DNA from: Natrinema sp. DC36
GTDB lineage: Archaea; Halobacteriota; Halobacteria; Halobacteriales; Natrialbaceae
Length of the DNA stretch: 64,000 bases
NCBI RefSeq assembly: GCF_020405225.1
Contig: NZ_CP084475.1
Span: 62,001 to 126,000 of the forward strand
Direction of reading: 5' to 3'
The notes beneath the pieces were generated by a model. The model did no database searches. It worked only from the letters and a program-made list of their open reading frames with translations, and was not told where the DNA came from. Both the position numbers and the translations under genes were made by a program. This document shows positions 1-64,000 of the stretch, one piece after another (position 1 is the stretch's first letter; each line of letters opens with the position of its first letter).

Positions 1-74
1 CAGGAGACGAGTATAGTTGGGACTGAGAGGTGTTGGAGTGAAGACGCGTTGGAAAGCGCCTTCGGAGCTAAGCA

Positions 75-956
75 ATGAGTTCTACGAACTTCCGAGATGA
101 TAAAACTTCGGCTGAATCGACTGTCAACCAAGATGCGGCTGCGGAGAAGACGGACGCAGGCGTGACGGTGGAAGCTCCGTTCGCGGAAGCCATCGTGGAC
201 GAAACGCCGGAGTTCTCGCCGAGTGTCGAGCAGGAGATCAACACGAAAGTCGAGACGAACCACCCGGAGACAGTGGTTGGGCGTGAGGAGAACGAGTTCG
301 GACACCTGCCACTGGCACAGGAAGAGCGGATTCGGGCTCGAGAGGAGGAACTCAAGTTGATCAGCGCAAAGGCAGCGTTCGGAACACAAGAGGGGCGAGA
401 AGCGCGGACGCGAGAGGTCGTGGTCGAGCAGCGCCGAGAGCGGCGGGTTGAACGGGTGGACCCCCGATCGGAGCTAGAGCAAGAGCAGTTGGCGGAGGTC
501 AACAAACAATCGGTGCGAATCACGGAGACGGTTCGTGGGGGTCCAAGCCGGGCGGCAGTGAGCCGTGGACTGGCGGAGAAGGTGACGGACGGAAAGTCGA
601 TGATCGACGCAACCCTCGAGGAGATGGACGAAGTGAAGGCCGAATCGGGAACGAGCGTTGACATCGCAGACGTACCGGAGGTGGAGGCAGGCGAAGTGGA
701 CGTGGAAGGTGAGATCATCAAACTGTGGGACCCCTCACAGCCGTCGATCAGCCAGGTTGGGCTGATCGCGGATGAGACCGAGAAGATGAAGTTCACGATC
801 TGGGAGAACTCATACCAGACGAACGTGAGTGAGGGCGAAACGGTGCGGATCAGGAACGCGGCGAAGAACTGGCACAACGAGCGATGCAGCCTGGCTGTGA
901 CCGGCTGGAGCCGCCTCGAGTTCCCCGAACGCGGGCGGTGGTGGACCCAGGAATAG
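75..956 (+). CDS. RPA-like OB-fold DNA-binding protein
   Basis: The last ~80 residues (about 212-293) read as an OB-fold of the archaeal replication protein A type, starting GEIIKLWDPSQP and carrying aromatic/basic positions (KFTIWENSYQ, KNWHNERC) suited to single-stranded DNA. The first ~210 residues are acidic, helix-rich and poor in aromatics, probably a linker or coiled region. Haloarchaeal plasmids commonly encode free-standing proteins of this layout (family knowledge). The ATG at 75 is the first start visible, but the window opens only 74 bases upstream, so a longer N-terminus cannot be excluded. The likely role, inferred, is ssDNA protection in plasmid replication or repair. A T-run follows the TAG stop. 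Confidence 0.7.
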   Translation: MSSTNFRDDKTSAESTVNQDAAAEKTDAGVTVEAPFAEAIVDETPEFSPSVEQEINTKVETNHPETVVGREENEFGHLPLAQEERIRAREEELKLISAKAAFGTQEGREARTREVVVEQRRERRVERVDPRSELEQEQLAEVNKQSVRITETVRGGPSRAAVSRGLAEKVTDGKSMIDATLEEMDEVKAESGTSVDIADVPEVEAGEVDVEGEIIKLWDPSQPSISQVGLIADETEKMKFTIWENSYQTNVSEGETVRIRNAAKNWHNERCSLAVTGWSRLEFPERGRWWTQE

Positions 957-960
957 CGTA

Positions 961-980
961 GCCGCTCCTCTTTTTTGTGT
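961..980 (+). terminator. T-run terminator after the RPA-like gene
   Basis: Six T residues at 971-976 lie about 15 bases past the stop, after a C/T-rich stretch. Archaeal transcription termination at U-runs is established; its use here is inferred. Confidence 0.45.
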
Positions 981-1319
981 GTCCGACCACACGCTCGCTT
1001 CGCTCGCGTCCTCCCCAGCCTCCTCGCTTCGCTCCCTGTGGTCGCATCGCTCGTCCCTCGCACGTTCTGCGCGCTGAAGCGCGCATTCATCGCGCGCCAC
1101 CGCTGGCACGGCTCAGAGAGCATTACAAAGCCGTCCAGTCGGGCCGCACCCACAGCAGCAGTACGATACCATCTTTGAGATTTAAAACGGGTTGATTACC
1201 ATGGTCGAAGACCTCTCACTTTCTTGCTTTCCTCCTGACATCCGATACCGCCTAGCAGGAATAATACGACGACAGCCATCCAAAAACGTTCATTAGCGCA
1301 CCTTCACTAGTATACGTCT
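977..1319. other. Intergenic region with GC-rich hairpin
   Basis: No gene is supported here. The stretch holds CGCTCGC-type direct repeats around 990-1030 and a perfect 8-bp stem with a GA loop at 1068-1085 (TGCGCGCT/AGCGCGCA). The last ~40 bases are AT-richer and end in an ACTAGTATACGTC segment before the Lrp start, a possible core promoter. Confidence 0.5.
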
Positions 1320-1799
1320 ATGAAACGCGGAACCCTTGACGAACTCGACCGGCACATTCTCTACGCGTTACAGCAAGATGCACGACATACCTCGTCCGGG
1401 GATATTGCCGAGGAACGTGGTATTTCCGCCAGTACTGTTCGGAAACGTATTCAGCGGCTTGAAGAGGAAGGCATCATCTCGGGCTATCACGTCGAGATTG
1501 ATTACGAAGAAGCTGGCCTCCCGTTGCATGCGAAGCTCATCTGCTCCGCCCCGATCCCACAACGCGAAGAACTCGCCAAACAGGCGCTTGATATTCATGG
1601 CGTCGAAGCGGTGCGCGAAATCATGAACGGGCACGATAACATCTACATCAACATCATCGGCGTCGATCACGACGACCTAAGCCGTATTGGACAGGAACTG
1701 TATGACTTGGGGCTTGATATTGAGGATGAACAGATCATCCGCCACGAGTACGTCTGTCCGTATCGAGGATTCCTTGCTCGGGATGATCTCGAAGAGTAG
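1320..1799 (+). CDS. Lrp/AsnC-family transcriptional regulator
   Basis: This 159-residue protein has an N-terminal winged helix-turn-helix (about 6-60; LDELDRHILYALQQDAR, then ISASTVRKRIQRLEEEGII) followed by an AsnC/RAM-type sensing domain (about 66-140) in which GHDNIYINIIGVD is recognisable. The length is normal for archaeal Lrp proteins. It is the close relative of the regulator at 47623 but lacks that protein's C-terminal RCK_C domain. It lies in the same orientation as the TrkA-N and antiporter genes, so control of that transport unit is the natural inference; the ~290-base gap before the TrkA-N gene suggests separate promoters. Confidence 0.88.
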   Translation: MKRGTLDELDRHILYALQQDARHTSSGDIAEERGISASTVRKRIQRLEEEGIISGYHVEIDYEEAGLPLHAKLICSAPIPQREELAKQALDIHGVEAVREIMNGHDNIYINIIGVDHDDLSRIGQELYDLGLDIEDEQIIRHEYVCPYRGFLARDDLEE

Positions 1800-2088
1800 G
1801 CACAGTCACACGGCCTGACGTGGAATCAGACGCTTCCGGTTCTCACGCGGATCGTAAGCAGTGCTGTTTCTCCGCAACGACAGGCTCGACATCACGAGGG
1901 GAGATCGTTTCGATCCGGTATTAAACAATCTACTAATTCACGTTCTGGTATTCATCCCGCTATACTTTTCACGTTCCGGTCGTTACGGGCGACTACGGGA
2001 TACTCAAAGACTGACCGGTACAGCTCGCTCAAGAACACGTTCAGACGGCACACGCGTGGGGCGTGATTACCGGAACGAGAACGTTATC

Positions 2089-2496
2089 ATGGAAACAGTA
2101 ATTATCGGTGGGCGACACGTCGGCCAGGAACTCTCAGAACGCCTCCTTGCCCAGGAGACAACCGCCGTGTTTCTCGAAGACGACTCATCAACCATCAAAC
2201 GGGCACTCGATGTTGGAATCGAGGCGCACGAGATGGACATCTCGGACATCCAGGCGCTCTCGGACATCGGACTGGAGCAGGCACACACCGTTATCGTCGC
2301 AACCGACAGCGACAGCAAAAATCTGCTCATCACACAGTTACTGCGGGTGACGTTTGAGACAGACCGCCTCATCGTCCTCGTCAACCATCCGCAAAATCTG
2401 GACCTGTATGACGAACTGGAGATCGAAACCGTCTGTTCGACGCAGGCGCTGACCACTGCGATCGAGAACGTCCACTCCAACAATCAAGACCACTAA
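2089..2496 (+). CDS. TrkA-N (RCK_N) nucleotide-binding regulator
   Basis: About 135 residues forming a Rossmann-type RCK_N domain: METVIIGGRHVGQELSERLL, an acidic pair at the end of strand two (FLEDD), and a second helix turn before HTVIVATDSDSKNLLI. The usual GxGxxG loop is GGRHVG here. The open frame continues upstream to 1861, but that part (MLFLRNDR...) is not homologous to anything recognisable and is rich in Arg, so the ATG at 2089 is preferred. TrkA-N subunits bind NAD(H) or ATP and gate K+ or Na+ transporters. It precedes the CPA2 antiporter by ~107 bases and is probably its cytosolic regulator. Confidence 0.85.
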   Translation: METVIIGGRHVGQELSERLLAQETTAVFLEDDSSTIKRALDVGIEAHEMDISDIQALSDIGLEQAHTVIVATDSDSKNLLITQLLRVTFETDRLIVLVNHPQNLDLYDELEIETVCSTQALTTAIENVHSNNQDH

Positions 2497-2603
2497 CAGA
2501 CAGATGTGCGTACAAAACAAGCAGTCAGTAGCACCGCGTACCTGCACCGTCGGCCGTCCGTTAACGAGCCAACTGACTACAATACCCCTCGGGGGGTACT
2601 GAG

Positions 2604-3851
2604 ATGGTCGAAGCGGCCGCGCCGCAAATCGACATTCTCAATCTCCTACTTGTCCTCGTACTCGCGTGGATCGGCGGTGCCCTCGCCGAACGCATCGGCT
2701 ATCCCGCGATGATGGGCGAACTACTTGCAGGCCTCGTGTTTGGCCCCCCGATTCTCGGGTTGTTGCATCCTTCGAATACACTCGACATCTTCGCCCAACT
2801 CGGCGTGTTCCTCCTGATGGTGTACGTCGGGATGGAAGTCGACCTTGACGACCTGTTCAACATGGGTCCGCAAGCACTCATTGTTGCCATCGGCGCGTTC
2901 GTCATTCCGTTTGCACTCGGATACGCGAGCGGTGTACTCACCATCGCCACTACCGAGGGTGCGCTGTTTCTCGGCCTCGCGATGGCGGCCACGTCGCTCG
3001 CCACAAAATCGCGCATTCTCGTCGACCTCGACATTCTGGATACGCGGATCGCCAGCATCCTCCTCGGCGGTGCGCTGATCTCTGACGTCGGCGTCTTGGT
3101 TGTGTTCGCGGGCGTTCTCGGCTTCATCCAGGCCGGCTCCGTCGACGCGGCCTCGATTGGATTCATCCTCTTTAAAGCGATCGCCTTCTTCGCCATCACC
3201 CTGTTCATCGGGTACCGGTTCCTTCCGCACGTCTGGGACCAGTTCGATACGCTTCGCGAACGCTACGGCTTCGTCGACAAGACGACTGCGTTCTCTATCG
3301 CGTTGCTCGTCGCGCTCGTCTTCGCGGAACTCGCCCACCTCGCTGGCCTCCACATGATTATCGGCGGGTTCATGGCGGGGCTGTTCCTCCGGCAGGCGGA
3401 TCTGCACGAGGAGTTCTACGAGCACATGCACAACGTCATGTACGACCTGGCTATCGGTTTTTTCGCGCCGATTTTCTTTGTGACGGTCGCGTTCCAGATC
3501 ACGCTTGACGTCTTCACGCAGAACCTCGGACTGCTCGTTCTGCTGGTCAGTATCGCATTCGTCGGGAAGATCGTCGGATCGTGGCTATTCGCACTGCCGA
3601 CGAGTCTCACCTCGAAGGAGGGGGTCGTCATCGGCTTCGGGATGAATGGTCGCGGAACCGTCGAGATCATCATCGCATCGATCGGGCTCTCGAACGGTAT
3701 CATCGACGAGGGGCTGTTCTCGATTCTCGTATTCATCGCGATTTTCACGACCTCGCTAGTTCCCGTGACGGTCAAGTGGGGCGTCGACTGGCTCGACCGG
3801 GCCGGTGAGTTGGTGTATACGCAAGATTCCGTCGAAGCCAAAGCTGACTAA
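2604..3851 (+). CDS. CPA2-family cation:proton antiporter
   Basis: A 415-residue integral membrane protein with about 12 hydrophobic segments, of the Kef/GerN (CPA2, Na+/H+ exchanger) type. Conserved features are GYPAMMGELLAGLVFGP near the N-terminus, LAMAATSLATKSRIL, the internal-repeat segment HMIIGGFMAGLFLRQ and GMNGRGTVEIIIASIGL near the C-terminus. It ends after the transport domain with no cytoplasmic RCK domain, which fits the separate TrkA-N protein encoded just upstream. It probably exchanges Na+ or K+ for H+ for ion homeostasis in brine. A truncated paralog lies at 24913-25949. Confidence 0.9.
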   Translation: MVEAAAPQIDILNLLLVLVLAWIGGALAERIGYPAMMGELLAGLVFGPPILGLLHPSNTLDIFAQLGVFLLMVYVGMEVDLDDLFNMGPQALIVAIGAFVIPFALGYASGVLTIATTEGALFLGLAMAATSLATKSRILVDLDILDTRIASILLGGALISDVGVLVVFAGVLGFIQAGSVDAASIGFILFKAIAFFAITLFIGYRFLPHVWDQFDTLRERYGFVDKTTAFSIALLVALVFAELAHLAGLHMIIGGFMAGLFLRQADLHEEFYEHMHNVMYDLAIGFFAPIFFVTVAFQITLDVFTQNLGLLVLLVSIAFVGKIVGSWLFALPTSLTSKEGVVIGFGMNGRGTVEIIIASIGLSNGIIDEGLFSILVFIAIFTTSLVPVTVKWGVDWLDRAGELVYTQDSVEAKAD

Positions 3852-3891
3852 CTCGGCGGTGTCATTGTCGACTGCTTTCGATAGTGAACCG

Positions 3892-3912
3892 CCTCGGGGT
3901 CAAATCCCGAGG
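3892..3912. terminator. Hairpin downstream of the antiporter gene
   Basis: A perfect 7-bp stem (CCTCGGG/CCCGAGG) with loop GTCAAAT lies 40 bases past the antiporter stop. It may be an mRNA 3' structure. It also resembles the hairpins found at right ends of IS200/IS605-type elements, so it could be an element scar; I cannot decide between these. Confidence 0.35.
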
Positions 3913-4438
3913 AACTCGCTTTGTATCTCTGTGGACAGTAGCTTCAAACGACGATGGTTGCGAGGGAGGAGTGGGACGCCATCGTAAGATATTCCGTCTG
4001 TACTTGTCACGAGTTTCATAAATCTTTCAGAATAAAGAAACAAAGCAACGATCTACCGATACCGTCGCGACTGTGATCTCGTGTTTTTCGTCCCCGGGAT
4101 GGATGCGGGGCGGTCGAACTGCCCCGAGATAGCGAATGACTTCTGAGCGACAACACCCACGAGACCGTGGTATCGATCGAGCACCAACCCACCGACAGCC
4201 CACTGAACCACCCTGGTCCACCCTCGAGTTGTGCGTTCCGAACGACTGAAGTCGAGAGTCACTCATTTCATTCGTCGAGTTTGTTCTCGTCGAACTCACT
4301 CATGCAGACGTCGGTGCCGAGTACCGATCGTCGAACATATAAGAAATCAAACGAACCCAGTACATCGCCGCCGATACGACTGGCCAGCTATTCAGGAAGC
4401 TCCACTACGACGAACGGCTCGGCTGGCACGAACAGACG
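3913..4438. other. Gene-poor stretch
   Basis: No reading frame here has recognisable protein character. A frame at about 4350-4438 leads directly into the pseudogene at 4439 (LFRKLHYDERLGWHEQ) and may be its lost 5' part or a neighbouring remnant. Confidence 0.4.
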
Positions 4439-5107
4439 ATGTCTCGGCAGGACGTGCGTGATGAACTGATCAACCGGCTCGATGCGTTAGATTCACCACT
4501 AACAGACATCATGGATGAGGAAACGCTCGAGCCAGAGGCACTGGCCCAGAACGCGCCGAAGCTCGAGACAGTCGTACAGCTACTCAACCAGCCAGCACTC
4601 GCTCGTGTGTACGTCTACGTCTGCTATTGGGGCCCGTTTCGCCACCGGAGATTATGGACGGTCTCGAGCTATCGAAACCGACGACCTACGAGTATGTCGA
4701 CCAGCTCGTCGACCTCGGTCTCGTCGATCGAGATGACTCGACACGTCCGCAGCAATTGACGGCCGATCCGGTCATCATCGTCGAGCAGTACGTCCCCATC
4801 GTCATCACGCCGACGGTTCCTGCACGCACTTACACTCCAGGAAGTTGACGAGGACGTCGAGTACTTCATGAACCGCTATGGTGCTGGCAAACTCATCGCT
4901 GCATTGCGGGGTGCAGGGCTGCACTTTGCAGGAAAGACGACCCCACGGATGGTCGCGACCGATATCGACGTTCGCGAGACCGAAACAATGATGATCACCT
5001 ATGCGCTCGAGCCAGCTCTGACTGTTGGCCGGACGCATGATCCGTTCTTCGAGTATTTGTTTCCAGATGTCCACGATCAGATGATCTTTCTTCCCTTGAC
5101 GAGGTAG
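4439..5107 (+). pseudogene. Broken HTH regulator (haloarchaeal DUF7437-like)
   Basis: Three frame-separated pieces together give one ~220-residue winged-helix protein: LETVVQLLNQPALARVYVYV, then PPEIMDGLELSKPTTYEYVDQLVDLGLV, then DVEYFMNRYGAGKLIAALR and a C-terminal helix-rich part. Frame changes fall near 4630 and 4816. The pattern (helix 'arms' flanking a two-strand wing, LSKPTTYEYVDQL) matches regulators often found in haloarchaea beside a PIN-domain gene, and a broken PIN gene indeed follows. Both members of the pair are dead. The DUF number is from memory and is not certain. Confidence 0.6.
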
Positions 5108-5151
5108 ATGGTGCCCCAGCAGAGTCAGATTCCCCCGAATGAGGACGTTGG

Positions 5152-5681
5152 ATGAGCCGAAGTAATCCACTCTCTTCTGAACAGGCCGTCCTCGTCGATG
5201 CAAACGCCTTCTTTACGATCGTTAATTTATCGAACCTAAATGTGTAAAATCTCGGAGTACAATCCGAAACGCTGGTGTCGTATGCAAACTTCCTCAGCGT
5301 GTTATTGGGGAGCTTGGCGGCTCAAAGATGGATCGAGTACAGACAGCTCTTGATGAAGGATGGGCCGAAGTCATCGATGCTCCATCGCCGACAGACGGGG
5401 ATGCCGTCGCAGCAAGCGATATCGCCACGAGAACGATCGCGAACTAAACCGGCAAGCCCGAACACGAGGTTGAAAAAGCGGATGCCATTCCCGCAGAGCT
5501 AGCCATCCAGTACGTCAGAAACCGCTCAACACGCGGCGTGATCGTCCTCACTGATGACAAACCTGCCAGACAGGGTATTGAAAATGCTGTCACTGCTCAG
5601 AGTTATACCGATGCAATCTCTGTCTATGGGTTAGCGGACATCATTGGTGATAATCCTGGTGACTCGATGAGATTGATCTGA
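5152..5681 (+). pseudogene. Broken PIN-domain nuclease gene
   Basis: The first frame starts MSRSNPL and reaches the PIN signature VLVDANAFF with its catalytic Asp, then stops at about 5247. Homology resumes near 5278 (VCKLPQRVIGELGG), is cut by a TAA after ATRTIAN, and continues with AIQYVRNRSTRGVIVLTDDK to a TGA at 5679-5681. PIN proteins are Mg-dependent RNases, frequently toxins. Here at least one frameshift and one in-frame stop make a functional product unlikely. It directly follows the broken HTH gene, suggesting a former two-gene module. Confidence 0.6.
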
Positions 5682-5760
5682 GTCGCTCCAGTCATCTTGT
5701 GCTTTCCGTATTGCCACTTGGTCCCGGAATCTTCATCAGTCAATATACTCACCTTCAGAT

Positions 5761-6054
5761 ATGCACGATCTAACTGGCTTCCAGCGTGATCTATTGTACA
5801 CGATTGCCGGACAGGACGAACCCCACGGACTCGCGATTAAAGACGAACTCGAGAAGTACTACGAGACAGAGATCCATCACGGGCGACTCTATCCGAACCT
5901 CGACGAGGTCGTCGACAAAGGGCTTGTCGAGAAAGGAGAACTCGACCAGCGGACGAATTACTATACGATCACCGCTCGTGGCCGCCGTGAACTCGAAGCC
6001 CGCCGAGAATGGGAAGACCAATACGTCGATGAGTTGCTCTCGGAATCAGAATAA
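5761..6054 (+). CDS. PadR-family transcriptional regulator
   Basis: A 97-residue PadR-type winged-helix protein: MHDLTGFQRDLLYTIAG (helix 1), HGLAIKDELEKYYETEI, HGRLYPNLDEVVDKGLVEK (recognition helix) and the wing TNYYTITARGRREL, ending WEDQYVDELL. It is the small single-domain haloarchaeal form. Fragments of near-identical genes lie at 36678 (minus strand) and ~39105, and a second full copy at 6396. No partner gene is evident, and its target operator is unknown. Confidence 0.88.
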   Translation: MHDLTGFQRDLLYTIAGQDEPHGLAIKDELEKYYETEIHHGRLYPNLDEVVDKGLVEKGELDQRTNYYTITARGRRELEARREWEDQYVDELLSESE

Positions 6055-6395
6055 CGAAATTGGTGGGAGGTTGCTCGATATCTCGCGCGTTACATATGCC
6101 ACTTGGGAGCTGATTCGCTGATTCGGATCAACAAGATCTTATCGTGTTGCTCTCATTAGAGGATGAGGGTTGTACTCTCTCAGTAATTCGAGCAGGCACT
6201 CGGGTTTTACTTGATCGTTTTGAACGTTGACTTCGAAAATGAAATTTATGAGTAGAGTGTATTAACCAACGTTCACCGCACATCCGTTGATCTGTTGGTT
6301 AAATCACATGGTATCACAAAGAGACTGGCAGTTGCATCAGCATACGGAACTGTTTACGGTGGATAACAAACATCATCTCAATCGAATGCCGTGAT

Positions 6396-6668
6396 ATGGA
6401 CGACCTCACAGGGTTTCAACGAGACCTCTTGTACGTAATCACTGGTGCCGATCATCCATCTGGCCAAGATATCAAAGAGGAAATTGATCAGTACTATAGT
6501 AAGGAGATCAATCATGGACGGCTGTATCCGAATCTCGATACGCTAGTTAACAAGAACCTCGTTGAAAAGGGGCAACTCGACAGGAGAACAAACTATTACG
6601 CGATTACGGAGGATGGCGAGCAAACACTCGAAGAACGACAGGAGTGGGAGTCACAGTACCTCGACTAG
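6396..6668 (+). CDS. PadR-family transcriptional regulator, paralog
   Basis: A 90-residue paralog of the regulator at 5761: MDDLTGFQRDLLYVITG, GQDIKEEIDQYYSKEI, HGRLYPNLDTLVNKNLVEK, TNYYAITEDGEQTLEER. It ends a few residues earlier, at YLD followed by TAG. The upstream 340 bases are AT-rich with no gene. The third bases are less GC-rich than in most neighbours, hinting at a separate origin. It is complete through the winged-helix domain and probably functional. Confidence 0.85.
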   Translation: MDDLTGFQRDLLYVITGADHPSGQDIKEEIDQYYSKEINHGRLYPNLDTLVNKNLVEKGQLDRRTNYYAITEDGEQTLEERQEWESQYLD

Positions 6669-6766
6669 TGACTGGTGCTGTTGTGATTTCCTGCGGTTTC
6701 GAGTTAGGGAATCCCTGTCCATCTACCAAGATACACATCTCAATAGTACCGCTGAATTGAACTTAC

Positions 6767-7732
6767 AGCCTTGTTTAGACGCGGAACCAGCATATTTATT
6801 TCGACAATAATTCAGCGAAACAGCCACTCAGAGACGTGCATACGTACCTTTTTCCGCCTCAGGATTCCTCACTCCGTTCGGAACCGTTCGGCGCAAAAAT
6901 CTACGCTAAAAAGGCCGCCTTCGCTGACTTCGCCCGCTTCGGCGGTGAACTGCTCACTGCATTCGCAGATGCTCGTCGCGGTAACGTCTTCGCCTGTACT
7001 GCCGATGTTAGAGAGCAAGTTCGACATTTCTCACAGTTACTTTCAGAACGAGTTCTCGAAACTGTCCGAACCATGTTCGAGCCCGGAGCGTGTCACCGCA
7101 CCGCTGCTTGAGCGCAAGAAGACGGCCTCAACCATTGACCGCCGGTAATAGACATCATCGTCATGGCGAGCTTTGTGCACTATGTCAAGCGGATAGAACT
7201 ACCCGGTGTTTGATCACTAGCCGAACATCGGCCTCCCGAAATTCTTCACGCAGGTCGTCCCAGTCATGCCCATTATCAGCAGTAACGGTCTGTAGTCGGT
7301 TGAGATTCCGCGTGAGTACCTGTCGCCCGATGTGGGTGTCGTGCGGCTGTGTCATCGAACAGTGAATGTCCAATACAGTACTGGTTTCGCAGTCTACCAA
7401 CGCTGTCGTCTTGACCGATCTGAAGGTGTAGTGTGTCCGATTTGCGTAGTGGCGGCTGCAGAATGCCGGTCGAAGCCAGTACATCGATAGCCTGCATGTT
7501 CCTGACATCGTGAAGGTTAGCAGAGAGTCGCAGGAGAGTACACCAGACTGTTATCTTGAGTTGCTGCTTCCGTGCGCAGACGGTCGTGAAGTCCGGTAGT
7601 TCGCTCAGTTCAAAATTCATTTGAGACCATCTGTGAAGCGCGAAAAACGAGAGGGGACACTACTTGGGTTGACTCAGAGGGCAGTTAGTTCACCGGAGTG
7701 AGTCGTTCTCTCCGGCGTCTAAACAAGGTCTG
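6767..7732 (-). mobile_element. Degenerate IS5-family insertion sequence
   Basis: Ends are bounded by 14-bp perfect inverted repeats (CCTTGTTTAGACGC at 6769-6782 and its complement at 7715-7728). A 6-bp direct repeat ACTTAC lies outside both (6761-6766 and 7733-7738), a plausible target duplication. The minus strand encodes an IS5-type transposase in at least three frames: LPDFTTVCARKQQLK and LRLSANLHDVRNMQAID (7276-7620), then YANRTHYTF, VKTTALVDCET, HCSMTQPHDTHIG and TADNGHDWDDLREEFREADVR (7185-7508), then a C-terminal part down to ~6900. The frameshifts make it inactive. A second, deleted copy is at ~24400-24900. Confidence 0.8.
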
Positions 7733-7956
7733 ACTTACTAAAAGAAAATCGCTAAGACCACTGTCGAGGCACAATTCGCCGATTCAATGTTAACGGGTTT
7801 GCTTCCAGTCAACATCTCAGAACGTTTCTAATAAGCTCTGATCTCAAGCAAGCCGCTCTAACTTCGATGTGAGAGGAATCTATCTGATTGACTGGCGCTG
7901 TTTATCGCCCCAGAAGCGGTGAAGGGGCTGTTCCGTTGTTCCCTTCAGAGTTACAT

Positions 7957-8880
7957 ATGGCAACGAGCGATATCTACACGACAACGTTCGACGAAGACAT
8001 CCAGACGGCTGCAACTGACTGTCCTGACTGTGGCAGCAGTGTTCGACAGGCTGGCCACGAAATGATCTGTGAGGATTGTGGTGTTATCCTCGAGGATCAG
8101 CAACTTGATCGAGGGCCCGATTGGGGACGGAGTGAAAGACGGGAATCAAAGAAACGGACCGGCGCACCACTAACACCGACGCGTCATGATCGAGGCCTGT
8201 CTACCGAAATCGGCTATAATCGGGATGGGAACGGAAACACGCTCTCGAGCAAAAAGCGCCGACAACTGAATCGACTGCGTCGTGAACAGTCTCGTTCCCA
8301 GTGGCAATCAAAAGCAGAACGGAACCTTGGGTATGGTCTCGGTGAAGTCCGGCGTATTGGCGCTAGTCTCGGTCTGGCGGAGAGTATCCGTAACCAAGCA
8401 TGCATGCTTTTCCGACGTGCCCAATCCGAGCAACTTTGCCAAGGCCGATCACTCGAGGCGGTAGCCGTAGCCAGTGTCTACGCAACTACTCGCTGTAATG
8501 GGCTTGGCCGATCACGAGCAGAAATCGCTGCCTGTGCGCGCTGTGACCAGGGAAGACTCACAAATGCATATGACGCGATGAACGTCGAACTCCAGTTACC
8601 GACACAGCCGATATCGGCGGCTGATCGCCTTCCGAAGCTCACGACGGAACTCGAGGTGCCAGACCAAGTTCGTCGACGAGCACGCGAGCTCGCACAAAAA
8701 GCAAACGAGGCTGGAATCACGATCGGCTGTCGACCGAGTGGCGTTGCAGCTGGGTGTCTGTATCTCGCTGCCGAACAGGCTGGATTAGATCTTTCTCAAA
8801 GGCGGATCACTGATGTCGCAGGAACCTCGCCGAATACACTTCGCAGCCGTCGAGACGAACTACTCGGGATCGAAGACTGA
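7957..8880 (+). CDS. tfb: Transcription initiation factor IIB (TFB)
   Basis: This 307-residue factor has an N-terminal zinc ribbon (CPDCGSSVRQAGHEMICEDC), a B-finger-like segment (RGPDWGRSERRESKKRTG) and two cyclin-fold repeats (about 100-195 and 205-300; SLEAVAVASVYATTRC and RPSGVAAGCLYLAAEQAG). The open frame begins at 7888, but the zinc ribbon and normal N-terminal spacing favour the ATG at 7957. TFB recruits RNA polymerase to TBP-bound BRE/TATA promoters. Haloarchaea carry many TFBs; this divergent one in accessory DNA may direct a subset of promoters (inference). Confidence 0.93.
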   Translation: MATSDIYTTTFDEDIQTAATDCPDCGSSVRQAGHEMICEDCGVILEDQQLDRGPDWGRSERRESKKRTGAPLTPTRHDRGLSTEIGYNRDGNGNTLSSKKRRQLNRLRREQSRSQWQSKAERNLGYGLGEVRRIGASLGLAESIRNQACMLFRRAQSEQLCQGRSLEAVAVASVYATTRCNGLGRSRAEIAACARCDQGRLTNAYDAMNVELQLPTQPISAADRLPKLTTELEVPDQVRRRARELAQKANEAGITIGCRPSGVAAGCLYLAAEQAGLDLSQRRITDVAGTSPNTLRSRRDELLGIED

Positions 8881-9005
8881 GTTTCTAGAAGAGAACCAGT
8901 GAGGGAAGCGCAGCGAGACCTACTCAAACGCTGACTTGAGTTCGGTTTTTCTCCCCCTGAGGGATGAGGGGCGTTCTCCTAATTGAGCGTCCGTCGTCGA
9001 GAACA

Positions 9006-9950
9006 ATGACTACGAGCGACTGTTCGCAGGTGTCCTTCGACGACTCGGACACCAGACGTGAGGAGATGCACAGCACGATGGAAACCTGGGTCGACGACCT
9101 CGTCGAGGAAGTTAACGATGCAGTCTCGAGTGAGCAGTTCCAGGAGTGGCTCGATGTGCAGAGTCACTTCCACGACTACTCCTACCGAAACACGCTGCTA
9201 ATCACTCGTCAGTGTCCGCACGCAACTCATGTTGCCGGCTATCGAACGTGGCAAAACGAATTCGACCGGCATGTAAAAGAGGGCGAGAGTGCGATCTGGA
9301 TCTGGACGCCGATTATCGCAAAGCAGTGCCCCAAATGTGAGAATTCACCGTCGTACCACGATCGAAGTGACTGTGAATACGACGAAACATCACCCGAAGA
9401 GTGGTCGAAAGGACTTGTTGGCTTTCGGCCAGCGCCAGTGTTCGACATTTCTCAGACGGAGGGAGAGCCACTCCCCGAACTCGAGACCGAAGCGACGGGG
9501 AATTCCGACGGGCTGCTGCCAGCGCTTCTCGAGGCGGCCACATCGCTCGAAGTGGAGGTTGAGGTCATTTCTCAACTGGATTGGCCTCACGGCGACGCCA
9601 AGGGCGTCTGTAAGTATCGCACTCCTGCGGAACAACCACTAATCGAGGCCCAGGATCGTGAGAACACCGCCGATCTCGCTGTGATAGTCGTCCATGAATA
9701 CGGCCACGCACGCTTGCACGGTGACGTCAACGACGAGACTGAACGCTCGAAACGCGAACTCGAGGCTGAAGCAGTCGGTTACATCGTCGGGCGATACTTC
9801 GGACTGGATACAAGCGGTTCGGCGTTTTATCTGGCTGCCTGGCAAGGCGATGAGCCAGAAGCAATCTTCGGACGTCTCGAGCGGATCAGTTTGGCCGCTC
9901 AGGAGATTATCGACGCCATCAACGAGGTGAGAAACAATGAGTGGCAGTGA
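9006..9950 (+). CDS. ArdC-like protein with HEYGH metallopeptidase motif
   Basis: About 314 residues. The N-terminal half resembles the ArdC ssDNA-binding domain (FQEWLDVQSHFHDYSYRNTLLI, YRTWQNEFDRHVKEGE) and contains an inserted Cys pair region (CPKCENSPSYHDRSDC). The C-terminal half has a zinc-peptidase signature VVHEYGHARLHG followed by ELEAEAVGYIVGRYFG, giving H-E-x-x-H and a downstream Glu. ArdC-type proteins of conjugative plasmids protect incoming DNA from restriction (family knowledge). The ATG at 9006 is preferred over 8964 because the upstream residues (MRGVLLIERPSS) look non-coding. Its 3' end overlaps the next, broken reading frame. Confidence 0.85.
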   Translation: MTTSDCSQVSFDDSDTRREEMHSTMETWVDDLVEEVNDAVSSEQFQEWLDVQSHFHDYSYRNTLLITRQCPHATHVAGYRTWQNEFDRHVKEGESAIWIWTPIIAKQCPKCENSPSYHDRSDCEYDETSPEEWSKGLVGFRPAPVFDISQTEGEPLPELETEATGNSDGLLPALLEAATSLEVEVEVISQLDWPHGDAKGVCKYRTPAEQPLIEAQDRENTADLAVIVVHEYGHARLHGDVNDETERSKRELEAEAVGYIVGRYFGLDTSGSAFYLAAWQGDEPEAIFGRLERISLAAQEIIDAINEVRNNEWQ

Positions 9951-10156
9951 GATTCTGCTCGAGAGATCGTTAACGCGCTCGAAGAGAAAGGGCTCCTCGT
10001 GACGAGTACCAACTACAGCAGGTGATCGATGTTGAAGCACTCGAGCAACTCGTGGACTCGACGAGTCCACACACTGATCTCGATGTTCAATTCTCGGTTG
10101 GAGAGTTCCGTGTACTGGTTGCACCATCCGGTGTGGCTGTGCTGAGGATCTCGTAG
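9937..10156 (+). pseudogene. Broken HalOD1-like small protein gene
   Basis: An ATG inside the ArdC-like gene starts MSGSEILLE, then homology continues in another frame: EIVNALEEKGLL, VIDVEALEQLVDS, LDVQFSVGEFRVLV. The intact relative at 40086 shows the expected order (IVDALETEGL, MIDVETLEQLVDS, LKVSFSVGEFRVLV). At least one frameshift near 9963 and another near 10022 disrupt it. The domain is similar to the haloarchaeal HalOD1 output domain. Confidence 0.55.
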
Positions 10157-10339
10157 AATAGTACTCTCTATCGAATTAGCGTTCATATCGATTCCCCAGT
10201 AATTCATGAAAAGAAAAATACCTATAAGATAGGACTCCAATAGGTATGCACATACTATTTTATCTAACAAATAATGTTATGCAACAAACACTATTGATCG
10301 ATACAACCGACAGGCCACGAAAGCTAGTAATGAAAGAAA

Positions 10340-10495
10340 ATGCCTGAATGTCAGAATTGTGGGTCCCATGTCACTGAACAATATGCCCGTGTGTTCACGC
10401 CAGATGGCGTTGATGAGCCTCGGGTCTGTCCACAGTGTCCCGATAAGCTTCGAGACGGAGCAGAGATCCGAGATGCAAAATCACAACGTCGGTGA
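10340..10495 (+). CDS. Small double-CxxC zinc-finger protein
   Basis: A 51-residue open frame beginning MPECQNCGSHVTEQYARVF and containing VCPQCPDKLRDG: four cysteines in two CxxC knuckles, the hallmark of the small zinc-finger proteins (DUF7563-like) that are abundant in Halobacteria. A sister gene with the same MPEC..CGSHVTE start is at 55403, which supports both as real genes. It stands alone in an AT-rich stretch. Function is unknown; binding to nucleic acid or protein is only a guess. Confidence 0.75.
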   Translation: MPECQNCGSHVTEQYARVFTPDGVDEPRVCPQCPDKLRDGAEIRDAKSQRR

Positions 10496-10652
10496 TCAAT
10501 ATCAACATTCATTTGAACGGTTTAGTAGAAATGAGTGAGATCCCCTCGACAAATACGTTTTCAGAAAAGTATATATTTAATATCTCGGCACTGGACTCCT
10601 CAAATATACTGCTGTTCTCGTATAATACTGGTGATTTGTACAATTATCGCAT

Positions 10653-11000
10653 TCAATCCTCGTCATAACCGAACACATCTGTAAGTCCAGGGTCGAGACC
10701 GGATGCCGAATAGACGGTGAGCAGATCGCCGGCTTCAATCCGCGTACTCTCTCTCTCTATGCGTGATCGGCGGGTCTTCTCCTTCGCGGCCGATTGCGAC
10801 AATAAGGACATCTTCGGGGAGATGAGCCTCGTCCGCTGCCTCGATGAGTGTCTTCCCGTCAATCGGCGCATTCCCGGTGACCTCGATCTCGAACACCTCT
10901 GTCTGTTCCCCGATCTGCATGTAATCGACGATCGCCGGGCGGACGACTGCGCGGTAGAGGTGCTCAACAATGAGTTCTTGTGATCTCCCGCTCTGTAGTG
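10653..11000 (-). pseudogene. RCK_C (TrkA-C) domain remnant
   Basis: On the minus strand, QELIVEHLYRAVVRPAIVDY leads into EVFEIEVTGNAPIDGKTLIE, LPEDVLIVAIGREG and, after a frame change, STRIEAGDLLTVYSASGLD: a complete TrkA-C fold without any N-terminal partner domain or start codon. The frame change coincides with a dinucleotide tract, (CT)6 on the plus strand at ~10747-10758; one more unit would restore the frame. It is likely the tail of a lost ion-transport regulator. Confidence 0.65.
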
Positions 11001-11283
11001 AGCGCGTGTTTCACACAAAAATACATCTGAAAAATAACAATCTAACAGAGCCGTCTTTTTTGAGATTGAGAGACCAGAGAGCTGTTCAGAAGACCGTTCT
11101 AGCGCTGTCATTACTACTCGCAGAGGTTGTCATGGTTGTCAATTTGTCCGTTGTGGATCACCCGATGGACAGGTATCGACTCGGTCTCAACCCGTCGGCT
11201 GTCGACGGACCAGATTCTCCCTCCTGGTGTAGCCGTCAATAGCTCACGTCTTCCGGTCGTGACGATTCGCGCAAATACCCGTC

Positions 11284-11880
11284 TTAGAAGAGGGTAATAA
11301 CCCCGCCAAAGAAGCCGATCGTGACGACGAGTCGACCAAGACTACCAACGAACGTCGCGACTGCGAACTTCAGATAATCTTCTTCAAGGATCGAGAATGT
11401 GTAGATCGACAGCGTATCTGGAAAGAAGGGCACACACAGTGCGAGCGCTAAGCCACCGTATCCATACTGCCGAGCGAGCGTCATCGTCCGCCGTTCCGAC
11501 CACTCGAGAATGTCGAACCGAGACCGACGTAACCTTCGAATGACGGGGCCTGCGTGTTTCACCTCCTGACCGAGGTGAAACGCTACGAGACTGCCAACGG
11601 ACTTCCCCATCGCGCTTACGCCCATGATGAATCCAAGCTGGGTCCAGGGGGGTAGCCCGAGATCGAGCGGTGCCGCAAGCACAACCTCGCTCGGGCCGGG
11701 AAGCGCGAACGCAATCAAAAATGAGTAGACGAAAATGATCCCCAATCCAGGCCAGCCCGTCGCACTATCAATGGCAACGTGACCGTACTCCATTAGTACT
11801 GCTGTAACCTCACTCAATGAGATGTAGAGGGGGCGTGGGTTCGAAGAAAATCGGTTCACAACGGTGAGTGCCGGATACAT
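11284..11880 (-). CDS. SNARE-associated/DedA-like membrane protein
   Basis: About 198 residues with 4-5 hydrophobic segments: GIIFVYSFLIAFALPGPSEVV, LGFIMGVSAMGKSVGSLVAF, YGGLALALCVPFFPDTLSIYTF and a C-terminal TM. The FALPGPSEVVL...G..LG....F.LG pattern is that of the VTT/DedA (YqaA-like) superfamily of lipid scramblases. The ATG at 11880 lies only 4 bases after the upstream stop, supporting translational coupling; an internal ATG at 11793 is an alternative that keeps all TMs. It forms a two-gene unit with the CNNM-type protein. Substrate unknown. Confidence 0.78.
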   Translation of the reverse strand: MYPALTVVNRFSSNPRPLYISLSEVTAVLMEYGHVAIDSATGWPGLGIIFVYSFLIAFALPGPSEVVLAAPLDLGLPPWTQLGFIMGVSAMGKSVGSLVAFHLGQEVKHAGPVIRRLRRSRFDILEWSERRTMTLARQYGYGGLALALCVPFFPDTLSIYTFSILEEDYLKFAVATFVGSLGRLVVTIGFFGGVITLF

Positions 11881-11884
11881 CTGG

Positions 11885-13294
11885 TTACTCACCGGTCGAA
11901 AGTTCGTCGGACATCTCTTCTCGGAATTCGGTCCCGTCACGCGACTGGTTATCCGCCATTCCAGTTTGAATCCGAACCTGCGTTATGCGGGTCTCATCGA
12001 CTGATTCGACCCGCAGTCGAACCACGTCACAGTCGAATGTTTCTCCCTGCTTGACTAACCTGCCCGCCCGATTAAACAGGAGTCCTGCTATCGTCTCGAA
12101 CTCTCCACCATCTGGCAGATCAAGTTCAAGTGTTTCGTTGACCTCCGCAATGGCGACATCTCCGCGAACGAGCGCTGTCGAGTCATCAAGTTCCGTAATC
12201 GGTGCCTGTTCCGGCCCTTCGAGGATTTCTCCGACGATTTCCTCCGTGAGGTCCTCGACCGTTACGAGTCCTTCCGTCGTCCCGAATTCGTCGATGATCA
12301 TTGCCATCTGCGTTCGCGATATCTGCATCTCCTCGAGGAGTTCGTCGACGGACTTGCTCTCTGGCACATGCTGGGGCGGGTCAAGGAGTTCAAGATCGCC
12401 AACGAAAGTGTCGCCGGGCGTGCCACGTTGTCGGGCATGGGCGAGTTCGTGTATATCTGCAGTTCCGACGATATTGTCGAGCGTTTCTGTGTAGACGGGG
12501 AGTCGCCGGTGGCCGCTTTCGAGACATCTGGTGATCGCATCGTGGAGTGTATCTGTCTTCTCGATTCCAACGATGTCCAACCGTGGGGTCATGACTTCCT
12601 TGGCGATCGTACTTCGAAACCGGAAGATGCGCTGGAACATCTCTCGCTCGTCTTCGTCGATGACACCCTCGCGTTCACCGGACCGGATCATCTCCTGAAT
12701 CTCGTCGCGGGTTACGTACGAGTCCTCGATCGCTGCACGTCCGCCCGTCACGCGATTGACAAGCCGTGTGAGATGGTCGAACACGATGACTAGTGGGAAT
12801 AAGACGTGTTCGGCGAGTTTGAGCGGGCGTGCAATCCGGAGCGCCCACGTCTCGGTGTTCTCGACAGCGTACGATTTCGGCGCACTTTCGCCGAATAGCA
12901 GGACGATAGCAGTGATCCCGAAGGTAGAGATGAGCACCGCTGGACCAGGGTCGAAGTAGAAGCCGACGATGGCGGTCGATATCGAGGACATCGCGATGTT
13001 GACGAGGTTATTGCCTACGAGAATCGTCACGAGTAGCCGGTGGGGGTTCGACTTGAGGGCTGCAACCGTGTCCGCACCGGGCGTTCCCTGCTCAACGAGG
13101 GCGTCGATACGATGCTTGGCGAGTGAGAACAACGCAATTTCAGACGACGAGAAGAACGCAGACAGACCGAGGAGAACAAGGAGAACCGCAGCGCCGATAA
13201 GTGTGATCGAAGTTTCCGAGTAGAGTCCGTCGACGCTGATTCCGAGAATGGAGCGCAAAGAAGTGGTCTCAAGCGGAGTGGCGGACAGAATCAT
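11885..13294 (-). CDS. CNNM/CorC-type transporter (DUF21-CBS-CBS-CorC_HlyC)
   Basis: A 469-residue 'hemolysin-family' protein. The N-terminal DUF21 membrane domain (about 30-190) includes LLGLSAFFSSSEIALFSL and LLVTILVGNNLVNIA. Two CBS domains follow (about 215-340; VMTPRLDIVGIEKTDTLHDA and a second repeat), with MAMIIDEFGTTEGLVTVEDL and a C-terminal CorC_HlyC domain (FETIAGLLFNRAGRLVKQGE). CNNM/CorC proteins export Mg2+ (or Co2+) and bind ATP-Mg at the CBS pair. The length and domain order are standard. It is followed within 4 bases by the DedA-like gene. Confidence 0.92.
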   Translation of the reverse strand: MILSATPLETTSLRSILGISVDGLYSETSITLIGAAVLLVLLGLSAFFSSSEIALFSLAKHRIDALVEQGTPGADTVAALKSNPHRLLVTILVGNNLVNIAMSSISTAIVGFYFDPGPAVLISTFGITAIVLLFGESAPKSYAVENTETWALRIARPLKLAEHVLFPLVIVFDHLTRLVNRVTGGRAAIEDSYVTRDEIQEMIRSGEREGVIDEDEREMFQRIFRFRSTIAKEVMTPRLDIVGIEKTDTLHDAITRCLESGHRRLPVYTETLDNIVGTADIHELAHARQRGTPGDTFVGDLELLDPPQHVPESKSVDELLEEMQISRTQMAMIIDEFGTTEGLVTVEDLTEEIVGEILEGPEQAPITELDDSTALVRGDVAIAEVNETLELDLPDGGEFETIAGLLFNRAGRLVKQGETFDCDVVRLRVESVDETRITQVRIQTGMADNQSRDGTEFREEMSDELSTGE

Positions 13295-13474
13295 TTACTA
13301 CTATATGTCCTTGTTTAAGAAGCTGCTATAGGCTTTTTGATGGATCTCGTTGGTTCCGTGTGAAGCATCCAAGTGGGCGAATGATCATTCGGTGTTAGTA
13401 CGGAAGGTAGCTCGACAGGACTCGTCGTGGAAACACCTTAGAAAGTACTCTCCGTATAACCCCGTACTGAGAGT

Positions 13475-14341
13475 ATGTACAAGAACATCCTGTACCCGGT
13501 CGACGACAGTGAGGACTCGAGCGAGATTCTACACCACGTCGGTGAACTTGCGAACTGGGAAAACGCAACGATTCATCTCCTGTTTGTCGCAGATACGACG
13601 CGCGACAGCGTCACTGTCGTGGAAAACAGGGTGGTCGACGCACTCGTTGAGGAAGGTGAAGACATCGTCGAGGAGGCAAGCAAGACACTGTGCACGCTCG
13701 GTGTTGAGTACGAGACTGATGTCGTGCAGGGGAATCCAACGCCCACAATTGTCGAGTACGCCGACCAGTACGGGCATGATTTGATCGTGATGTCAACCCA
13801 TGGGCGAAAGGGGGTATCACGGTATCTCCAAGGCAGCGTCAGCGAGAAAGTTGTCCGTCTCTCCACGGTCCCCGTCCTCACCGCGAGAATGCAGCCCGAC
13901 GAGCAGCTGACGTTCCCCTACGAGAATGTGCTCATCCCAACGGATGGCAGTGCTAGCGCAACCCGGGCAGCGCAACATGGATTGGCACTCGCGGAGTCGC
14001 TTGAAGCAACCGTGCACGTCCTCTCCGTCGTTGATAACGCGTCGCTCGGCCTCGATATTCGGTCTGTCTCCGGGAAGGATCACGAACAGGCAGCAACGGA
14101 AGTCGTCAAGGAAATCATCACAGATGCGGAGACACATGGTGTCACCGAAACAGTACAACATGTCGAACATGGGGATCCTACGGAGGGAATTCGCGACTGT
14201 ATCGACGCCAACGACATCCACGTTGTCGTGATGGGGACGACAGGAAGACGCGGCACGGATCGAGTCCTCCTCGGCAGCGTCGCCGAAAAGACGGTCCGCT
14301 CTACACCAGTGCCCGTGCTCACGATCGGTGGAACAGAGTAG
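13475..14341 (+). CDS. Universal stress protein, tandem Usp domains
   Basis: 288 residues with two Usp folds (about 1-140 and 148-288). Each has an N-terminal nucleotide-contacting start (YKNILYPVDDSEDSS; YENVLIPTDGSASA) and an ATP-binding G-2x-G-9x-G[S/T] motif (GRKGVSRYLQGSVSEKVV; GRRGTDRVLLGSVAEKTV). It is therefore an ATP-binding-type Usp. It is monocistronic, with a short AT-containing leader (GTATAAC about 20 bases upstream). A related N-terminal fragment, MYEDVLFPFDGS, is at 17525-17664. Confidence 0.92.
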   Translation: MYKNILYPVDDSEDSSEILHHVGELANWENATIHLLFVADTTRDSVTVVENRVVDALVEEGEDIVEEASKTLCTLGVEYETDVVQGNPTPTIVEYADQYGHDLIVMSTHGRKGVSRYLQGSVSEKVVRLSTVPVLTARMQPDEQLTFPYENVLIPTDGSASATRAAQHGLALAESLEATVHVLSVVDNASLGLDIRSVSGKDHEQAATEVVKEIITDAETHGVTETVQHVEHGDPTEGIRDCIDANDIHVVVMGTTGRRGTDRVLLGSVAEKTVRSTPVPVLTIGGTE

Positions 14342-14388
14342 GACGTCGACGCGACCCCCGCACCAGCGGAGACGATTATCAGTGAGAG

Positions 14389-14976
14389 GTGCTTGAGGAA
14401 CGGCGCCAGCCCAATATCGGGAATGGAACTGTTTCTTCGCCGAGCGATTTACGACGCATATGCATTGAGAAGGGGAGCCTCAACCTCCCAAAATCGCGGT
14501 TGCTCCGGTTTGTTGAGCAAACATTTCACTTGGCTCGGCGAACTGTCGCTCGTTACTCCTCGAAGTTCTCGAAACGACGGTCCACACTCCATCAGCACAC
14601 CGTCTTGCTCTGCCTTAAGGTACGGAAGACAACCAGAAAACACGACTCGCAGATCGCGCCGTCACTCACCAAGCGGAACACCAGCGAAGTAGCGATTCTT
14701 CTCGGTGACAAAGGCTATAACGATCAGAAGGTTTGTGCGCTAGCCCGTGATGAAGATGTTCGTCCGCTTATCAAGCATCAAGAGTTTTCGTCACTTCACA
14801 AGGCGTGGAATGCTCGACTGGATGCTGATCTCTACGGCCAGCGTAGTCAGAACGAGACAGTAAACTCTCGCCTCAAGCGGAAGCACGGTGCATTCGTCCG
14901 CTCATAGTGCTGGTGGAAGCAATTCCATGAACTCGCTATTGGCTGTCTCACTCACAACATCGACAAGACGGTCTAA
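14389..14976 (+). pseudogene. Internally deleted IS5-type transposase
   Basis: Residues KGSLNLPKSRLLRFVEQTF and ARRTVARYSSKFSKRRSTL form the normal N-terminus of a haloarchaeal IS5-group transposase. The sequence then jumps directly to TTRKHDSQIAPSL, LLGDKGYNDQKV and RPLIKHQEFSSLHKAW, so roughly the middle third (including the first catalytic Asp) is missing. A TAG follows FVRS, after which CWWKQFHELAIGCL completes the C-terminus. It differs from the IS5-type element at 6767 and represents a second transposase subgroup. Confidence 0.7.
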
Positions 14977-15056
14977 ATGTTAGAAATAAAATTTTCATCC
15001 ATCGATTCACTCCATTGGATGGCATATGAGGGAGGCTCTATACTACCCAAACCTCA

Positions 15057-15230
15057 TTACACGGTGGCCTCTGCTCTGTTCTCTCGCCATCTAGTAAACG
15101 AGAATCCAATGATGACTGCGAGGACAAGCACAATCAGAGCAGGAACGGTCTCACCTGAAAGAAATGAAAGAGTGTCTCTGGTCAAAAGCAAGCCTACTCC
15201 TGCCAAATGAAAGGTGCTGATTGTATCCAT
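15057..15230 (-). CDS. Small single-TM membrane protein
   Basis: A 57-residue frame starting MDTISTFHLAG. One strong hydrophobic helix (VPALIVLVLAVIIGFSF) is followed by a basic tail TRWRENRAE, consistent with an N-out, C-in anchor by the positive-inside rule. No relative is recognised. The amino-acid pattern favours real coding over a shadow, but nothing else supports it. Confidence 0.45.
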   Translation of the reverse strand: MDTISTFHLAGVGLLLTRDTLSFLSGETVPALIVLVLAVIIGFSFTRWRENRAEATV

Positions 15231-15536
15231 ACGTCATAATTTCTGGTCGACAATAATAAAACCCCGAAACACAGGTTCTACTCAAAAGTCATCCCCATTC
15301 GTGTACTGTCTGCTCATCCCGTAGGCACTATTCAGATGAGGAGGTGTGAAGTAAGCACACCTACCTAACAGCTTTTTCAGCGGGAAAGGTGTCGAGACAA
15401 TAGGGTTTCAACAGAGCCGCCTATTACTAAATGTCGAATAAATTCAGGCACCGCAGTACACTGAGCGGCGAGATTCGATCAGTAGTTTCTGATTAACAGA
15501 TGAATAAGGAAGGGGAAATAATTTGTACCACGACTG
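15231..15536. other. Intergenic region with one hairpin
   Basis: I see no gene. A perfect 7-bp inverted repeat (AGGTGTG at 15342-15348, CACACCT at 15356-15362) may be an operator or a weak terminator ahead of the lipoprotein gene. Confidence 0.4.
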
Positions 15537-16802
15537 ATGACAGATCGGAATCGACGATCATTCGTAACGGCTGTTGCAGCAGCTGGAACACTTGGCCTTT
15601 CTGGCTGTCTCTCACAGTTGCGACAATGGCGGGGAAACGATAACACGTCGAACCAATCACCATCGAACGAAGACTCTACTGGATCTGGTGGCACTAACGG
15701 ACTATCGAAGCTTCCCGGGGAATCAATCGAGAACTTTGAGACTCTCGACGAATGGAACGCAATGATCGACGCTGGTACTCTCAAGGCTGGGACGGCTGAT
15801 CCGTATGGCGGCTCGCAGTCGGCAAAACTCACAGCGAGCGAGGACACGGAATATGCAGCGATCTACAAAATATTTGATGGCCAGGATCTGAGTGGGAAAA
15901 ATCTATCTCTCGCAGTGAAATTTACCGGACGTCAGCAACTCCGACTCATGCTCGAACTGTTCGCACCGAACTCACGTAACGTACACGTGTTACATCGGAC
16001 GCTTGTCGGGCCGGCCGATCGGTGGGTACGTGTTGACTTCGGTGCCCATCGGATTGAAACACAGCCCGACTTGGAAAACGTCCGGCAGATTCGGGTGACT
16101 GCTCGCCGCCGTGGTAATACGTCCGGTTCGATCGACTGCCAAGTCGACGACCTCCGGACTGTCGACCGTCCGAAGACGGGAAAAGTTATGCTCTTGTTCG
16201 ACGGGACCCTCGACGAACACTATGCGCACGCGTTCAAGCAGATGGAATCCTACGGCTATGCAGGTGTCGAGGCAGTTATGCCTGAAGCCATCGGTCGAGA
16301 CGACAGACTTACGATGGATCGGCTTACGGAGATGAATGACGCAGGTTGGGATATGGCAGCCAGACCACGAACTGGCGCGCACTTCCTCCACGAATATTCT
16401 CCCGAAGAGCAACAGGAAATGATCCAGTGGACAAAGTCATTTCTCGAAAGTCGTGGCTTCGAAGACGGTGCACAACACTTCGTCACACCAAAGAACGTAC
16501 TCAGTCCGACTGCTCGCGATCTCGTCACGGAACACCATGAACAGGCGTTCCGATTCGGTGGGTGCCCAAATGGGTTACCGCTTACGGATCCACACAACAT
16601 TGGATTCCTCTCCGGCAGTGCTGGGGATGAAACGAGAACGTATATCGATTATGCTGCACAGTACGGCCAGCTCGTAGTATTGAAGTTTGATTATATCGGC
16701 GGTGAAGATGGGATGAGCGAACAGGCATTCGAACGCGTTCTTAAATATATCGACGGACAGGATGTCAAGGTCGTGACTGCGACCGAACTGTTAGAATCGT
16801 AA
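15537..16802 (+). CDS. Tat lipoprotein, polysaccharide-deacetylase-like
   Basis: 421 residues. The N-terminus RNRRSFVTAVAAAGTLGLSGC is a twin-arginine signal with a haloarchaeal lipobox (Cys24), followed by a Ser/Thr/Asn/Gly-rich linker, so the protein is probably exported folded and lipid-anchored. A beta-rich, carbohydrate-binding-like part follows (about 65-205), then a (beta/alpha) region about 215-420 resembling NodB-type deacetylases (KVMLLFDGTLDEHYAHAFKQ, GYAGVEAVMPEAIG). The canonical TFDD and HxxxH metal motifs are not clear: LLFDG replaces TFDDG, and ARPRTGAHF stands where the His pair is expected. It may be a non-canonical or inactive family member. Confidence 0.72.
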   Translation: MTDRNRRSFVTAVAAAGTLGLSGCLSQLRQWRGNDNTSNQSPSNEDSTGSGGTNGLSKLPGESIENFETLDEWNAMIDAGTLKAGTADPYGGSQSAKLTASEDTEYAAIYKIFDGQDLSGKNLSLAVKFTGRQQLRLMLELFAPNSRNVHVLHRTLVGPADRWVRVDFGAHRIETQPDLENVRQIRVTARRRGNTSGSIDCQVDDLRTVDRPKTGKVMLLFDGTLDEHYAHAFKQMESYGYAGVEAVMPEAIGRDDRLTMDRLTEMNDAGWDMAARPRTGAHFLHEYSPEEQQEMIQWTKSFLESRGFEDGAQHFVTPKNVLSPTARDLVTEHHEQAFRFGGCPNGLPLTDPHNIGFLSGSAGDETRTYIDYAAQYGQLVVLKFDYIGGEDGMSEQAFERVLKYIDGQDVKVVTATELLES

Positions 16803-16976
16803 TAACAATCGCCCACAGTTTAAAACACGGTATCTCAATTACGGAGGGGTGAGACGATATTTACCTCGATCACTGATGAAACAGGATGAGTGTTTTCAGT
16901 CACTATCACAAGGTGGTTCCGTAAACTACCCTACTTCGCTCGTTGAGGGGAGGGCTTTGATGTGGACTCCCGGCAA

Positions 16977-17520
16977 TCAGTCCCTAGTAATAGGCTGGTG
17001 ACTCTTGCCGTTCAACGCCCCACCATTCACACGCACGTCTACTGGTGTCGAAGGAAATCGGAGATTTTCTGACCATTGGAAAACTTCGTTTTCCAAGACG
17101 TCTCCGCCCCCCGACGTGGGCGAGGAACGGAGTCTGTGGTGCCGCTTCCGGGCGTATCGTAGCCCGATATTTTTCGCTGTGTTGTAGTCTGCGTTAACCT
17201 CATACCCGCACTTCTGGCACTGAAAGAGTTCGCCCTCGCGGTTGTCGCGGTGCGTGAACCCACAGTCCGTCCGAGAACAGCGTTGGGATGTGTGGTTCGG
17301 CACGACCTGCTTTGCCGTGACGCCACGTTCCGGGGCCTTGTACTCGACGTACTCGAATAGACGCCGAAACGCCCAGATGTGGTGCTACTTCGCCTATGGA
17401 AGCCGTTTGCGGATGTCTGTTAGGTCTTCAAACACGATTACGTCGCAGTCGTGTTCGACGGCTTCCGTGACAATTTCGTTAGCGACGGTGTGGCGCTCCT
17501 TGAGGTCGGAGAAACCACCT
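16977..17520 (-). pseudogene. IS200/IS605 TnpB C-terminal remnant
   Basis: The minus strand encodes the RuvC/zinc-finger end of TnpB: NEIVTEAVEHDCDVIVFEDL (catalytic Glu strand), then after a frame break [41 protein letters not shown] and a tail [11 protein letters not shown]. The N-terminal half is gone and the remainder is frameshifted near 17390. Inserted residues FSDHWKTSF (plus-strand reading of the region) interrupt the tail relative to typical copies. The element's right end and former omega-RNA region would lie at ~16900-16980. Confidence 0.75.
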
Positions 17521-17524
17521 GTAT

Positions 17525-17664
17525 TATGCTGAATCACGCGTGGCATCCGCGACGAACAGGACGTGAATCGTTGCGTCGGCCCAGTGAGCGATGTCTGTAG
17601 CGTGGTACAGGATGGCTGCCGCGCCGTTGCTCCCGTCAAACGGGAAGAGAACGTCCTCATACAT
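17525..17664 (-). pseudogene. Usp N-terminal remnant truncated by the TnpB fragment
   Basis: About 46 residues from ATG at 17664: MYEDVLFPFDGSNGAAAIL, then DIAHWADATIHVLFVADATRD, closely matching the start of the Usp at 13475 (ELANWENATIHLLFVADTTRD). It then runs straight into TnpB sequence. Only 3 bases before its start codon lies one copy of the target duplication of the MITE-like element at 17678, so both ends of this gene are damaged. Confidence 0.7.
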
Positions 17665-17667
17665 AGT

Positions 17668-17928
17668 CCCATAACAGCCGTGTTTAGGCGCGAAAATTCG
17701 AGAGCAAGAAGGTCTACAGGCCGAGAATAGACACACAGAGGTTAGAAATAGAATCGCCATCGGGAAACTGGTCTCTCTAATTTCAGTTCTGCAGCCGTTT
17801 TATCGAGGTTGGAGGGACACCATCGCCTCGACCATGGATCAAAACTTTCGACGAGGTTCCGTATGGAGAATCAGCATCGAGTCGCAGCATCGCTCTCACT
17901 AGCGTCTAAACAAGACCTCCCATAACAG
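17668..17928. mobile_element. 241-bp MITE-like element with 10-bp target duplication
   Basis: An exact direct repeat CCCATAACAG occurs at 17668-17677 and 17919-17928. Immediately inside are imperfect inverted ends (CCGTGTTTAGGCGC at 17678, complement of TCTTGTTTAGACGC ending 17918) that match the ends of the IS5-family element at 6767-7732. The 241-bp interior has no transposase-like frame. This is a non-autonomous derivative, presumably moved by that IS5-type transposase (inference). Confidence 0.75.
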
Positions 17929-18127
17929 AGTTCGATAGCACATCGCTATTGGCTTTGCATCCTTGCAGTAAGTGGAAGTGCCTTTCTGTCCTTAACTCCG
18001 TAGTAAAGCATTCACGCTTACCGGCCGGACGACTTCAAACGTCTCCGTCAGGCGACACTGAGTGTCACTATTGACTGAAATACGAGAAAGAGAAGGGCTC
18101 ATTAGCCAGTAGTGTGAGTTTCAGAAC

Positions 18128-18805
18128 ATGGCATCGTGGAAACGGGATTTTGCAAGCGGGATCGTCGTCCTCGGTCCTATTCTCATTACGCTCTACGTTA
18201 TCTATTGGCTCTATGGACTGGCCGCTGGTCTGACACCGGGGCTAATTCTTAACGCCGACACACTTGAGCCGCTCATTTCGGGCTCAAGCGCGTCTGCTGA
18301 GCAAATACGCGAGCAAATAGCCCAATTTTTCCGCGTAATCACCGCGCTGACTGTGTTTGCCATCCTGACGTTTTCGATCGGGTATCTTATGCGGACGACC
18401 ATCGGTGGGCTGGTCGAACGACTCGTCGACAACCTAGCGAATCAAGTGCCTGTGATCCGACTCGTCTACAACGCCTCGAAGATGGCCGCTGAGACGGCCT
18501 TCGGCGAGCAGGAATCGCTCCAGAAGCCGGTCAAGATCGAGACCTGGGAAGGATTACGGATGACGTCCTTCAAGACCGGAAAGGTGACTGACGACGGCCG
18601 CGAAGTCTTATTCTTGCCTACCTCGCCGAACATCACGACGGGCTACGTTGTCGAAGTCGAACCCAGCGAGATCACCGACCTTGATGAGAACGTCGAAGAC
18701 GCGCTGACGCGCGTGCTCAGCGGTGGGTTCGGTGACGCAAACCATCGCGATATGGATGTCGACATCTCCATCGACGAAGCGAAGACGAGCAGGACCGACG
18801 ACTAA
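18128..18805 (+). CDS. DUF502-family membrane protein
   Basis: 225 residues. There is an N-terminal TM (FASGIVVLGPILITLYVIYWLY), a loop, a second TM (VITALTVFAILTFSIGYLM), and then the family's cytosolic beta domain with VPVIRLVYNASKMAAETAF and VLFLPTSPNITTGYVVEVE. This layout is typical of DUF502 proteins of archaea, bacteria and plants (LIKE-COV). The tail is strongly acidic. It is monocistronic. No biochemical role is firmly known; a membrane-organising role has been proposed in plants. Confidence 0.88.
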   Translation: MASWKRDFASGIVVLGPILITLYVIYWLYGLAAGLTPGLILNADTLEPLISGSSASAEQIREQIAQFFRVITALTVFAILTFSIGYLMRTTIGGLVERLVDNLANQVPVIRLVYNASKMAAETAFGEQESLQKPVKIETWEGLRMTSFKTGKVTDDGREVLFLPTSPNITTGYVVEVEPSEITDLDENVEDALTRVLSGGFGDANHRDMDVDISIDEAKTSRTDD

Positions 18806-18914
18806 CAACGAAAGTACGCTTCTCTCGGGTCAGAGCGCGATGTGCGTGCCATATTGATCATCGTCCCGCTCGCTTAACGGTCTCATGGCCGTCCCTATAT
18901 GATGTTCACGGATT

Positions 18915-19319
18915 CTACATGCCTGTTGGTCTGAAATTCGACACCTTCGACGTCTGAAAGCTCCCGTACACTCCAGTAAGAGAGAGAACCACGATAAGGG
19001 CCCCGGCAATACCGTTGATCCCGATGACCAGTTCTCGAGTAACGCCGAGGACATGCGGTGCTACCGCGATCCAAATTCCAAGTAGGGTAGTGAGCCCCGC
19101 GACGATGATGCTTGGGAACCGTCGTTCGCTGACTAGATAAGACTGCAACGATGCAAGGAACGCAACCACTGCGCCGACAAGAACATTCTGGATTCCCATA
19201 AAGTTGGTAATCGTGAAAATAACCGTTGATACCATGATGAACGTACCGAACACTGCTGCCAGCCTGGCTGTCCGTTCAACGAGTACTAATGAATCGTCCG
19301 CAGACAGCGTCCGACTCAT
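18915..19319 (-). CDS. SPW-repeat membrane protein
   Basis: 134 residues with four hydrophobic helices arranged as two repeats: MGIQNVLVGAVVAFLASLQSY, LLGIWIAVAPHVLG, INGIAGALIVVLSLTGVYGSF. The second repeat carries the family's W..(S/A)P..LG pattern. ATG at 19319 (MSRTLSADDSLVLVERTA) is chosen because the paralog at 50556 begins MSGNRSVDDASVLVERTA; longer in-frame starts upstream are rejected. Function unknown. Confidence 0.8.
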   Translation of the reverse strand: MSRTLSADDSLVLVERTARLAAVFGTFIMVSTVIFTITNFMGIQNVLVGAVVAFLASLQSYLVSERRFPSIIVAGLTTLLGIWIAVAPHVLGVTRELVIGINGIAGALIVVLSLTGVYGSFQTSKVSNFRPTGM

Positions 19320-19423
19320 ATGAGGATGTATGTGCACTTCGTATTTCATAGTGGCGGACAGATCTCTCTCGAGGAGGTCCCATTGTTTCGAATCTATTGA
19401 TAACGGATTCGAGACGTGTTCCT

Positions 19424-19961
19424 GGACCGGTGCCGAAGACGCGACACCGACGGTAGCACTGCTCCCCGTCAGGAGCACGGAACAACACGAACCACACGCA
19501 TCCGTCGGTACGGACTCAATCATCACCCGTCCGATGGCTGCAGAAGTCGACCGGCGCAGCGAGTTCGATTCAATCGCCCTGCCAACGCTACCGGTTGACA
19601 TTGCGACGTATCACGGTCACTTTCCAGAGACGTTATCGGTTTCTGCGGAGACGCTTCGACAGTACGTCCGCGACGTTCTCGACTCATTGTCGGATTCGAG
19701 CGTCGAGGTGGTCGTGTTCGTCAATGGCCACGGCTGGAACGGCAGAATGCTCGGGAATCTGGCCCGTAATGTTGCCGACGACTCTATAGTCGACTTCGAA
19801 GCGTTTCTCTGGGAGTGGATGCGCGCTCTGCGGACGACCACGTCGGCCACGCGAGAGAACTTGAGACATCCGTGCACCTTCACATCTGTCCCAATGATAT
19901 CGGCGAACCGGTCGAGGGCGACGCCACGGTGTGTGACAACACGGTCGCGAACGTGATCTGA
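19424..19961 (+). pseudogene. Creatininase-family amidohydrolase remnant
   Basis: The frame contains ATPTVALLPVRSTEQHEPHA, GTDSII, FPETLSVSAETLRQYVRDV and VVVFVNGHGWNGRML: the metal-binding core of the creatininase/MftE family, with GSTEQHG altered to RSTEQHE. After a frameshift near 19825 the expected HARELETSVHLHICPNDIG block follows and ends at a TGA. The normal N-terminus is missing. Several conserved Gly residues have been substituted, as expected of a relic. Confidence 0.65.
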
Positions 19962-20202
19962 CTGACAGCAAAGGATATCAGACTGAAGCATCTCCGTATG
20001 GCACAAAAGTAGTTAGACGGAGCGCGCCCAGAGATATTCGCTTGAATCGCGAGACATTGGCCGTGAACGGCGAGTATGAGACTACCAGCAATGGCCAAAA
20101 CGGGAGTTCACGTGAACACCCCACCCTCAATGAAGCAGACGGCGAAACCGTGAGCAAGTAGGTAGTCTACTATCAAAAATTGACCTGAAAAAGCCGAGTC
20201 CG

Positions 20203-22635
20203 TCACTTGTCCTCGGACAGTAGGGGCCGGGTTGAATTCGTGACAACCAACAGACTACTTGCACCCATCGCGAGCGCTGCAAAGAGCGGGTTCAAAAGAC
20301 CGATAACGGCCAGTGGGATCGCGACCACGTTGTAGCAAAACGCCCACGCGATATTGCCTTTCACGCGTCGGCTCGTCGCTCGAGCGAGTTCGAAGACCGT
20401 ACCGACGGACGCGAGGTTGTCATCGACGAGGGCGACGTCCGCGGCGTCAGCAGCCATCGCAGTACCACCACCCAGAGCGATTCCGAGATCGGCAGCGGCT
20501 AACGCCGGTGCGTCGTTGGTACCATCACCGACCATCACTGTTTGTCCCACTTCGTTAAATCGCTTGACAGTCTCCGCTTTTCCTTCCGGGGGAACACCCG
20601 CAAACACATCATCGACAGCAGCGTGCTCTCGAAACTGCTGTACCGCTTGAGCATCGTCTCCAGTGAGCACGACAACATCCTTTCCGTCGTCCGAAATCGA
20701 TGCTACCGTCTCGTCCCAATTCGCTCGCAACTCGTCACCGACGACGATAACGCCCTCAGCGGTCCCGTTGCAACCGACAGCGACCGGAATTCGTCCTGTT
20801 TCACGACTGCTGGCAATTCGGTCGGTGATATCCGTAGGGACTTCCCAGCCGCGATCGCGGAACAGATCCGGATGACCGACAATGATCTCGTCACCATCGA
20901 TGATACCCGTGACTCCGTTACGGTAACTGTCGAATGAGTCGACGCGATCGTCCGTTGAACTGGCGTCCGACATGGACTCGACCGATTCACCGTCAGGCAC
21001 CGGTCGTTCAGCAGCAATGGCTTCACCGATCGGATGCGACGATCGCTCTTCGAGAAGCGCCGCTTTCTCGAGCAACTCTGTTTCAAGGTCGGTATCAGTG
21101 AGAGTCATTTCACCCGCCGTCAGCGTGCCTGTCTTGTCGAAGATGACAGTATCTGCATCACGAATTCGCTCGAAGATACTATCATCGAAGACGACGATCG
21201 AGCGCTCTAACGCGTCGCGGATACCTGCAGCGACTGCAAGTGGCGTCGCCAGCCCGAGTGCACAGGGACAGGAGACTATTAGCACCGTGAGCCCAACTAG
21301 GAGAGCGGAAACGCCATTACCAAGGAGGAGATGCACGCCCGCGACGATAACTGCGAGAGCGAGAACGACTGGCACGAAGATCGTCGCCAGTTTGTCCGCG
21401 AGTTTCTGAATACCGTGGGAGTCGCTCTGGAGGTCCCAGACGAGTTCAGAAATCCGATCGAGACTACTCGTCGCGTCTTCTCCGACGCGGACAGTCACCG
21501 CGCCATCTGTCACCATCGAACCGCCGACGACGGCATCACTCGTAGTCTTCCGAACGGGAAGGGACTCACCGGTGACGACCGCTTCGTCGACGGCTGCGTC
21601 ACCGTCGACGATCTGACCGTCGACGGGAACCCGTTCCCCGGACCGAACTAACACATGATCATCGACCTCGAGGTCCTCAACTGCGATGTCTTCGTACTCT
21701 CCATCCTTGCGAACGCGACGGGCCTCGTTGACCTGGATAGATGTCAGGTCGGAGAGGCGCTCAGTCGCCTCTTGCTTGATCGATGATTCGTAATAGTTGC
21801 CAACCGTGACGATGACGATTATTGCAACGGTCACGTCGTAGTAGATGTGCTCGCCACCGAATACGACCGAGAGCGTACTGTAGAGGTACGCACTCACGGC
21901 CGCGATTGCGACGAGCAGATCCATGTTCGGAGACCGTGTCCGAACGCTGACGTACGCGCCCTGTAAGATCGGTTTTCCAGTCACGGCTAGGATGATCGTC
22001 GTGAGCGCCGCGATGACGACGTAGAAGGGCGTGGCGACAGAACTCGCGAGCGCACTTTCAAAAAACTCTGTGACCCGCTCGCCGTAGAACAGGCCACCGA
22101 AGTACGTAGGATAGATAATGACAAGATACTGCAGCATCACGGACATCCCCATGAGGACGCCAACCGCGACTCGCCCCATCTCCCAATTGTTGGCTCTTCG
22201 GCGGCTAAACGTATCGTCACGGGTGTAGGCACTATAGCCGAGCCCGCTGATCTCATCCCGGAGATCGTCCTCCGAGACACGATCTGGATCGTGATCGATT
22301 CGAACCGTATCGGTCACGTAACTTGAGCTAGCATTACTGACACCGTCGATCGTCGTCGCGGCCGATTCGATAAACGCCTCGCAGGTCGCACAGTGCATCC
22401 CGTCGACTTCGAGAAACGTCGCCTCGTGATCCTGCGGAACCTCGCGATCGATCTGTGAATTATTTCGAGCGCGGCGGACGTCTTCGGTGTCGATATCGTC
22501 GACATCACCGAGTGCGTTGTAGACGTCACGACAGCCGGTACAGCAGAACTGGTTTCCGTCCTCTACAATGTCGTTCCCTCCAATGGGGAGGTCACAGAGT
22601 GTACAGCCGGCTTCTGACACAGTACAGTCAGACAT
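20203..22635 (-). CDS. CopA2/FixI-type heavy-metal P-type ATPase
   Basis: 810 residues. The N-terminus has a Cys-rich zinc-ribbon-like module (CTLCDLPIGG, FCCTGC) typical of FixI/CopA2 ATPases, followed by one HMA domain with MHCATC. There are eight predicted TMs including the copper-site SCPCALG, a phosphorylation loop DKTGTLT, the nucleotide-domain SSHPIGEA (HP motif), and the hinge GDGTNDAPALAAADLG. CopA2-type pumps export Cu+ slowly, often to supply haem-copper oxidases. The start lies 4 bases after the stop of the upstream SafE-like gene, the same pairing as CcoI/CcoH-S in bacteria, so copper delivery to a terminal oxidase is a reasonable inference. Confidence 0.93.
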   Translation of the reverse strand: MSDCTVSEAGCTLCDLPIGGNDIVEDGNQFCCTGCRDVYNALGDVDDIDTEDVRRARNNSQIDREVPQDHEATFLEVDGMHCATCEAFIESAATTIDGVSNASSSYVTDTVRIDHDPDRVSEDDLRDEISGLGYSAYTRDDTFSRRRANNWEMGRVAVGVLMGMSVMLQYLVIIYPTYFGGLFYGERVTEFFESALASSVATPFYVVIAALTTIILAVTGKPILQGAYVSVRTRSPNMDLLVAIAAVSAYLYSTLSVVFGGEHIYYDVTVAIIVIVTVGNYYESSIKQEATERLSDLTSIQVNEARRVRKDGEYEDIAVEDLEVDDHVLVRSGERVPVDGQIVDGDAAVDEAVVTGESLPVRKTTSDAVVGGSMVTDGAVTVRVGEDATSSLDRISELVWDLQSDSHGIQKLADKLATIFVPVVLALAVIVAGVHLLLGNGVSALLVGLTVLIVSCPCALGLATPLAVAAGIRDALERSIVVFDDSIFERIRDADTVIFDKTGTLTAGEMTLTDTDLETELLEKAALLEERSSHPIGEAIAAERPVPDGESVESMSDASSTDDRVDSFDSYRNGVTGIIDGDEIIVGHPDLFRDRGWEVPTDITDRIASSRETGRIPVAVGCNGTAEGVIVVGDELRANWDETVASISDDGKDVVVLTGDDAQAVQQFREHAAVDDVFAGVPPEGKAETVKRFNEVGQTVMVGDGTNDAPALAAADLGIALGGGTAMAADAADVALVDDNLASVGTVFELARATSRRVKGNIAWAFCYNVVAIPLAVIGLLNPLFAALAMGASSLLVVTNSTRPLLSEDK

Positions 22636-22638
22636 TTG

Positions 22639-23442
22639 TTAGTTACTGATGACAGTCGCTGTGATTTTCTGTGTGTCGATACCATCGTAGAACGGTAGTT
22701 TCGGGTGTGGGATATGGATTCCCAGTCCCATCAATCCGTGCGCCAGCAGGACGTACCCGAGCGCGACGAACGCGACCCCAAGCAGTCGATGTATGCGCCG
22801 GCGATGACTGACATCGATGGAATCGATCACGGTTCCGTACACGAAAACAGTGGGAATCGTGCCAACGCCGAGGGCTGCAAGTGCAACTGCGCCCCCGGCA
22901 GCTGAGCCGGTCGCAAAGGCGTACAGGAATGCTGGATAGAGTATCGGACACGGGAGTAAGCCGTGAACTGCGCCGAGTCCGACGATACCAGGGCCATTCG
23001 CAAATCGATCGACATGCACAGTGAGCCATACTGTGATAAGCTCAAGCCCAGGGAGGTGAACACCTCCCGTCGTTCGGCCGAGGATATAGTATGCCCCGGT
23101 TATCATGATGAAGGCACCAACGACGAGACCGATCCCGCCACGGGCAGACTTGATAACGGATGTAAGCGCTGCTGTCGTCACGAATACTGTTCCACCGAGT
23201 GCGCCAAACACCGCACCGAGAAGCGTGTAACTCGCCGCTCGCCCGATGTTGAACAGCGCGTGCTGTCGGACCTCGTAAGTCGTGAGACGACCAGCACGAG
23301 CGTTGTCTGCCGTCCCGTCGTCCATCCGGCCCGCATATATCGTTACGAGCGGTCCACACATCCCGATACAGTGTGCTCCAGCGAGAACTCCGATCGCGAG
23401 AAACAACAGCACGTCGATGCCAAGGAATGGAACCTGATTCAT
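22639..23442 (-). CDS. SafE/UreH-like membrane protein (cytochrome oxidase maturation type)
   Basis: 267 residues, six or more TMs, with the diagnostic AGAHCIGMCGPLVTIYAGR near the N-terminus and the repeat-two motif GLLPCPILYPAFLYAFATGS. These GxHCxGMCG and LLPC motifs characterise the TauE/SafE-UreH_2 proteins that accompany copper ATPases in cbb3 oxidase assembly clusters. Both motifs keep their Cys/His pairs, possible copper ligands in the membrane. It is translationally coupled to the ATPase. Confidence 0.88.
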   Translation of the reverse strand: MNQVPFLGIDVLLFLAIGVLAGAHCIGMCGPLVTIYAGRMDDGTADNARAGRLTTYEVRQHALFNIGRAASYTLLGAVFGALGGTVFVTTAALTSVIKSARGGIGLVVGAFIMITGAYYILGRTTGGVHLPGLELITVWLTVHVDRFANGPGIVGLGAVHGLLPCPILYPAFLYAFATGSAAGGAVALAALGVGTIPTVFVYGTVIDSIDVSHRRRIHRLLGVAFVALGYVLLAHGLMGLGIHIPHPKLPFYDGIDTQKITATVISN

Positions 23443-23605
23443 AGCTGTCGGTTCGAACTGCGATATCGGTCAAGCTAGCCGTTCGAGGTAGTAATATATT
23501 TTGTCACGCCACCCTCAGTTTACAGCGCATCAGCAACCGATTGTTCATCCCTGCCATAGATAGTATCTTCGTCGAGATAGCAAGAGTAATACGCATCTGT
23601 AGTTA

Positions 23606-23837
23606 CGGCACTGTCTAGGTAAGGGAAACCGCAAGACAAGACAACGATGAAGTGACAGTATTGGTTGTGGAAATTCATCTGCAGTCTGATACAAAAGAGT
23701 CCTAGTTTACGAGCAGCGAAAATTCGGCTGCTTCAGCAAACATCTCATAAGAAGTGATGATCTCAAATCTCATCGGGGCTGCTTTGACGGACGCTGAAAC
23801 GCGTTCAACGCTAGAACTTCTTAACTAAACAGTGCCG
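23606..23837. mobile_element. 232-bp non-autonomous element with IS6-type ends
   Basis: CGGCACTGTCTAGGTAAG at 23606-23623 is mirrored by CTTAACTAAACAGTGCCG at 23820-23837 (15 of 18 matching). The ends resemble those of the IS6-family element at 51562-52359 (GGCACTGTCTAGTT). There is no coding potential inside, and no clear target duplication is visible. Confidence 0.6.
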
Positions 23838-23948
23838 TTTGTCACTAATATCTGATTTGATATAAACTCGTCTGGACTTCAAATTATGTAGACTAATAAG
23901 ATGTCTTTCAACAGCTGTGTCAGTCTTTTTGTCAGTTGACATCGTATT

Positions 23949-24392
23949 ATGGCTATGCTTCGCAAACTGTTGATCGTGTTCGGCCTGTTCGAGATCGCGA
24001 AGCCGAAACCGGTCATCGACATGTGCGAATGGATCGGCCTCGAAAATTCCGATGAGGCACAATTGCGTCCATGGGCGCTCTGGGGAGCGCGTCTCGAGGG
24101 AATGGCATTCGTCTGGCTGCTCGTCCACGGCCGGGGTGAGGGCAGCTCAACGATTGTCAGTGGATTACTCGGCTTTGCTGGGATCCTGCTTGCGCTCGTG
24201 CCGCGTCCGATCATCCAGCTCAGCCAAGAATTCGTCTACGAGAACACTGAGGATCTCGAGATGAAGCCGTGGATCAAACCAGCGGCGCGGTTGTTGGGCG
24301 GGCTATATCTAACCGTCGTCGTTCTCTCGTGGCGGGCAGACGCATCTGAAGCTGAGCCAAAAGCCGATCAGGAAACTTATAGTAGAAGTTAG
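23949..24392 (+). CDS. Haloarchaeal membrane protein, function unknown
   Basis: 147 residues with three hydrophobic stretches (LRKLLIVFGLFEI, GMAFVWLLV, VSGLLGFAGILLALVPRPII, AARLLGGLYLTVVVLSW) and the pairs LRPWALWGARLEGM and MKPWIKPAARLLGG, which look like an internal repeat. An alternative start is the ATG at 23955. Its 3' end runs into the IS5-family remnant. No family recognised. Confidence 0.6.
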   Translation: MAMLRKLLIVFGLFEIAKPKPVIDMCEWIGLENSDEAQLRPWALWGARLEGMAFVWLLVHGRGEGSSTIVSGLLGFAGILLALVPRPIIQLSQEFVYENTEDLEMKPWIKPAARLLGGLYLTVVVLSWRADASEAEPKADQETYSRS

Positions 24393-24399
24393 ATATTGT

Positions 24400-24900
24400 A
24401 GAGAACGAGTCGCTCTGGTGAACTAACTGACCTCTGAGTCTGTCTAAATAGTATGCCCCCTCCTTTTACGCGCTTCACAGATCACCTTATAACTCTGGCT
24501 CAATGTGCTATCTCTGGAGATCCTACACCAGCGGCCAAGAAGGGATACGGCGGCTACGCTGCTGGGTAATTGTAGCGATCCACGGTCTCCGCGAATATCT
24601 CGATCTGCCAGACCGGCGACTCCTCGATATGCTTCACGATACCTGAGACGTGCAGGCTATCGATACAACTGGCCTTGACCGCCATTTGGCTAGCTGTCAC
24701 TACACAAATCGGAACAGCTTGATATAGCGCACGGCGCTCGCCATGACGATGACATCAATCACTGGTGGTCAGTGGTTGAAGCTCTCTTCTTTGCGCTCAA
24801 ACAACGGACCGGTGATACGTACCAGGCTCGAACATGTTTCGGGCAATTCCGAGAACCCGTTCTAAAAATACCGGTGAGAAATATCGAACTTTCTCTCTAA
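24400..24900 (+). mobile_element. Deleted IS5-family copy (same element as 6767-7732)
   Basis: The 5' part (about 24405-24490) matches the corresponding leader of the element at 6767 base by base over long stretches (GGTGAACTAACTG, CGCGCTTCACAGAT). Then come transposase pieces VAIHGLREYLDLPDRRLLD, VQAIDTTGLDRH and, after an internal deletion, INHWWSVVEALFFALKQ and RTCFGQFREPVLK. No right-end inverted repeat remains: the remnant runs into the truncated antiporter gene. Confidence 0.75.
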
Positions 24901-24912
24901 CTCTAAATACAG

Positions 24913-25949
24913 ATGGTCTATGTGGAGATGGAAATCGACTTCCACGAACTGTTCGAACTCGGTCCGTAGGCGCTGATGATCGCGCTCGGCGGGTTCCTGT
25001 TGCCGTTCGGCCTCGGCTACGTCGCTGGTGACTTCCCGGAATGACACTCGAACAGTCGCTGTTCATCGGCATCGCGCTAGCGGCGACATCGCTGGCGACC
25101 AAGTCACGGATTCTCGTTGACCTCGATATCCTCGACACGCGGATCGCTGGCGTGCTCTTGGGCGGAGCGCTCCTGTCCGACGTCGGCATTCTCGTCGTAT
25201 TCGCAGGCGTCACCGGATTCATCGTGAGCGGCGAGGTCACCCTTTGGAGCATCGGCACCGTGATGCTCCGCGCGCTCGCGTCCTTCGCGGTTGCGCTCGT
25301 CATCGGCGACCGCGTGCTCCCAGTCGTCTGGGAACGCCTCGAAGGATTGATGCGCCGGTACGGATTCATCGACAAAACCTCCGCGTTCAGTGTCGCACTC
25401 ATCGTGGTATTAATATTCGCGTATCTGGCAGCTCTAGCGGACCTCCACATGATTATCGGCGGCTTCGTCGCTGGGATATTCCTTCGGCAGGCGCAGCTCG
25501 ACAAGGAGATATATGAGCATATGCACATGGTCATGTATGACCTCGCGATGGGCGTGTTCGCGCCGATTTTCTTTATCACTGTTGGCTTCGAACTCACGCT
25601 GGGCGTGTTCACTCAGGAACTCGGTCTCTTGTTGCTCGTCCTGGTCCTCGCGTTCTTCGGGAAGATCGTCGGTAGTTGGGCGTTCGCGCTCCCGATGAAA
25701 CTGACGAGCAAAGAGGGACTGGTCATCGGTCTCGGAATGAACGGCCGTGGGACGGTCGAAATCATCATTGTCTCTATCGGGCTTTCGATGGGAATCATCT
25801 CCCAACAGCTCTTCTCGATTCTCGTGATCATGACAATCTTCACGACGGCACTCGTCCCCGTGACGGTGAAACTCGGTGTCGACTGGCTCGAGAGGGCCGG
25901 CGAACTCGTGTATATGGCTGACGATCAAAGCGTTGAGCCCGAAGTGTAG
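24913..25949 (+). pseudogene. Truncated second CPA2 antiporter
   Basis: A paralog of the antiporter at 2604 lacking its first ~72 residues. It opens MVYVEMEIDFHELFELGP then TAG (the first copy reads PQALIVAIG here, so CAG to TAG is likely), shifts frame near 25038, and is then uninterrupted for ~300 residues: LAATSLATKSRILVDLDIL, HMIIGGFVAGIFLRQ, GMNGRGTVEIIIVSIGL, to TAG at 25947. The deletion boundary is the IS5 remnant. The downstream frame could in theory be translated from 25041 as a half-transporter. Confidence 0.85.
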
Positions 25950-26087
25950 ACCAGTATCCGAGTACATAATTTCTGTGGGACTAGAACATCTCGTTTGAAG
26001 CATCGGAGAGTATCTGTGGACTTCGCCACTAGACTAAATAGAGTAATATGTCTATAACCAGAATCCTGTTTCAGGGATGCTATCGTT

Positions 26088-26810
26088 ATGAGATGGCAAA
26101 TCAAGGAAATCGAATGGGAAGCTGTCGCGGGTATCCTAGCGGCGGTTCTCGCACTGGTACTCCATTTCTTGCACATCGTGGACGAAGCTGTGCTTCTTCA
26201 GATCACGCTCGTTCTCATGGCGTTCTTGTTTATCAGTCATCTCAGGCGTGAATCGGAAACGGAGAATCTCTCTGAGTCCCTCGCTCACACCGAACGCACT
26301 GTCGAAGACATCCGCGCCGGTATGGATGCCTCCGACCTCGAACTCATCGGCCCAGGAGAGCTCAGATCTCGGAGTACGCAGTTCGGTCAGGGTGCCCGTA
26401 GAGAAATGATCTGGTTCAACGTCTGTCTACTCATGTTCGTCCCCCAGGATTTATTCGATGCGTTGCTACGTCCACCGATCGAGAATCCAAATGTGTCCTC
26501 GATTCAGTTCGTCCTCGACGAGAGTGAGCGGGAGCGCTGGAATACTCAGGTCAAACCCAAAGTAAAGGAGTGTCGGGGTGCTGAGACGGTACAGGAACCC
26601 ATTTGGCGGGAACTCGATGAGAACGTCTCGTTCATTCTACGCGGGACGAAAAACGAGCAAACTGACGCGCTCTTGAGTTTCTGGGGAGAACCCTTTATGG
26701 CACGAACAACGAGGAACGTTCCCCGCTATATCATCCATGTAACGGAAGATTCCGAATTGATCCCGCAATTGCGGGACATCGAACGCGAACACCGACTTCA
26801 GCAGACGTGA
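26088..26810 (+). CDS. Membrane-anchored protein of unknown function
   Basis: 240 residues: two N-terminal TMs (VAGILAAVLALVLHFLHIV, LLQITLVLMAFLFISHL), a short coiled region (SESLAHTERTVEDIRAGM) and a soluble domain from about residue 80 containing LRSRSTQFGQGARREMIWFN and SIQFVLDESERERWNTQV. The soluble part has the alternating strand/helix look of a PLD-like or other alpha/beta fold, but no HKD or other catalytic motif is visible. It stands alone after the antiporter relic. Confidence 0.65.
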   Translation: MRWQIKEIEWEAVAGILAAVLALVLHFLHIVDEAVLLQITLVLMAFLFISHLRRESETENLSESLAHTERTVEDIRAGMDASDLELIGPGELRSRSTQFGQGARREMIWFNVCLLMFVPQDLFDALLRPPIENPNVSSIQFVLDESERERWNTQVKPKVKECRGAETVQEPIWRELDENVSFILRGTKNEQTDALLSFWGEPFMARTTRNVPRYIIHVTEDSELIPQLRDIEREHRLQQT

Positions 26811-27052
26811 AAAGAGGAATCTCATCAATACACGATTCATACGGGAGTATCCGTCTACCGACTGATCTTCAGTTTTCAAAAGGGTCAGGTGTGCGTAATC
26901 GAGTATAGAACGTGTACGCGCCGCGGAGATGATTAACCCAAGACGTCAATAGAGCCAGTCGTTCGGAACCCACACAATTGAGGAATGGCGAAGCATTTTT
27001 TCGTCTCTGCCAGCAAATCTATATCCACTTGGCCTGCACTGTCTGGGGCCAA

Positions 27053-27340
27053 TTACTCGTCGTCAACCAGTTTCGTCCGGACATAGTACGGTCCTTCCCA
27101 GTCTTGGACCCAATCGGGGGCTGCAAGATGAGACCGCAGCTGATTTGCTTCATACGATTCGTCAGGAAAAACGGTTCCCTCCTCGTCAGTCCCATCCTCC
27201 CACGGCACTACGAACGTCACTGGGTCTCGATTTTCGGCAGGATTCAGTTGTTTATCCGCCCCGTCATCTAGATGGTACGGTCCATCGACCCATTCCTGTG
27301 GATTGAACATGACCGCTATCTCTGGCTTTTTGTTTGTCAT
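27053..27340 (-). CDS. Small conserved-looking hypothetical protein
   Basis: 95 acidic residues (MTNKKPEIAVMFNPQEWVDG, FVVPWEDGTDEEGTVFPDES, WVQDWEGPYYVRTKLVDDE). The composition and Trp/Tyr-rich strands are typical of soluble haloarchaeal proteins, unlike the antisense frames. No domain recognised. Confidence 0.55.
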   Translation of the reverse strand: MTNKKPEIAVMFNPQEWVDGPYHLDDGADKQLNPAENRDPVTFVVPWEDGTDEEGTVFPDESYEANQLRSHLAAPDWVQDWEGPYYVRTKLVDDE

Positions 27341-27697
27341 GTCTGTTGATATTCTGTCAATCTACTGTATTCGAGGGAGGCTTAAAAAGAGCAGGGCAAC
27401 TCCCAGGTTTTAGATGCAGAGCAGCTTGATTCTTCTAATTCTAACAGATAGTGACTATTACCGTAAGATCGGATTCTAATGATCATCGCGTAGCCTGCTT
27501 AGCAGTTGTTTCAGCGACGAGTCTATCGAACTAACAGGATTTCATCAGAGTCAGATTCGTCACTACGACAACGTGGGTGCAAACTACTACGACGATCCGG
27601 CAACAACAACCAAGAAGAACACAGTCAATATTCACCAGGTGAACAGAACGAGTCATCGGAACGGACGATCCGAAGCACAACAGACCGATATTCAACA
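27341..27697. other. Region without a supported gene
   Basis: It contains an A/C-rich stretch before the ferredoxin (about 27560-27690) that stays open in the ferredoxin frame but has no protein character. I see no clear structural signal. Confidence 0.4.
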
Positions 27698-27943
27698 ATG
27701 CACGTCGAATTTGACCGCGATACCTGTACAGGAATCTTCAACTGCGTCCATGAGTGGGAGAAGTTCGTCGAAGATCGTGATGCGGGTAAAGCGACGCTCG
27801 TTGGAAGCGACGAGTTCGAGACCGATCACTACAGACGAGACGTTCCCGAGGGAGAGGAGTTCGATGCGAAAATGGCCGCTCGTGTTTGCCCGGTAGACGC
27901 AATCACGATCTACGACGAGGAAGGGGAACAATTGGTTCCATAG
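27698..27943 (+). CDS. Ferredoxin, single-cluster
   Basis: 81 residues starting MHVEFDRDTCTGIFNCVHEW, with the second Cys-Pro block ARVCPVDAITIYDEEGEQL. Three cluster-binding cysteines are visible (two in CTGIFNC and one in CPVDAI), the pattern of the short haloarchaeal ferredoxins that hold one 3Fe-4S or 4Fe-4S cluster. The internal ATG at 27698 is chosen since the upstream in-frame extension is Ser/Arg-rich. It converges on the sdhB relic and probably serves the neighbouring redox genes. Confidence 0.85.
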   Translation: MHVEFDRDTCTGIFNCVHEWEKFVEDRDAGKATLVGSDEFETDHYRRDVPEGEEFDAKMAARVCPVDAITIYDEEGEQLVP

Positions 27944-28029
27944 TTTGTTCTTGACTGTCATTACAGGTGGCGAGAGTGAAAGATTTGACCACTACGCTGT
28001 GTAGTAGCCCCGCAACCCGATGTCCTCAA

Positions 28030-28881
28030 TCACAAGAATTTGAGGTTTCGCTTGACCGACTCACGCTTCAGTTCCTGAATTTCTTCGGTGATCGGAATAT
28101 CTTTCGGACAGACGGCAGTACACGAAAATTGCGTGTGACACTGCCAGACGCCGTGTTCCTTGTCCAGGAGTCGTAACCGTCGATCTTTGACGCCCTCCCC
28201 TTCTCGTTCGTCGAAGTAGAACCGATATCCCTTGACGATAGCCGCAGGCCCGATGTACTCCTCGTCAGTCTGGGAGGGATTACACGACGAGGTACAACAG
28301 CCACACTGAATGCAGCGGGAAGCCATCTTGATCTTCTCGCGGTTCTCCCGACTCTGTTGCTGCTCTTCCAGGTCGCCTTCAGGGAGATCGTTGGGTTGGA
28401 AGTAGGGTTCGACAGCCTCCATCCGTTCGTAGAAGTGGTCCATATCGACGACGAGATCCTTGATCACCGGTTGATGGGGAAGCGGTTCTACACGGACTGG
28501 TGCGTCGAGATCCGAAATCTGGGTCTGACAACCCAGCCGCTATCGTCCGTTAATAAAGAATCCATCGCTGCCACAGACGGCCATTCGGCAGGAGTGCCGA
28601 AACGTGAGCGACGAGTCGAACTCGTCTCGTGCATAGATGAGTGCGTCCAGAACGGTCATCCCCCGCTCGTACGGAATTAAGAAGTCGTCGAACCGCGGCT
28701 CCTGTTTTCCTTCCACTTCTGGATCGTAGCGGAATACCTTCAGTCGAACAGTGTCGTCGTCCGTCGCTCGAGTCCTGTCCTCGAGCTGTGCCTCCTGGTC
28801 CGGATCCGGGGTAGACTGGTTCGCCAGCGATTCCGCCCCGGCACGCTCCGGTTCTGTGTGTGTTGATTCTGGTGTACTCAT
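28030..28881 (-). pseudogene. sdhB: Succinate dehydrogenase iron-sulfur subunit with in-frame TAG
   Basis: The two halves are in the same frame, separated by one TAG at 28540-28542. The N-terminal half (to FFINGR) has the 2Fe-2S domain with HSCRMAVCGSDG. Downstream RLGCQTQIS, LPHQPVIKDLVVDMDHFYE, SRCIQCGCCTSSCNPSQ and FSCTAVCPKDIPI give the last 2Fe-2S ligand and both C-terminal Fe-S motifs. Family members have Gln at the stop position (INGxQRLGCQT), so CAG to TAG is the simplest explanation. Everything else looks intact at ~283 codons. No sdhA, C or D is nearby, so this is an isolated second copy; the functional one is presumably elsewhere. Confidence 0.85.
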
Positions 28882-28949
28882 ACGTTCGGTGATTCGTGAC
28901 GTCGTATACTCGGTCTCGTTCCTTTTACGTGTTTGTTAGGCGAGTAGTA

Positions 28950-29456
28950 TTACAGTTCAATTCGGGACAATGCCAGTTCTTCCGCAGTGCCAGCCTCCGC
29001 GAACGGCGTTTCGCCGATCTCGATCTCCGAGACCCACTTGATGCTCTCCCAGCAGTCCCGGTCGGCGTCGTGCGGAACGAGTCGAGCTGGTCCGCCGTGT
29101 TCGACGGGCAACGGTTCGCCGTCAAGTTCGAGCGCAAGGATAGAATTCGAAAGTCGTTCTAGTGGGAGCGAACAGGCGTATTCACTGTCCATCGCTCAGA
29201 CGATCCCGTATTCGCTCCCCACGGTCGGTTCGGCCCGCTCAAGTAGCGTCCCGACGCGGACACTTCGCCAAGAGAGCCCCTCAGCAACCCACCCCTCGAC
29301 GCACGCGAAGTCCTCGGTCGCCGTTTCCAGTGGGTACGACGCGAGATCGTCCGGCGTAAGTCGGAGCGATCGATCAACCGTACCGCCGATACTGAGCATC
29401 CAGTCGGCGGGATCGACGTCCTCGGGTACGGTGTGTGTCTCGAAATCACCCATCAC
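28950..29456 (-). pseudogene. Sulfite-oxidase-fold molybdopterin protein with in-frame TGA
   Basis: About 168 codons in one frame with a TGA at 29196-29198. The first half (VDPADWMLSIGGTVDRSL, FACVEGWVAEGLSWRSVRVG) contains the Moco-binding Cys in the SUOX/YedY pattern. The second half (AMDSEYACSLPLERL, EHGGPARLVPHDA, WVSEIEIGE) completes the fold. A C-to-T change of CGA to TGA is the simplest origin. It is the short, one-domain haloarchaeal form, cytosolic by its lack of signal. It lies just upstream of sdhB on the same strand. Confidence 0.75.
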
Positions 29457-29527
29457 GGTCCACTACGGGCGCGGGACATAAACGATTAGCACCGAACATA
29501 TTCTGGTCGGAAGAGTACGCGTGCCAC

Positions 29528-29626
29528 ATGGACGAACACGAGAAATACGACATGATGCGTCCCTACCGAGTACTGTCGGCCGACGGTTCGGATGCCGACG
29601 ATGAGACTGCGGCCGTCAACGAGTAA
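29528..29626 (+). CDS. Very small acidic protein
   Basis: A 32-residue frame MDEHEKYDMMRPYRVLSADG ending in an acidic tail. The composition is haloarchaeal, but length and lack of relatives make it uncertain. Confidence 0.3.
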   Translation: MDEHEKYDMMRPYRVLSADGSDADDETAAVNE

Positions 29627-29692
29627 CCGTTCACTGGCTCGTGATTATCGCTACGAACGGACGGCAGTACCACGAGACGAGAAATGACCCCG

Positions 29693-30175
29693 TCACTCGG
29701 CACAGCCAGTTACGAAGCAATTTCCGGAATCCAGCCGAATTCGGTGGCATGCATCCTTGTGTAGGTCATCGACCTGCCGTTCCAACCACTCGGTCGCTTC
29801 GATAGGGAGACTGAACCCGATCCGGTAGGCGGTCCGACCGTCGATCTCGTACCCGAGGACGCGATCAAAAAACGACACGACGACGCACTGCCGCCACGCG
29901 AGCGATTCGGCGAACATTCTGCCTCGAGTCGTCGTCTTGACGCCGTCGTACTTCTCGTGACTGACGAGGTCGGCCGCCGACAGCTTCGTTACCATCTCGG
30001 TGACGCTTCCCGGACTGATTGCGAGTTCGGCGGCGAGCTCGCCGGTCCGGACGCGAGTGTCGTCCCGACTCGAGAGCCAGTAGGCGGTAAGCAGGTGCCA
30101 CCCTTCGGTCTCGTTTAGCGACTCGGGGGGAGACGTTTTCCCGTCGATATCCGCCGAGGAACGTGTAGTAACCAT
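29693..30175 (-). CDS. DtxR/MntR-type metal-dependent regulator
   Basis: 160 residues with a DtxR-like winged helix (about 20-80; HLLTAYWLSSRDDTRVRTGELAAEL, SPGSVTEMVTKLSAADLVSH, KTTTRGRMFAESLAWRQC) and a dimerisation/metal-binding helix region (VVVSFFDRVLGYEIDG, WLERQVDDLHKDACHRI). Typical DtxR repressors sense Fe2+ or Mn2+; the ligand set here is not fully recognisable. It is divergent from the TDT exporter gene at 30406, sharing a ~230-base intergenic region, so control of that gene is plausible. Confidence 0.75.
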   Translation of the reverse strand: MVTTRSSADIDGKTSPPESLNETEGWHLLTAYWLSSRDDTRVRTGELAAELAISPGSVTEMVTKLSAADLVSHEKYDGVKTTTRGRMFAESLAWRQCVVVSFFDRVLGYEIDGRTAYRIGFSLPIEATEWLERQVDDLHKDACHRIRLDSGNCFVTGCAE

Positions 30176-30405
30176 CGTTTGGTATGAAATACGACGGGGA
30201 ACCGTGAGTTTTGTTCCCCGAACATCTTCGCGAGAGCACGATAGAGACCGGGGCGGTCGAGAACGTGACGTCGGATCGAGATTTCGTTCTCTTCACCGGC
30301 TTCGATCCATCATTTCTCCGGTCGATTTCCGGGTATCGATACTTGCGTGGAACGACACTCATTTCCTTTCGGCTCGTAGAGTGAACGACAGATGACTATT
30401 CGGGA

Positions 30406-31587
30406 ATGACGGGAGAACAAAGCCAGGTCGGAAATCCGCGGTCCGGTCCGTCACAGGCGACGAGCGAGATCGCGGCCTCGCTTCGCGACCTCGATCCGGC
30501 GTACTTCGGTCTCGTTATGTCGACAGGAATCGTCTCAATTGCGTTTCTCGAACTGGGCATCGATGCGGTGTCGTGGCCGCTCGCGGCGTTCACCGTCGTC
30601 TGTTACGTGTTGCTCGTCGGGTTGTTCGCGTTGAAAGTGGCGGTGTTTCCGCGGCACGTCGCGGCCAACCTCCGAAACCGGGAGCGTCACTGGGGGACGC
30701 TCACGTTCATCGTCGGCACCAACACCGTCGGCGTGCAGTTCGTCCTGTTTTTCGAAGCGATCGAGATCGCGACCGCCCTCTGGGTGACGACCGTCGTCGC
30801 GACGCCGCTCTTGCTGTATTATCTGTTCGCGACGGCGTTTATCGGCGCTCGGAAGACGGCTGTCAGTGAACGTATTGACGGTGCGTTCCTTCTGGTGATC
30901 GTCTGTATGCAGTCACTCGCGGTCCTGGGTGGATTGCTCTCGACCGAACTGTCCGCGTACACAGCCGACATCGTCCTGCTGAGTATGAGTTACTTCGGCG
31001 CAGGGTACGTCCTCTATTTCATCGTGGTCACGGTCGTAACCTACCGCCTCCTCGAAGGGAACGTCCGTCCGTCGGATTGGACGGGACCGTACTGGATCAC
31101 GATGGGGGCGGCGGCGATCACGACGCTGGCTGGATCGACGCTCGGACCGCGTCTGGACTCGATCACGGCCTGGGAACCGTACGCGCCGGTGATTCTCGGC
31201 GTCACGTTCCTCGCGTGGGCGATTGCGTCGTGGTGGATTCCGCTGTTGCTCATCGTCGACGTCTGGAAGTTCCTCACCGGTGATATCGAGGGAAAACCGC
31301 CGCTGTGGGTCGTTCTCGTTCCGTGGTCGCGTATTGCGTTCGGTCGACGCCTGAACACGTACGAGCCGGCGACCTGGGGGCGAGTCTTCCCGATGGGGAT
31401 GTATACCGCCTGTACGCTGAATCTCGGGGGGATTCGGACGTTCAATACGCTTCAGATCGTCCCCAAGTACTGGGGCTGGTTCGCCCTGTCCGTGTGTGGG
31501 CTCACGCTCCTCGGTGCGATCAGAGCGTCCGGACGCACGCTCTTACAGACTGTTCGCGGAGTGCACGGGGACCCTGACTCGAGCTAG
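30406..31587 (+). CDS. TDT-family (TehA/Ssu1-like) anion exporter
   Basis: 393 residues with ten hydrophobic segments. Typical features are LDPAYFGLVMSTGIVSIAFLEL at the start, WGTLTFIVGTNTVGVQFVL and WGRVFPMGMYTACTLNLG near the end. The TDT family comprises TehA, the plant SLAC1 channels, malate permeases and Ssu1 sulfite exporters. The neighbouring sulfite-oxidase-fold proteins make a sulfur oxyanion or other small anion a reasonable guess for the substrate. An acidic N-terminal tail precedes TM1. Confidence 0.88.
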   Translation: MTGEQSQVGNPRSGPSQATSEIAASLRDLDPAYFGLVMSTGIVSIAFLELGIDAVSWPLAAFTVVCYVLLVGLFALKVAVFPRHVAANLRNRERHWGTLTFIVGTNTVGVQFVLFFEAIEIATALWVTTVVATPLLLYYLFATAFIGARKTAVSERIDGAFLLVIVCMQSLAVLGGLLSTELSAYTADIVLLSMSYFGAGYVLYFIVVTVVTYRLLEGNVRPSDWTGPYWITMGAAAITTLAGSTLGPRLDSITAWEPYAPVILGVTFLAWAIASWWIPLLLIVDVWKFLTGDIEGKPPLWVVLVPWSRIAFGRRLNTYEPATWGRVFPMGMYTACTLNLGGIRTFNTLQIVPKYWGWFALSVCGLTLLGAIRASGRTLLQTVRGVHGDPDSS

Positions 31588-31634
31588 TGGAGTCACCATC
31601 CGCCGATGGGTCGTGATCGAAACCCCCTCTCGAC

Positions 31635-33170
31635 TCAGATGTCGGCGCTACTGGGGTAGTAGTGGAGGACGTCGTCGCGCCAGCCGCCTTTGCCCTTGCC
31701 GATGTCGTCGAAGTCCTCGACGAACTCGATGCGGCTGACCCACTTGGCCATCTTGTACCCGAGTTGGCTCTCGATGCGGAGCCGGTAGGGCGCGCCGTGG
31801 GCCACGGGGAGATCGTCATCGTTCATCTCGTAGGCGAGGATCGAACGCGGCTCCTGGGCCTTGTCCATCCGGACGGCCTCGTAATAGAACTCCGGAATGT
31901 CATCTTCCACACCCTTCTCCTCGAAGGGGCCGTCCTCGGAGTACTCCCACTTCTCGTCGAGCGTCCAGAAGACGAGCCACTCCGCGTCTTCTTTCGGTTC
32001 ACAGCGGTCCATGATCGCCGACAGCGGGACGCCACCCCATTTGGCGTAGTACGTCCAGCCCTGAATACAATCATGACGAGTGATATGTTCTTGGTTGTTC
32101 ATCTCCCGTATCTCGTCGTTGGTCAGTTCGAGTTCGTTCTCGACGAGGCCGTCGACCGTGATCGTCCAGTCCTCGAAGTCGTTCTCGAAGTGGGCCCGGT
32201 ACTCGTCGTTTCGCGGTGGCTTGCCATTGACCCGCGCGAAGTCCGACTCCTCGGGCCGGTCGTCGCCGTCGTAAAACGAAACGTGATGGAACAGTCCCTT
32301 CAACAGCGGGTCAACGCCGATTTCGAGGAGGTTCTGGGTGAAGTATGGTCGTTTCAGGGATATCCACGTAGCGAGAGCAGCAAACCCGAAGACGATTGTG
32401 ACGCCCAACACGGTGAGTGCGATCGTCAAATCAGTAGACGCATTTGCGCTCCCGAGAACGATCTTCCCCATCTCGGACCAGAATCCGTGGGCCGCGACGA
32501 GGGCGACGTGGACGAACAGAAAGACGTTGAATGCGATGAAGCCAATGAAGTGAATGCTCCGGTTGAGTTGTCGGTTCCACCCGAACCACTCCGGCCAGTG
32601 CGCGCGGAACGCCGGCGCCTGGAGGAGACCGGTGACGATCATTACTGGCGACAGGATGAAGATGACGCTGAAGTAGGTGAGTTGCTGGAGGGCGTTGTAT
32701 CCCGCAGCGTGGGGGACCTGGAGTTGTGCGTACGATATAAGCGCATTCCATGCCTGTGGGAAGATTTCGAATGACGTTGGAATGAAGCGCGTCCATTCGC
32801 CCGAGATAAAGAGTCCCCCGACGTAGAGAACACCGCAGATCGTCCACCCGATCGCACCCCAGAAGTGCCAATGGCGGCCCATCCCGATGGCATCGCGGCC
32901 CGGGAGCGAGATGAGTGCCGACGGCGGGTCAATCTCGTCTTCAGCCGCCCAGAGGTCCTCGCCGTCGATGATCTCCTTGTCGAAGTCAGTATCCCGCTCC
33001 TCATCGCCGACCCGAAGCCACGCGTCACTCGGTTCGGCGTCGTCGCTCCAGTAGAGTTTAGGGTGGCTCATGAGAATCTCATAACCGCTTCGGAACAGCA
33101 GAATGATGAAGAAGAAGTTGAACCAATGCGTGATTCGGAGCCACCACGGATACTCGAGGCCACTTGCCAT
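31635..33170 (-). CDS. Cytochrome b561-type / sulfite-oxidase-type molybdopterin fusion
   Basis: 511 residues. The N-terminal membrane part (about 1-310) is a di-haem cytochrome b of the PhsC/Ni-hydrogenase type: WWLRITHWFNFFFIILLF, GRHWHFWGAIGWTICG, NRSIHFIGFIAFNVFLFVHV give the helix-embedded His ligands, with an inserted acidic loop at ~45-90. The soluble part (about 345-511) is a SUOX/YedY-like Moco domain with the Cys in HDCIQGWTYYAKWGGVPL and SQLGYKMAKWVSRIEFV near the end. The fusion would pass electrons between the quinone pool and a Moco site facing the cytoplasm or cell exterior (topology not determined). No Tat signal is present. Substrate unknown. Confidence 0.85.
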   Translation of the reverse strand: MASGLEYPWWLRITHWFNFFFIILLFRSGYEILMSHPKLYWSDDAEPSDAWLRVGDEERDTDFDKEIIDGEDLWAAEDEIDPPSALISLPGRDAIGMGRHWHFWGAIGWTICGVLYVGGLFISGEWTRFIPTSFEIFPQAWNALISYAQLQVPHAAGYNALQQLTYFSVIFILSPVMIVTGLLQAPAFRAHWPEWFGWNRQLNRSIHFIGFIAFNVFLFVHVALVAAHGFWSEMGKIVLGSANASTDLTIALTVLGVTIVFGFAALATWISLKRPYFTQNLLEIGVDPLLKGLFHHVSFYDGDDRPEESDFARVNGKPPRNDEYRAHFENDFEDWTITVDGLVENELELTNDEIREMNNQEHITRHDCIQGWTYYAKWGGVPLSAIMDRCEPKEDAEWLVFWTLDEKWEYSEDGPFEEKGVEDDIPEFYYEAVRMDKAQEPRSILAYEMNDDDLPVAHGAPYRLRIESQLGYKMAKWVSRIEFVEDFDDIGKGKGGWRDDVLHYYPSSADI

Positions 33171-33226
33171 TGTTCGGTAATCGTCTGTGAATCACATAAG
33201 AGTGAGCCTCGTCGGTCGGGTCGTGT

Positions 33227-33874
33227 TTAGTTTGTAGCATTATGCCAGACGGCGAAAGCTTGGAGCCATGATTCGGCTGTTGACGGTTGTGTATGACTGA
33301 AACAGTTTAAGAACGAGGAAGTACGCCGTTTTATCTCGCGAAAGATACGTTCAGCAGCGTTCCGATTTCCATGTTTCTCGTATCGAAATCGGAGCCCAGA
33401 TCGACGGAGTGCAGTCTGGAGATGTTTTGCTCCATCGACGAGAAATACGGCATCATCAGGATCATGTTTCTCAGTGAGTTCGTGCAGGAACCGTTCCGTC
33501 AACGCGGTCGTAGTCATCGAATACAGCCGTATATGGAGAATTTCGTTAGTCTCCGGATCAACAGCAGTGTACAGCCAATAACGATGTTCGTCGAGTTGAA
33601 TCACTGTCTCGTCGAGCACAATGTGATTCGGCTTCTCGTCATCCGCCGGCAGTAGATCGCACTTGTGAACCCAATCGTGGACTGCCTTGCGACTACGTTC
33701 GACACCGAGTTTCTCTAACTCTCGAACGGTATTTGAAAGCGAGAGACCAGCAAGATGGAGTCGAATACCGAGCTCCATCAGCTGACGCGGTGTCCGTTCT
33801 CGCTCCACAAAACTCAAATCGATCCAGTCGCTACACCCGCTGAGGCGGTTGATTTTTGGCATAGAGAACCACAA
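33227..33874 (-). CDS. IS6-family transposase (apparently intact)
   Basis: 215 residues: an N-terminal HTH (LMELGIRLHLAGLSLSNTV, KAVHDWVHKC) and a DDE domain with NHIVLDETVIQLDEHRYW, DAVFLVDGAKHLQTAL and NAAERIFREIKRRTSSF supplying the D-D-E triad, then a terminal LQAFAVWHNATN. The reading frame is complete for an IS6-type enzyme. Flanking inverted ends are poorly conserved (GTGTTTAGTTTG at ~33222 against GCTTAACGAAACAGC at ~33898), so mobility is uncertain. Confidence 0.85.
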   Translation of the reverse strand: MWFSMPKINRLSGCSDWIDLSFVERERTPRQLMELGIRLHLAGLSLSNTVRELEKLGVERSRKAVHDWVHKCDLLPADDEKPNHIVLDETVIQLDEHRYWLYTAVDPETNEILHIRLYSMTTTALTERFLHELTEKHDPDDAVFLVDGAKHLQTALRRSGLRFRYEKHGNRNAAERIFREIKRRTSSFLNCFSHTQPSTAESWLQAFAVWHNATN

Positions 33875-34039
33875 AATCGTACCGCCTCACTTTTCACGCT
33901 TAACGAAACAGCGCTGCTCGACTTGTGACGAAGCGGATTCTCATAGAAGGGTGATAAGGATGATAAGATGCAATCAATTGTTGAGGCCGTTTACGGCTCA
34001 TCTTCAGGATAGCTTACTATTTTATCGGATATTGCGAGA

Positions 34040-34368
34040 GCGAGCACTGATCTGGACGGAGGAGTCAACGCCGTCTGTCTCTACGCCAGCGACCTGCATA
34101 GCCAACTTACTCCCGAATACTACGTCGATACGCCAATCCCGAATCACATTCCGACTTCGGCTTCGGTGACGACGCTTGGATTCTTCGGCGCGGCGACGGG
34201 ATCCCGCTGTTGGCATCAAAATTCGAGGAGAGTCGCTCGGCTGCCACCGAGACGTTCACGCTGATGAGCGGCGATACATTCCAATGGAGCGCAGAGATGA
34301 CGTACACTACGGGCAAGGCCATGCTCGAGAGCGGATGCGACATCCTGTTCACCGATGCAATGTGTTAA
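34040..34368 (+). pseudogene. Metallophosphoesterase/5'-nucleotidase-like remnant
   Basis: Two frames carry pieces: AVCLYASDLHSQLTPEYY, then FGFGDDAWILRRGDGIPLLA and FTLMSGDTFQWSAEMTYTTGKAM. The SDLHSQL and SGDTF...G.A motifs recall the two metal-binding blocks of the 5'-nucleotidase/SoxB superfamily, but start, end and several motifs are missing. Confidence 0.35.
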
Positions 34369-34502
34369 TACTTCGAGACCGAATTAGTAGTTACTCACGA
34401 TTTCTGCTACGGTCAAAAATACCAACCTGAGAGACCCCAAACGAACTGTATAGAGGGCCGAAACACCAAACCATTAGTCGATCCAGTGACTCGACCTACC
34501 TA

Positions 34503-36389
34503 ATGACCGATTCAAATTCCATAGGGGAATCTAATGAATCAGACTCCCACGATTCGTCAGGCAGGTCCGTTCCACCTGGGCCATCCGACCGGGAACCGGA
34601 GCCGTCTGACGAGGAAGGGGTGGTCCGGGACGCCGTTGAGCGCTCCAGAAGCGGTGCGCCGGCCGTAGGGGCGGTTGTCCGGGACCGCTTTTCGTCCGAC
34701 GAGGTCTTTCAGCGGATCGTCGCCGTCGCCGATGAAGAGATCACCTCGAGCGGACGCGAACTTTTCTTCAGCGCGCTCGCAGGCGGCTTTGCCATCTCGA
34801 TTACGGTCCTCCTGTATGCCTCGCTGTACGGCGAGACTGACGGTCACCCGATCCTGAGCGGACTCTTGTATCCTCTTGGATTCATCTATATCATCATTGG
34901 GGGCTACCAGCTCTACACCGAGAACACGCTGCCACCGGTTACGTTAACTCTAGAACGACTCGCAAGTATCCCCGCACTCCTCCGTCACTGGATGATCGTG
35001 CTCGCGGGTAACTTCGCAGGTGGGGCCGTCGGCGCGGCCGTGCTCGCGTGGGGTGGGGTTTTCTCTCCGGAGGGTGCAGAGGCAGCGCGATACCTCGGGA
35101 CCCACGGTGTCGAGACGCCGTGGCTTGCTCTCTTCTTCAAGGCCGCGTTCGCTGGACTAATCGTCGCAGGCGTCGTTTGGATGGTCTACGCCTCCCAGGA
35201 CACGATCTCACGCCTCGTCGTCGTTTACATGGCCTTTCTTGCGATCCCGATCGGGAATCTCTTTCACGTCGTTACTTCCTTCACTGAGATGTCCTACGTG
35301 GTCTTCATCGGCGAGCTCTCACTTTTCGTCGGACTGACCGAGTTTGTCCTGCCGGTTCTTCTGGGGAATACAATCGGCGGAATCCTGTTGGTGACCATCG
35401 TCAACTACTACCAGACCAGTGAACACCGTCTCGCGTCGGCCCGCTTCAAAGGGGTCAAGCGCCGTCTCTCGCCCAAAGAGTGGCTGTTTGGAGGGTTCGT
35501 CGGTCGGTCGTACGTCCCTCTGATCGACACTGGCGAGACGTCGATTCCGAACGGCCGCTACCGAGTTCTGGTTCCGATCTCGAACCCCCGTACTGAGTCG
35601 GGGCTGGTCGAACTCGCCGCCGCCGTTGCCGCCCAGCACGGCCCCGCAGTCGTCCACATCGTCCACGTCGTCCAGGTGCCTGACGTCAAGTACGGCACCG
35701 GCCAGCGCGACCGGATTGTCGCCGAGTCCGAACGCCTCCTCTCAGAGGTCACCGCGCCGGTCGAAGACCGCGGGGTCGACCTTGAGACCTCGACGGTCGT
35801 CTCTCACCGGTCGGTTGCGGAGGTGTTCGAGGCTGCCAACCGCGAGGACGCCGACCTCGTCGTGATGGGGTGGGGCCGCGGCGACCAGCTGTGGGGCAGT
35901 CCCCGTGCCGAGGGCGTCGTCGAAGAACTCACCAGTCGGCTCCCGTGTGACTTCCTGATCCTGGAGGGCAACGAACTCGATACCTCGCGGATCCTGCTGC
36001 CGACCGCTGGCGGCCCTGACTCGGAACTGAGCGCCGAGGTCGCCCGGACGCTTCGATCGGCTGGCGGTTCGGAAGTCACTCTATTGCACGTTACAGACGA
36101 GGGCCAGCGAGAGGCTGGCGAGACCTTCCTCGCAGAGTGGGCCGACGACCACGACCTCTCCGGCGCCGAGATCGTCGTCGACAACTCCGGGGACGTCGAG
36201 CGCGCGATCGCCCGCGAAGCCGAAGACCACACGCTCGTCCTCCTGGGGGCGACTGAGCGGGGCTTTCTCACACGGCTCGTCTCGGAGTCGGTCCACCCGA
36301 CAGTTGTCAGCGACGTCGACTGCTCAGTGTTGCTCGCCGAGCGGCCTGGAAACCGAGACTTGTTCGAGCGACTGTTCGGCCTGAAGTAG
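34503..36389 (+). CDS. FNT channel fused to two Usp domains
   Basis: 628 residues. A disordered acidic N-terminus (1-50) is followed by a formate/nitrite-transporter membrane domain (about 75-315, six TMs; LFFSALAGGFAISITVLLYA, LTEFVLPVLLGNTIGGILL). Then come two cytosolic Usp folds (about 350-480 and 485-615). The first starts RYRVLVPISNPRTESGLVELA and the second RILLPTAGGPDSELSAEVA. The ATP-type GxxG-9x-G[ST] loop is not conserved in either. The tandem Usp tail closely resembles that of the APC permease at 44612, including the ending RDLFERLFG. It probably transports formate, nitrite or a similar small anion under ligand control. Confidence 0.9.
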   Translation: MTDSNSIGESNESDSHDSSGRSVPPGPSDREPEPSDEEGVVRDAVERSRSGAPAVGAVVRDRFSSDEVFQRIVAVADEEITSSGRELFFSALAGGFAISITVLLYASLYGETDGHPILSGLLYPLGFIYIIIGGYQLYTENTLPPVTLTLERLASIPALLRHWMIVLAGNFAGGAVGAAVLAWGGVFSPEGAEAARYLGTHGVETPWLALFFKAAFAGLIVAGVVWMVYASQDTISRLVVVYMAFLAIPIGNLFHVVTSFTEMSYVVFIGELSLFVGLTEFVLPVLLGNTIGGILLVTIVNYYQTSEHRLASARFKGVKRRLSPKEWLFGGFVGRSYVPLIDTGETSIPNGRYRVLVPISNPRTESGLVELAAAVAAQHGPAVVHIVHVVQVPDVKYGTGQRDRIVAESERLLSEVTAPVEDRGVDLETSTVVSHRSVAEVFEAANREDADLVVMGWGRGDQLWGSPRAEGVVEELTSRLPCDFLILEGNELDTSRILLPTAGGPDSELSAEVARTLRSAGGSEVTLLHVTDEGQREAGETFLAEWADDHDLSGAEIVVDNSGDVERAIAREAEDHTLVLLGATERGFLTRLVSESVHPTVVSDVDCSVLLAERPGNRDLFERLFGLK

Positions 36390-36426
36390 CTATCCCCCTT
36401 ATGCCGAGCGGGATCTGTTAAAATCC

Positions 36427-36678
36427 TTAGTGAGTTGCAAACTCAGTCGGTAGTTTGAATAGATGCAGACCCCCCAAAGTCTCGGTTACACCGGTTTGTT
36501 GAGGGCTTTTCGAGAAGTCCTTTGTCGACGAGGTTGTCGAGATTGGGTAGAGTCGCCCATGATTGATCTCTTGTTCATAGTAGTCGTCGAGTTCGGCCTT
36601 TACTGCGAGCCCGTGCGGTTCCTCGATCCCGGCGATAATGTACAAGATGTCCCGCTGGAATCCGGTTAGATCGTGCAT
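36427..36678 (-). pseudogene. Truncated PadR regulator
   Basis: From ATG at 36678, MHDLTGFQRDILYIIAG and HGLAVKAELDDYYEQEINHG match the PadR proteins at 5761 and 6396. A one-base loss after GRLYP shifts the frame; the correct frame would read NLDNLVDKGLLEK, and the wing and C-terminal helix are absent. Confidence 0.75.
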
Positions 36679-36829
36679 CTATCTGTTTCCCTACTTTTGA
36701 CGGGTTGAATAAGTTCTCTCTGGTGGCCAGAGTGCGTATCGGAGATGATTCAAACACAGAGTCACAATGTGTCTTTTGAGTCTAATCTAAGCAGATTGCG
36801 ATGGGATCGTACTTAGGATTCTCTCGCAC

Positions 36830-37177
36830 TTATAATTCAGCATAGAGAAGCAATCGAAGCGATATAATTCCCCATGAAAACGCCAGCATAATTTCCGAAA
36901 TGATTATCCGATATGGACACCCCTTTGAATAAATCTCATAAGATAAATACAACAAAATGGAAGATGCTACAAAGGAAATGGTTCCAATCAAGGATTTGAC
37001 TATTGTGTCTTCAATGAAAACAGGAATCACAATAGCAGGGGCAACTAAAATACATCGTATCATTGTCGATTGAATCATTTCCCGATATTCTGAATAAGTG
37101 TGGTAATTTATCAAACAGAAAAAGAGGCTCGTGGCTACACAAAATATTGCGAACGCCAGATACGTGGTTAGAGTCAT
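36830..37177 (-). CDS. AT-rich four-TM membrane protein
   Basis: 115 residues with four hydrophobic helices (TYLAFAIFCVATSLFFCLI, CILVAPAIVIPVFI, LIGTISFVASSILLYLSY, IMLAFSWGIISLRLLLY). The stretch 36800-37400 is far richer in A/T than its surroundings, and this protein uses Ile, Lys and Ser codons ending in A/T, which is foreign to the host style. With the next gene upstream it forms a small two-gene unit. No family recognised. Confidence 0.6.
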   Translation of the reverse strand: MTLTTYLAFAIFCVATSLFFCLINYHTYSEYREMIQSTMIRCILVAPAIVIPVFIEDTIVKSLIGTISFVASSILLYLSYEIYSKGCPYRIIISEIMLAFSWGIISLRLLLYAEL

Positions 37178-37213
37178 AACAAAAATTGTTATTTGGTGCC
37201 AATTTTATTATGC

Positions 37214-37396
37214 TCACTGGGCTAAGGGAAGAATCAAACCAAAGATCGAAAGATAGAGTACAATGGTGAGTATACCAACAAGGCTCACAAAGCCAAATAT
37301 TTGATTATTTGTGATAATTGCCCCAACTAATCCATTGATAGATAAAAGAGATCCAAAACCAACAGCATATTTAGGGAGAGCATTCTGTTTGCTCAT
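37214..37396 (-). CDS. AT-rich two-TM membrane protein
   Basis: 60 residues, MSKQNALPKYAVGFGSLLSI then GLVGAIITNNQIFGFVSLVG and ILTIVLYLSIFGLILPL. It lies 36 bases upstream of the four-TM gene on the same strand and shares its low GC content. It is likely part of a horizontally acquired pair. Confidence 0.55.
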   Translation of the reverse strand: MSKQNALPKYAVGFGSLLSINGLVGAIITNNQIFGFVSLVGILTIVLYLSIFGLILPLAQ

Positions 37397-37683
37397 CGTC
37401 TTCTACAAACACCCCCAAAACACACATATTCCGCATTCTCATCCCGGTTTTGAGAACTATTGGATAGACCATAGTCCCTTCGATAACTGCTTCTCCTGTA
37501 CTTACCACAGTGGGTGCCAGACCTATCATGTTCTAAGAATTTTAATAGAGCCTCTCGATTGTATCACTCGAGTTCTCTGTAGCCCTCTGTGCTTCCGACG
37601 CGATCGACCGTGGTGTTGCTCACCCCCTCAGAGGGGTGGAGGGAGCGTGTACAAGCAATACGCGCTATCCAAGACTGATCATC

Positions 37684-37827
37684 ATGCCACTCCTAGACGT
37701 ATACGAACACATGTTCGACGAAGACGTCTCCCTCTCTCGACAGCTGCCTGTCGGAGACGGGGACAGCGAGGAACAGATACTGCCCTACGACGAACTCAGC
37801 GCAGACAGCAACACCGAGGAGGGCTGA
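37684..37827 (+). CDS. Small acidic hypothetical protein
   Basis: 47 residues, MPLLDVYEHMFDEDVSLSRQ, ending in a Glu/Asp-rich tail. A second tiny frame (MTIEIQNTMAWVTASVGSK, 37836-37916) follows. Neither has a recognisable relative. Confidence 0.3.
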   Translation: MPLLDVYEHMFDEDVSLSRQLPVGDGDSEEQILPYDELSADSNTEEG

Positions 37828-37983
37828 TCCTCACCATGACGATTGAGATCCAGAACACGATGGCGTGGGTGACGGCGAGCGTGGGGTCGAAGATAGTTGG
37901 GGTGCACGGCAAGTGACTATGACCTTGAGCGATATATTTTGCCCAGAGAAAGAAATATGTGTGTTAATCCCGTTGGTAGGAGT

Positions 37984-38502
37984 ATGTCAGACGATGTCCG
38001 TCACGACGGCCCGCCTCCGTTCGATAGACCGTTCGAAGGCGAGGACACGAAGCAGCGCGTGTACGGTGCGGTATTACACGCTCGAGAGCCGATGACGGCC
38101 GCCGAGATCGCCGAGCGGGCAGACTGCTCGGGGGAGTCGGCACGGACACACCTGTCCTTCTACGCCGACCTCGGCATTGTCATTCGGCATGAGGGCCGGC
38201 CGGTTAGGTACGAGCGCAACGACGACTACTTCGAGTGGCGGCGGGTCAACAAGCTAGCGCGGGAGAACACTGTCGACGAGTTGCAGGCCCGCGTGTCGGA
38301 GTTGACCGACCGGATCGAGGAGTACCGCAGCGAATATGGGGTCGACTCGCCCGCCGAGGTCGATGTCCTCGAGTTCGACGCGGCGCAGATTGACGACGTG
38401 TACGTGGAACTCGGTAATTGGGCCACCATCATTGAGGAGCGTCGCCTACACGAACGCGCCAGGAGAAAAGCCGCCGGCTCAACGGCCCCGTCACATAGCT
38501 GA
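37984..38502 (+). CDS. Winged-helix regulator, probable antitoxin (DUF7342-like)
   Basis: 172 residues: a winged-helix N-terminus (about 20-85; KQRVYGAVLHAREPMTAAEIAERA, SGESARTHLSFYADLGIVIR) and a long C-terminal coiled helix (TVDELQARVSELTDRIEEY), then a helix-rich end. The ATG at 37984 is preferred to 37897 because the upstream part is untypical. Its TGA is followed after one base by the ATG of the TumE-like gene, so the two are co-translated. This order (HTH then TumE-like) is recurrent in haloarchaea (from memory). Confidence 0.78.
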   Translation: MSDDVRHDGPPPFDRPFEGEDTKQRVYGAVLHAREPMTAAEIAERADCSGESARTHLSFYADLGIVIRHEGRPVRYERNDDYFEWRRVNKLARENTVDELQARVSELTDRIEEYRSEYGVDSPAEVDVLEFDAAQIDDVYVELGNWATIIEERRLHERARRKAAGSTAPSHS

Positions 38503-38503
38503 G

Positions 38504-38935
38504 ATGGTGCCGACGGATGACGGTGCGAGTCCCGCACCGATATACCGGTCGATGTTGGAGCGAATGCGTTCCCGATTCGTTGGGCGTCGCATGTTCGAGT
38601 CGGCAGAGATCGTCAAGGAGGGGGAGCTGCACCTCCACGTCGAGCTGTCAGGCGACTACTATCCGAACGAGGCGTCTGCTTGCTTTGAGATTCGCTGGTA
38701 TCGTAACGACGACTTCAACTTTCACTACCAGGAAGAGCGACGGGACAGGGCGTGGAAGTGTCGATGGGATCGGCATCCAAACGCACACAACTCACGGGAT
38801 CACTTCCATCCACCACCGGCCGCTAGCCGCACCGACGCGGAGAACACTCAGTGGCCGGACGACCACCGCGACGTGAGCCGCCTCGTCCTTGATCACATCG
38901 AGGAGCACATCGAGATGCTGTGGGAGCAGCAGTAG
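38504..38935 (+). CDS. TumE-like toxin (DUF6516/DUF7718 type)
   Basis: 143 residues beginning MVPTDDGASPAPIYRSMLER. The core reads YYPNEASACFEIRWYRNDDF, FHYQEERRDRAWKCRWDRHP, HNSRDHFHPPPAA and ends in DVSRLVLDHIEEHIEML. The WDRHPN..H..RDH.HPPP signature is that of haloarchaeal TumE-family proteins, proposed toxins paired with an HTH antitoxin. Its start is coupled (TGAgATG) to the upstream regulator. The molecular target is not established for these archaeal forms. Confidence 0.72.
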   Translation: MVPTDDGASPAPIYRSMLERMRSRFVGRRMFESAEIVKEGELHLHVELSGDYYPNEASACFEIRWYRNDDFNFHYQEERRDRAWKCRWDRHPNAHNSRDHFHPPPAASRTDAENTQWPDDHRDVSRLVLDHIEEHIEMLWEQQ

Positions 38936-39104
38936 GCGGAGGCATTGCCGAACGTGTTGAGGAGATCCGTTCGAGAAGTGCGACTATTACTTTTGTCCGG
39001 AGGAAACGCTGAGATTCGACTGACCCGATTTCCGGAGTGAACGGACACTTCGAAAGAGCGCTATTCGACCCTCAAAGAGGGATATAGGGACTGTTGAGAT
39101 GGAG

Positions 39105-39312
39105 ACGATCGATCGCCGGCCAAGACGAGCCACATGGCCTTGCAATCAAGGACGAACTCGACAAGTATTACGAGACAGAGATCCACCACGGCCGGTTGTA
39201 TCCCAACCTTGACGAAGTCGTCGACAAGGGTCTCGTCGAGAAAGTCCAACTCGAGGCCCGGTGAAAGTGGGAAGATCAATACGTCGATGGATTCGATTCA
39301 AGTGCGATTTAA
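39105..39312 (+). pseudogene. PadR regulator remnant with internal deletion
   Basis: Residues DEPHGLAIKDELDKYYETEI, HHGRLYPNLDEVVDKGLVEK match the regulator at 5761 almost exactly. The helix-1 coding region is scrambled, about 19 codons of the wing are deleted, and after LEAR a TGA replaces an Arg codon (CGA in the 5761 gene), followed by KWEDQYVDG. Confidence 0.75.
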
Positions 39313-39574
39313 ACCGTTGAAACAGCGGCAGAAGCGCGAAAATTTAGCCGTTTCAGCGGTTGGCTTGGGTATTGGGGTTGCTAGGTGCCCCTACGGTAGG
39401 TGCCCCTAAGGGGGCAGGGCAATTGCGCGGCGCGCCAGCGAAATCTGACTGGCCGATATTGGACGTTACAGAGACGCTGCCCCGATAGTAGGCTGGGGCG
39501 GTACCTCGATAACCGTGATTATCGAATGTTCCTACGAGGGTTTATGAGTGAAGCCGCGACCAAACGTGAGCGTT

Positions 39575-39736
39575 ATGCGGCAACCACAAGACGACCTGTT
39601 GATCGCCTATACACTGTCACTGCTCGCTTGGGTACATAGAGGTACGGAGAAAGAAGAATGGGCCTTGAACCTTTCAGCTGAAATCGTGAATCAACATGGA
39701 CTGACAACAGGTGACGCAATTCGTCAGCTCGAGTAG
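39575..39736 (+). CDS. Small helical hypothetical protein
   Basis: 53 residues, MRQPQDDLLIAYTLSLLAWV then EEWALNLSAEIVNQHGLTTG. It looks like a compact helical domain, and the ATG at 39575 gives the best start. Nothing recognised. Confidence 0.4.
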   Translation: MRQPQDDLLIAYTLSLLAWVHRGTEKEEWALNLSAEIVNQHGLTTGDAIRQLE

Positions 39737-40085
39737 CAAGCAAGAAGGTATGCAATACCCATATGACGACTCCTTAAACTCTTCATCTTAACATCTCCAA
39801 TAAGTCCTTTTGCTGCCTATGGACATCTTGCGCAATATCTAGATAATCTAGTACAATTTTGGGATTGAAATTCTGGTTTTAAATGTCATCTGCGCTTTCT
39901 ATTGCTATCGCTTCCTCTTCTATCGCCTTCCAATCTTGCTGTACTGTTCGAAGCTCAGAATAATATCTTATGATCCCCTTTGAAGATTTAGCAGGTAATA
40001 ATCCGATCTGTCATCCTCGACCGACTCGAACGGATCAGTTCGACCGCTGCGGAGATTGTCGATGTCGTCGACGAGGTGATTACAG
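39737..40085. other. Region with a minus-strand C-terminal remnant
   Basis: On the minus strand near 39887-39990, KGIIRYYSELRTVQQDW and a charged helix ending SADDI read like the C-terminus of a lost protein, without a start codon. Otherwise nothing is seen. Confidence 0.3.
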
Positions 40086-40331
40086 ATGAGTGATCGACAC
40101 CTCCTCTTCGAAATCGTCGACGCGCTCGAAACGGAGGGACTCGGTCGTGACCAGTACCAACTGCAACGGATGATCGATGTCGAAACACTTGAGCAACTCG
40201 TGGACTCGGCGAATGATGACCTCAAGGTTAGTTTCTCGGTCGGTGAGTTTCGTGTCCTCGTCACGCAATCCGATGTATGGATCCTCACGAATCCATATAT
40301 TGTATCTTTTTATACCATTATTTTTTTTTGA
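40086..40331 (+). CDS. HalOD1-like small domain protein
   Basis: 81 residues: MSDRHLLFEIVDALETEGL, MIDVETLEQLVDS and LKVSFSVGEFRVLVTQSDVW form the helix/strand order of the HalOD1 output domain. The last ~15 residues (IVSFYTIIFF) are hydrophobic and low-complexity, probably read-through into AT-rich DNA after loss of the original stop. A broken paralog is at 9937. Confidence 0.6.
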   Translation: MSDRHLLFEIVDALETEGLGRDQYQLQRMIDVETLEQLVDSANDDLKVSFSVGEFRVLVTQSDVWILTNPYIVSFYTIIFF

Positions 40332-40416
40332 TAGGTACTACACTACCAATCGTCAGTACAGATGGACTACTTATCGGCCGTTTTAACAGCCACGCGCAAC
40401 CAAAGTATGGTAAGAA

Positions 40417-40518
40417 ATGAACCGACCTAATCTATTGGTGGCGGTACTAATCCTACTCCTATTAGCAGTCTTTCTAATAGGAACTATCCTAGCCGGTTCG
40501 ACCGCCGGATTATGGTGA
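40417..40518 (+). CDS. 33-residue membrane peptide
   Basis: MNRPNLLVAVLILLLLAVFL followed by IGTILAGSTAGLW: a single TM helix with a short charged start and Gly/Ser-rich end. Small single-pass proteins are common in haloarchaea, but this one is judged only on hydrophobic pattern and a clean ATG-TGA frame. Confidence 0.35.
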   Translation: MNRPNLLVAVLILLLLAVFLIGTILAGSTAGLW

Positions 40519-40673
40519 GTGGTTACCGAACTACAATATTGGTTTTAGCTGCTAAGTCTGGATCCAATCATCAACTGGGTGGAACACCCTACTTTGACCA
40601 GAGGGAGATAGACGATAAGTAGGCATCTGTAGTCAACAGGTGAGTCTCGAACTGGACCTCGAGTTAGCCTTCC

Positions 40674-40926
40674 GGCATCGTTACACGGAGTTCGCTGTCA
40701 ACCTCGTAAAGGTAGCCTCACTCAAGCAACCGAGTAAGTGCATAGCTCGCATCCTCGGGTTCGAGGGCTAGTTCATCGCTATTATGAAGAACATCGAGTG
40801 CTCCCTCTCGAGGGATCGACTGGACGTCTTCATTCTCAGTCGATGTGACTGTGAGTAGAATAGGACATCACACACGTCCACTATCCACTCTGGAAGCGGT
40901 GGCCGTAGATCAGAGAGATCTTTCAT
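40674..40926 (-). pseudogene. Broken conserved haloarchaeal gene
   Basis: From ATG at 40926: MKDLSDLRPPLPEWIVDVCD, then after a frameshift VQSIPREGALDVLHNSDELA and ASYALTRLLE, a TGA where Arg is expected, and GYLYEVDSELRVTMPEG. The helical layout suggests a small DNA-associated or regulatory protein, but no function is known to me. Confidence 0.5.
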
Positions 40927-41072
40927 CTCGACTTCGTACTTCCAATCTTTGCTATCGTCCTGCTTAAGAATATCCCTCAGCGGGGGACAGGACCGTTTCC
41001 GTAAGATATTAAACGGTCTCGGAATGTGACTTCGAACAAACTGGAACTGAGATCCCTATACAGAAAATCGCT

Positions 41073-41411
41073 CTACCACCGAGTACCTGAAGCTGTTTTT
41101 TCGCGCCTGACGGGTGAGGCGCGCCCACGCGTGCCTCGAGAGTACCCATGAGTACAGATCGACCGAGCTAGCGCAAGCAATACCAGGACCACCACCATGA
41201 CTGTAATGATACCAGTGACCGAGAGCGACACTATACCGGCGACGTTGCTCAACTGAACGGGCACGAACTCATCGTTATCGACGAATGGCTGCCAGGCACG
41301 GAGCCACCACCGTACGTGATTGACCACACCGCTTGTGAGTACCGCACGCGGTACTGGCGCTGCCGGAACTGTGGCTAGGAGCGAAATCGTCGTAGCCAGT
41401 TCAGCGACCAC
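41073..41411 (-). CDS. Possible small two-TM membrane protein
   Basis: From a GTG at 41411: helix LATTISLLATVPAAPVP, an external loop with WWLRAWQPFVDNDEF, then a strong TM (GIVSLSVTGIITVMVVVLVLLA) and a basic tail. Upstream in-frame sequence overlaps the SWIM gene on the other strand. Start and reality are uncertain. Confidence 0.4.
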   Translation of the reverse strand: MVAELATTISLLATVPAAPVPRAVLTSGVVNHVRWWLRAWQPFVDNDEFVPVQLSNVAGIVSLSVTGIITVMVVVLVLLALARSICTHGYSRGTRGRASPVRREKTASGTRW

Positions 41412-41486
41412 TGTGAAACACCAGATCAATCGACCCCGCTCGAGGCCAGTGGTTACTCGATCGAGGATCCGCGAACCCGGCGTGCA

Positions 41487-41714
41487 TTGAGCGAGGAGAT
41501 GGACGTCCGGTTCGCCAGAGTGGGCTTTATCTACGAAGTTGTTAGCAAGAGCGGGAACACCTACGAGGTTGACGTTGAGACGGAGACGTGTACCTGCCCA
41601 GATTGGGAACAACGCCAGCCCACTGGTGGGTGCAAGCATCTCAGACGTGTTGATCTCGAGATTCGGACCGGGATCACTCCTACTCCAGATGGGACGTTCA
41701 ATCGATATCAGTAG
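41487..41714 (+). CDS. SWIM zinc-finger protein
   Basis: 75 residues containing YEVDVETETCTCPDWEQRQ followed by GGCKHLRRV: the CxC...CxH ligand set of a SWIM finger. The coding frame is open upstream of 41487 with family-like residues (IEDPRTRRALSEEM), so the true start may be an upstream non-ATG codon or the gene is 5'-truncated. SWIM domains bind DNA or proteins; many occur as stand-alone proteins in haloarchaea. Confidence 0.72.
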   Translation: MSEEMDVRFARVGFIYEVVSKSGNTYEVDVETETCTCPDWEQRQPTGGCKHLRRVDLEIRTGITPTPDGTFNRYQ

Positions 41715-41852
41715 TTGGTAATACGATTTCGTTATTCAGAGGTGGTCAGGAAACTCGCGTTCAGTACAGGTAGTTCATATATTGACTATCAAAGAAACAA
41801 TCAAGGTAGACTACCAGGTGAGATACAATACACTCGTCGTTGAACAGGAGCT

Positions 41853-42284
41853 ATGGCCCCGTCACATGTTCTTGTTCCACTGGATGGCTCGCCCTTGGCT
41901 GAGGATGCTCTCGAACACACCCTTGAGGTATTCGACTGTAAGATTACCGTCTTGAATGTCGTGACACCACTTGATACGCACATGAGCGAAGGAGGTGTTT
42001 TAGAAGTGGAGGATTCCCGGCTCGACGAAGCCTATACCCGAGCTGATCGTCTGATCGAGCGCGCTTGTAGTCAGAGTGCAACTGTGGATCGATCAATCGA
42101 AACAGCAGTCGAAACTGGTAAACCGACAGACTCGATTCTCACATATATTGATACAAGCGACGTTGATCATGTGGTAATGGGGGGTCACGGGGGGCCAAAA
42201 CCCGGCCCACTACACCGGCTGCTTGGTACCGTTGCAACTACCGTTGTCAGTAAAGCCCCAGTGTCGGTAACTGTAGTTCGATAA
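41853..42284 (+). CDS. Universal stress protein, single domain
   Basis: 143 residues: MAPSHVLVPLDGSPLAEDAL, DCKITVLNVVTPLDTHM and the nucleotide-binding end MGGHGGPKPGPLHRLLGTVATTVV (read in parts: GHGG, then LLGTVA). It is a full-length single Usp of the ATP-binding class. No operon partner is seen. Confidence 0.88.
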   Translation: MAPSHVLVPLDGSPLAEDALEHTLEVFDCKITVLNVVTPLDTHMSEGGVLEVEDSRLDEAYTRADRLIERACSQSATVDRSIETAVETGKPTDSILTYIDTSDVDHVVMGGHGGPKPGPLHRLLGTVATTVVSKAPVSVTVVR

Positions 42285-42648
42285 GGCCGCTTCATTCCGT
42301 ACCGAGTTCGTGAAGTGGAGGATCACCTAACTTGAACTTGTCCGTGACTCGACAGTCGTAGTACTGAAGACTATATGGTATCGTCCGTGAGGAGGCTGAT
42401 ATTCGCGCCCTCACAGGAGAGGCAGTATACCCAGCCGTGTAGCTTTCGTGATATATGACTGGAAATTTGGTTGAGAAAATAATTATCCTATCTAACTATG
42501 TACCTCGTAGGTTTGGCTCTGCTCATACCTATAGTGAGCAGGTCGCTGCTTTTCGTGTTATCCCATCTTGGAGAGATTACGCCGATCAGTGCAGGTGAGA
42601 CAGTTATCATAGAGTAGTCTGAGAGTTTTGGTAGATGGACTACCCAAA
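42285..42648. other. Region without a supported gene
   Basis: No frame with protein character, repeat or strong hairpin is visible. The base composition turns AT-rich from ~42440. Confidence 0.4.
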
Positions 42649-42828
42649 ATGATTGCCAAAGAAATAACAAGGTGGGAATTTCTAGTTTTTAAGAGAGTGT
42701 TCAGTGCTCGTTGTCCCAAATGCGATAATGGGTTGGGAGAACAAATTAGCAAATACACCTCTAGTGGAGAGACAATAGCAGACTTTGAGTGTACAGATTG
42801 TAGCTACGAATGGTCACTTACGCTGTAA
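42649..42828 (+). CDS. Small zinc-ribbon protein
   Basis: 59 residues from the ATG at 42649: MIAKEITRWEFLVFKRVFSA, then CPKCDNGLG and FECTDCSYEW, two CxxC knuckles of a zinc ribbon. It is AT-richer than the surroundings. A longer start at 42628 is possible. Confidence 0.5.
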   Translation: MIAKEITRWEFLVFKRVFSARCPKCDNGLGEQISKYTSSGETIADFECTDCSYEWSLTL

Positions 42829-43012
42829 TCCAATCGGCTTCGTAATTCTCCTTCTACTAAGAGAATGTTCAGTACCGCCTCTGCATGAATAACTACTGAA
42901 GAAAATGTCCTGTTCACCGACGACACGGAAACGCCGATAAACGTGTTGACCGGCGAAACACCGGCGCATTCGCAAGCGACCGTCGAGGAAGCGAAGGAGT
43001 TCGCTGCGAGTA

Positions 43013-43369
43013 TCGACACGGAAGACACGTCCGTTGCGGGGAAGGCGCAATGGGGGAACTCCCGACCACGGCCCCTGTCGACTCCGATGGCAGCTAGGAC
43101 CTGCTCGAGCGTGGCTGGGAGGTGACGAAGGAGGAGTTCGAGCGCAATCTTGACCGGGTGAAGGACGCCATCAACGAGCTCTCCGACGAGGAGATCTTCG
43201 GGACGAGGACCTCGCCCGGCATGCCTTCCACCAGGTCGGTGCGTACGACGGCCCGACGATCTTCCTGTACACCGAGCACGCAGCCGGCATTCGCCACCGT
43301 GGACAGTTGGATCGACTCCTCGAAGAGAGTGAGGAGTTCTGGACCGTGCCCGCTGACATCCACTTCTGA
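43013..43369 (+). pseudogene. Decayed paralog of the gene at 59533
   Basis: TEDTSVAGKAQWG, then frame changes, LLERGWEVTKEEFERNLDRV, INELSDEEIFG and ADIHF before TGA. It shares with the other copy an in-frame TAG at the same codon (after the Ser-Asp region) but adds at least two frameshifts. The N-terminal third is replaced by unrelated sequence (NVLTGETPAHSQATVEEAKE). Confidence 0.75.
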
Positions 43370-43372
43370 ACA

Positions 43373-43737
43373 ATGCCCCCGCATCATCAATTGGTGACGC
43401 GAGAGCCCCTCGCCGACACTCGCGTATCGGAACACCGAAACCAGTTCGCGAGCCGTCTTGCATCGAGCGCCGGACTCGTACCGGTACAAGTGGCGTGAGG
43501 CAATCCTCGTCGGCGGTTACCCGGTCTGGTCGCGGGATACGAGACGAAGGGCGCGAACTCGTTCCGTGACGGACTCCGGGAGCAACCTATCCCGGAACTC
43601 AGCTGTCCGGAGTGTCCAAACTACGACATCCGCGTCGGCGAGAAGTCAGCAGATGAGGCAAAAGTACAGCGCTGGTACGACTTCCCGACTGTGGGTATGA
43701 AGCCCCCTCACGCATCGTCTACGGCGCCGAACGGTGA
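43373..43737 (+). pseudogene. Decayed paralog of the gene at 60028
   Basis: The start MPP and pieces YRYKWREAILVGGYPVW, ELSCPECPNYDIRVGEKSA and RIVYGAER are found in different frames; several one-base gains and losses are present. The second zinc knuckle is lost (DFPTVGMKP where the intact copy has a CPDCG ligand pair). Confidence 0.75.
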
Positions 43738-43814
43738 GTGGGCGAGCCCGCGCTGGGAACTGTTTTTCGTCTGGGTAAGAGGGGGTAGCCGGGTATGGTC
43801 GGGTTGGGCAAACT

Positions 43815-44237
43815 ATGAGCCTCGAAGAACGCAACTGACACAGTGAGGCACTGTTCGAGTCACTCTGGTGTCCCGTCTGTGGGCAGGAAGTGTTCACCCA
43901 CATTCTGTTTGAGGGGATGCTCTGCAAAAGCTGCAACACACAAGTCGAACTTCAAGAGTTCTGAGAGACGCGCGGCTACGAGGAGGCCGTTCTCGCCTGC
44001 TTCGATACCGCCACGACCTGGAATCACCACGTCGACGAGAAGCTTCGTCGCGATCTTCCAGATGGATCGGCTCGGGTGAAGATCCTCGGCGCACCGGGTG
44101 CCTACGAGGTCGATTGGTGGAGTCCGGTGCCGGGTGAGGACTGGGAACCTATCGAGCGCGGAGAATTCGACGACGTCGGGGAGCCAGATGACGACTCTTA
44201 CCTAGCTTCGGACGGATTATTCTCTTTATTAGATTGA
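43815..44237 (+). pseudogene. Decayed paralog of the gene at 60467
   Basis: SLWCPVCGQEVFTHILFEGM, LCKSCNTQVELQEF then TGA, ETRGYEEAVLACFDTATTWN, RVKILGAPGAYEVDWWSP. It retains the frame through the position where the other copy has lost two bases, so each copy is broken at a different place. The TGA replaces a CGA present in the other copy. Confidence 0.75.
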
Positions 44238-44330
44238 GACAACCACTTACCAAGCAGGCAGTGTAGGGCATAGTGTATGACTAAAGAAATCTGTTTAAGC
44301 CGGAAAGTTCCCAGAGCAGAGACGAAATAG

Positions 44331-44611
44331 ACGGAGGCGGCTCCGGCCGTCGGCGGTTGAGAACTGATATAGCCGGTAAAACAAGAAATTCGGCCAGTGT
44401 TACTCATTCCTGACATCTTGCTCTGGGCCTGTACTCGTCGTGGGTACCATAGGTGAGCGCCGTTAATCGAGGCACCGCTGTCGGTCGCCAAATCGACGAG
44501 GGGCGTCCCGATTTCTCCCATTTCATGACGATCAAGTGCATGTAACAGCTTTTCAGAAGCGACCACCGAAATCCTACCGTACGCGCCGAAAGACGAGGAG
44601 GTATCTTAGCG
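44331..44611. other. Region without a supported gene
   Basis: A minus-strand frame (ASEKLLHALDRHEMGEIGTP) looks protein-like for ~50 codons but has no recognisable relative or good boundaries. Confidence 0.3.
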
Positions 44612-46885
44612 TCAGCGCCCGCCGAACAGCCGCTCCCGCAGTGACCGCGACGACGGTCGCTCCGAGAGCAGCACGGGCGTGTCGAGATTCTCGATTGTGT
44701 CGAACGCGAGCGATCCACGGACGATCCGCGAGAGGAGTCCGCGCTCCGTCGCGCCGACGATCACGAGGCTGTACTCCTCGCCGACCCGGCCGATCGTTTC
44801 TTCTACGTCACCTGCCTCGATGCGCAGCTCCGAGTCACCGAGGTCGTGTCCATCAGCCCAGCCGGAGAGGAACTCTCGTCCGGACTCTTCTTCGCTGGGA
44901 TCGACGACATACAGTAGCGAGAGATCGACGCCGACGGTGTCACGGAGCGCACGGGCGACCTCAGCAGAGAGGTCCGAGGAGGGACCGCCGGCTGTCGGCA
45001 CGAGCACGTCCGAGAGGTCCAGTTTCTGACCGTCCAAGATGAGGAAGTCACACGGGAGATCATGAGTCAGCTCGTCCAGCGAACCCTCGACGCGCCCGCC
45101 AGCGAACCGTGTTCCACCATAGCCCATCACGACGGTGTCGACGTCGTTTGCCCGTGCCGCGTCGAACACCTCCTCGATCCCACGGTGCGAGAGGATCGTC
45201 TTCGTCTCGATCGGGACGTCGAACGCCTCTGCGTCCGCGGCTGCCTCGGCTAGCAACTCCTCAGAGGACTGGTCAAGGTCGGTACGGTTCTCGGCAGCTG
45301 TCTCCAGTGATGTCTGGTCCGGGACAGTGATGATGTGGGTCGCCAGTATGTGACCGCCCTTGTGTTGGGCGAGCGCGCCGGCGAGTGTGATGAGCGCACT
45401 CTCGGTCCGTGGGTTCGCCACAGCAACCATGATCGTCGGCCCCTCGTTTCCGGTTCCGCTTGGTGCGACTGCGTCTGCGGCGCCGACGACCTGATCAGGG
45501 AAATCTGCTTCTCGGCTCCGGATAAACTCCGAGAGTACGCCCTGTTTATCAGTCTTGTCCCGGGCGTAGATGAAGTACCACGCCACGGCCGCAACAACGA
45601 AACCGGCCGACAGTGCAATCTCGATCCCGTCCATGAACGCGACGAGCCCGAGCGACAGGATCGCGCCGAGTATCGGTGTGATCGGGTACAGCGGGACGTT
45701 GAAGTCCGGGTCGTACTCCGGAGTGTCGGCCTCGCGGAAGACGATGAGCGCCACGTTCATTAGCGCGTATACGATGAGGTGGAGGACGCTGGCCGCCTTC
45801 GCGAGCACCTCGATCTCTTGGCCCAACAGCGCGATGAAGACGATGATGAGCGCCCCGGTCACGAGGATCGACCGGTACGGCGTCGCGTAGTTCGGGTGGA
45901 TCTCGTTGAGCCAGTTGGTGACGATCTTGTCCCGTCCCATCGCGAAGTTGATCCGGGCCGACGCGAGGATCGACGCGTTCGCCGACGATGCGGTCGCGAG
46001 GAGCGCGCCCACGGTCATCACGGCGGCGGCGATTCCCGCAACTCCAGTCACCGGTCCGATCGATTCAGGGAAGGCGACCCGCGCGGCCTGCACGACCGGC
46101 GCGTCTTGGCTGAGCTCTGGCCACGGGACGACGCCGAGCATCGTGGTCACAAGGATCGCGTAGATCACCGTGACGATGGCGACGCTCCCGATAATGGCGA
46201 TCGGGAGATTCCGGCCGGGGTCCTTCAGCTCCTCAGCGACGGTCGCGATCTTCGCATATCCGAGGAAGGAAACGAATACGAGCGCGGTCCCCGGGAGGAT
46301 CGCGCCGTAGCCCGCCGGAGCAAGCCCGCCTTTGCTCTCGGCGAGCGTCGCGTAGTCGAACGAGAGGAAACCGGCGACGGAGAATGCGGCAAGGATCGAT
46401 AGCAGAAGGAAGACGATCACTGTCTGGACCCCGCCAGTCTCCTTCGCGCCGATGTAGTTGACTGCGACGAAGATAGCCCCAGCGACAAGCGCCCCCAACT
46501 GGATCGGATTGAGAAACGCGATCGACGGGAGACCGACGAATACGGTGAGATACTGGCCGAATCCAATACAGTAGAACGCGGAAGCGAACGCAAGCCCCAT
46601 CCAGTCGCCCATCCCCGCGATCGACCCGAACATCGGGCCAAGCGACTTGTTGATGTAGTAGTAACCGCCTCCAGCCTTCGGCATCGCCGTACCGAGCTCG
46701 GAGACGGAAAGCGCGTTCACCATTGCAATCAGCCCGCCGACAACGAACGAGACGACGACGACAGGCCCTGCTGCGTTCGCGGCGACTCCGGGTAGCACGA
46801 AGATGCCGGCGCCGATCATCGTGCCGATGCCGATGGTCATCGCCGAAATTAGCCCGAGGTCCTTCGCAAGCTCGTCGTCGCTCAT
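44612..46885 (-). CDS. APC-family amino-acid permease fused to two Usp domains
   Basis: 757 residues. An N-terminal APC transporter with 12 TMs (about 10-440) shows GIGTMIGAGIFVLPGVAANAAG (the substrate-binding GxG of TM1), MPKAGGGYYYINKSLGPMFG and ASSANASILASARINFAMGRD. Two Usp folds follow (about 475-610 and 615-745): PTIMVAVANPRTESALITLA and DVLVPTAGGPSSDLSAEVA. The tail ends RSLRERLFGGR, near-identical in layout to the FNT fusion at 34503. It overlaps the upstream Usp gene by 4 bases (ATGA), so they are co-translated. It probably imports amino acids with adenine-nucleotide or similar control through the Usp tail (inference). Confidence 0.93.
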   Translation of the reverse strand: MSDDELAKDLGLISAMTIGIGTMIGAGIFVLPGVAANAAGPVVVVSFVVGGLIAMVNALSVSELGTAMPKAGGGYYYINKSLGPMFGSIAGMGDWMGLAFASAFYCIGFGQYLTVFVGLPSIAFLNPIQLGALVAGAIFVAVNYIGAKETGGVQTVIVFLLLSILAAFSVAGFLSFDYATLAESKGGLAPAGYGAILPGTALVFVSFLGYAKIATVAEELKDPGRNLPIAIIGSVAIVTVIYAILVTTMLGVVPWPELSQDAPVVQAARVAFPESIGPVTGVAGIAAAVMTVGALLATASSANASILASARINFAMGRDKIVTNWLNEIHPNYATPYRSILVTGALIIVFIALLGQEIEVLAKAASVLHLIVYALMNVALIVFREADTPEYDPDFNVPLYPITPILGAILSLGLVAFMDGIEIALSAGFVVAAVAWYFIYARDKTDKQGVLSEFIRSREADFPDQVVGAADAVAPSGTGNEGPTIMVAVANPRTESALITLAGALAQHKGGHILATHIITVPDQTSLETAAENRTDLDQSSEELLAEAAADAEAFDVPIETKTILSHRGIEEVFDAARANDVDTVVMGYGGTRFAGGRVEGSLDELTHDLPCDFLILDGQKLDLSDVLVPTAGGPSSDLSAEVARALRDTVGVDLSLLYVVDPSEEESGREFLSGWADGHDLGDSELRIEAGDVEETIGRVGEEYSLVIVGATERGLLSRIVRGSLAFDTIENLDTPVLLSERPSSRSLRERLFGGR

Positions 46886-47319
46886 CCGTCGCTGTCGGCT
46901 CGCGGCAGCGCGATTACAGGACGGTTCGCCTGTGTGACGAGTTTGAGCGAGAGGTCGCCGGAGAGGAACTGCATGAGCCGGTTACCGCCGCGGGAGCGGT
47001 ACGCGATGGCGGTCGCGTCGACCTCCTCAGCGGCGTCGAAGATAGCCCCGACGACGTCCCGAGCGTACGTGGTGTGGTCGTCGGCGTCCGGGAGAACCGA
47101 GCGGACGGCAACATAGGATTCCTCGGCGAGTTCCTCGGACTGCTCGACGGGTGTTTTGTCCGGGGCGCCGCCGGCCTTCTCGACGACGTGGAGCGCGGTG
47201 ACCCGTTTGGGTTGGTAGGGTTCGAGTTCTCTTGCGGTGGCTCGTGCGTCCTCCTCGTGGGCGACCGGGAGGAGCACGTGTGCCAGGAGGTCTTGGTCGT
47301 CGTCTGTGGTTCGATTCAT
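46882..47319 (-). CDS. Universal stress protein
   Basis: 145 residues from ATG at 47319: LAHVLLPVAHEEDARATARE, VTALHVVEKAGG, EVDATAIAYRSRGGNRLMQF, SLKLVTQANRPVIALP. The GxxGx(9)G[S/T] loop is not conserved, so it is a non-ATP-type Usp. The stop overlaps the permease start by 4 bases. A start at 47328 is possible. It is divergent from the Lrp-RCK_C regulator at 47623, with a small zinc-finger gene between. Confidence 0.88.
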   Translation of the reverse strand: MNRTTDDDQDLLAHVLLPVAHEEDARATARELEPYQPKRVTALHVVEKAGGAPDKTPVEQSEELAEESYVAVRSVLPDADDHTTYARDVVGAIFDAAEEVDATAIAYRSRGGNRLMQFLSGDLSLKLVTQANRPVIALPRADSDG

Positions 47320-47443
47320 ACCCGCCACTATCTGCTCGCCTGCATTAAAACCCCACTCTCCGAAGCTATACTTATAAGTAGATTTGTGTAGGCGGAATAT
47401 AGTCGAAGTATTTCGTCGGCTAAGCCAATTCCTCTCGGGACAG

Positions 47444-47548
47444 ATGGCGACAGTTCACGAGTGTCGGAACTGTGGGACAACGCTGAACAAGCCGATAGCA
47501 GAGTGCCCTGCTTGTGGCTCTACCGAAACCGCGTTCTACGAACTGTAG
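47444..47548 (+). CDS. 34-residue zinc-ribbon peptide
   Basis: MATVHECRNCGTTLNKPIAE followed by CPACGSTETAFYEL: a minimal CxxC...CxxC ribbon with clean ATG-TAG boundaries, directly upstream of the Lrp-RCK_C gene on the same strand (75 bases between). It is too short for routine gene calling, but the motif spacing is characteristic. Confidence 0.6.
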   Translation: MATVHECRNCGTTLNKPIAECPACGSTETAFYEL

Positions 47549-47622
47549 CGCTGCGGAACTCAGCTGCATCCCGTTGAACGATAGAAAGGTCAATTGTGGT
47601 TGCGAACGAACAACCAACAACA

Positions 47623-48381
47623 ATGGATTATCGTCTTGACGAAATCGATCGGTTGGCGCTGTACTATCTCGGGTCGGACGCGCGGAACACAACGGCGACC
47701 GAAATCGCCGAGCAAGTGAACGTGTCGGCGGGAACCGTACGGAATCGCCTCAATCAGCTCGAACAGCACGGCATCCTTTGTGGCTATCCCGCACACATCG
47801 ACTATGAGCGCGCGGACGGCCTCCTCACCGGCCTCTTCGTCTGTAGCGCCAGCGTCTCCGAACGCGACCGCCTTACAAGGAAAATTCTCGATATCTCTGG
47901 CGTTGTCAACGTCCGCAACGTCATGTCCGGCGACGACGGCCTCCATGTGAAAGCCATCGGCGAGGACACCACGTCGCTACAGCGCATCGCCAGCGAGATC
48001 GAGGACCTCGGCATCGCCATCGAGGACGAGAGCCTCATTAAGGAAGAGTACCACCAACCCTACCAGCCCTACGGTCCGACGGATGCCACGCACTCCCAGC
48101 CGGCGACGAACGTGTTGAGCCTCGTCGGTGACGCACAGGTTGTAGACTTGACCGTCACCGAGGACGCGCCAGTCGCCGGTAAAACGCTGGCGGAGGCGAA
48201 AGAGCAGGGGTTGCTCGGCGAGGACGTGCTAGTAGTCGCCATCGAACGCGGAGAGGAAGTCGTGTCAGTAAACGGCCGTACCGAGATTCGACCCGGAGAC
48301 CTCGTCTCCTTATTCTCCCCGGTCGGTATCCGAAACGACACCTTCGACGGGTTCGGCGGCACTGCAGCGAAGCGAGTGTAG
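47623..48381 (+). CDS. Lrp/AsnC regulator fused to RCK_C (TrkA-C) domain
   Basis: 252 residues: a winged-helix DNA-binding part (about 1-58; YRLDEIDRLALYYLGSDAR, SAGTVRNRLNQLEQHGIL), an AsnC-type domain (about 65-145) and, after a Pro/Tyr-rich linker, a TrkA-C domain (about 165-245; VVDLTVTEDAPVAGKTLAEA, LLGEDVLVVAIERGEE, EIRPGDLVSLFSP). RCK_C domains bind small ligands, including cyclic di-AMP in several bacteria (family knowledge). The ATG at 47623 is preferred over 47596. It faces away from the Usp-APC operon, so it most likely senses a ligand and controls that operon. Confidence 0.92.
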   Translation: MDYRLDEIDRLALYYLGSDARNTTATEIAEQVNVSAGTVRNRLNQLEQHGILCGYPAHIDYERADGLLTGLFVCSASVSERDRLTRKILDISGVVNVRNVMSGDDGLHVKAIGEDTTSLQRIASEIEDLGIAIEDESLIKEEYHQPYQPYGPTDATHSQPATNVLSLVGDAQVVDLTVTEDAPVAGKTLAEAKEQGLLGEDVLVVAIERGEEVVSVNGRTEIRPGDLVSLFSPVGIRNDTFDGFGGTAAKRV

Positions 48382-48388
48382 GTCGTAT

Positions 48389-48807
48389 TTGTGGTGCGCC
48401 CAGTATGTTGTTGACCACGCCTTCCAGAGTGAGTGCGTCACCAGCAAAATCACGCTGGACGGCGAAACCTACAAAGACGTACGAGAGGCCATGGACGGCT
48501 TCAACGGTGGACTGATGCAAGCCGCCCGGAGCATGGCCACCGAAGCCTGCAAGAGCGTTGTTGTAGAAGCGAGATGTTCCCTCGAGAGCCACCCGTCGAC
48601 GGACGAACTCGTCACTTCGTCCATCCACGTAATGCTGACTCATGTGATGGAGAGGGTGAATCAGACGGTCATCGGAAGATAAAATCGCTGGCAATCTCGA
48701 AACTTCGCTAAGAGTTCGACGGGGAGTTCGCTCGGGACGCCCCGGAGATCCACCTCAACATCTCGCATACGCGCACGGATGCAGAGTTCCTCCAACAACT
48801 GTTGTAG
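48389..48807 (+). pseudogene. Remnant of a conserved small protein
   Basis: Pieces such as CVTSKITLDGETYKDVREAM, then in a later frame EFDGEFARDAPEIHLNISH and TDAEFLQQLL before TAG, look like halves of a soluble protein joined by unrelated sequence. The identity is unknown. Confidence 0.3.
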
Positions 48808-48860
48808 ATAGATACTACTGTGTGTTCTACGATCAAAAAGACTACGAGCCAGGAATTGAG

Positions 48861-49811
48861 TTAGTCAGCAGCGCCTCGCTCAGAAGAAGGCTCAGCATCG
48901 ATATTCTGTGACCGGTCAACGGTAACCCGCGCACTCCCGCTCGTTTCGTCGAAAACGAGGTGTGTATGTGGATACGCTATTTCGACATCAGCCTCGTCAA
49001 GTTCATCCCAGATACTTTCGTGTACCTTCGACCGCATCTCGATCGGGAGATATGGCTTTTCTACCCAGAAATAGAGGTCAATGCGGATTCCGTGATCACC
49101 GAATTCACTAATGAACGCCTTGGGTTCAGCAGGATATTTTGTGCCACCGAGTCGGATTGCTGGACCGCCCTCAATTACGCCATCAATGTGTCTAACAGTA
49201 CGTTCTAACAGTTGGCGTGCTTCCGCAAGATCGCCTTCGTATGTCACCGTAAATTCAATCGAGACACGTGTCCGTTCGTCGTTCGCAGAGTAATTGATCA
49301 CATCACGGTCATATATTGTTGAATTGGGAATGACGAGGAACGTATTTTCTAGTGTTAAAATTTTCGTGTATCGAAGAGTGATTTCCTCTACATACCCGCG
49401 TTTATCTTCATCAACGATCTCAATCATGTCATCGATCTCGTAGGGACGATTGACGAGGATCAAGAACCCGGCAACGAAATCGGTAGCAATCGGTGCTAGG
49501 ACAACAGCCAGGACAGCAGAAAGAACGGTGACTGAGAATAAGAGCCCTGTGACTTCAACTCTGAGGATTCCCAGCACAAAAAAGAGGGCAACAACCATCG
49601 TTCCAGCACGAAACATCCGAAGCAAAATCTCCGCGACGCTTCGCCGCCGAACGCGGCGAACTACGTTCGGACGAATCACCCGTGTGAGGAGTCTAGAACC
49701 GTACCAAGCAAGTATTAAGACAACGAATGCAATAAGCCAGTTTCCACCCAGAAGCTGACTCAATTCGTCGGTCCACCGTATCTGAGCGCTTCGATCAAAT
49801 AATGCGATCAT
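48861..49811 (-). CDS. mscS: Small-conductance mechanosensitive channel (MscS family)
   Basis: 316 residues: TMs LIAFVVLILAWYGSRLL, GTMVVALFFVLGILRV, the pore-lining helix region LLFSVTVLSAVLAVVLAPIATDFVAG (Ala/Gly-rich), then the beta domain RPYEIDDMIEI, LRYTKILTLENTFLVIPNS and the alpha/beta C-terminal vestibule (VSIEFTVTYEGDLAEARQ). The acidic tail is a halophile trait. It releases solutes on hypo-osmotic shock. Transcribed alone. Confidence 0.92.
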   Translation of the reverse strand: MIALFDRSAQIRWTDELSQLLGGNWLIAFVVLILAWYGSRLLTRVIRPNVVRRVRRRSVAEILLRMFRAGTMVVALFFVLGILRVEVTGLLFSVTVLSAVLAVVLAPIATDFVAGFLILVNRPYEIDDMIEIVDEDKRGYVEEITLRYTKILTLENTFLVIPNSTIYDRDVINYSANDERTRVSIEFTVTYEGDLAEARQLLERTVRHIDGVIEGGPAIRLGGTKYPAEPKAFISEFGDHGIRIDLYFWVEKPYLPIEMRSKVHESIWDELDEADVEIAYPHTHLVFDETSGSARVTVDRSQNIDAEPSSERGAAD

Positions 49812-49896
49812 AGGGCACTATTCAACAGAAACGGAGTAAAGTGATGTGCCCGAAATCACAACCCTACAGGCAGCCAATGGTCGGCACTGCTAAGAG

Positions 49897-49992
49897 CTAA
49901 AAGTCGTGACGACACAATCAATCTCGCCAGCCTTGTTGAAGAGGGGTGTTGCATTGACCGAGAACCAGCGTGAATCGCCATTAGGAGTTCAA
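49897..49992 (-). pseudogene. PAS-domain fragment
   Basis: On the minus strand, TPNGDSRWFSVNATPLFNKA and GEIDCVVTTF are the last strands of a PAS fold as found in haloarchaeal sensor kinases. No kinase or further PAS sequence remains. Confidence 0.5.
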
Positions 49993-50166
49993 CTGAAGAA
50001 TTTTATCGTATACCGATTCGCCTATTTTGAGCGTTCGAGCGAAGGGATGAGTGTCGATTAGGAACTCGTGACTATCTTCGTCATTAATCAAAAATGGAAC
50101 GGTACCCAAAGGCAAAATGTGAACCCGTCCCAGAAAGAACCTAAACTAGACAAAATAGGTTCATGA

Positions 50167-50556
50167 TCACGAGGCCGTCGTGTTTGATGACCGAAAACTA
50201 CCATATACGCCCGCTATTGACAGTATTACGATCAGGACACCAGTCACTATATTGACCTAAATTACTAGATCTATAGATATTCCGAAGACGAATGGTGATG
50301 CCACCATCCAGAATCCAAGAAGAATGAGTACCACTGCAATGATGGCGCTAGGTGAGTGCTGTTCTCCAGATCGAAATGCGTGGAACGAGGCTATGAACGC
50401 GATCACGGCGCCAGCGATGACGTTATGCAATCCCATGTTTCCAGTGATCGTAAAGACAACTGACGAAAATAGTACAAAGATGCCGATTGCTGCTGTGAGC
50501 CCTGCTGTTCGCTCAACTAATACCGAAGCGTCATCGACGGACCTATTTCCACTCAT
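50167..50556 (-). pseudogene. SPW-repeat protein with in-frame TAG
   Basis: Starts MSGNRSVDDASVLVERTAG, continues MGLHNVIAGAVIAFIASFHA and LLGFWMVASPFVFGIS, then has TAG at 50257-50259 after DLVI. The same frame resumes without loss: VNIVTGVLIVILSIAGVYGS, ending at a TGA at 50167-50169. The paralog at 18915 has Gly at the stop position. A 99-residue truncated product would lack the last helix. Confidence 0.8.
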
Positions 50557-50569
50557 AACTCGTAACTAA

Positions 50570-51144
50570 AAGTTGCAAAATATTTGAGAATGTCGGTTTC
50601 GCATTTAAATTGTCCTGTCGAAATATGCTCGTTAGTTCAAAGACTTGAATATAATTGCATCTTTCTCATCCATTCCAACTATTAGTTCGAAATAGTCCTG
50701 TTGATCAAATTATTGCCAATTTCAACAAGACAAGCAATAAGTTCGAGTCGGTGGGTCTACTGAACGGCTGGGAATCAGTTCCGTGAGTGTATCAGAGATG
50801 CAAAGAATATAGCTAACATCTTACACCTCGAGGACGGAGTCAACAGCACCGACATCTGGTGATTTTGGGAGGGCGGACGTTCAGATGATAGATTATCAGT
50901 GGGACGAAAGAATCTGAACAATATTACTCTGAGATCGTTGAGACGACCCCATTCTCTGTGACTGTAGCAATCTCTGTAGAGGCCATGTCCTCTCCAAATA
51001 TCGAGAAGAGTATGAGACGTTCAGCTAATCTCACTAAATGAGGGTGCCGATTTGCAGACCTAGGGTAGTAATCACCCTAAGATAAGTTGGGGGACTCTAT
51101 TCAAACAATCATAGTTTTTATATTCAGATCACTATTCTAGCTGT
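50570..51144. other. AT-rich region without a supported gene
   Basis: Both strands are full of stops. No repeat, IS end or hairpin of note is seen. The last 60 bases (AT-rich, TTTATATTC) may hold the promoter of the small membrane protein at 51145. Confidence 0.45.
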
Positions 51145-51363
51145 ATGAGCTTTCAATCATTCGTGGGTGGAACAGTGAGAATTGTCCTTGGTTGGATTAT
51201 ATTCTTCCTCATCAGTCTTGCATCGATATGGTTGTTTACGGCTGGCTATATGAGTGCTGGTGTGATCGTCTTTATTATCGCGTTATTCTGCGGTGTGTAT
51301 GCTGAACACCACCGGGGGAAGCAGGGCCAACGAGTCCGTGACGGTGGAAACACGTATCGTTGA
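51145..51363 (+). CDS. Small two-TM membrane protein
   Basis: 72 residues: GGTVRIVLGWIIFFLISLAS, WLFTAGYMSAGVIVFIIALF and a basic cytosolic tail (HHRGKQGQRVRDGG). It is plausibly a real haloarchaeal small membrane protein; no family recognised. Confidence 0.55.
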   Translation: MSFQSFVGGTVRIVLGWIIFFLISLASIWLFTAGYMSAGVIVFIIALFCGVYAEHHRGKQGQRVRDGGNTYR

Positions 51364-51561
51364 CTCTCAAGTCTTGGTGAGCGCCGCGACGTATTTTCAT
51401 CATCATACTCAAGGGACGCCGTCCCCGTAGCCCACTTGTATTTTGTTCACCTCAGATAACAACTGTTCTTTGAACAAGGATTGTCGTCGACTCAGTTATC
51501 GTAGTAACAGGGTATGCCGATAGAGAGGTGCTATCGTCATCTAATGTAAATTCCGTCAACT

Positions 51562-52359
51562 GGCACTGTCTAGTTTAGCACCTCGGCTGGAGTCTGTCCG
51601 TTGAGTGATTGGTGCGGTCGTTGTGTGTTATAGTAGTGTACAAACTGTTCAAACCATTCTCTGACGCTCGCCCGACTGACCACCCACGAGTTATGGAAGC
51701 GGTCAACTCGCATCCTGAAGGTATGAAACCATTTTTCGATCAAGTTTCGATCGACGTAGTCAAGCTGACCGCTCAACCCTAATCGAGAGAAGGCAGTCAG
51801 ATAGCCGTAGCCATCGACGAGAAACACCGTCTCGGAGAGATCGTGTTTCTCGGTTAATCGATACAGAAATGCAGCGGCTGGATCGGTGCCTCGTCGTCCG
51901 AACACTGCTACATCAAGAATTAGTCGTGAGTCTAAGTCTATTGCATCGTATACCCAAGGCCAGTCGCCGTTGATCTTGACAGCAGTTTCATCAATGGCGA
52001 CCCGCGACAGCTGCGCCGTCCTCAGAACGCTTCGCGTTCTGATGGGCTGCACGAGAGCTTCGCTCTCGTGGACGTCGGCGGGTCTGGCACGCTGTCAGCC
52101 AGCCGATGTACCAGTGCCAGATTGCTTGATGAGAGCGTTCCACACCGATTAAGCGAAGAATCGCTTGTGTCTCTCGGAGCGAACAACCGGTCGCGTGGAG
52201 CCGAACGGCGAACACCCTGACGGGCGTCGCCGTCCGCTCACGCTCCCAAGATTCTTCTAAATCCGTCGCGTAAGACTCGCTGAGCAGGTCTGCGAGCTGC
52301 ATGTCCAAACCAACTCCACGACCTGCTCGCTTCTCAAACTGCGCTAACTAGACAGTGCC
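51562..52359 (-). mobile_element. IS6-family insertion sequence, transposase disrupted
   Basis: 14-bp perfect inverted ends (GGCACTGTCTAGTT at 51562-51575, complement at 52346-52359) bound 798 bases. The minus strand encodes the IS6 transposase in pieces: HTH part with CSLRETQAILRLIGVERSHQ (51991-52308), then DDE part with VAIDETAVKINGDWPWVY, ETVFLVDGYGYLTAFSRLGL, EKWFHTFRMRVDRFHNSW and HYYNTQRPHQSLNG (51570-52052). One base is missing near 52113, and a 52-bp double-hairpin insert lies at 52021-52072. No target duplication is seen. Confidence 0.85.
52017..52076. repeat. Double-hairpin insert inside the IS6 transposase
   Basis: Two perfect 9-bp stems with the same TTC loop (52022-52042, TCAGAACGC/GCGTTCTGA; 52050-52070, CACGAGAGC/GCTCTCGTG) occupy 52 bases flanked by CGTC at 52017-52020 and 52073-52076. 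Removing 56 bases restores the family reading DPPT-AQLSRVAIDE. Confidence 0.7.
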
Positions 52360-52456
52360 GATTTATCGAACCTGTTTTTCTGATTGACTCAGTGGTATGA
52401 CGTATACTTTAAATGGAGATCGTACATAATGGCAAAAAGAAATTGCAAGATAGCTA

Positions 52457-53815
52457 TCAGTGACTCGCTAAAACGGTGGCAACGACGTACGTACTCCCAG
52501 CCATCAGTGCAAAGTGCGGCGCAAACGCTTTTACTGCTAATTTTTTCGAGTCAGTCATTGTCCGTGCGATTTGCCACGCGATCACCGCACTCCAAAGAAC
52601 CGCGAGCCATAGCCATCCGGTGACGAAAAAGTTGTTCCAGGCCGATACAATCGCGGGACTCGCCCCCGTCGGCAGGGAAAGCGGTATCCCCAGTCCGCGC
52701 GCGAACACGTTCAGCATCTGTCCGCCCGACTCCAGTAGTCCGCCGATAGCGTGACTACCGAGCGTGAACATGATCCCTAGGGGTGCGTACGCGAGGCCGA
52801 ACTTCGTGAACGATGTCGTCCAGTCGATACCGCTCCAACTGCTCGCTAAGCGATTGACGGCAGTGAACGCCAGAATCGTCACAAGAATACTTACGGCGTA
52901 GGCCGCGGTCGGGGCGAGGACGCCGGGAAGGTTCCCGATGACCGTCGTTTCTTCGACGGGACCGCCGAGCACGTGATCGATCGGGAAAACGGCCCAGATG
53001 ATAAGTGCGACGAGTGCCTCGTCAACGAGCGGGATGCGCTCGGTGAGGACCTTTGCGCCCGGCCAGCGGAACCGTAGCTCGACATCTTCGTCGGGTTGTT
53101 CTGTCGTACACTTCATGCAGGCGGTGCACCGGCGATCGGTACTGAGGAAGTCACTCTTGTATTCGAGTGTCGCACACTGGACGCCGGTCTCGGTGTTCTG
53201 TGCGATTTCCAGCGGCGAGAATTTCGAGGTGACGCTCATGACGCCCGTAGCGGGGCAGACGTACCGACAGAACGCCTGCCGTTGGTAGACGAGGCTGACG
53301 GCGACGGCGACGCCAAGAATGGTAAGCCAATACACGGGGATGAGACGAGGCGAGTACGCGACGCCAGCTTTGTACATCGGCCACCGCGCCATGGCGAACG
53401 AAAGCGCCGTCAGCGACAGAACGGACAGCGGTATCCCCAGCACAACCCACTTCCGCGTATACATTGGAAAGTGACGTTGCAGTCCGAATCGCTGGGTAAA
53501 CCGAACGATCGCTCCCATCGGACAGAAGTAGCACCAGATTCGACCGAGAAAGACGAGGCTGAGAAGCATAACTGGAGTCCACCAAAGGCCGAAGAACGCG
53601 ACGTTACCGAAGTTAGTTGCTGAATCCGTTGGACCCACCGCGGCCCGATAGATCGCGTAGAAGAAAATCGCAACGGTGACTAGGTTGACTGCGTGTTGGA
53701 CGTTCTTGTTCGTGAATAAGAACCGAATCATTCGGTTGTTCGTAATTGTGATCCCTGTACCGGAGTCATGTTGGTCGGGAGTGGTCTGATTTGACCGTTG
53801 CTCTTCAGTCGCCAT
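52457..53815 (-). CDS. Polyferredoxin-like 4Fe-4S membrane protein (NapH/NosR type)
   Basis: 452 residues with at least nine TMs. Cys-rich loops are FLGRIWCYFCPMGAIVRF, AFCRYVCPATGVMSV and RRCTACMKCTTEQ: two CxxxCP motifs in the membrane boundary (as in NosR/NapH/CcoG) and a cytosolic CxxCxxC region. The C-terminal half has four further hydrophobic helices (IGNLPGVLAPTAAYAVSILV and others). It probably takes part in quinol-linked electron transfer to periplasm-side reductases or assembly of a copper/iron enzyme; the partner is not encoded nearby. Confidence 0.82.
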   Translation of the reverse strand: MATEEQRSNQTTPDQHDSGTGITITNNRMIRFLFTNKNVQHAVNLVTVAIFFYAIYRAAVGPTDSATNFGNVAFFGLWWTPVMLLSLVFLGRIWCYFCPMGAIVRFTQRFGLQRHFPMYTRKWVVLGIPLSVLSLTALSFAMARWPMYKAGVAYSPRLIPVYWLTILGVAVAVSLVYQRQAFCRYVCPATGVMSVTSKFSPLEIAQNTETGVQCATLEYKSDFLSTDRRCTACMKCTTEQPDEDVELRFRWPGAKVLTERIPLVDEALVALIIWAVFPIDHVLGGPVEETTVIGNLPGVLAPTAAYAVSILVTILAFTAVNRLASSWSGIDWTTSFTKFGLAYAPLGIMFTLGSHAIGGLLESGGQMLNVFARGLGIPLSLPTGASPAIVSAWNNFFVTGWLWLAVLWSAVIAWQIARTMTDSKKLAVKAFAPHFALMAGSTYVVATVLASH

Positions 53816-54362
53816 AACTGGCCTTCGCCCTCAACAGTCGTTAGTCGCTCTGGTACAGCAGTCGAACCTACAGATTGTGAGTCGGTTATCGAGAGACGTT
53901 ATGTCGACACCGAATTGACCATCGCATTCAGTTTGGTTATCTGAGAATCCGAGTGATGCGAGCCTACATTCTGTCCTTTGACTTTTGGATCCAACTGTTG
54001 GTGTTCGATGGAAGGACGGATTCGACTGTGAGTCCGAAGGTCTCCTTCCTTCTTAGTAGTCTGCAGAAGTGTAGAACAAATAAGACTTCAGCAGAGCCAT
54101 TCAACGACAAATTCACTGTTCTGATCGAGTAGTTATCAGGAGATAATAGCACAATTTCTCTATTTAGAAGGAACCGTGAAACCCGCGGTAAGTACAGTCC
54201 CTATACTTACCGTGGTTTTCGCGGGCTACTCTGAAGAAAGAAGCCGTATTATCAACTACTATTATGGCCAACTTTCCCTGCGCTGATGGTGGATTGTAGC
54301 GACCGATCTCGAGGTTATGAAATCCGTCATAGATCGGAGTACCCCGTTTTCTATTTGTGAGG
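53816..54362. other. Intergenic region with a strong hairpin
   Basis: No gene is supported. At 54186-54212 CGGTAAGTA and TACTTACCG form a perfect 9-bp stem with a 9-base loop, flanked by further complementary CCCG/CGGG. It lies ~150 bases past the DUF488 gene and may end its transcript or be an operator. Confidence 0.5.
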
Positions 54363-54932
54363 TCAGCTGTTGGCTGGATCGACATTATTCGAATCGGCTA
54401 CTCGTTCATTTTCCGACTCTGGATACGTTACTATCTCGTCTTCTATTGTTGCGAACCGTGTGAGTGAATGTTCTTCAGACCGATTTGCATCAAAAATATG
54501 AATAGCATCGTGGCCACGTGCGAGCAACCAATCGGAGATAATACGTCGGTGACAGTGCCAGTATACCTTCTCTGCACACATATACGCTACCGTGAACTCC
54601 TCCCCGAACTCGAGCAGTTCATTCAACCCAGTTCGAAACCCCTCGGTAAGGGCATAATCAGCGTAAGCATGGAATGAATCGTTAACCCACGCTGCATTCG
54701 GAGATTCATTCAACTCAACGTCCTTGTACCCGCCCAGATTACCGATATGTTTATATGATATGTCATGTTCTGGGAGTCGTTCTGTCAATCGGTCACTGTT
54801 AAACTGTGGGTTCGTCCGGGAGCGAGGAAAACTCCGAACATCAGCGAGGAGGGTGATCTCGTATTGATCAAGAATCGATAGAAGTTCGTCGAACGATCTC
54901 GTCGAGTGACCGAGAGTATAAAACTGTGACAT
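54363..54932 (-). CDS. DUF488-family protein
   Basis: 189 residues: FYTLGHSTRSFDELLSILDQ, ITLLADVRSFPRSRTNPQF, HIGNLGGYKD and AYMCAEKVYWHCHRRIISDW. The GHS..., DVR..P.S and CAE....CHR...S..L motifs define DUF488, a family with conserved Cys/His residues of unknown activity. Length is normal, with an acidic C-terminal extension. Monocistronic. Confidence 0.9.
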   Translation of the reverse strand: MSQFYTLGHSTRSFDELLSILDQYEITLLADVRSFPRSRTNPQFNSDRLTERLPEHDISYKHIGNLGGYKDVELNESPNAAWVNDSFHAYADYALTEGFRTGLNELLEFGEEFTVAYMCAEKVYWHCHRRIISDWLLARGHDAIHIFDANRSEEHSLTRFATIEDEIVTYPESENERVADSNNVDPANS

Positions 54933-54997
54933 AGGTATAGTACTGTCCCCAAAGGAATAACAGGAATGGTGAGATAGAGTCGTTCTCTATTCTCGTT

Positions 54998-55230
54998 TCA
55001 GTAAACCCAGCCGACAATAGCTGCGACGAGCATCGTTGCAGTATCTGAGTCGGTGACCGGGATATAGCCGGCGATTCCGATGCCGGCACACGTGACAAAA
55101 ACGACAATCAGGAACAGACCCGTGATCATGTACCGGCTTCCGTCGAGCAATATCCACCGTTTGATCGGCGATTCCTGCAGCCGCTCGTGGACAAGACCAC
55201 TTCGACTTACTTCCCCGTCGAGTTACTCAT
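54998..55230 (-). pseudogene. Frameshifted small membrane protein
   Basis: From ATG at 55230 MSNSTG, then in a shifted frame EVSRSGLVHERLQESPIKRW, SRYMITGLFLIVVFVTCAGI and TATMLVAAIVGWVY to TGA. A single frameshift near 55214 separates start from body. The two TM helices and the ~78-codon length suggest a small membrane protein. A 43-residue product from the internal ATG at 55129 is possible. Confidence 0.45.
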
Positions 55231-55259
55231 TCGTATCGATACTGCACTCATCCGCACTT

Positions 55260-55403
55260 ATGTCGCCGGTTTCTACACTGAAGCGGAAAAGTATAGAGTC
55301 GACACAAACTGCAATAACAGCTCTGAACTATCTATCCGCAGCGCTCGCGAATCAACTATCTGTTGATAAGATATTTACCGAAGTGGAACAACGGCTTGCA
55401 TAA
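55260..55403 (+). CDS. Small helical protein coupled to a zinc-finger gene
   Basis: 47 residues, MSPVSTLKRKSIESTQTAIT then LSAALANQLSVDKIFTEVEQ. Its TAA overlaps the ATG of the next gene (TAATG), which argues for a genuine translational unit. Nothing recognised. Confidence 0.45.
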   Translation: MSPVSTLKRKSIESTQTAITALNYLSAALANQLSVDKIFTEVEQRLA

Positions 55404-55540
55404 TGCCAGAATGTGATGGCTGTGGTTCTCATGTTACCGAGAACTACTTCCGCGTTTTCTCTGTTCAGGGTAATCTTCCAGCATGCATCCATTGTGCCAG
55501 CAATCGTGATGCTCGAGAGGCAGGAATCCCTCGACAATAG
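55403..55540 (+). CDS. Small double-CxxC zinc-finger protein
   Basis: 45 residues: MPECDGCGSHVTENYFRVFS then CIHCASNRDAREAGI. Same family as the 10340 gene (identical MPEC, CGSHVTE and second CxxC). The start is coupled to the preceding small gene by TAATG. Confidence 0.75.
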   Translation: MPECDGCGSHVTENYFRVFSVQGNLPACIHCASNRDAREAGIPRQ

Positions 55541-55627
55541 CTATTGAGTAGGCCAATTTTTAACTCTTGTTTTATCGGATCTGCTCATTCTTCGATATCC
55601 TCAGTTAATTCTGGGGAAATGATTACG

Positions 55628-55801
55628 TTAATCGCCCCCACCGATCGTCCAAAATATACTCTGAATCGCTTTTCCGAAGAAGTACCCGACGAGAGCCCAG
55701 AGGATACCGCTCTCTATGCCGTGAACTGTGATGCCGACGATACCACCGATGACTCCCAACCCGAGCGCAAGATAGTGTACTGTGATCAATACCGATTTCA
55801 T
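55628..55801 (-). CDS. Small two-TM membrane protein
   Basis: 57 residues from ATG at 55801: MKSVLITVHYLALGLGVIGG, IVGITVHGIESGILWALVGY. The Gly-rich hydrophobic pattern fits a membrane peptide. An upstream in-frame ATG at 55846 would add 15 residues of unlikely sequence. It lies downstream of UbiA on the same strand. Confidence 0.5.
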   Translation of the reverse strand: MKSVLITVHYLALGLGVIGGIVGITVHGIESGILWALVGYFFGKAIQSIFWTIGGGD

Positions 55802-55940
55802 ATTATCTCCGAACACATGTACCGAGGAGGATGTTCGTCCGAACATCTTCGTTTAATAAGCTATGCTAAGAGATTGGGTGGATTTCACTATCGTGAGAAC
55901 GTACTTAGTAGCGTTTCCAGTTCTGAAAGATTGAAACATC

Positions 55941-56813
55941 CTACCAGACAAGCCACTCGGTTAACAATACGATGACCATAAGGAATACATGTTCGCCGTC
56001 GACGACAAACCCGTAGTATAATGGGCCGCGGTCCGACGTTGCGAAAGGGATATACATACTGACGTATGCGTTCATCGCGAGTACAACTAGGTACCGTCGC
56101 GAGAGCATGCCAGCCGCTATGAGGAAGACGACTGCAGCGGCGACGACGACTGTGGCAACCAAAGAACTGATACGGGCCCACCCCGGGCCGAAGCGGTTGG
56201 GGACTGTCGAAATTCCCTCTGTGCGGTCCCCCTCAATGTCTTTTATGTCGAAGATCACTGCAGCGATCGTGATCATAGTCGTGATATAGACGAACAGAAA
56301 CAGAATCTCGAGTGAGCGGAGTTGGCCGTAATAGTAACCGACGCCCAATGGGATCGTGCCCCAGGCGAGACCGACAACGAGATTTTTCACGAAAAATAGT
56401 CGTTTGACGCCGCCGACAGAATACAGTAGGACGACCACCAGCGGTAGGAATAGGTATGCGGCCCCAGACAGGCCGAGTGTAATCGCAACGCCGACAGCGG
56501 CGATGTAGAGCGCAATACCGGTGACCAGCCAGTACCGACCGTACCGCTTCGTAAACGCTGCACGCTGGGGGACATTCTGCTTGTCCTCCTCGATGTCAGT
56601 GAACCGATTGACTGTATAGACGAACATCGTAGCCGCGAAAACAATAAACAGTGGCAGCGACTCAAGCGGAAGATTCGCGAGAAAGATCGTCGTGACGGCG
56701 ACACTGACCGTCGCCAGTGAGATGAAAAGGTTGCTATGAACCAGGAAGCGAAGGACAGCGATTATCAATGACGTCAAGCCCCTCCTCCACTGTATTCTGG
56801 TAGGATTATGCAC
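55941..56813 (-). CDS. UbiA-family prenyltransferase
   Basis: 290 residues, eight to nine TMs. The two Asp-rich motifs are NRFTDIEEDKQN (about 69-80) and DIKDIEGDRTEG (about 190-200), close to the NDxxDxxxD and DxxxD motifs of UbiA enzymes that bind Mg2+-prenyl diphosphate. It could act in menaquinone, haem or archaeal lipid synthesis (the latter via geranylgeranylglyceryl phosphate), but no neighbour helps choose. The ATG at 56813 gives a normal N-terminus. Confidence 0.88.
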   Translation of the reverse strand: MHNPTRIQWRRGLTSLIIAVLRFLVHSNLFISLATVSVAVTTIFLANLPLESLPLFIVFAATMFVYTVNRFTDIEEDKQNVPQRAAFTKRYGRYWLVTGIALYIAAVGVAITLGLSGAAYLFLPLVVVLLYSVGGVKRLFFVKNLVVGLAWGTIPLGVGYYYGQLRSLEILFLFVYITTMITIAAVIFDIKDIEGDRTEGISTVPNRFGPGWARISSLVATVVVAAAVVFLIAAGMLSRRYLVVLAMNAYVSMYIPFATSDRGPLYYGFVVDGEHVFLMVIVLLTEWLVW

Positions 56814-57028
56814 GGAAAGCCTCGTATACCCTATGGAGAGGCTGACTTTGAATGCTGTGCCGGTCTCGCACGAAGTTGGGCGACACCACCGTATAGCTGG
56901 AGCCGGTCGTGAGCATTGTTTGACTTAGGGCTGAGCGGGTTCTCATATGATCATTACGCTTCGTTTTTGAATACACGAATAGTCGACTCGTGTAATCATA
57001 TGGTTGATCCAGATAACCACCTCGAAAC

Positions 57029-58170
57029 ATGGTAACCCATTTCGATTGGACTAACGTCGGTGCGACCAATGCTGGCGACGTCGTCTCGGCGATTCACCTT
57101 TCAACGACCCACGAGATGCACAGTCCTGGTGACTCGGATCACGGCTACAAGTACACTCGCTTCGGAAACCCTACACGCGTGACGCCCTTGAGGACCGGCT
57201 CGCCGAGCTGTGAATGACCATGCAATTGCATGTACGTCCGGAACCGCTGCGATGGCAGCGACCTGCCTGTCAGTCGTCGAAGCCGAAGATCACGTCGTCG
57301 CCTTCGACGGAATCTACGGCGGGACGCGGTTGCTCTTCGAGGATCTGCTCGTCGATCCACTCGGCGTTACAGTTGGCTACGTGGATGCGACGGATACGGA
57401 TGTCGTCGCCGCGGCAGTCACCGAAGATACAGCGTTGATTTGGATGGAATCACCGACGAATCCGTTACTACAGCTTTGCGACCTCGCTGCTGTAGGCGTG
57501 ATTGCAGCGGACGTCGATGCGACGTACGTCGTCGATAACACGTTTGCAACACCATACTTTCAGCGACCGCTAGAGCACGGGGCCGACGTCGTCGTCCACA
57601 GTACGACGAAGTATCTGAACGGCCACAGCGATTCGATGGGGGTGCTATCCTGACTGATGACGATGAAATAACAGATTCAGTGCGGCACACACAGGCTTAC
57701 GACCTCGGTGGAACGCTTGCTCCGTTCGACTGTTATCTCATCCTCCGAGGTCTCCGGACGGTCCCACTTCGAATGGATCGTCACGAAACCAACGCCGCCA
57801 GACTCGCGCGGTTCCTCGACGGTCATCCAGCGACGCTCAGGTCAATTATCCCGGATTGCAGCAGCATCCCCAACACGGCCTCGCTCGCGAACAGATAGAC
57901 GGGTTCGGCGGTATCGTCTCGTTCGAGTTGGACGCGACGAGTGCCGAAACACGAGCTGTCCTCGATGAACTCACTACGTTCACGCTTGCCGTGAGTCTCG
58001 GGGGGACCAAATCGCTCGTCGACCATCCCGCGACGATGTCTGCATCGTACCTCTCCGACGCGGAGCGAGAGGAAGCCGGAATTCCGGATTCGCTCGTTCG
58101 CAGTCCCGTCGATATCGAGCACTTTGACGACCTCCGCGCCGATCTTGATCGAGCATTTTCACATCTTTAA
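57029..58170 (+). pseudogene. Broken Cys/Met-metabolism PLP enzyme
   Basis: A full-length (~380-codon) cystathionine gamma-synthase / O-acetylhomoserine sulfhydrylase-like gene in several frames: [90 protein letters not shown] (PLP Lys), [50 protein letters not shown]. Frameshifts occur near 57180, 57205, 57650 and 57850. No functional product is expected. Confidence 0.88.
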
Positions 58171-58380
58171 AGTGATGTGATTTCAGGATTTTATAGACTA
58201 CCGAAATTGGCGGATTTCATCATTAGAGCCAGATTCCTTATAGCCCCATTCTTCCTCTGAGTACCTTCTTAAAACCGGCCTTCAAGTAAGTTGTAATTTT
58301 ATCAAAATTTTATAAGATAATAGTAGGTTTCTAACCATTGGGGATCTGATCTACATTTATAGTTAAATCAGTTCTATGAA

Positions 58381-59441
58381 CTATAGTAGGCGTTAGAACT
58401 TTCTACTCAGAAACTGTAGTTGGATGTAATGGATCACCTTGACGAGATCTCTGTCGAGGAATTGCAAGATGCTCTCGACAATGCTGAGGGAAAGAAGCCG
58501 ACCCAACGGCTAATAGCCGCAATAGCGTACAAAAATGGTCTTACACAAACTGAACTAGCCGAGTGGTACGGCGTTCAGCGACGGACAATCTATAGCTGGC
58601 TCAAGCGACTCGTCGGTCTCGAGTCGCTTGAACAGGCCATGACTGATGCTCACTGATCTGGAAGAAAACGAAAGCTCTCAGAAGATGAGCAAAAGATGTT
58701 CGAAGAAACTGTCCACAAATTTCCTGCGGAAGTTGGGATCGACGCGCCGGCGTGGACGCCGGCGCTTGTCCAGCAGTATCTGGAGGAGACGTACGATGTC
58801 GAGTACTCAATCCCGAGCTGTCGGCGCTTGCTCAAAGAAGCGGGATTGAGTTACCAAAAACCACGCCGTACAGCCGCCGAGTCTGATGCTGATGACCAAG
58901 AAACGTTCCGCGAGGAACTCAAAAAAAGCGGCGGGAGATGGACGCCACAGTAGTCTGTATCGATCAAACCAAGAAATCCGTGCAGGTCGAGCCGCGTGCC
59001 GCGTGGTTTCCGCGCGGCACGCGGCCAGCTGTTGAATTATCCGGACAACGCGACTGGACGTGTCTTTTGGGCGCAATTACCGAAAACGGTGATCGCTTTT
59101 TCTCTCGATTCGAAGAGTACGTGACTGCCGAACACGCGAAACATCTCATTCTCACATTATGCAACGAATTCGAAGATAATTTGATTATTGTGCTGGACGG
59201 AGCACCGTATTTTCGGGCGTCGGCCGTCACGGACCTGGCGGCCCGTGACGACCTCGCCTTCGTGAGATTGCCAGCGTATTCGCCAGAGCTCAACCCGGTC
59301 GAGGAGTGCTGGAGACAACTTCAATCAGCACTAAGCAATCAGTTCTTTGATTCACTTTCTGAACTCACAACAGCGATTGATACCGCTCTTGATCGGCTCT
59401 CTATACCAAAGGTGAGCAATTACTTCTAATCTCTACTATAG
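58381..59441 (+). mobile_element. IS630-family element
   Basis: Imperfect inverted ends (CTATAGTAGGCGTTAGAAC at 58381, complement of CTATAGTAGAGATTAGAAG at 59424-59441). The HTH part (58429-58956; PTQRLIAAIAYKNGLTQTEL, RRTIYSWLKRLV) carries a TGA after TDAH where Arg is expected, then continues AWTPALVQQYLEETYDVEYS, SCRRLLKEAGLSYQKPRRT. The DDE part (58938-59429; VVCIDQTKKSVQVEPRAAWF, NLIIVLDGAPYF, LPAYSPELNPVEECWRQLQ) is one frame behind, meeting the first at an A7 run (58921-58927). The TGA makes this copy probably inactive. Confidence 0.85.
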
Positions 59442-59471
59442 AATCATCGTCTCCTCTGGTAGTTGTCTACT

Positions 59472-59494
59472 CGCGCCAGCAAGAGACTGGCGCG
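59472..59494. other. GC-rich hairpin between IS630 and the next gene
   Basis: A perfect 8-bp stem CGCGCCAG/CTGGCGCG with a 7-base loop lies 39 bases upstream of the ATG at 59533. It could be a terminator of the IS or a leader structure. Confidence 0.4.
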
Positions 59495-59532
59495 CGTCGG
59501 TGACCGTACCGACGGGCGTTGAAGTGGTTCAG

Positions 59533-60024
59533 ATGCATATGGTCATCTACGCGCTCGTAGAGGCATCGACAGAAAACGAAGCATTGGCTGCAGGGAAAAC
59601 AGTGTTCAATCGGTTAGTCGGCTCTGAGCCGCATTCCTGCGCAGTATTCGACTATTTTGTGACCTTCGACGAGGAGGACACGTCCGTTGCGGGGAAGGCG
59701 CGATGGGGTGAGCTCCCGACTGCAGCCCCCGTCGACTCCGATGACGGCTAGGATCTCCTCAAGCGTGGGTGGGAGGCAACGAAGGAGGAGTTCGAGCGCA
59801 ACCTCGAACGGGTGAAAAAGGCCATCGACGAGCTCTCCGACGAGGAGATCATGCGCGACGAGGACCTCGCCCGGCACGTCTTCCACCAGGTCGGTGCGTA
59901 CGACGGCCCGACGATCTTCCTGTACACCGAACACGGAACCGGCATTCGCCACCGTGGACAGTTGGACCGACTCCTCGAGGAAAGTGAAGAGCTCTGGGTC
60001 GTGCCCGCTGACGTCCATTTCTGA
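59533..60024 (+). pseudogene. Conserved haloarchaeal protein with in-frame TAG
   Basis: From ATG at 59533: MHMVIYALVEASTENEALAA, FNRLVGSEPHSCAVFDYFVT, DTSVAGKARWGELPTA, then TAG at 59749-59751. In the same frame: DLLKRGWEATKEEFERNLER, ELSDEEIMRDEDLARHVFHQ, YDGPTIFLYTEHGTGIRHRG, VVPADVHF. As I recall the family, it is one continuous ~160-residue protein. The decayed paralog at 43013 has TAG at the same codon, so the stop predates the duplication. It may be a true dead gene, or two short peptides. Function unknown. Confidence 0.65.
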
Positions 60025-60027
60025 ACA

Positions 60028-60393
60028 ATGCCGCGCATCACCAACTGGCGACGAGAGAGTCGCTCGCCGACACTCGCGTATCGGAACACCGAGACCGGTG
60101 CGCGAGCCGTCCTGCATCGAGCCCTGGGCTCCTACCGGTACAAGTGGCGTGGAGCAATCATCGTCGACGGCTACCCGGTGTGGTCGCGGGGGTACGAGAC
60201 GAAGGACGCGACATCGTTCCGTGACGAGCTCCGAAAGCGGCCCGCTCCGGAACTCAGCTGTCCGGAGTGTCCGAACGACGACGTCTGCGTCGGCGAGAAG
60301 GCGGCAGACGGGGCGAAGGTCCAGCGGTGGTACGACTGCCCCGACTGTGGGTACGAGGCCCCCTCACGCATCATCTACGGCGCCGAACGGTGA
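60028..60393 (+). CDS. Conserved haloarchaeal zinc-ribbon protein
   Basis: 121 residues, MPRITNWRRESRSPTLAYRN, VLHRALGSYRYKWRGAIIVD, GYPVWSRGYETKDATSFRDE, then LSCPECPNDDVCVGEK and WYDCPDCGYEAPSRIIYG: four or five cysteines making a C-terminal zinc ribbon. The start is 3 bases after the previous stop, so the genes form one unit. The intact copy of the duplicated block. Function unknown; it recurs with its neighbours in haloarchaeal accessory regions (recollection). Confidence 0.75.
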   Translation: MPRITNWRRESRSPTLAYRNTETGARAVLHRALGSYRYKWRGAIIVDGYPVWSRGYETKDATSFRDELRKRPAPELSCPECPNDDVCVGEKAADGAKVQRWYDCPDCGYEAPSRIIYGAER

Positions 60394-60466
60394 GTGAGTG
60401 AATGCTGGGCGCTGTTTTTCGTCCGGGCACGAGGTGGTGGCCCGGGACGGCCGGGTTAGTCAACCA

Positions 60467-60860
60467 ATGACCCTTGAAGTACCTGACCGACACAGTGAGG
60501 CACTGTTCGAGTTCCTCTGGTGCCCCGTCTGCGGGCAGGAGGTCTTCACTCACATCCCCTTCGAGGGGGTTCTGCAAGAACTGCAACACGCAGGTCGAAC
60601 TCCAAGAATCCCGAGAGACACGCGGCTACGAGGAGGCCGTGCTCGCCTGCTTCGATTCTACCACGACCTGGAACCTTCACGTCGACGAGAAACTGCGTCG
60701 CGACCTACCTGATGGGTCGGCGCGAGTGAAGATCCTCGGCGCACCTGGCGCCTACGAGGTCGACTGGTGGAGTCCGGAGCCGGGTGAGGACTGGGAGCCT
60801 GTCAAGCGCGGCGAGTTCGACGACGTCGAGGAGCCTGAGGAGGTCTCCCACCTAGCGTAA
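60467..60860 (+). pseudogene. Conserved haloarchaeal zinc-ribbon protein, frameshifted
   Basis: MTLEVPDRHSEALFEFLWCP, CGQEVFTHIPFEGV, then a two-base loss near 60572. In the shifted frame CKNCNTQVELQESRETRGYE, RVKILGAPGAYEVDWWSPEP, VEEPEEVSHLA to TAA. The other copy (43815) keeps its frame here, showing what was lost. If translated without frameshifting, only ~36 residues of the N-terminus would be correct. Confidence 0.75.
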
Positions 60861-60926
60861 CGAGTAAATTTTCGTTGTGAGAGTGAGAGGGCCACTTATC
60901 CGAGTAGCGGGTGTAAGTGAGAGTGT

Positions 60927-61214
60927 ATGCCTGAAGAAGTCCTGTTCAAATCCGAGAGTGCCCAGAGTAGAAACGAAATCGCGTCGTACCTCCGGAGCGT
61001 CGCCGAAAAGCTCGAACAGGGAGATTCGATCACCCTGAGGGCGGGGGAAGAGTCCGTCACGATGGATCCCCCGGCACGGCCGACATTCGAAGTCAAAGCC
61101 GAACGGGAAGGGCCGGCCGATGTCCCTGGAGAACTGAGCATCGAGTTCGAACTCGAGTGGGATGAAAACAGTGAGAGTGCTGAAGGAGGAACGGGGAATC
61201 TGGAAATCGAGTAA
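60927..61214 (+). CDS. amphi-Trp domain protein
   Basis: 95 residues: MPEEVLFKSESAQSRNEIAS, YLRSVAEKLEQGDSITLRAG, then beta strands with DPPARPTFEVKAEREG and a very acidic end SIEFELEWDENSESAEGG. The N-terminal alpha-helical hairpin and beta part match the amphi-Trp family of small haloarchaeal proteins. Role unknown. The first ~50 bases of its paralog survive at 44278. Confidence 0.82.
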   Translation: MPEEVLFKSESAQSRNEIASYLRSVAEKLEQGDSITLRAGEESVTMDPPARPTFEVKAEREGPADVPGELSIEFELEWDENSESAEGGTGNLEIE

Positions 61215-61236
61215 GTAGCTGGCATCAGTGTTTGTG

Positions 61237-61263
61237 GTGCGCCGGTGATGGGCGCCGGCGCAC
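61237..61263. other. 9-bp GC-rich hairpin
   Basis: GTGCGCCGG and CCGGCGCAC form a perfect stem with a 9-base loop, followed by a second small inverted repeat (ACTCG/CGAGT). It sits between the amphi-Trp stop and the next start, a likely terminator or leader structure. Confidence 0.5.
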
Positions 61264-61281
61264 TCGTGCCGGCGAGTACCG

Positions 61282-61761
61282 ATGTCGACACGGAGTCAAC
61301 TGCGGTTTATGCAACGAGTCGAACAGACCACTGAAACCGAAGGCGACGCCGACCGTGTTGCACAGGTGTATCGCCATTCGGATGGATACCCGGCAAGCGT
61401 CCTGCAGGATCTCACACAGCTGAAAGACCTCCTCGATGCGACCTGCGCCGAGAGAGGACCAGCCTACACGGCAGCGGCGTTGGTGTTCCTCGACAAGCAC
61501 TCGACAGTCAGTCTGTATCTGGATGGGGATTCAGAGCGAACGATCGACGCAGCGCAGCCAGCGGACCTCCTTGAGCCATCCAATATGGAGCACCTCGATC
61601 AACCGCTGTTCCTGCTGAGCCATGGCGTTGAGGATCCATCTGACGGCATCCACAGCGACGAAGAGTACCTCTACTTCGTCGAACTCCCGACGCGGAACCC
61701 GTTCGACGAGCCGACCGAGTGGAGTGCCAAGGTGAGCGAGCATTCCGGGCACCCGCGATAG
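61282..61761 (+). CDS. Haloarchaeal hypothetical protein
   Basis: 159 residues: MSTRSQLRFMQRVEQTTETE, VAQVYRHSDGYPASVLQDLT, ERGPAYTAAALVFLDKHSTV, EEYLYFVELPTRNPFDEPTE. An alpha/beta protein of plausible length with an acidic surface. The conserved-looking block HSDGYPASVLQDL recurs in plasmid-borne haloarchaeal proteins (from memory). No function assigned. Confidence 0.65.
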   Translation: MSTRSQLRFMQRVEQTTETEGDADRVAQVYRHSDGYPASVLQDLTQLKDLLDATCAERGPAYTAAALVFLDKHSTVSLYLDGDSERTIDAAQPADLLEPSNMEHLDQPLFLLSHGVEDPSDGIHSDEEYLYFVELPTRNPFDEPTEWSAKVSEHSGHPR

Positions 61762-61911
61762 GACGGCCCGACCGACGGGGCCTTCAAGCGGGCGAGTTGG
61801 CAATTCCACGGGTCGCTCGAGGACGCTCTCACAGAACTGGGGTCGGGACGAAGCAGTCGTCAAGTAAAATCCCAAATCGTATTTATATAGTTAGGATTTA
61901 GAAAGACCCAG

Positions 61912-62862
61912 ATGATTACGAAGGCCGGACTCGCCGTGCTTGACGCGCTGAGTACCGGCTGTGAACCAACACCGGAGGAACTCGCGGCTGAAACCGAGTA
62001 CTCACGAGAACATCTGTACGACGTACTCAACGAATTGCTCGCAGCGGGATTGCTCGCAGAAACCTGGTGCCCCAGCAATCAGCGTCGAGTCCGCATCGCG
62101 GAACATCCCGTCACCGAAGCGTATCGAACGCTCCAGTCGGAGTTCAGCCACGTAGACTGGACGGAACTGCTCTCCCCAGCCACACTCCGCGTGTGTTGGT
62201 ATCTCGATAGGCCACGGCATATCGCTGATATCGCAGACCGGCTTGGAATCACCCGACAAGGTGTCCACAGCGCGTTATCACCGCTCAAGCACCGAGCATT
62301 ACTCTCCAGATCCGATCCGAAGTACGCCCTCCGTGACGAAGTCTCGCCGCTGCTGGCGTTCGCTCGGGCCACCGTAGAGCATGAACATCGAGCACGAGTC
62401 CGGGAAATCGCCCCCAGCGCCACGATCGCGTGGTGCGATCCGAAGCGATCCCTCGTCCGCGTACAGACCGCTGAGGATGCGGACGCGCTCCAAGCAGCTC
62501 CAGACTGGGAGATGACCGGACTGGGCCGGTTTGCAGCGTATGGTCTACAGTTTTTCCTCGCCGGCGAGCCTCCGTTCTGGTATGCTCCAGACGAGGAGCT
62601 AACGCCTGCTGAAGCCGTGTGCCATACGCTCCTTCTCGGTAGCGGATCCCGTCGCGTCAGTTATTCGATGCTGTTGATCGAGACGCAAGATATCGATCAA
62701 GAAGCACTCATCGAGACCGCACGGTGGTACGACCTGGAACCTACTGTGGACGCGTTGTATCGGCCACTTCAGGGTGACTACGACAGGACAGATGATCTGC
62801 CAGTCATCCTTCCAAAGAACGACGAATATATGGCACTCAAAGAGCAGTACGGAGTTTCGTAA
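61912..62862 (+). CDS. Double winged-helix transcriptional regulator
   Basis: 316 residues. A first HTH at about 1-60 (AGLAVLDALSTGCEPTPEEL, SREHLYDVLNELLAAGLL) and a second at about 80-145 (SPATLRVCWYLDRPRHIADI, ITRQGVHSALSPLKHRALLS) are followed by a C-terminal alpha/beta domain of unknown function (TAEDADALQAAPDWEMTGLG, VCHTLLLGSGSRRVSYSMLL). Two winged helices plus a sensor-like domain occur in haloarchaeal MarR-like regulators. It is convergent with the nuclease-like gene at the right edge. Confidence 0.75.
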   Translation: MITKAGLAVLDALSTGCEPTPEELAAETEYSREHLYDVLNELLAAGLLAETWCPSNQRRVRIAEHPVTEAYRTLQSEFSHVDWTELLSPATLRVCWYLDRPRHIADIADRLGITRQGVHSALSPLKHRALLSRSDPKYALRDEVSPLLAFARATVEHEHRARVREIAPSATIAWCDPKRSLVRVQTAEDADALQAAPDWEMTGLGRFAAYGLQFFLAGEPPFWYAPDEELTPAEAVCHTLLLGSGSRRVSYSMLLIETQDIDQEALIETARWYDLEPTVDALYRPLQGDYDRTDDLPVILPKNDEYMALKEQYGVS

Positions 62863-62899
62863 CAACAACGCCCGCAGCCCGGCGGAAAATTGCGACCGA

Positions 62900-63999
62900 T
62901 TAGATGATGCCGCCGATCACGAGAACGCCGAGGACGATTAACAGGGTCGCAACCACACTCCCGCCAGCCAGCAGCTTGTTCTCCATTGCCTTCTCGTGGA
63001 GTGGCATCTCTGCGTACTCCTCTCGGAACGACTCGAGATTCTTCTCGTCGTAAAAGTACTTCGTCTTCAGCGCGAACCGTTCGGTCACCGCACAACCTGT
63101 ACAGACCGGTTCCTCTTCGAGCCGTTCGGTCTTGATGTGGCTGTCGCAGGCGATCGCCCCGCAGTTCGGACAGTAGGTGTACGTCCCGTCGACGCCGCTC
63201 GTCTCGCAGTGGACACACCGATGGATCCCGTCCTCCAGAGTGACCCGTGAGGGGCCAGCGGCATAGTGTTCGTACGGATACGAATACTCCAGTATCTCTG
63301 TCGTCTGCCGAACCTCAGGTAGATACACCGCCTCAATCGATTGCACTGAGATGTCCGAGAGATTCGGCTCACACGTCTTGTTGTAGGTGACGTTGTTGTC
63401 GCCGGTGTAGGTCACCGTCGTCGTGTGGTAGTCCTGAAGGCGGTCAACAGCCCACTCCTTGTACTCCGTTTGGGTCTGGCCAAACCGGCGCTCCTCGACG
63501 TCATCGAATACCTCGGTAAACTGCCCGGTATCGAGGGGGACCGTCGCGTGGAGATTCTCGGTGACCAGCGTCGCGACATCGTCGTCGGCCACCTTCGGAT
63601 GGCCGCGCTCAGCGTGGACAACGAACTGTGTGCGGTCGTTGATCCGGTGGATGACACCGACGGAGGTCTCGAAGACAGTGTTCGTGTCGGCGGTGATCGC
63701 GACCACCGGCCGAAACGTTACCTGCGAGTGCGGCACCGGCAGATCCGCGGCCTCGATGTGCTCGATGTCGCGGAACGCCTCCTGGACAGGTGCGTCGACA
63801 TCCACCGCCGGGTCATACGGCCGTAGTGTCTCGTCACAGAGGATCTCGATGCGGCCGTTGTAGAGATCGAGAGCGATCTCGTCGGCGATCTCCCGGAGGT
63901 CCTCGCCATCGATCAGCTCGATGGGATGGGGATCATCGTTCTGCTGGAGACGCTGGGCGTACTCCTGGGCGGGATTCGTGAACCGGCCGGTCGTCACGA
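62900..63999 (-). CDS. Mrr-like restriction-endonuclease protein with zinc ribbon and TM (5' end outside window)
   Basis: The visible 366 residues begin inside an Mrr-type nuclease domain: VVTTGRFTNPAQEYAQRL and PIELIDGEDLREIADEI are its last strand/helix pair. A middle domain of ~200 residues (VTFRPVVAITADTNTVFETS, RTQFVVHAERGHPKVAD) follows, then a zinc ribbon (CVHCETSG, YCPNCGAIACDSHI, VCTGCAV) and a C-terminal TM helix (LLAGGSVVATLLIVLGVLVI). The catalytic D-ExK part lies beyond base 64000. Such membrane-tethered nucleases are candidate defence proteins (inference). Confidence 0.72.
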   Translation of the reverse strand, partial: VTTGRFTNPAQEYAQRLQQNDDPHPIELIDGEDLREIADEIALDLYNGRIEILCDETLRPYDPAVDVDAPVQEAFRDIEHIEAADLPVPHSQVTFRPVVAITADTNTVFETSVGVIHRINDRTQFVVHAERGHPKVADDDVATLVTENLHATVPLDTGQFTEVFDDVEERRFGQTQTEYKEWAVDRLQDYHTTTVTYTGDNNVTYNKTCEPNLSDISVQSIEAVYLPEVRQTTEILEYSYPYEHYAAGPSRVTLEDGIHRCVHCETSGVDGTYTYCPNCGAIACDSHIKTERLEEEPVCTGCAVTERFALKTKYFYDEKNLESFREEYAEMPLHEKAMENKLLAGGSVVATLLIVLGVLVIGGII

Positions 64000-64000
64000 C

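Follow-up and report, generated by a model that had tools for sequence, protein, structure and literature searches.

Judged from its sequence, the element at 17676–17917 of the window is a true MITE insertion with IS5-family ends. The window is the whole 64,000-nucleotide stretch of Natrinema sp. DC36 that was analyzed (C4:62001–126000 of a 5.10-Mb genome in seven contigs). The 242-bp MITE was very probably inserted by an IS5-family transposase supplied in trans, probably that of the lineage called group B below, at the start of a dead Usp gene. Mobilization in trans is what we infer from its ends, its duplication and the empty sites, and the element is a further example of an already known type. 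The features concerned are as follows.

6767–7730, minus strand: broken IS of 964 bp in the same TIR group, with a broken IS5-type transposase and imperfect 9-bp flanks
16977–17303, minus strand: TnpB-like remnant lying downstream of Usp, with a Cas12f1-like TNB domain (PF07282)
17524–17664, minus strand: Usp remnant, stopping after the first 46 codons that follow its ATG (17664), read from the frame and truncated alike in the C2 segment
17667–17675, no strand: left TSD copy TCCCATAAC, 9 bp, present once in the C2 and C3 empty sites
17676–17917, plus strand: non-autonomous MITE, 242 bp, delimited by the family alignment and by equal lengths in other genomes
17676–17691, plus strand: left TIR AGCCGTGTTTAGGCGC, two changes from the family form GGCCGTGTTTAGACGC
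17792–17808, plus strand: central motif CAGCCGTTTTATCGAGG, the best conserved interior block of divergent members
17902–17917, minus strand: right TIR GGTCTTGTTTAGACGC, one change from the family form GGCCTTGTTTAGACGC
17918–17926, no strand: right TSD copy TCCCATAAC, 9 bp, from the C2 and C3 empty sites

The first-pass annotation had reported an exact 10-bp duplication around a 241-bp element. The 10-bp repeat CCCATAACAG is indeed found at 17668–17677 and 17919–17928 and nowhere else in the window, and the exact repeat extends to 11 bp (TCCCATAACAG, starting at 17667 and 17918). Nevertheless, relatives and empty sites fix the true boundaries, and hence the register, at 17676–17917: the TSD is 9 bp long, and the element, which is MITE-like, transposase-free and bounded by IS5-family ends as described, measures 242 bp. 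Comparison with the empty site in related strains had been proposed as a check; within this genome the empty site was found twice, in paralogous segments on C2 and C3. On C2 the left flank matches 64762–65036 and the right flank 65028–65960; on C3 the matches are at 262764–262799 and 262684–262772. The element is absent from both and the flank matches overlap by exactly 9 bases, which identifies TCCCATAAC as the TSD and 17676–17917 as the element. Since TCCCATAAC is succeeded by AG in both empty sites, the extra AG on the right is native sequence and the AG on the left represents the degraded first two bases of the element itself. By this comparison the last AG of the 11-bp repeat is a coincidence.

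A direct repeat of at least 10 bp is unremarkable on its own in this window, which holds 105 exact repeats of that length at offsets of 150–1099. This abundance is what could favor a chance repeat, with the 242 bp ancestral here and lost elsewhere. Such an origin is extremely improbable, as in both empty segments the junction falls exactly on the 9-bp repeat, and family members occupy unrelated sites, each with its own duplication. Among the 105 repeats, only the TCCCATAACAG pair has inner inverted ends agreeing at 12 of 16 positions, the runners-up reaching 11. The window segment differs from the empty C2 segment at 91 of 1004 aligned sites (9%), with five indels, and the insertion postdates the separation of these duplicated copies. 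The duplicated material is a multi-gene segment present on three replicons with 91–96% identity (window 15537–18805, C2:62500–67500, C3:176000–180500 and C3:259500–265500).

The MITE assignment draws on several properties. At 242 bp the element is shorter than about 500 bp and has neither a transposase nor a conserved reading frame; its 16-bp TIR is common to ISs of groups A, B and C; a 9-bp TSD is found in the element and the ISs alike; and the family occurs in several copies, five each in genomes G017 and G073, singly elsewhere and once here. The two TIRs of the window copy are identical at 12 of 16 positions (12–16 of 16 in relatives) and carry three substitutions relative to the family consensus, two on the left and one on the right. 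With a single copy in the genome and these three end changes, the recent movement that had been read from the perfect duplication is not borne out; the window copy looks degraded and may now be immobile. A coding interior was discarded, as no open frame is common to the family. Variable columns by codon position number 30/26/32 of 61/61/60 and pairwise differences 210/157/205, which is not clearly three-periodic. A structured RNA interior found no support: it is chiefly the pairing of the TIRs that makes the folding energies conspicuous, and interior z-scores ranged from 0.20 to −2.25 against mononucleotide shuffles in 7 of 19 members.

In the corrected register the minus-strand ATG at 17664 lies 2 bases from the TSD and 11 from the element. 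The placement just upstream of a Usp start was thus right, and the 3-base gap given earlier is correct for the coordinates then used. By eye, the Usp remnant resembles the intact Usp at 13475–14341, in which PF00582 is found, and past its stop the frame continues into the TnpB-like remnant. The empty C2 segment aligns across the Usp/TnpB junction, with extra deletions in the TnpB part. As this empty paralogue has the identical truncation, Usp was broken before the MITE arrived. The promoter displacement suggested by the first-pass annotation consequently has no bearing on a working gene: on the evidence of the C2 paralogue, the insertion deprived none of its promoter, Usp being already truncated. 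A regulatory insertion, bringing or breaking a promoter of the downstream Usp frame, might be suspected from the distance of only 11 bp to the ATG; it is highly unlikely, given that the truncation of the frame predates the insertion and that visual inspection of the filled and the empty site showed no TATA-like box at an appropriate spacing in either. Taken singly, the insertion is ordinary: an aging MITE in front of a gene that was already dead.

The proposed search for further copies found no second one in the host and did find relatives in other genera. In the host genome the only full-length match is the window copy, the 14 other matches being short. Twelve of the 125 genomes of the host's family (own included) match at E ≤ 0.01, several by their ends only. 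Across the class, 5 of 391 genomes (own included) match at E ≤ 1e-6, all in the host's family. Full-length relatives are present in G119 (86% identity), G017 (five copies, 79–82%) and G094 (76%). G015 and G053 have interrupted or incomplete copies; G093 and G073 hold the ends with a diverged interior, and the other matching genomes short matches only. Relatives that can be named are those of Halovivax sp. KZCA124, Natribaculum longum CP095395 and plasmids of Natronococcus sp. CG52 and AD-5. They lie in other genera, measure 240–243 bp and have the 16-bp ends and a 17-bp motif at the center in common. The 19 aligned members are 240–242 bp long, and their pairwise identity is 41–100%, with almost constant ends; the family TIR is GGCC(G/T)TGTTTAGACGC, and 11 of the 19 have a TSD matching at 9 of 9 bases. 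In seven divergent members the central motif CAGCCGTTYTAYCGAGG averages 75% identity compared with 45% for the remaining interior.

In a scan of genome contigs, one matching contig was labeled as an uncultured spirochaete MAG. Viral contigs gave 0 matches to the pattern GTGTTTAGRCGCGRRAATTC. The literature searched, mostly titles and abstracts with parts of PMC3119063 and PMC10969869, holds in those portions no description of the MITE family, its palindromic target or its fixed lengths; within it, the terminal sequence TTGTTTAGACG had one match, in a paper on pine wilt disease.

For candidate partners, ISs with the 16-bp ends and a 9-bp TSD were grouped by transposase. Group A ISs are 978–979 bp long. 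Group B ISs measure 934 bp and those of the sister groups B2 and B3 979 bp, with 62–63% identity to A, and groups C and C′ (934 bp) have 55–56% identity to A. For groups A, B and C, a single representative was assigned in each case to NF033579 (IS5 family) and PF01609. The autonomous partners thus carry the IS5-family transposase and make 9-bp TSDs, whereas the window element has no transposase. The sub-group to which these ISs belong is presumably IS903-like, with ends starting GGC and 9-bp duplications. The target of IS903 shows symmetry.

The ends of the IS at 6767–7730 match those of the MITE, as had been noted, although the IS ends at 7730 and group-B ISs fit the sub-terminal sequence better; it is about equally near several IS groups. 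Within this broken IS, 6840–7003 is repeated at many C1 sites with 77–91% identity and is unrelated to the transposase. That the MITE is an internal-deletion derivative of this IS or of another IS in the host is very improbable: its ends do match ISs over 13–25 bp, but the extracted ISs have no interior similarity past the ends, the matches listed stop at 28–41 bp, and the MITE interior is instead common to MITEs of other genera. With no extracted IS carrying that interior, origin by deletion from an IS was rejected.

Group-B ISs have a 9-bp TSD and an intact transposase that scores above cut-off for PF01609 and NF033579. The 934-bp group-B IS is intact in a congener, while the host has only broken copies. 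Over sub-terminal positions 17–40 of both ends, the MITE agrees with group B at 27 of 48 positions, compared with a median of 16 over the tested ISs, and the bases adjoining the right TIR (17902–17917) agree with group-B IS ends. At one end, the copies of G119, G017a/b and Natribaculum match group B over 28 bp at 93%. A PDB sequence match of the group-B transposase to TAL effectors was weak, had no qualifying stretch and was dismissed as spurious. On the replicon of the MITE and about 73 kb from it, C4:152644–154591 (L059, 645–2592) holds an interrupted head-to-head inverted pair of group-B copies; the remnant is closest to group B, its arms are about 950 bp long, and an identical foreign fragment splits each copy. 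The pair could be real or an assembly artifact.

Target sites were scored by comparison of the flanks with TGCTGAATA-N9-TATTCAGCA (maximum 18); distinct sites were included when their duplication agreed at 7 or more of 9 bases, and about 26 tested IS loci that gave no end pair are absent from the count. Median scores were 15 for group A (n = 14), 13.5 for C (n = 14) and 15 for C′ (n = 9), while B, B2 and B3 together scored 1–7 (n = 7). All seven group-B sites scored 7 or less, compared with 2 of 37 A/C sites (Fisher p ~1e-6), and L163, one of those two, is out of register. Over these insertions the palindrome is a preference of groups A and C, and group B appears without it. The target sequence can thereby separate transposase lineages with identical terminal repeats, palindromic in A/C and not in B. 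The 242-bp MITE class has a median score of 15 (n = 16, range 2–17) and the 141-bp class 13 (n = 24); scores of 7 or less occur in 4 of 16 MITEs versus 2 of 37 A/C sites (p = 0.06). The window insertion scores 2 of 18 (random window sites have a mean of 4.35, sd 1.83) and lacks the A/C target signature.

These data bear on which lineage placed the MITE. A group-A or group-C transposase acting at an off-consensus target is a possible but rather unlikely source. It would share the TIR and the 9-bp TSD with the MITE, and group A is intact in the host, with two identical 979-bp copies on C2 encoding a 286-aa transposase, the only intact full-length one in a protein search of that genome. Other MITE copies occupy A/C-type palindromes, and the two A/C sites scoring 7 or less make a stray A/C insertion conceivable. 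Nevertheless, a score as low as that of the window target (2 of 18) falls in a range reached by 2 of 37 A/C insertions, and the sub-terminal bases of A and C fit less well than those of B. The group-B 934-bp lineage is therefore favored, with modest confidence, as the mobilizer, because similarity between its ends and those of the MITE continues past the 16-bp TIR on both sides, neither its insertions nor the window insertion follow the A/C palindrome, and broken copies are located on the replicon of the MITE, about 73 kb from it; the assignment builds on seven insertions and short sub-terminal matches. As most relatives sit in the A/C palindrome, at least two transposase lineages have probably mobilized the family.

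For the window insertion, the MITE would have contributed only the ends, and a DDE transposase of the IS5 family, provided in trans, would have recognized them. The transposase would join these ends to target DNA cut with a 9-bp stagger, and the two copies of TCCCATAAC would result from repair. Such cut-and-repair chemistry is established for DDE elements. The target was the start of an already truncated Usp beside a TnpB-type remnant, in a segment carried by three replicons.

The host genome has 16 palindromes at three or fewer mismatches, compared with 0 for the reversed control. Unoccupied examples of TGCTGAATA-N9-TATTCAGCA lie at C2:33607, C1:533675 and C3:238881 of G000 and at 13 more places. 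Of 10 examined with their 250-bp surroundings, six resemble one or more of the others, which places some of these palindromes in a larger dispersed repeat. ISs that target repetitive extragenic palindromes are reported in PMC1525189; groups A and C likewise enter a palindrome also found unoccupied. In the present family the palindrome is no more than preferred, and group B, nearest the window MITE, does without it.

The MITEs of Haloquadratum walsbyi (Dyall-Smith et al. 2011, PMC3119063, consulted in part) resemble the present ones in being short and non-coding, in depending on a transposase supplied in trans, and in sharing ends and duplication length with an IS. In one case described there the matching transposase survives only as broken copies, as group B does here. 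The HqIRS families of that article were compared by their description. Discrete sizes and a palindromic target, found here, are undescribed for the H. walsbyi MITEs in the portions covered.

Elements with the family ends fall almost entirely at 139–141 and 239–243 bp, each class accompanied by minor sizes 10 bp below it. In a selection of 10 genomes, inward-facing TIR pairs of less than 300 bp, counted by hand among the matches listed, measured 140 (at least 1), 141 (at least 11), 231 (at least 1), 240 (at least 3), 241 (at least 6), 242 (at least 8) and 244 bp (at least 1). A class-wide scan of 391 genomes used exact 11-bp ends at spacings of 120–180 and 192–252 bp, with 181–191 outside the range. 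The longer range gave 16 places, at 230, 231 (2), 232, 239, 240, 241 (2), 242 (7) and 243 bp. The shorter gave at least 56 by hand count, at 131 (at least 1), 139 (at least 3), 140 (at least 13) and 141 bp (at least 39). Among the matches listed for the 391 genomes, none fell at 120–130, 132–138, 142–180, 192–229, 233–238 or 244–252 bp. By interior similarity, 67 distinct sequences formed 11 clusters, three of the 141 class, four of 230–232 bp and four of 239–244 bp. A 131-bp member and one 230-bp member have a perfect 9-bp TSD, and elements of those sizes therefore did transpose.

The ratio of indels to substitutions was 7:660 in MITE pairs versus 5:91 in the duplicated flanks (p = 0.011), for a sample of 17 of 18 pairs of the 141 family (one more than 45% different was skipped) and five chosen 242 pairs, with the flanks a small neutral reference. 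In the 141 family (36 sequences) one insertion, in L274, is offset by a deletion. A low indel rate alone was rejected as the cause of constant length, the MITE ratio lying below that of the flanks; the fixed lengths are explicable in part by common descent together with a low indel rate. The phase vector of 12 hand-chosen family modes peaked at 10.0–10.1 bp (R 0.86), with 0.81 at 11.0 and 0.31 at 10.5; none of 20000 draws from a uniform-length null was as high, a null that is too easy given shared ancestry. AA/TT periodicity gave no usable helical repeat, with peaks at 11.5–11.8. Helical phasing near 10.05 bp is a candidate explanation that fits the lengths.

A speculative and, on balance, unlikely reading is that transposition is size-quantized (about 141/241 and 131/231 bp), perhaps by helical phase, with an interior free to vary save for the motif and a target that records the mobilizing lineage. 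Paired ends might need to lie on the same helix face, with a helical repeat near 10.05 bp. Goryshin, Kil and Reznikoff reportedly found in 1994 that IS50 transposition depends on DNA length. Its two narrow size classes, strongly diverged interiors and additional sizes 10 bp below each class make the family a natural system for asking whether end pairing limits the length of short transposons. Both the length and the target question could be addressed with purified ends and transposases or with a haloarchaeal plasmid assay.

Other elements with similar ends were observed along the way. In G211, from another family of the order, 31 places match the 141-bp class, 10 of them among the matches listed, in an apparent burst of copies. 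An 880-bp element of G017 (C1:4695730–4696609; L057, 649–1528) has like ends, an 8/9 TSD at a palindromic target and, in place of the transposase, a 278-aa frame without a Pfam match; it is possibly a passenger-gene transposon moved in trans. At G005:C5:4560–5039 (L117/L236), a 241-bp MITE, apparently with an 8-bp duplication, is nested in one of about 231 bp with similar ends.
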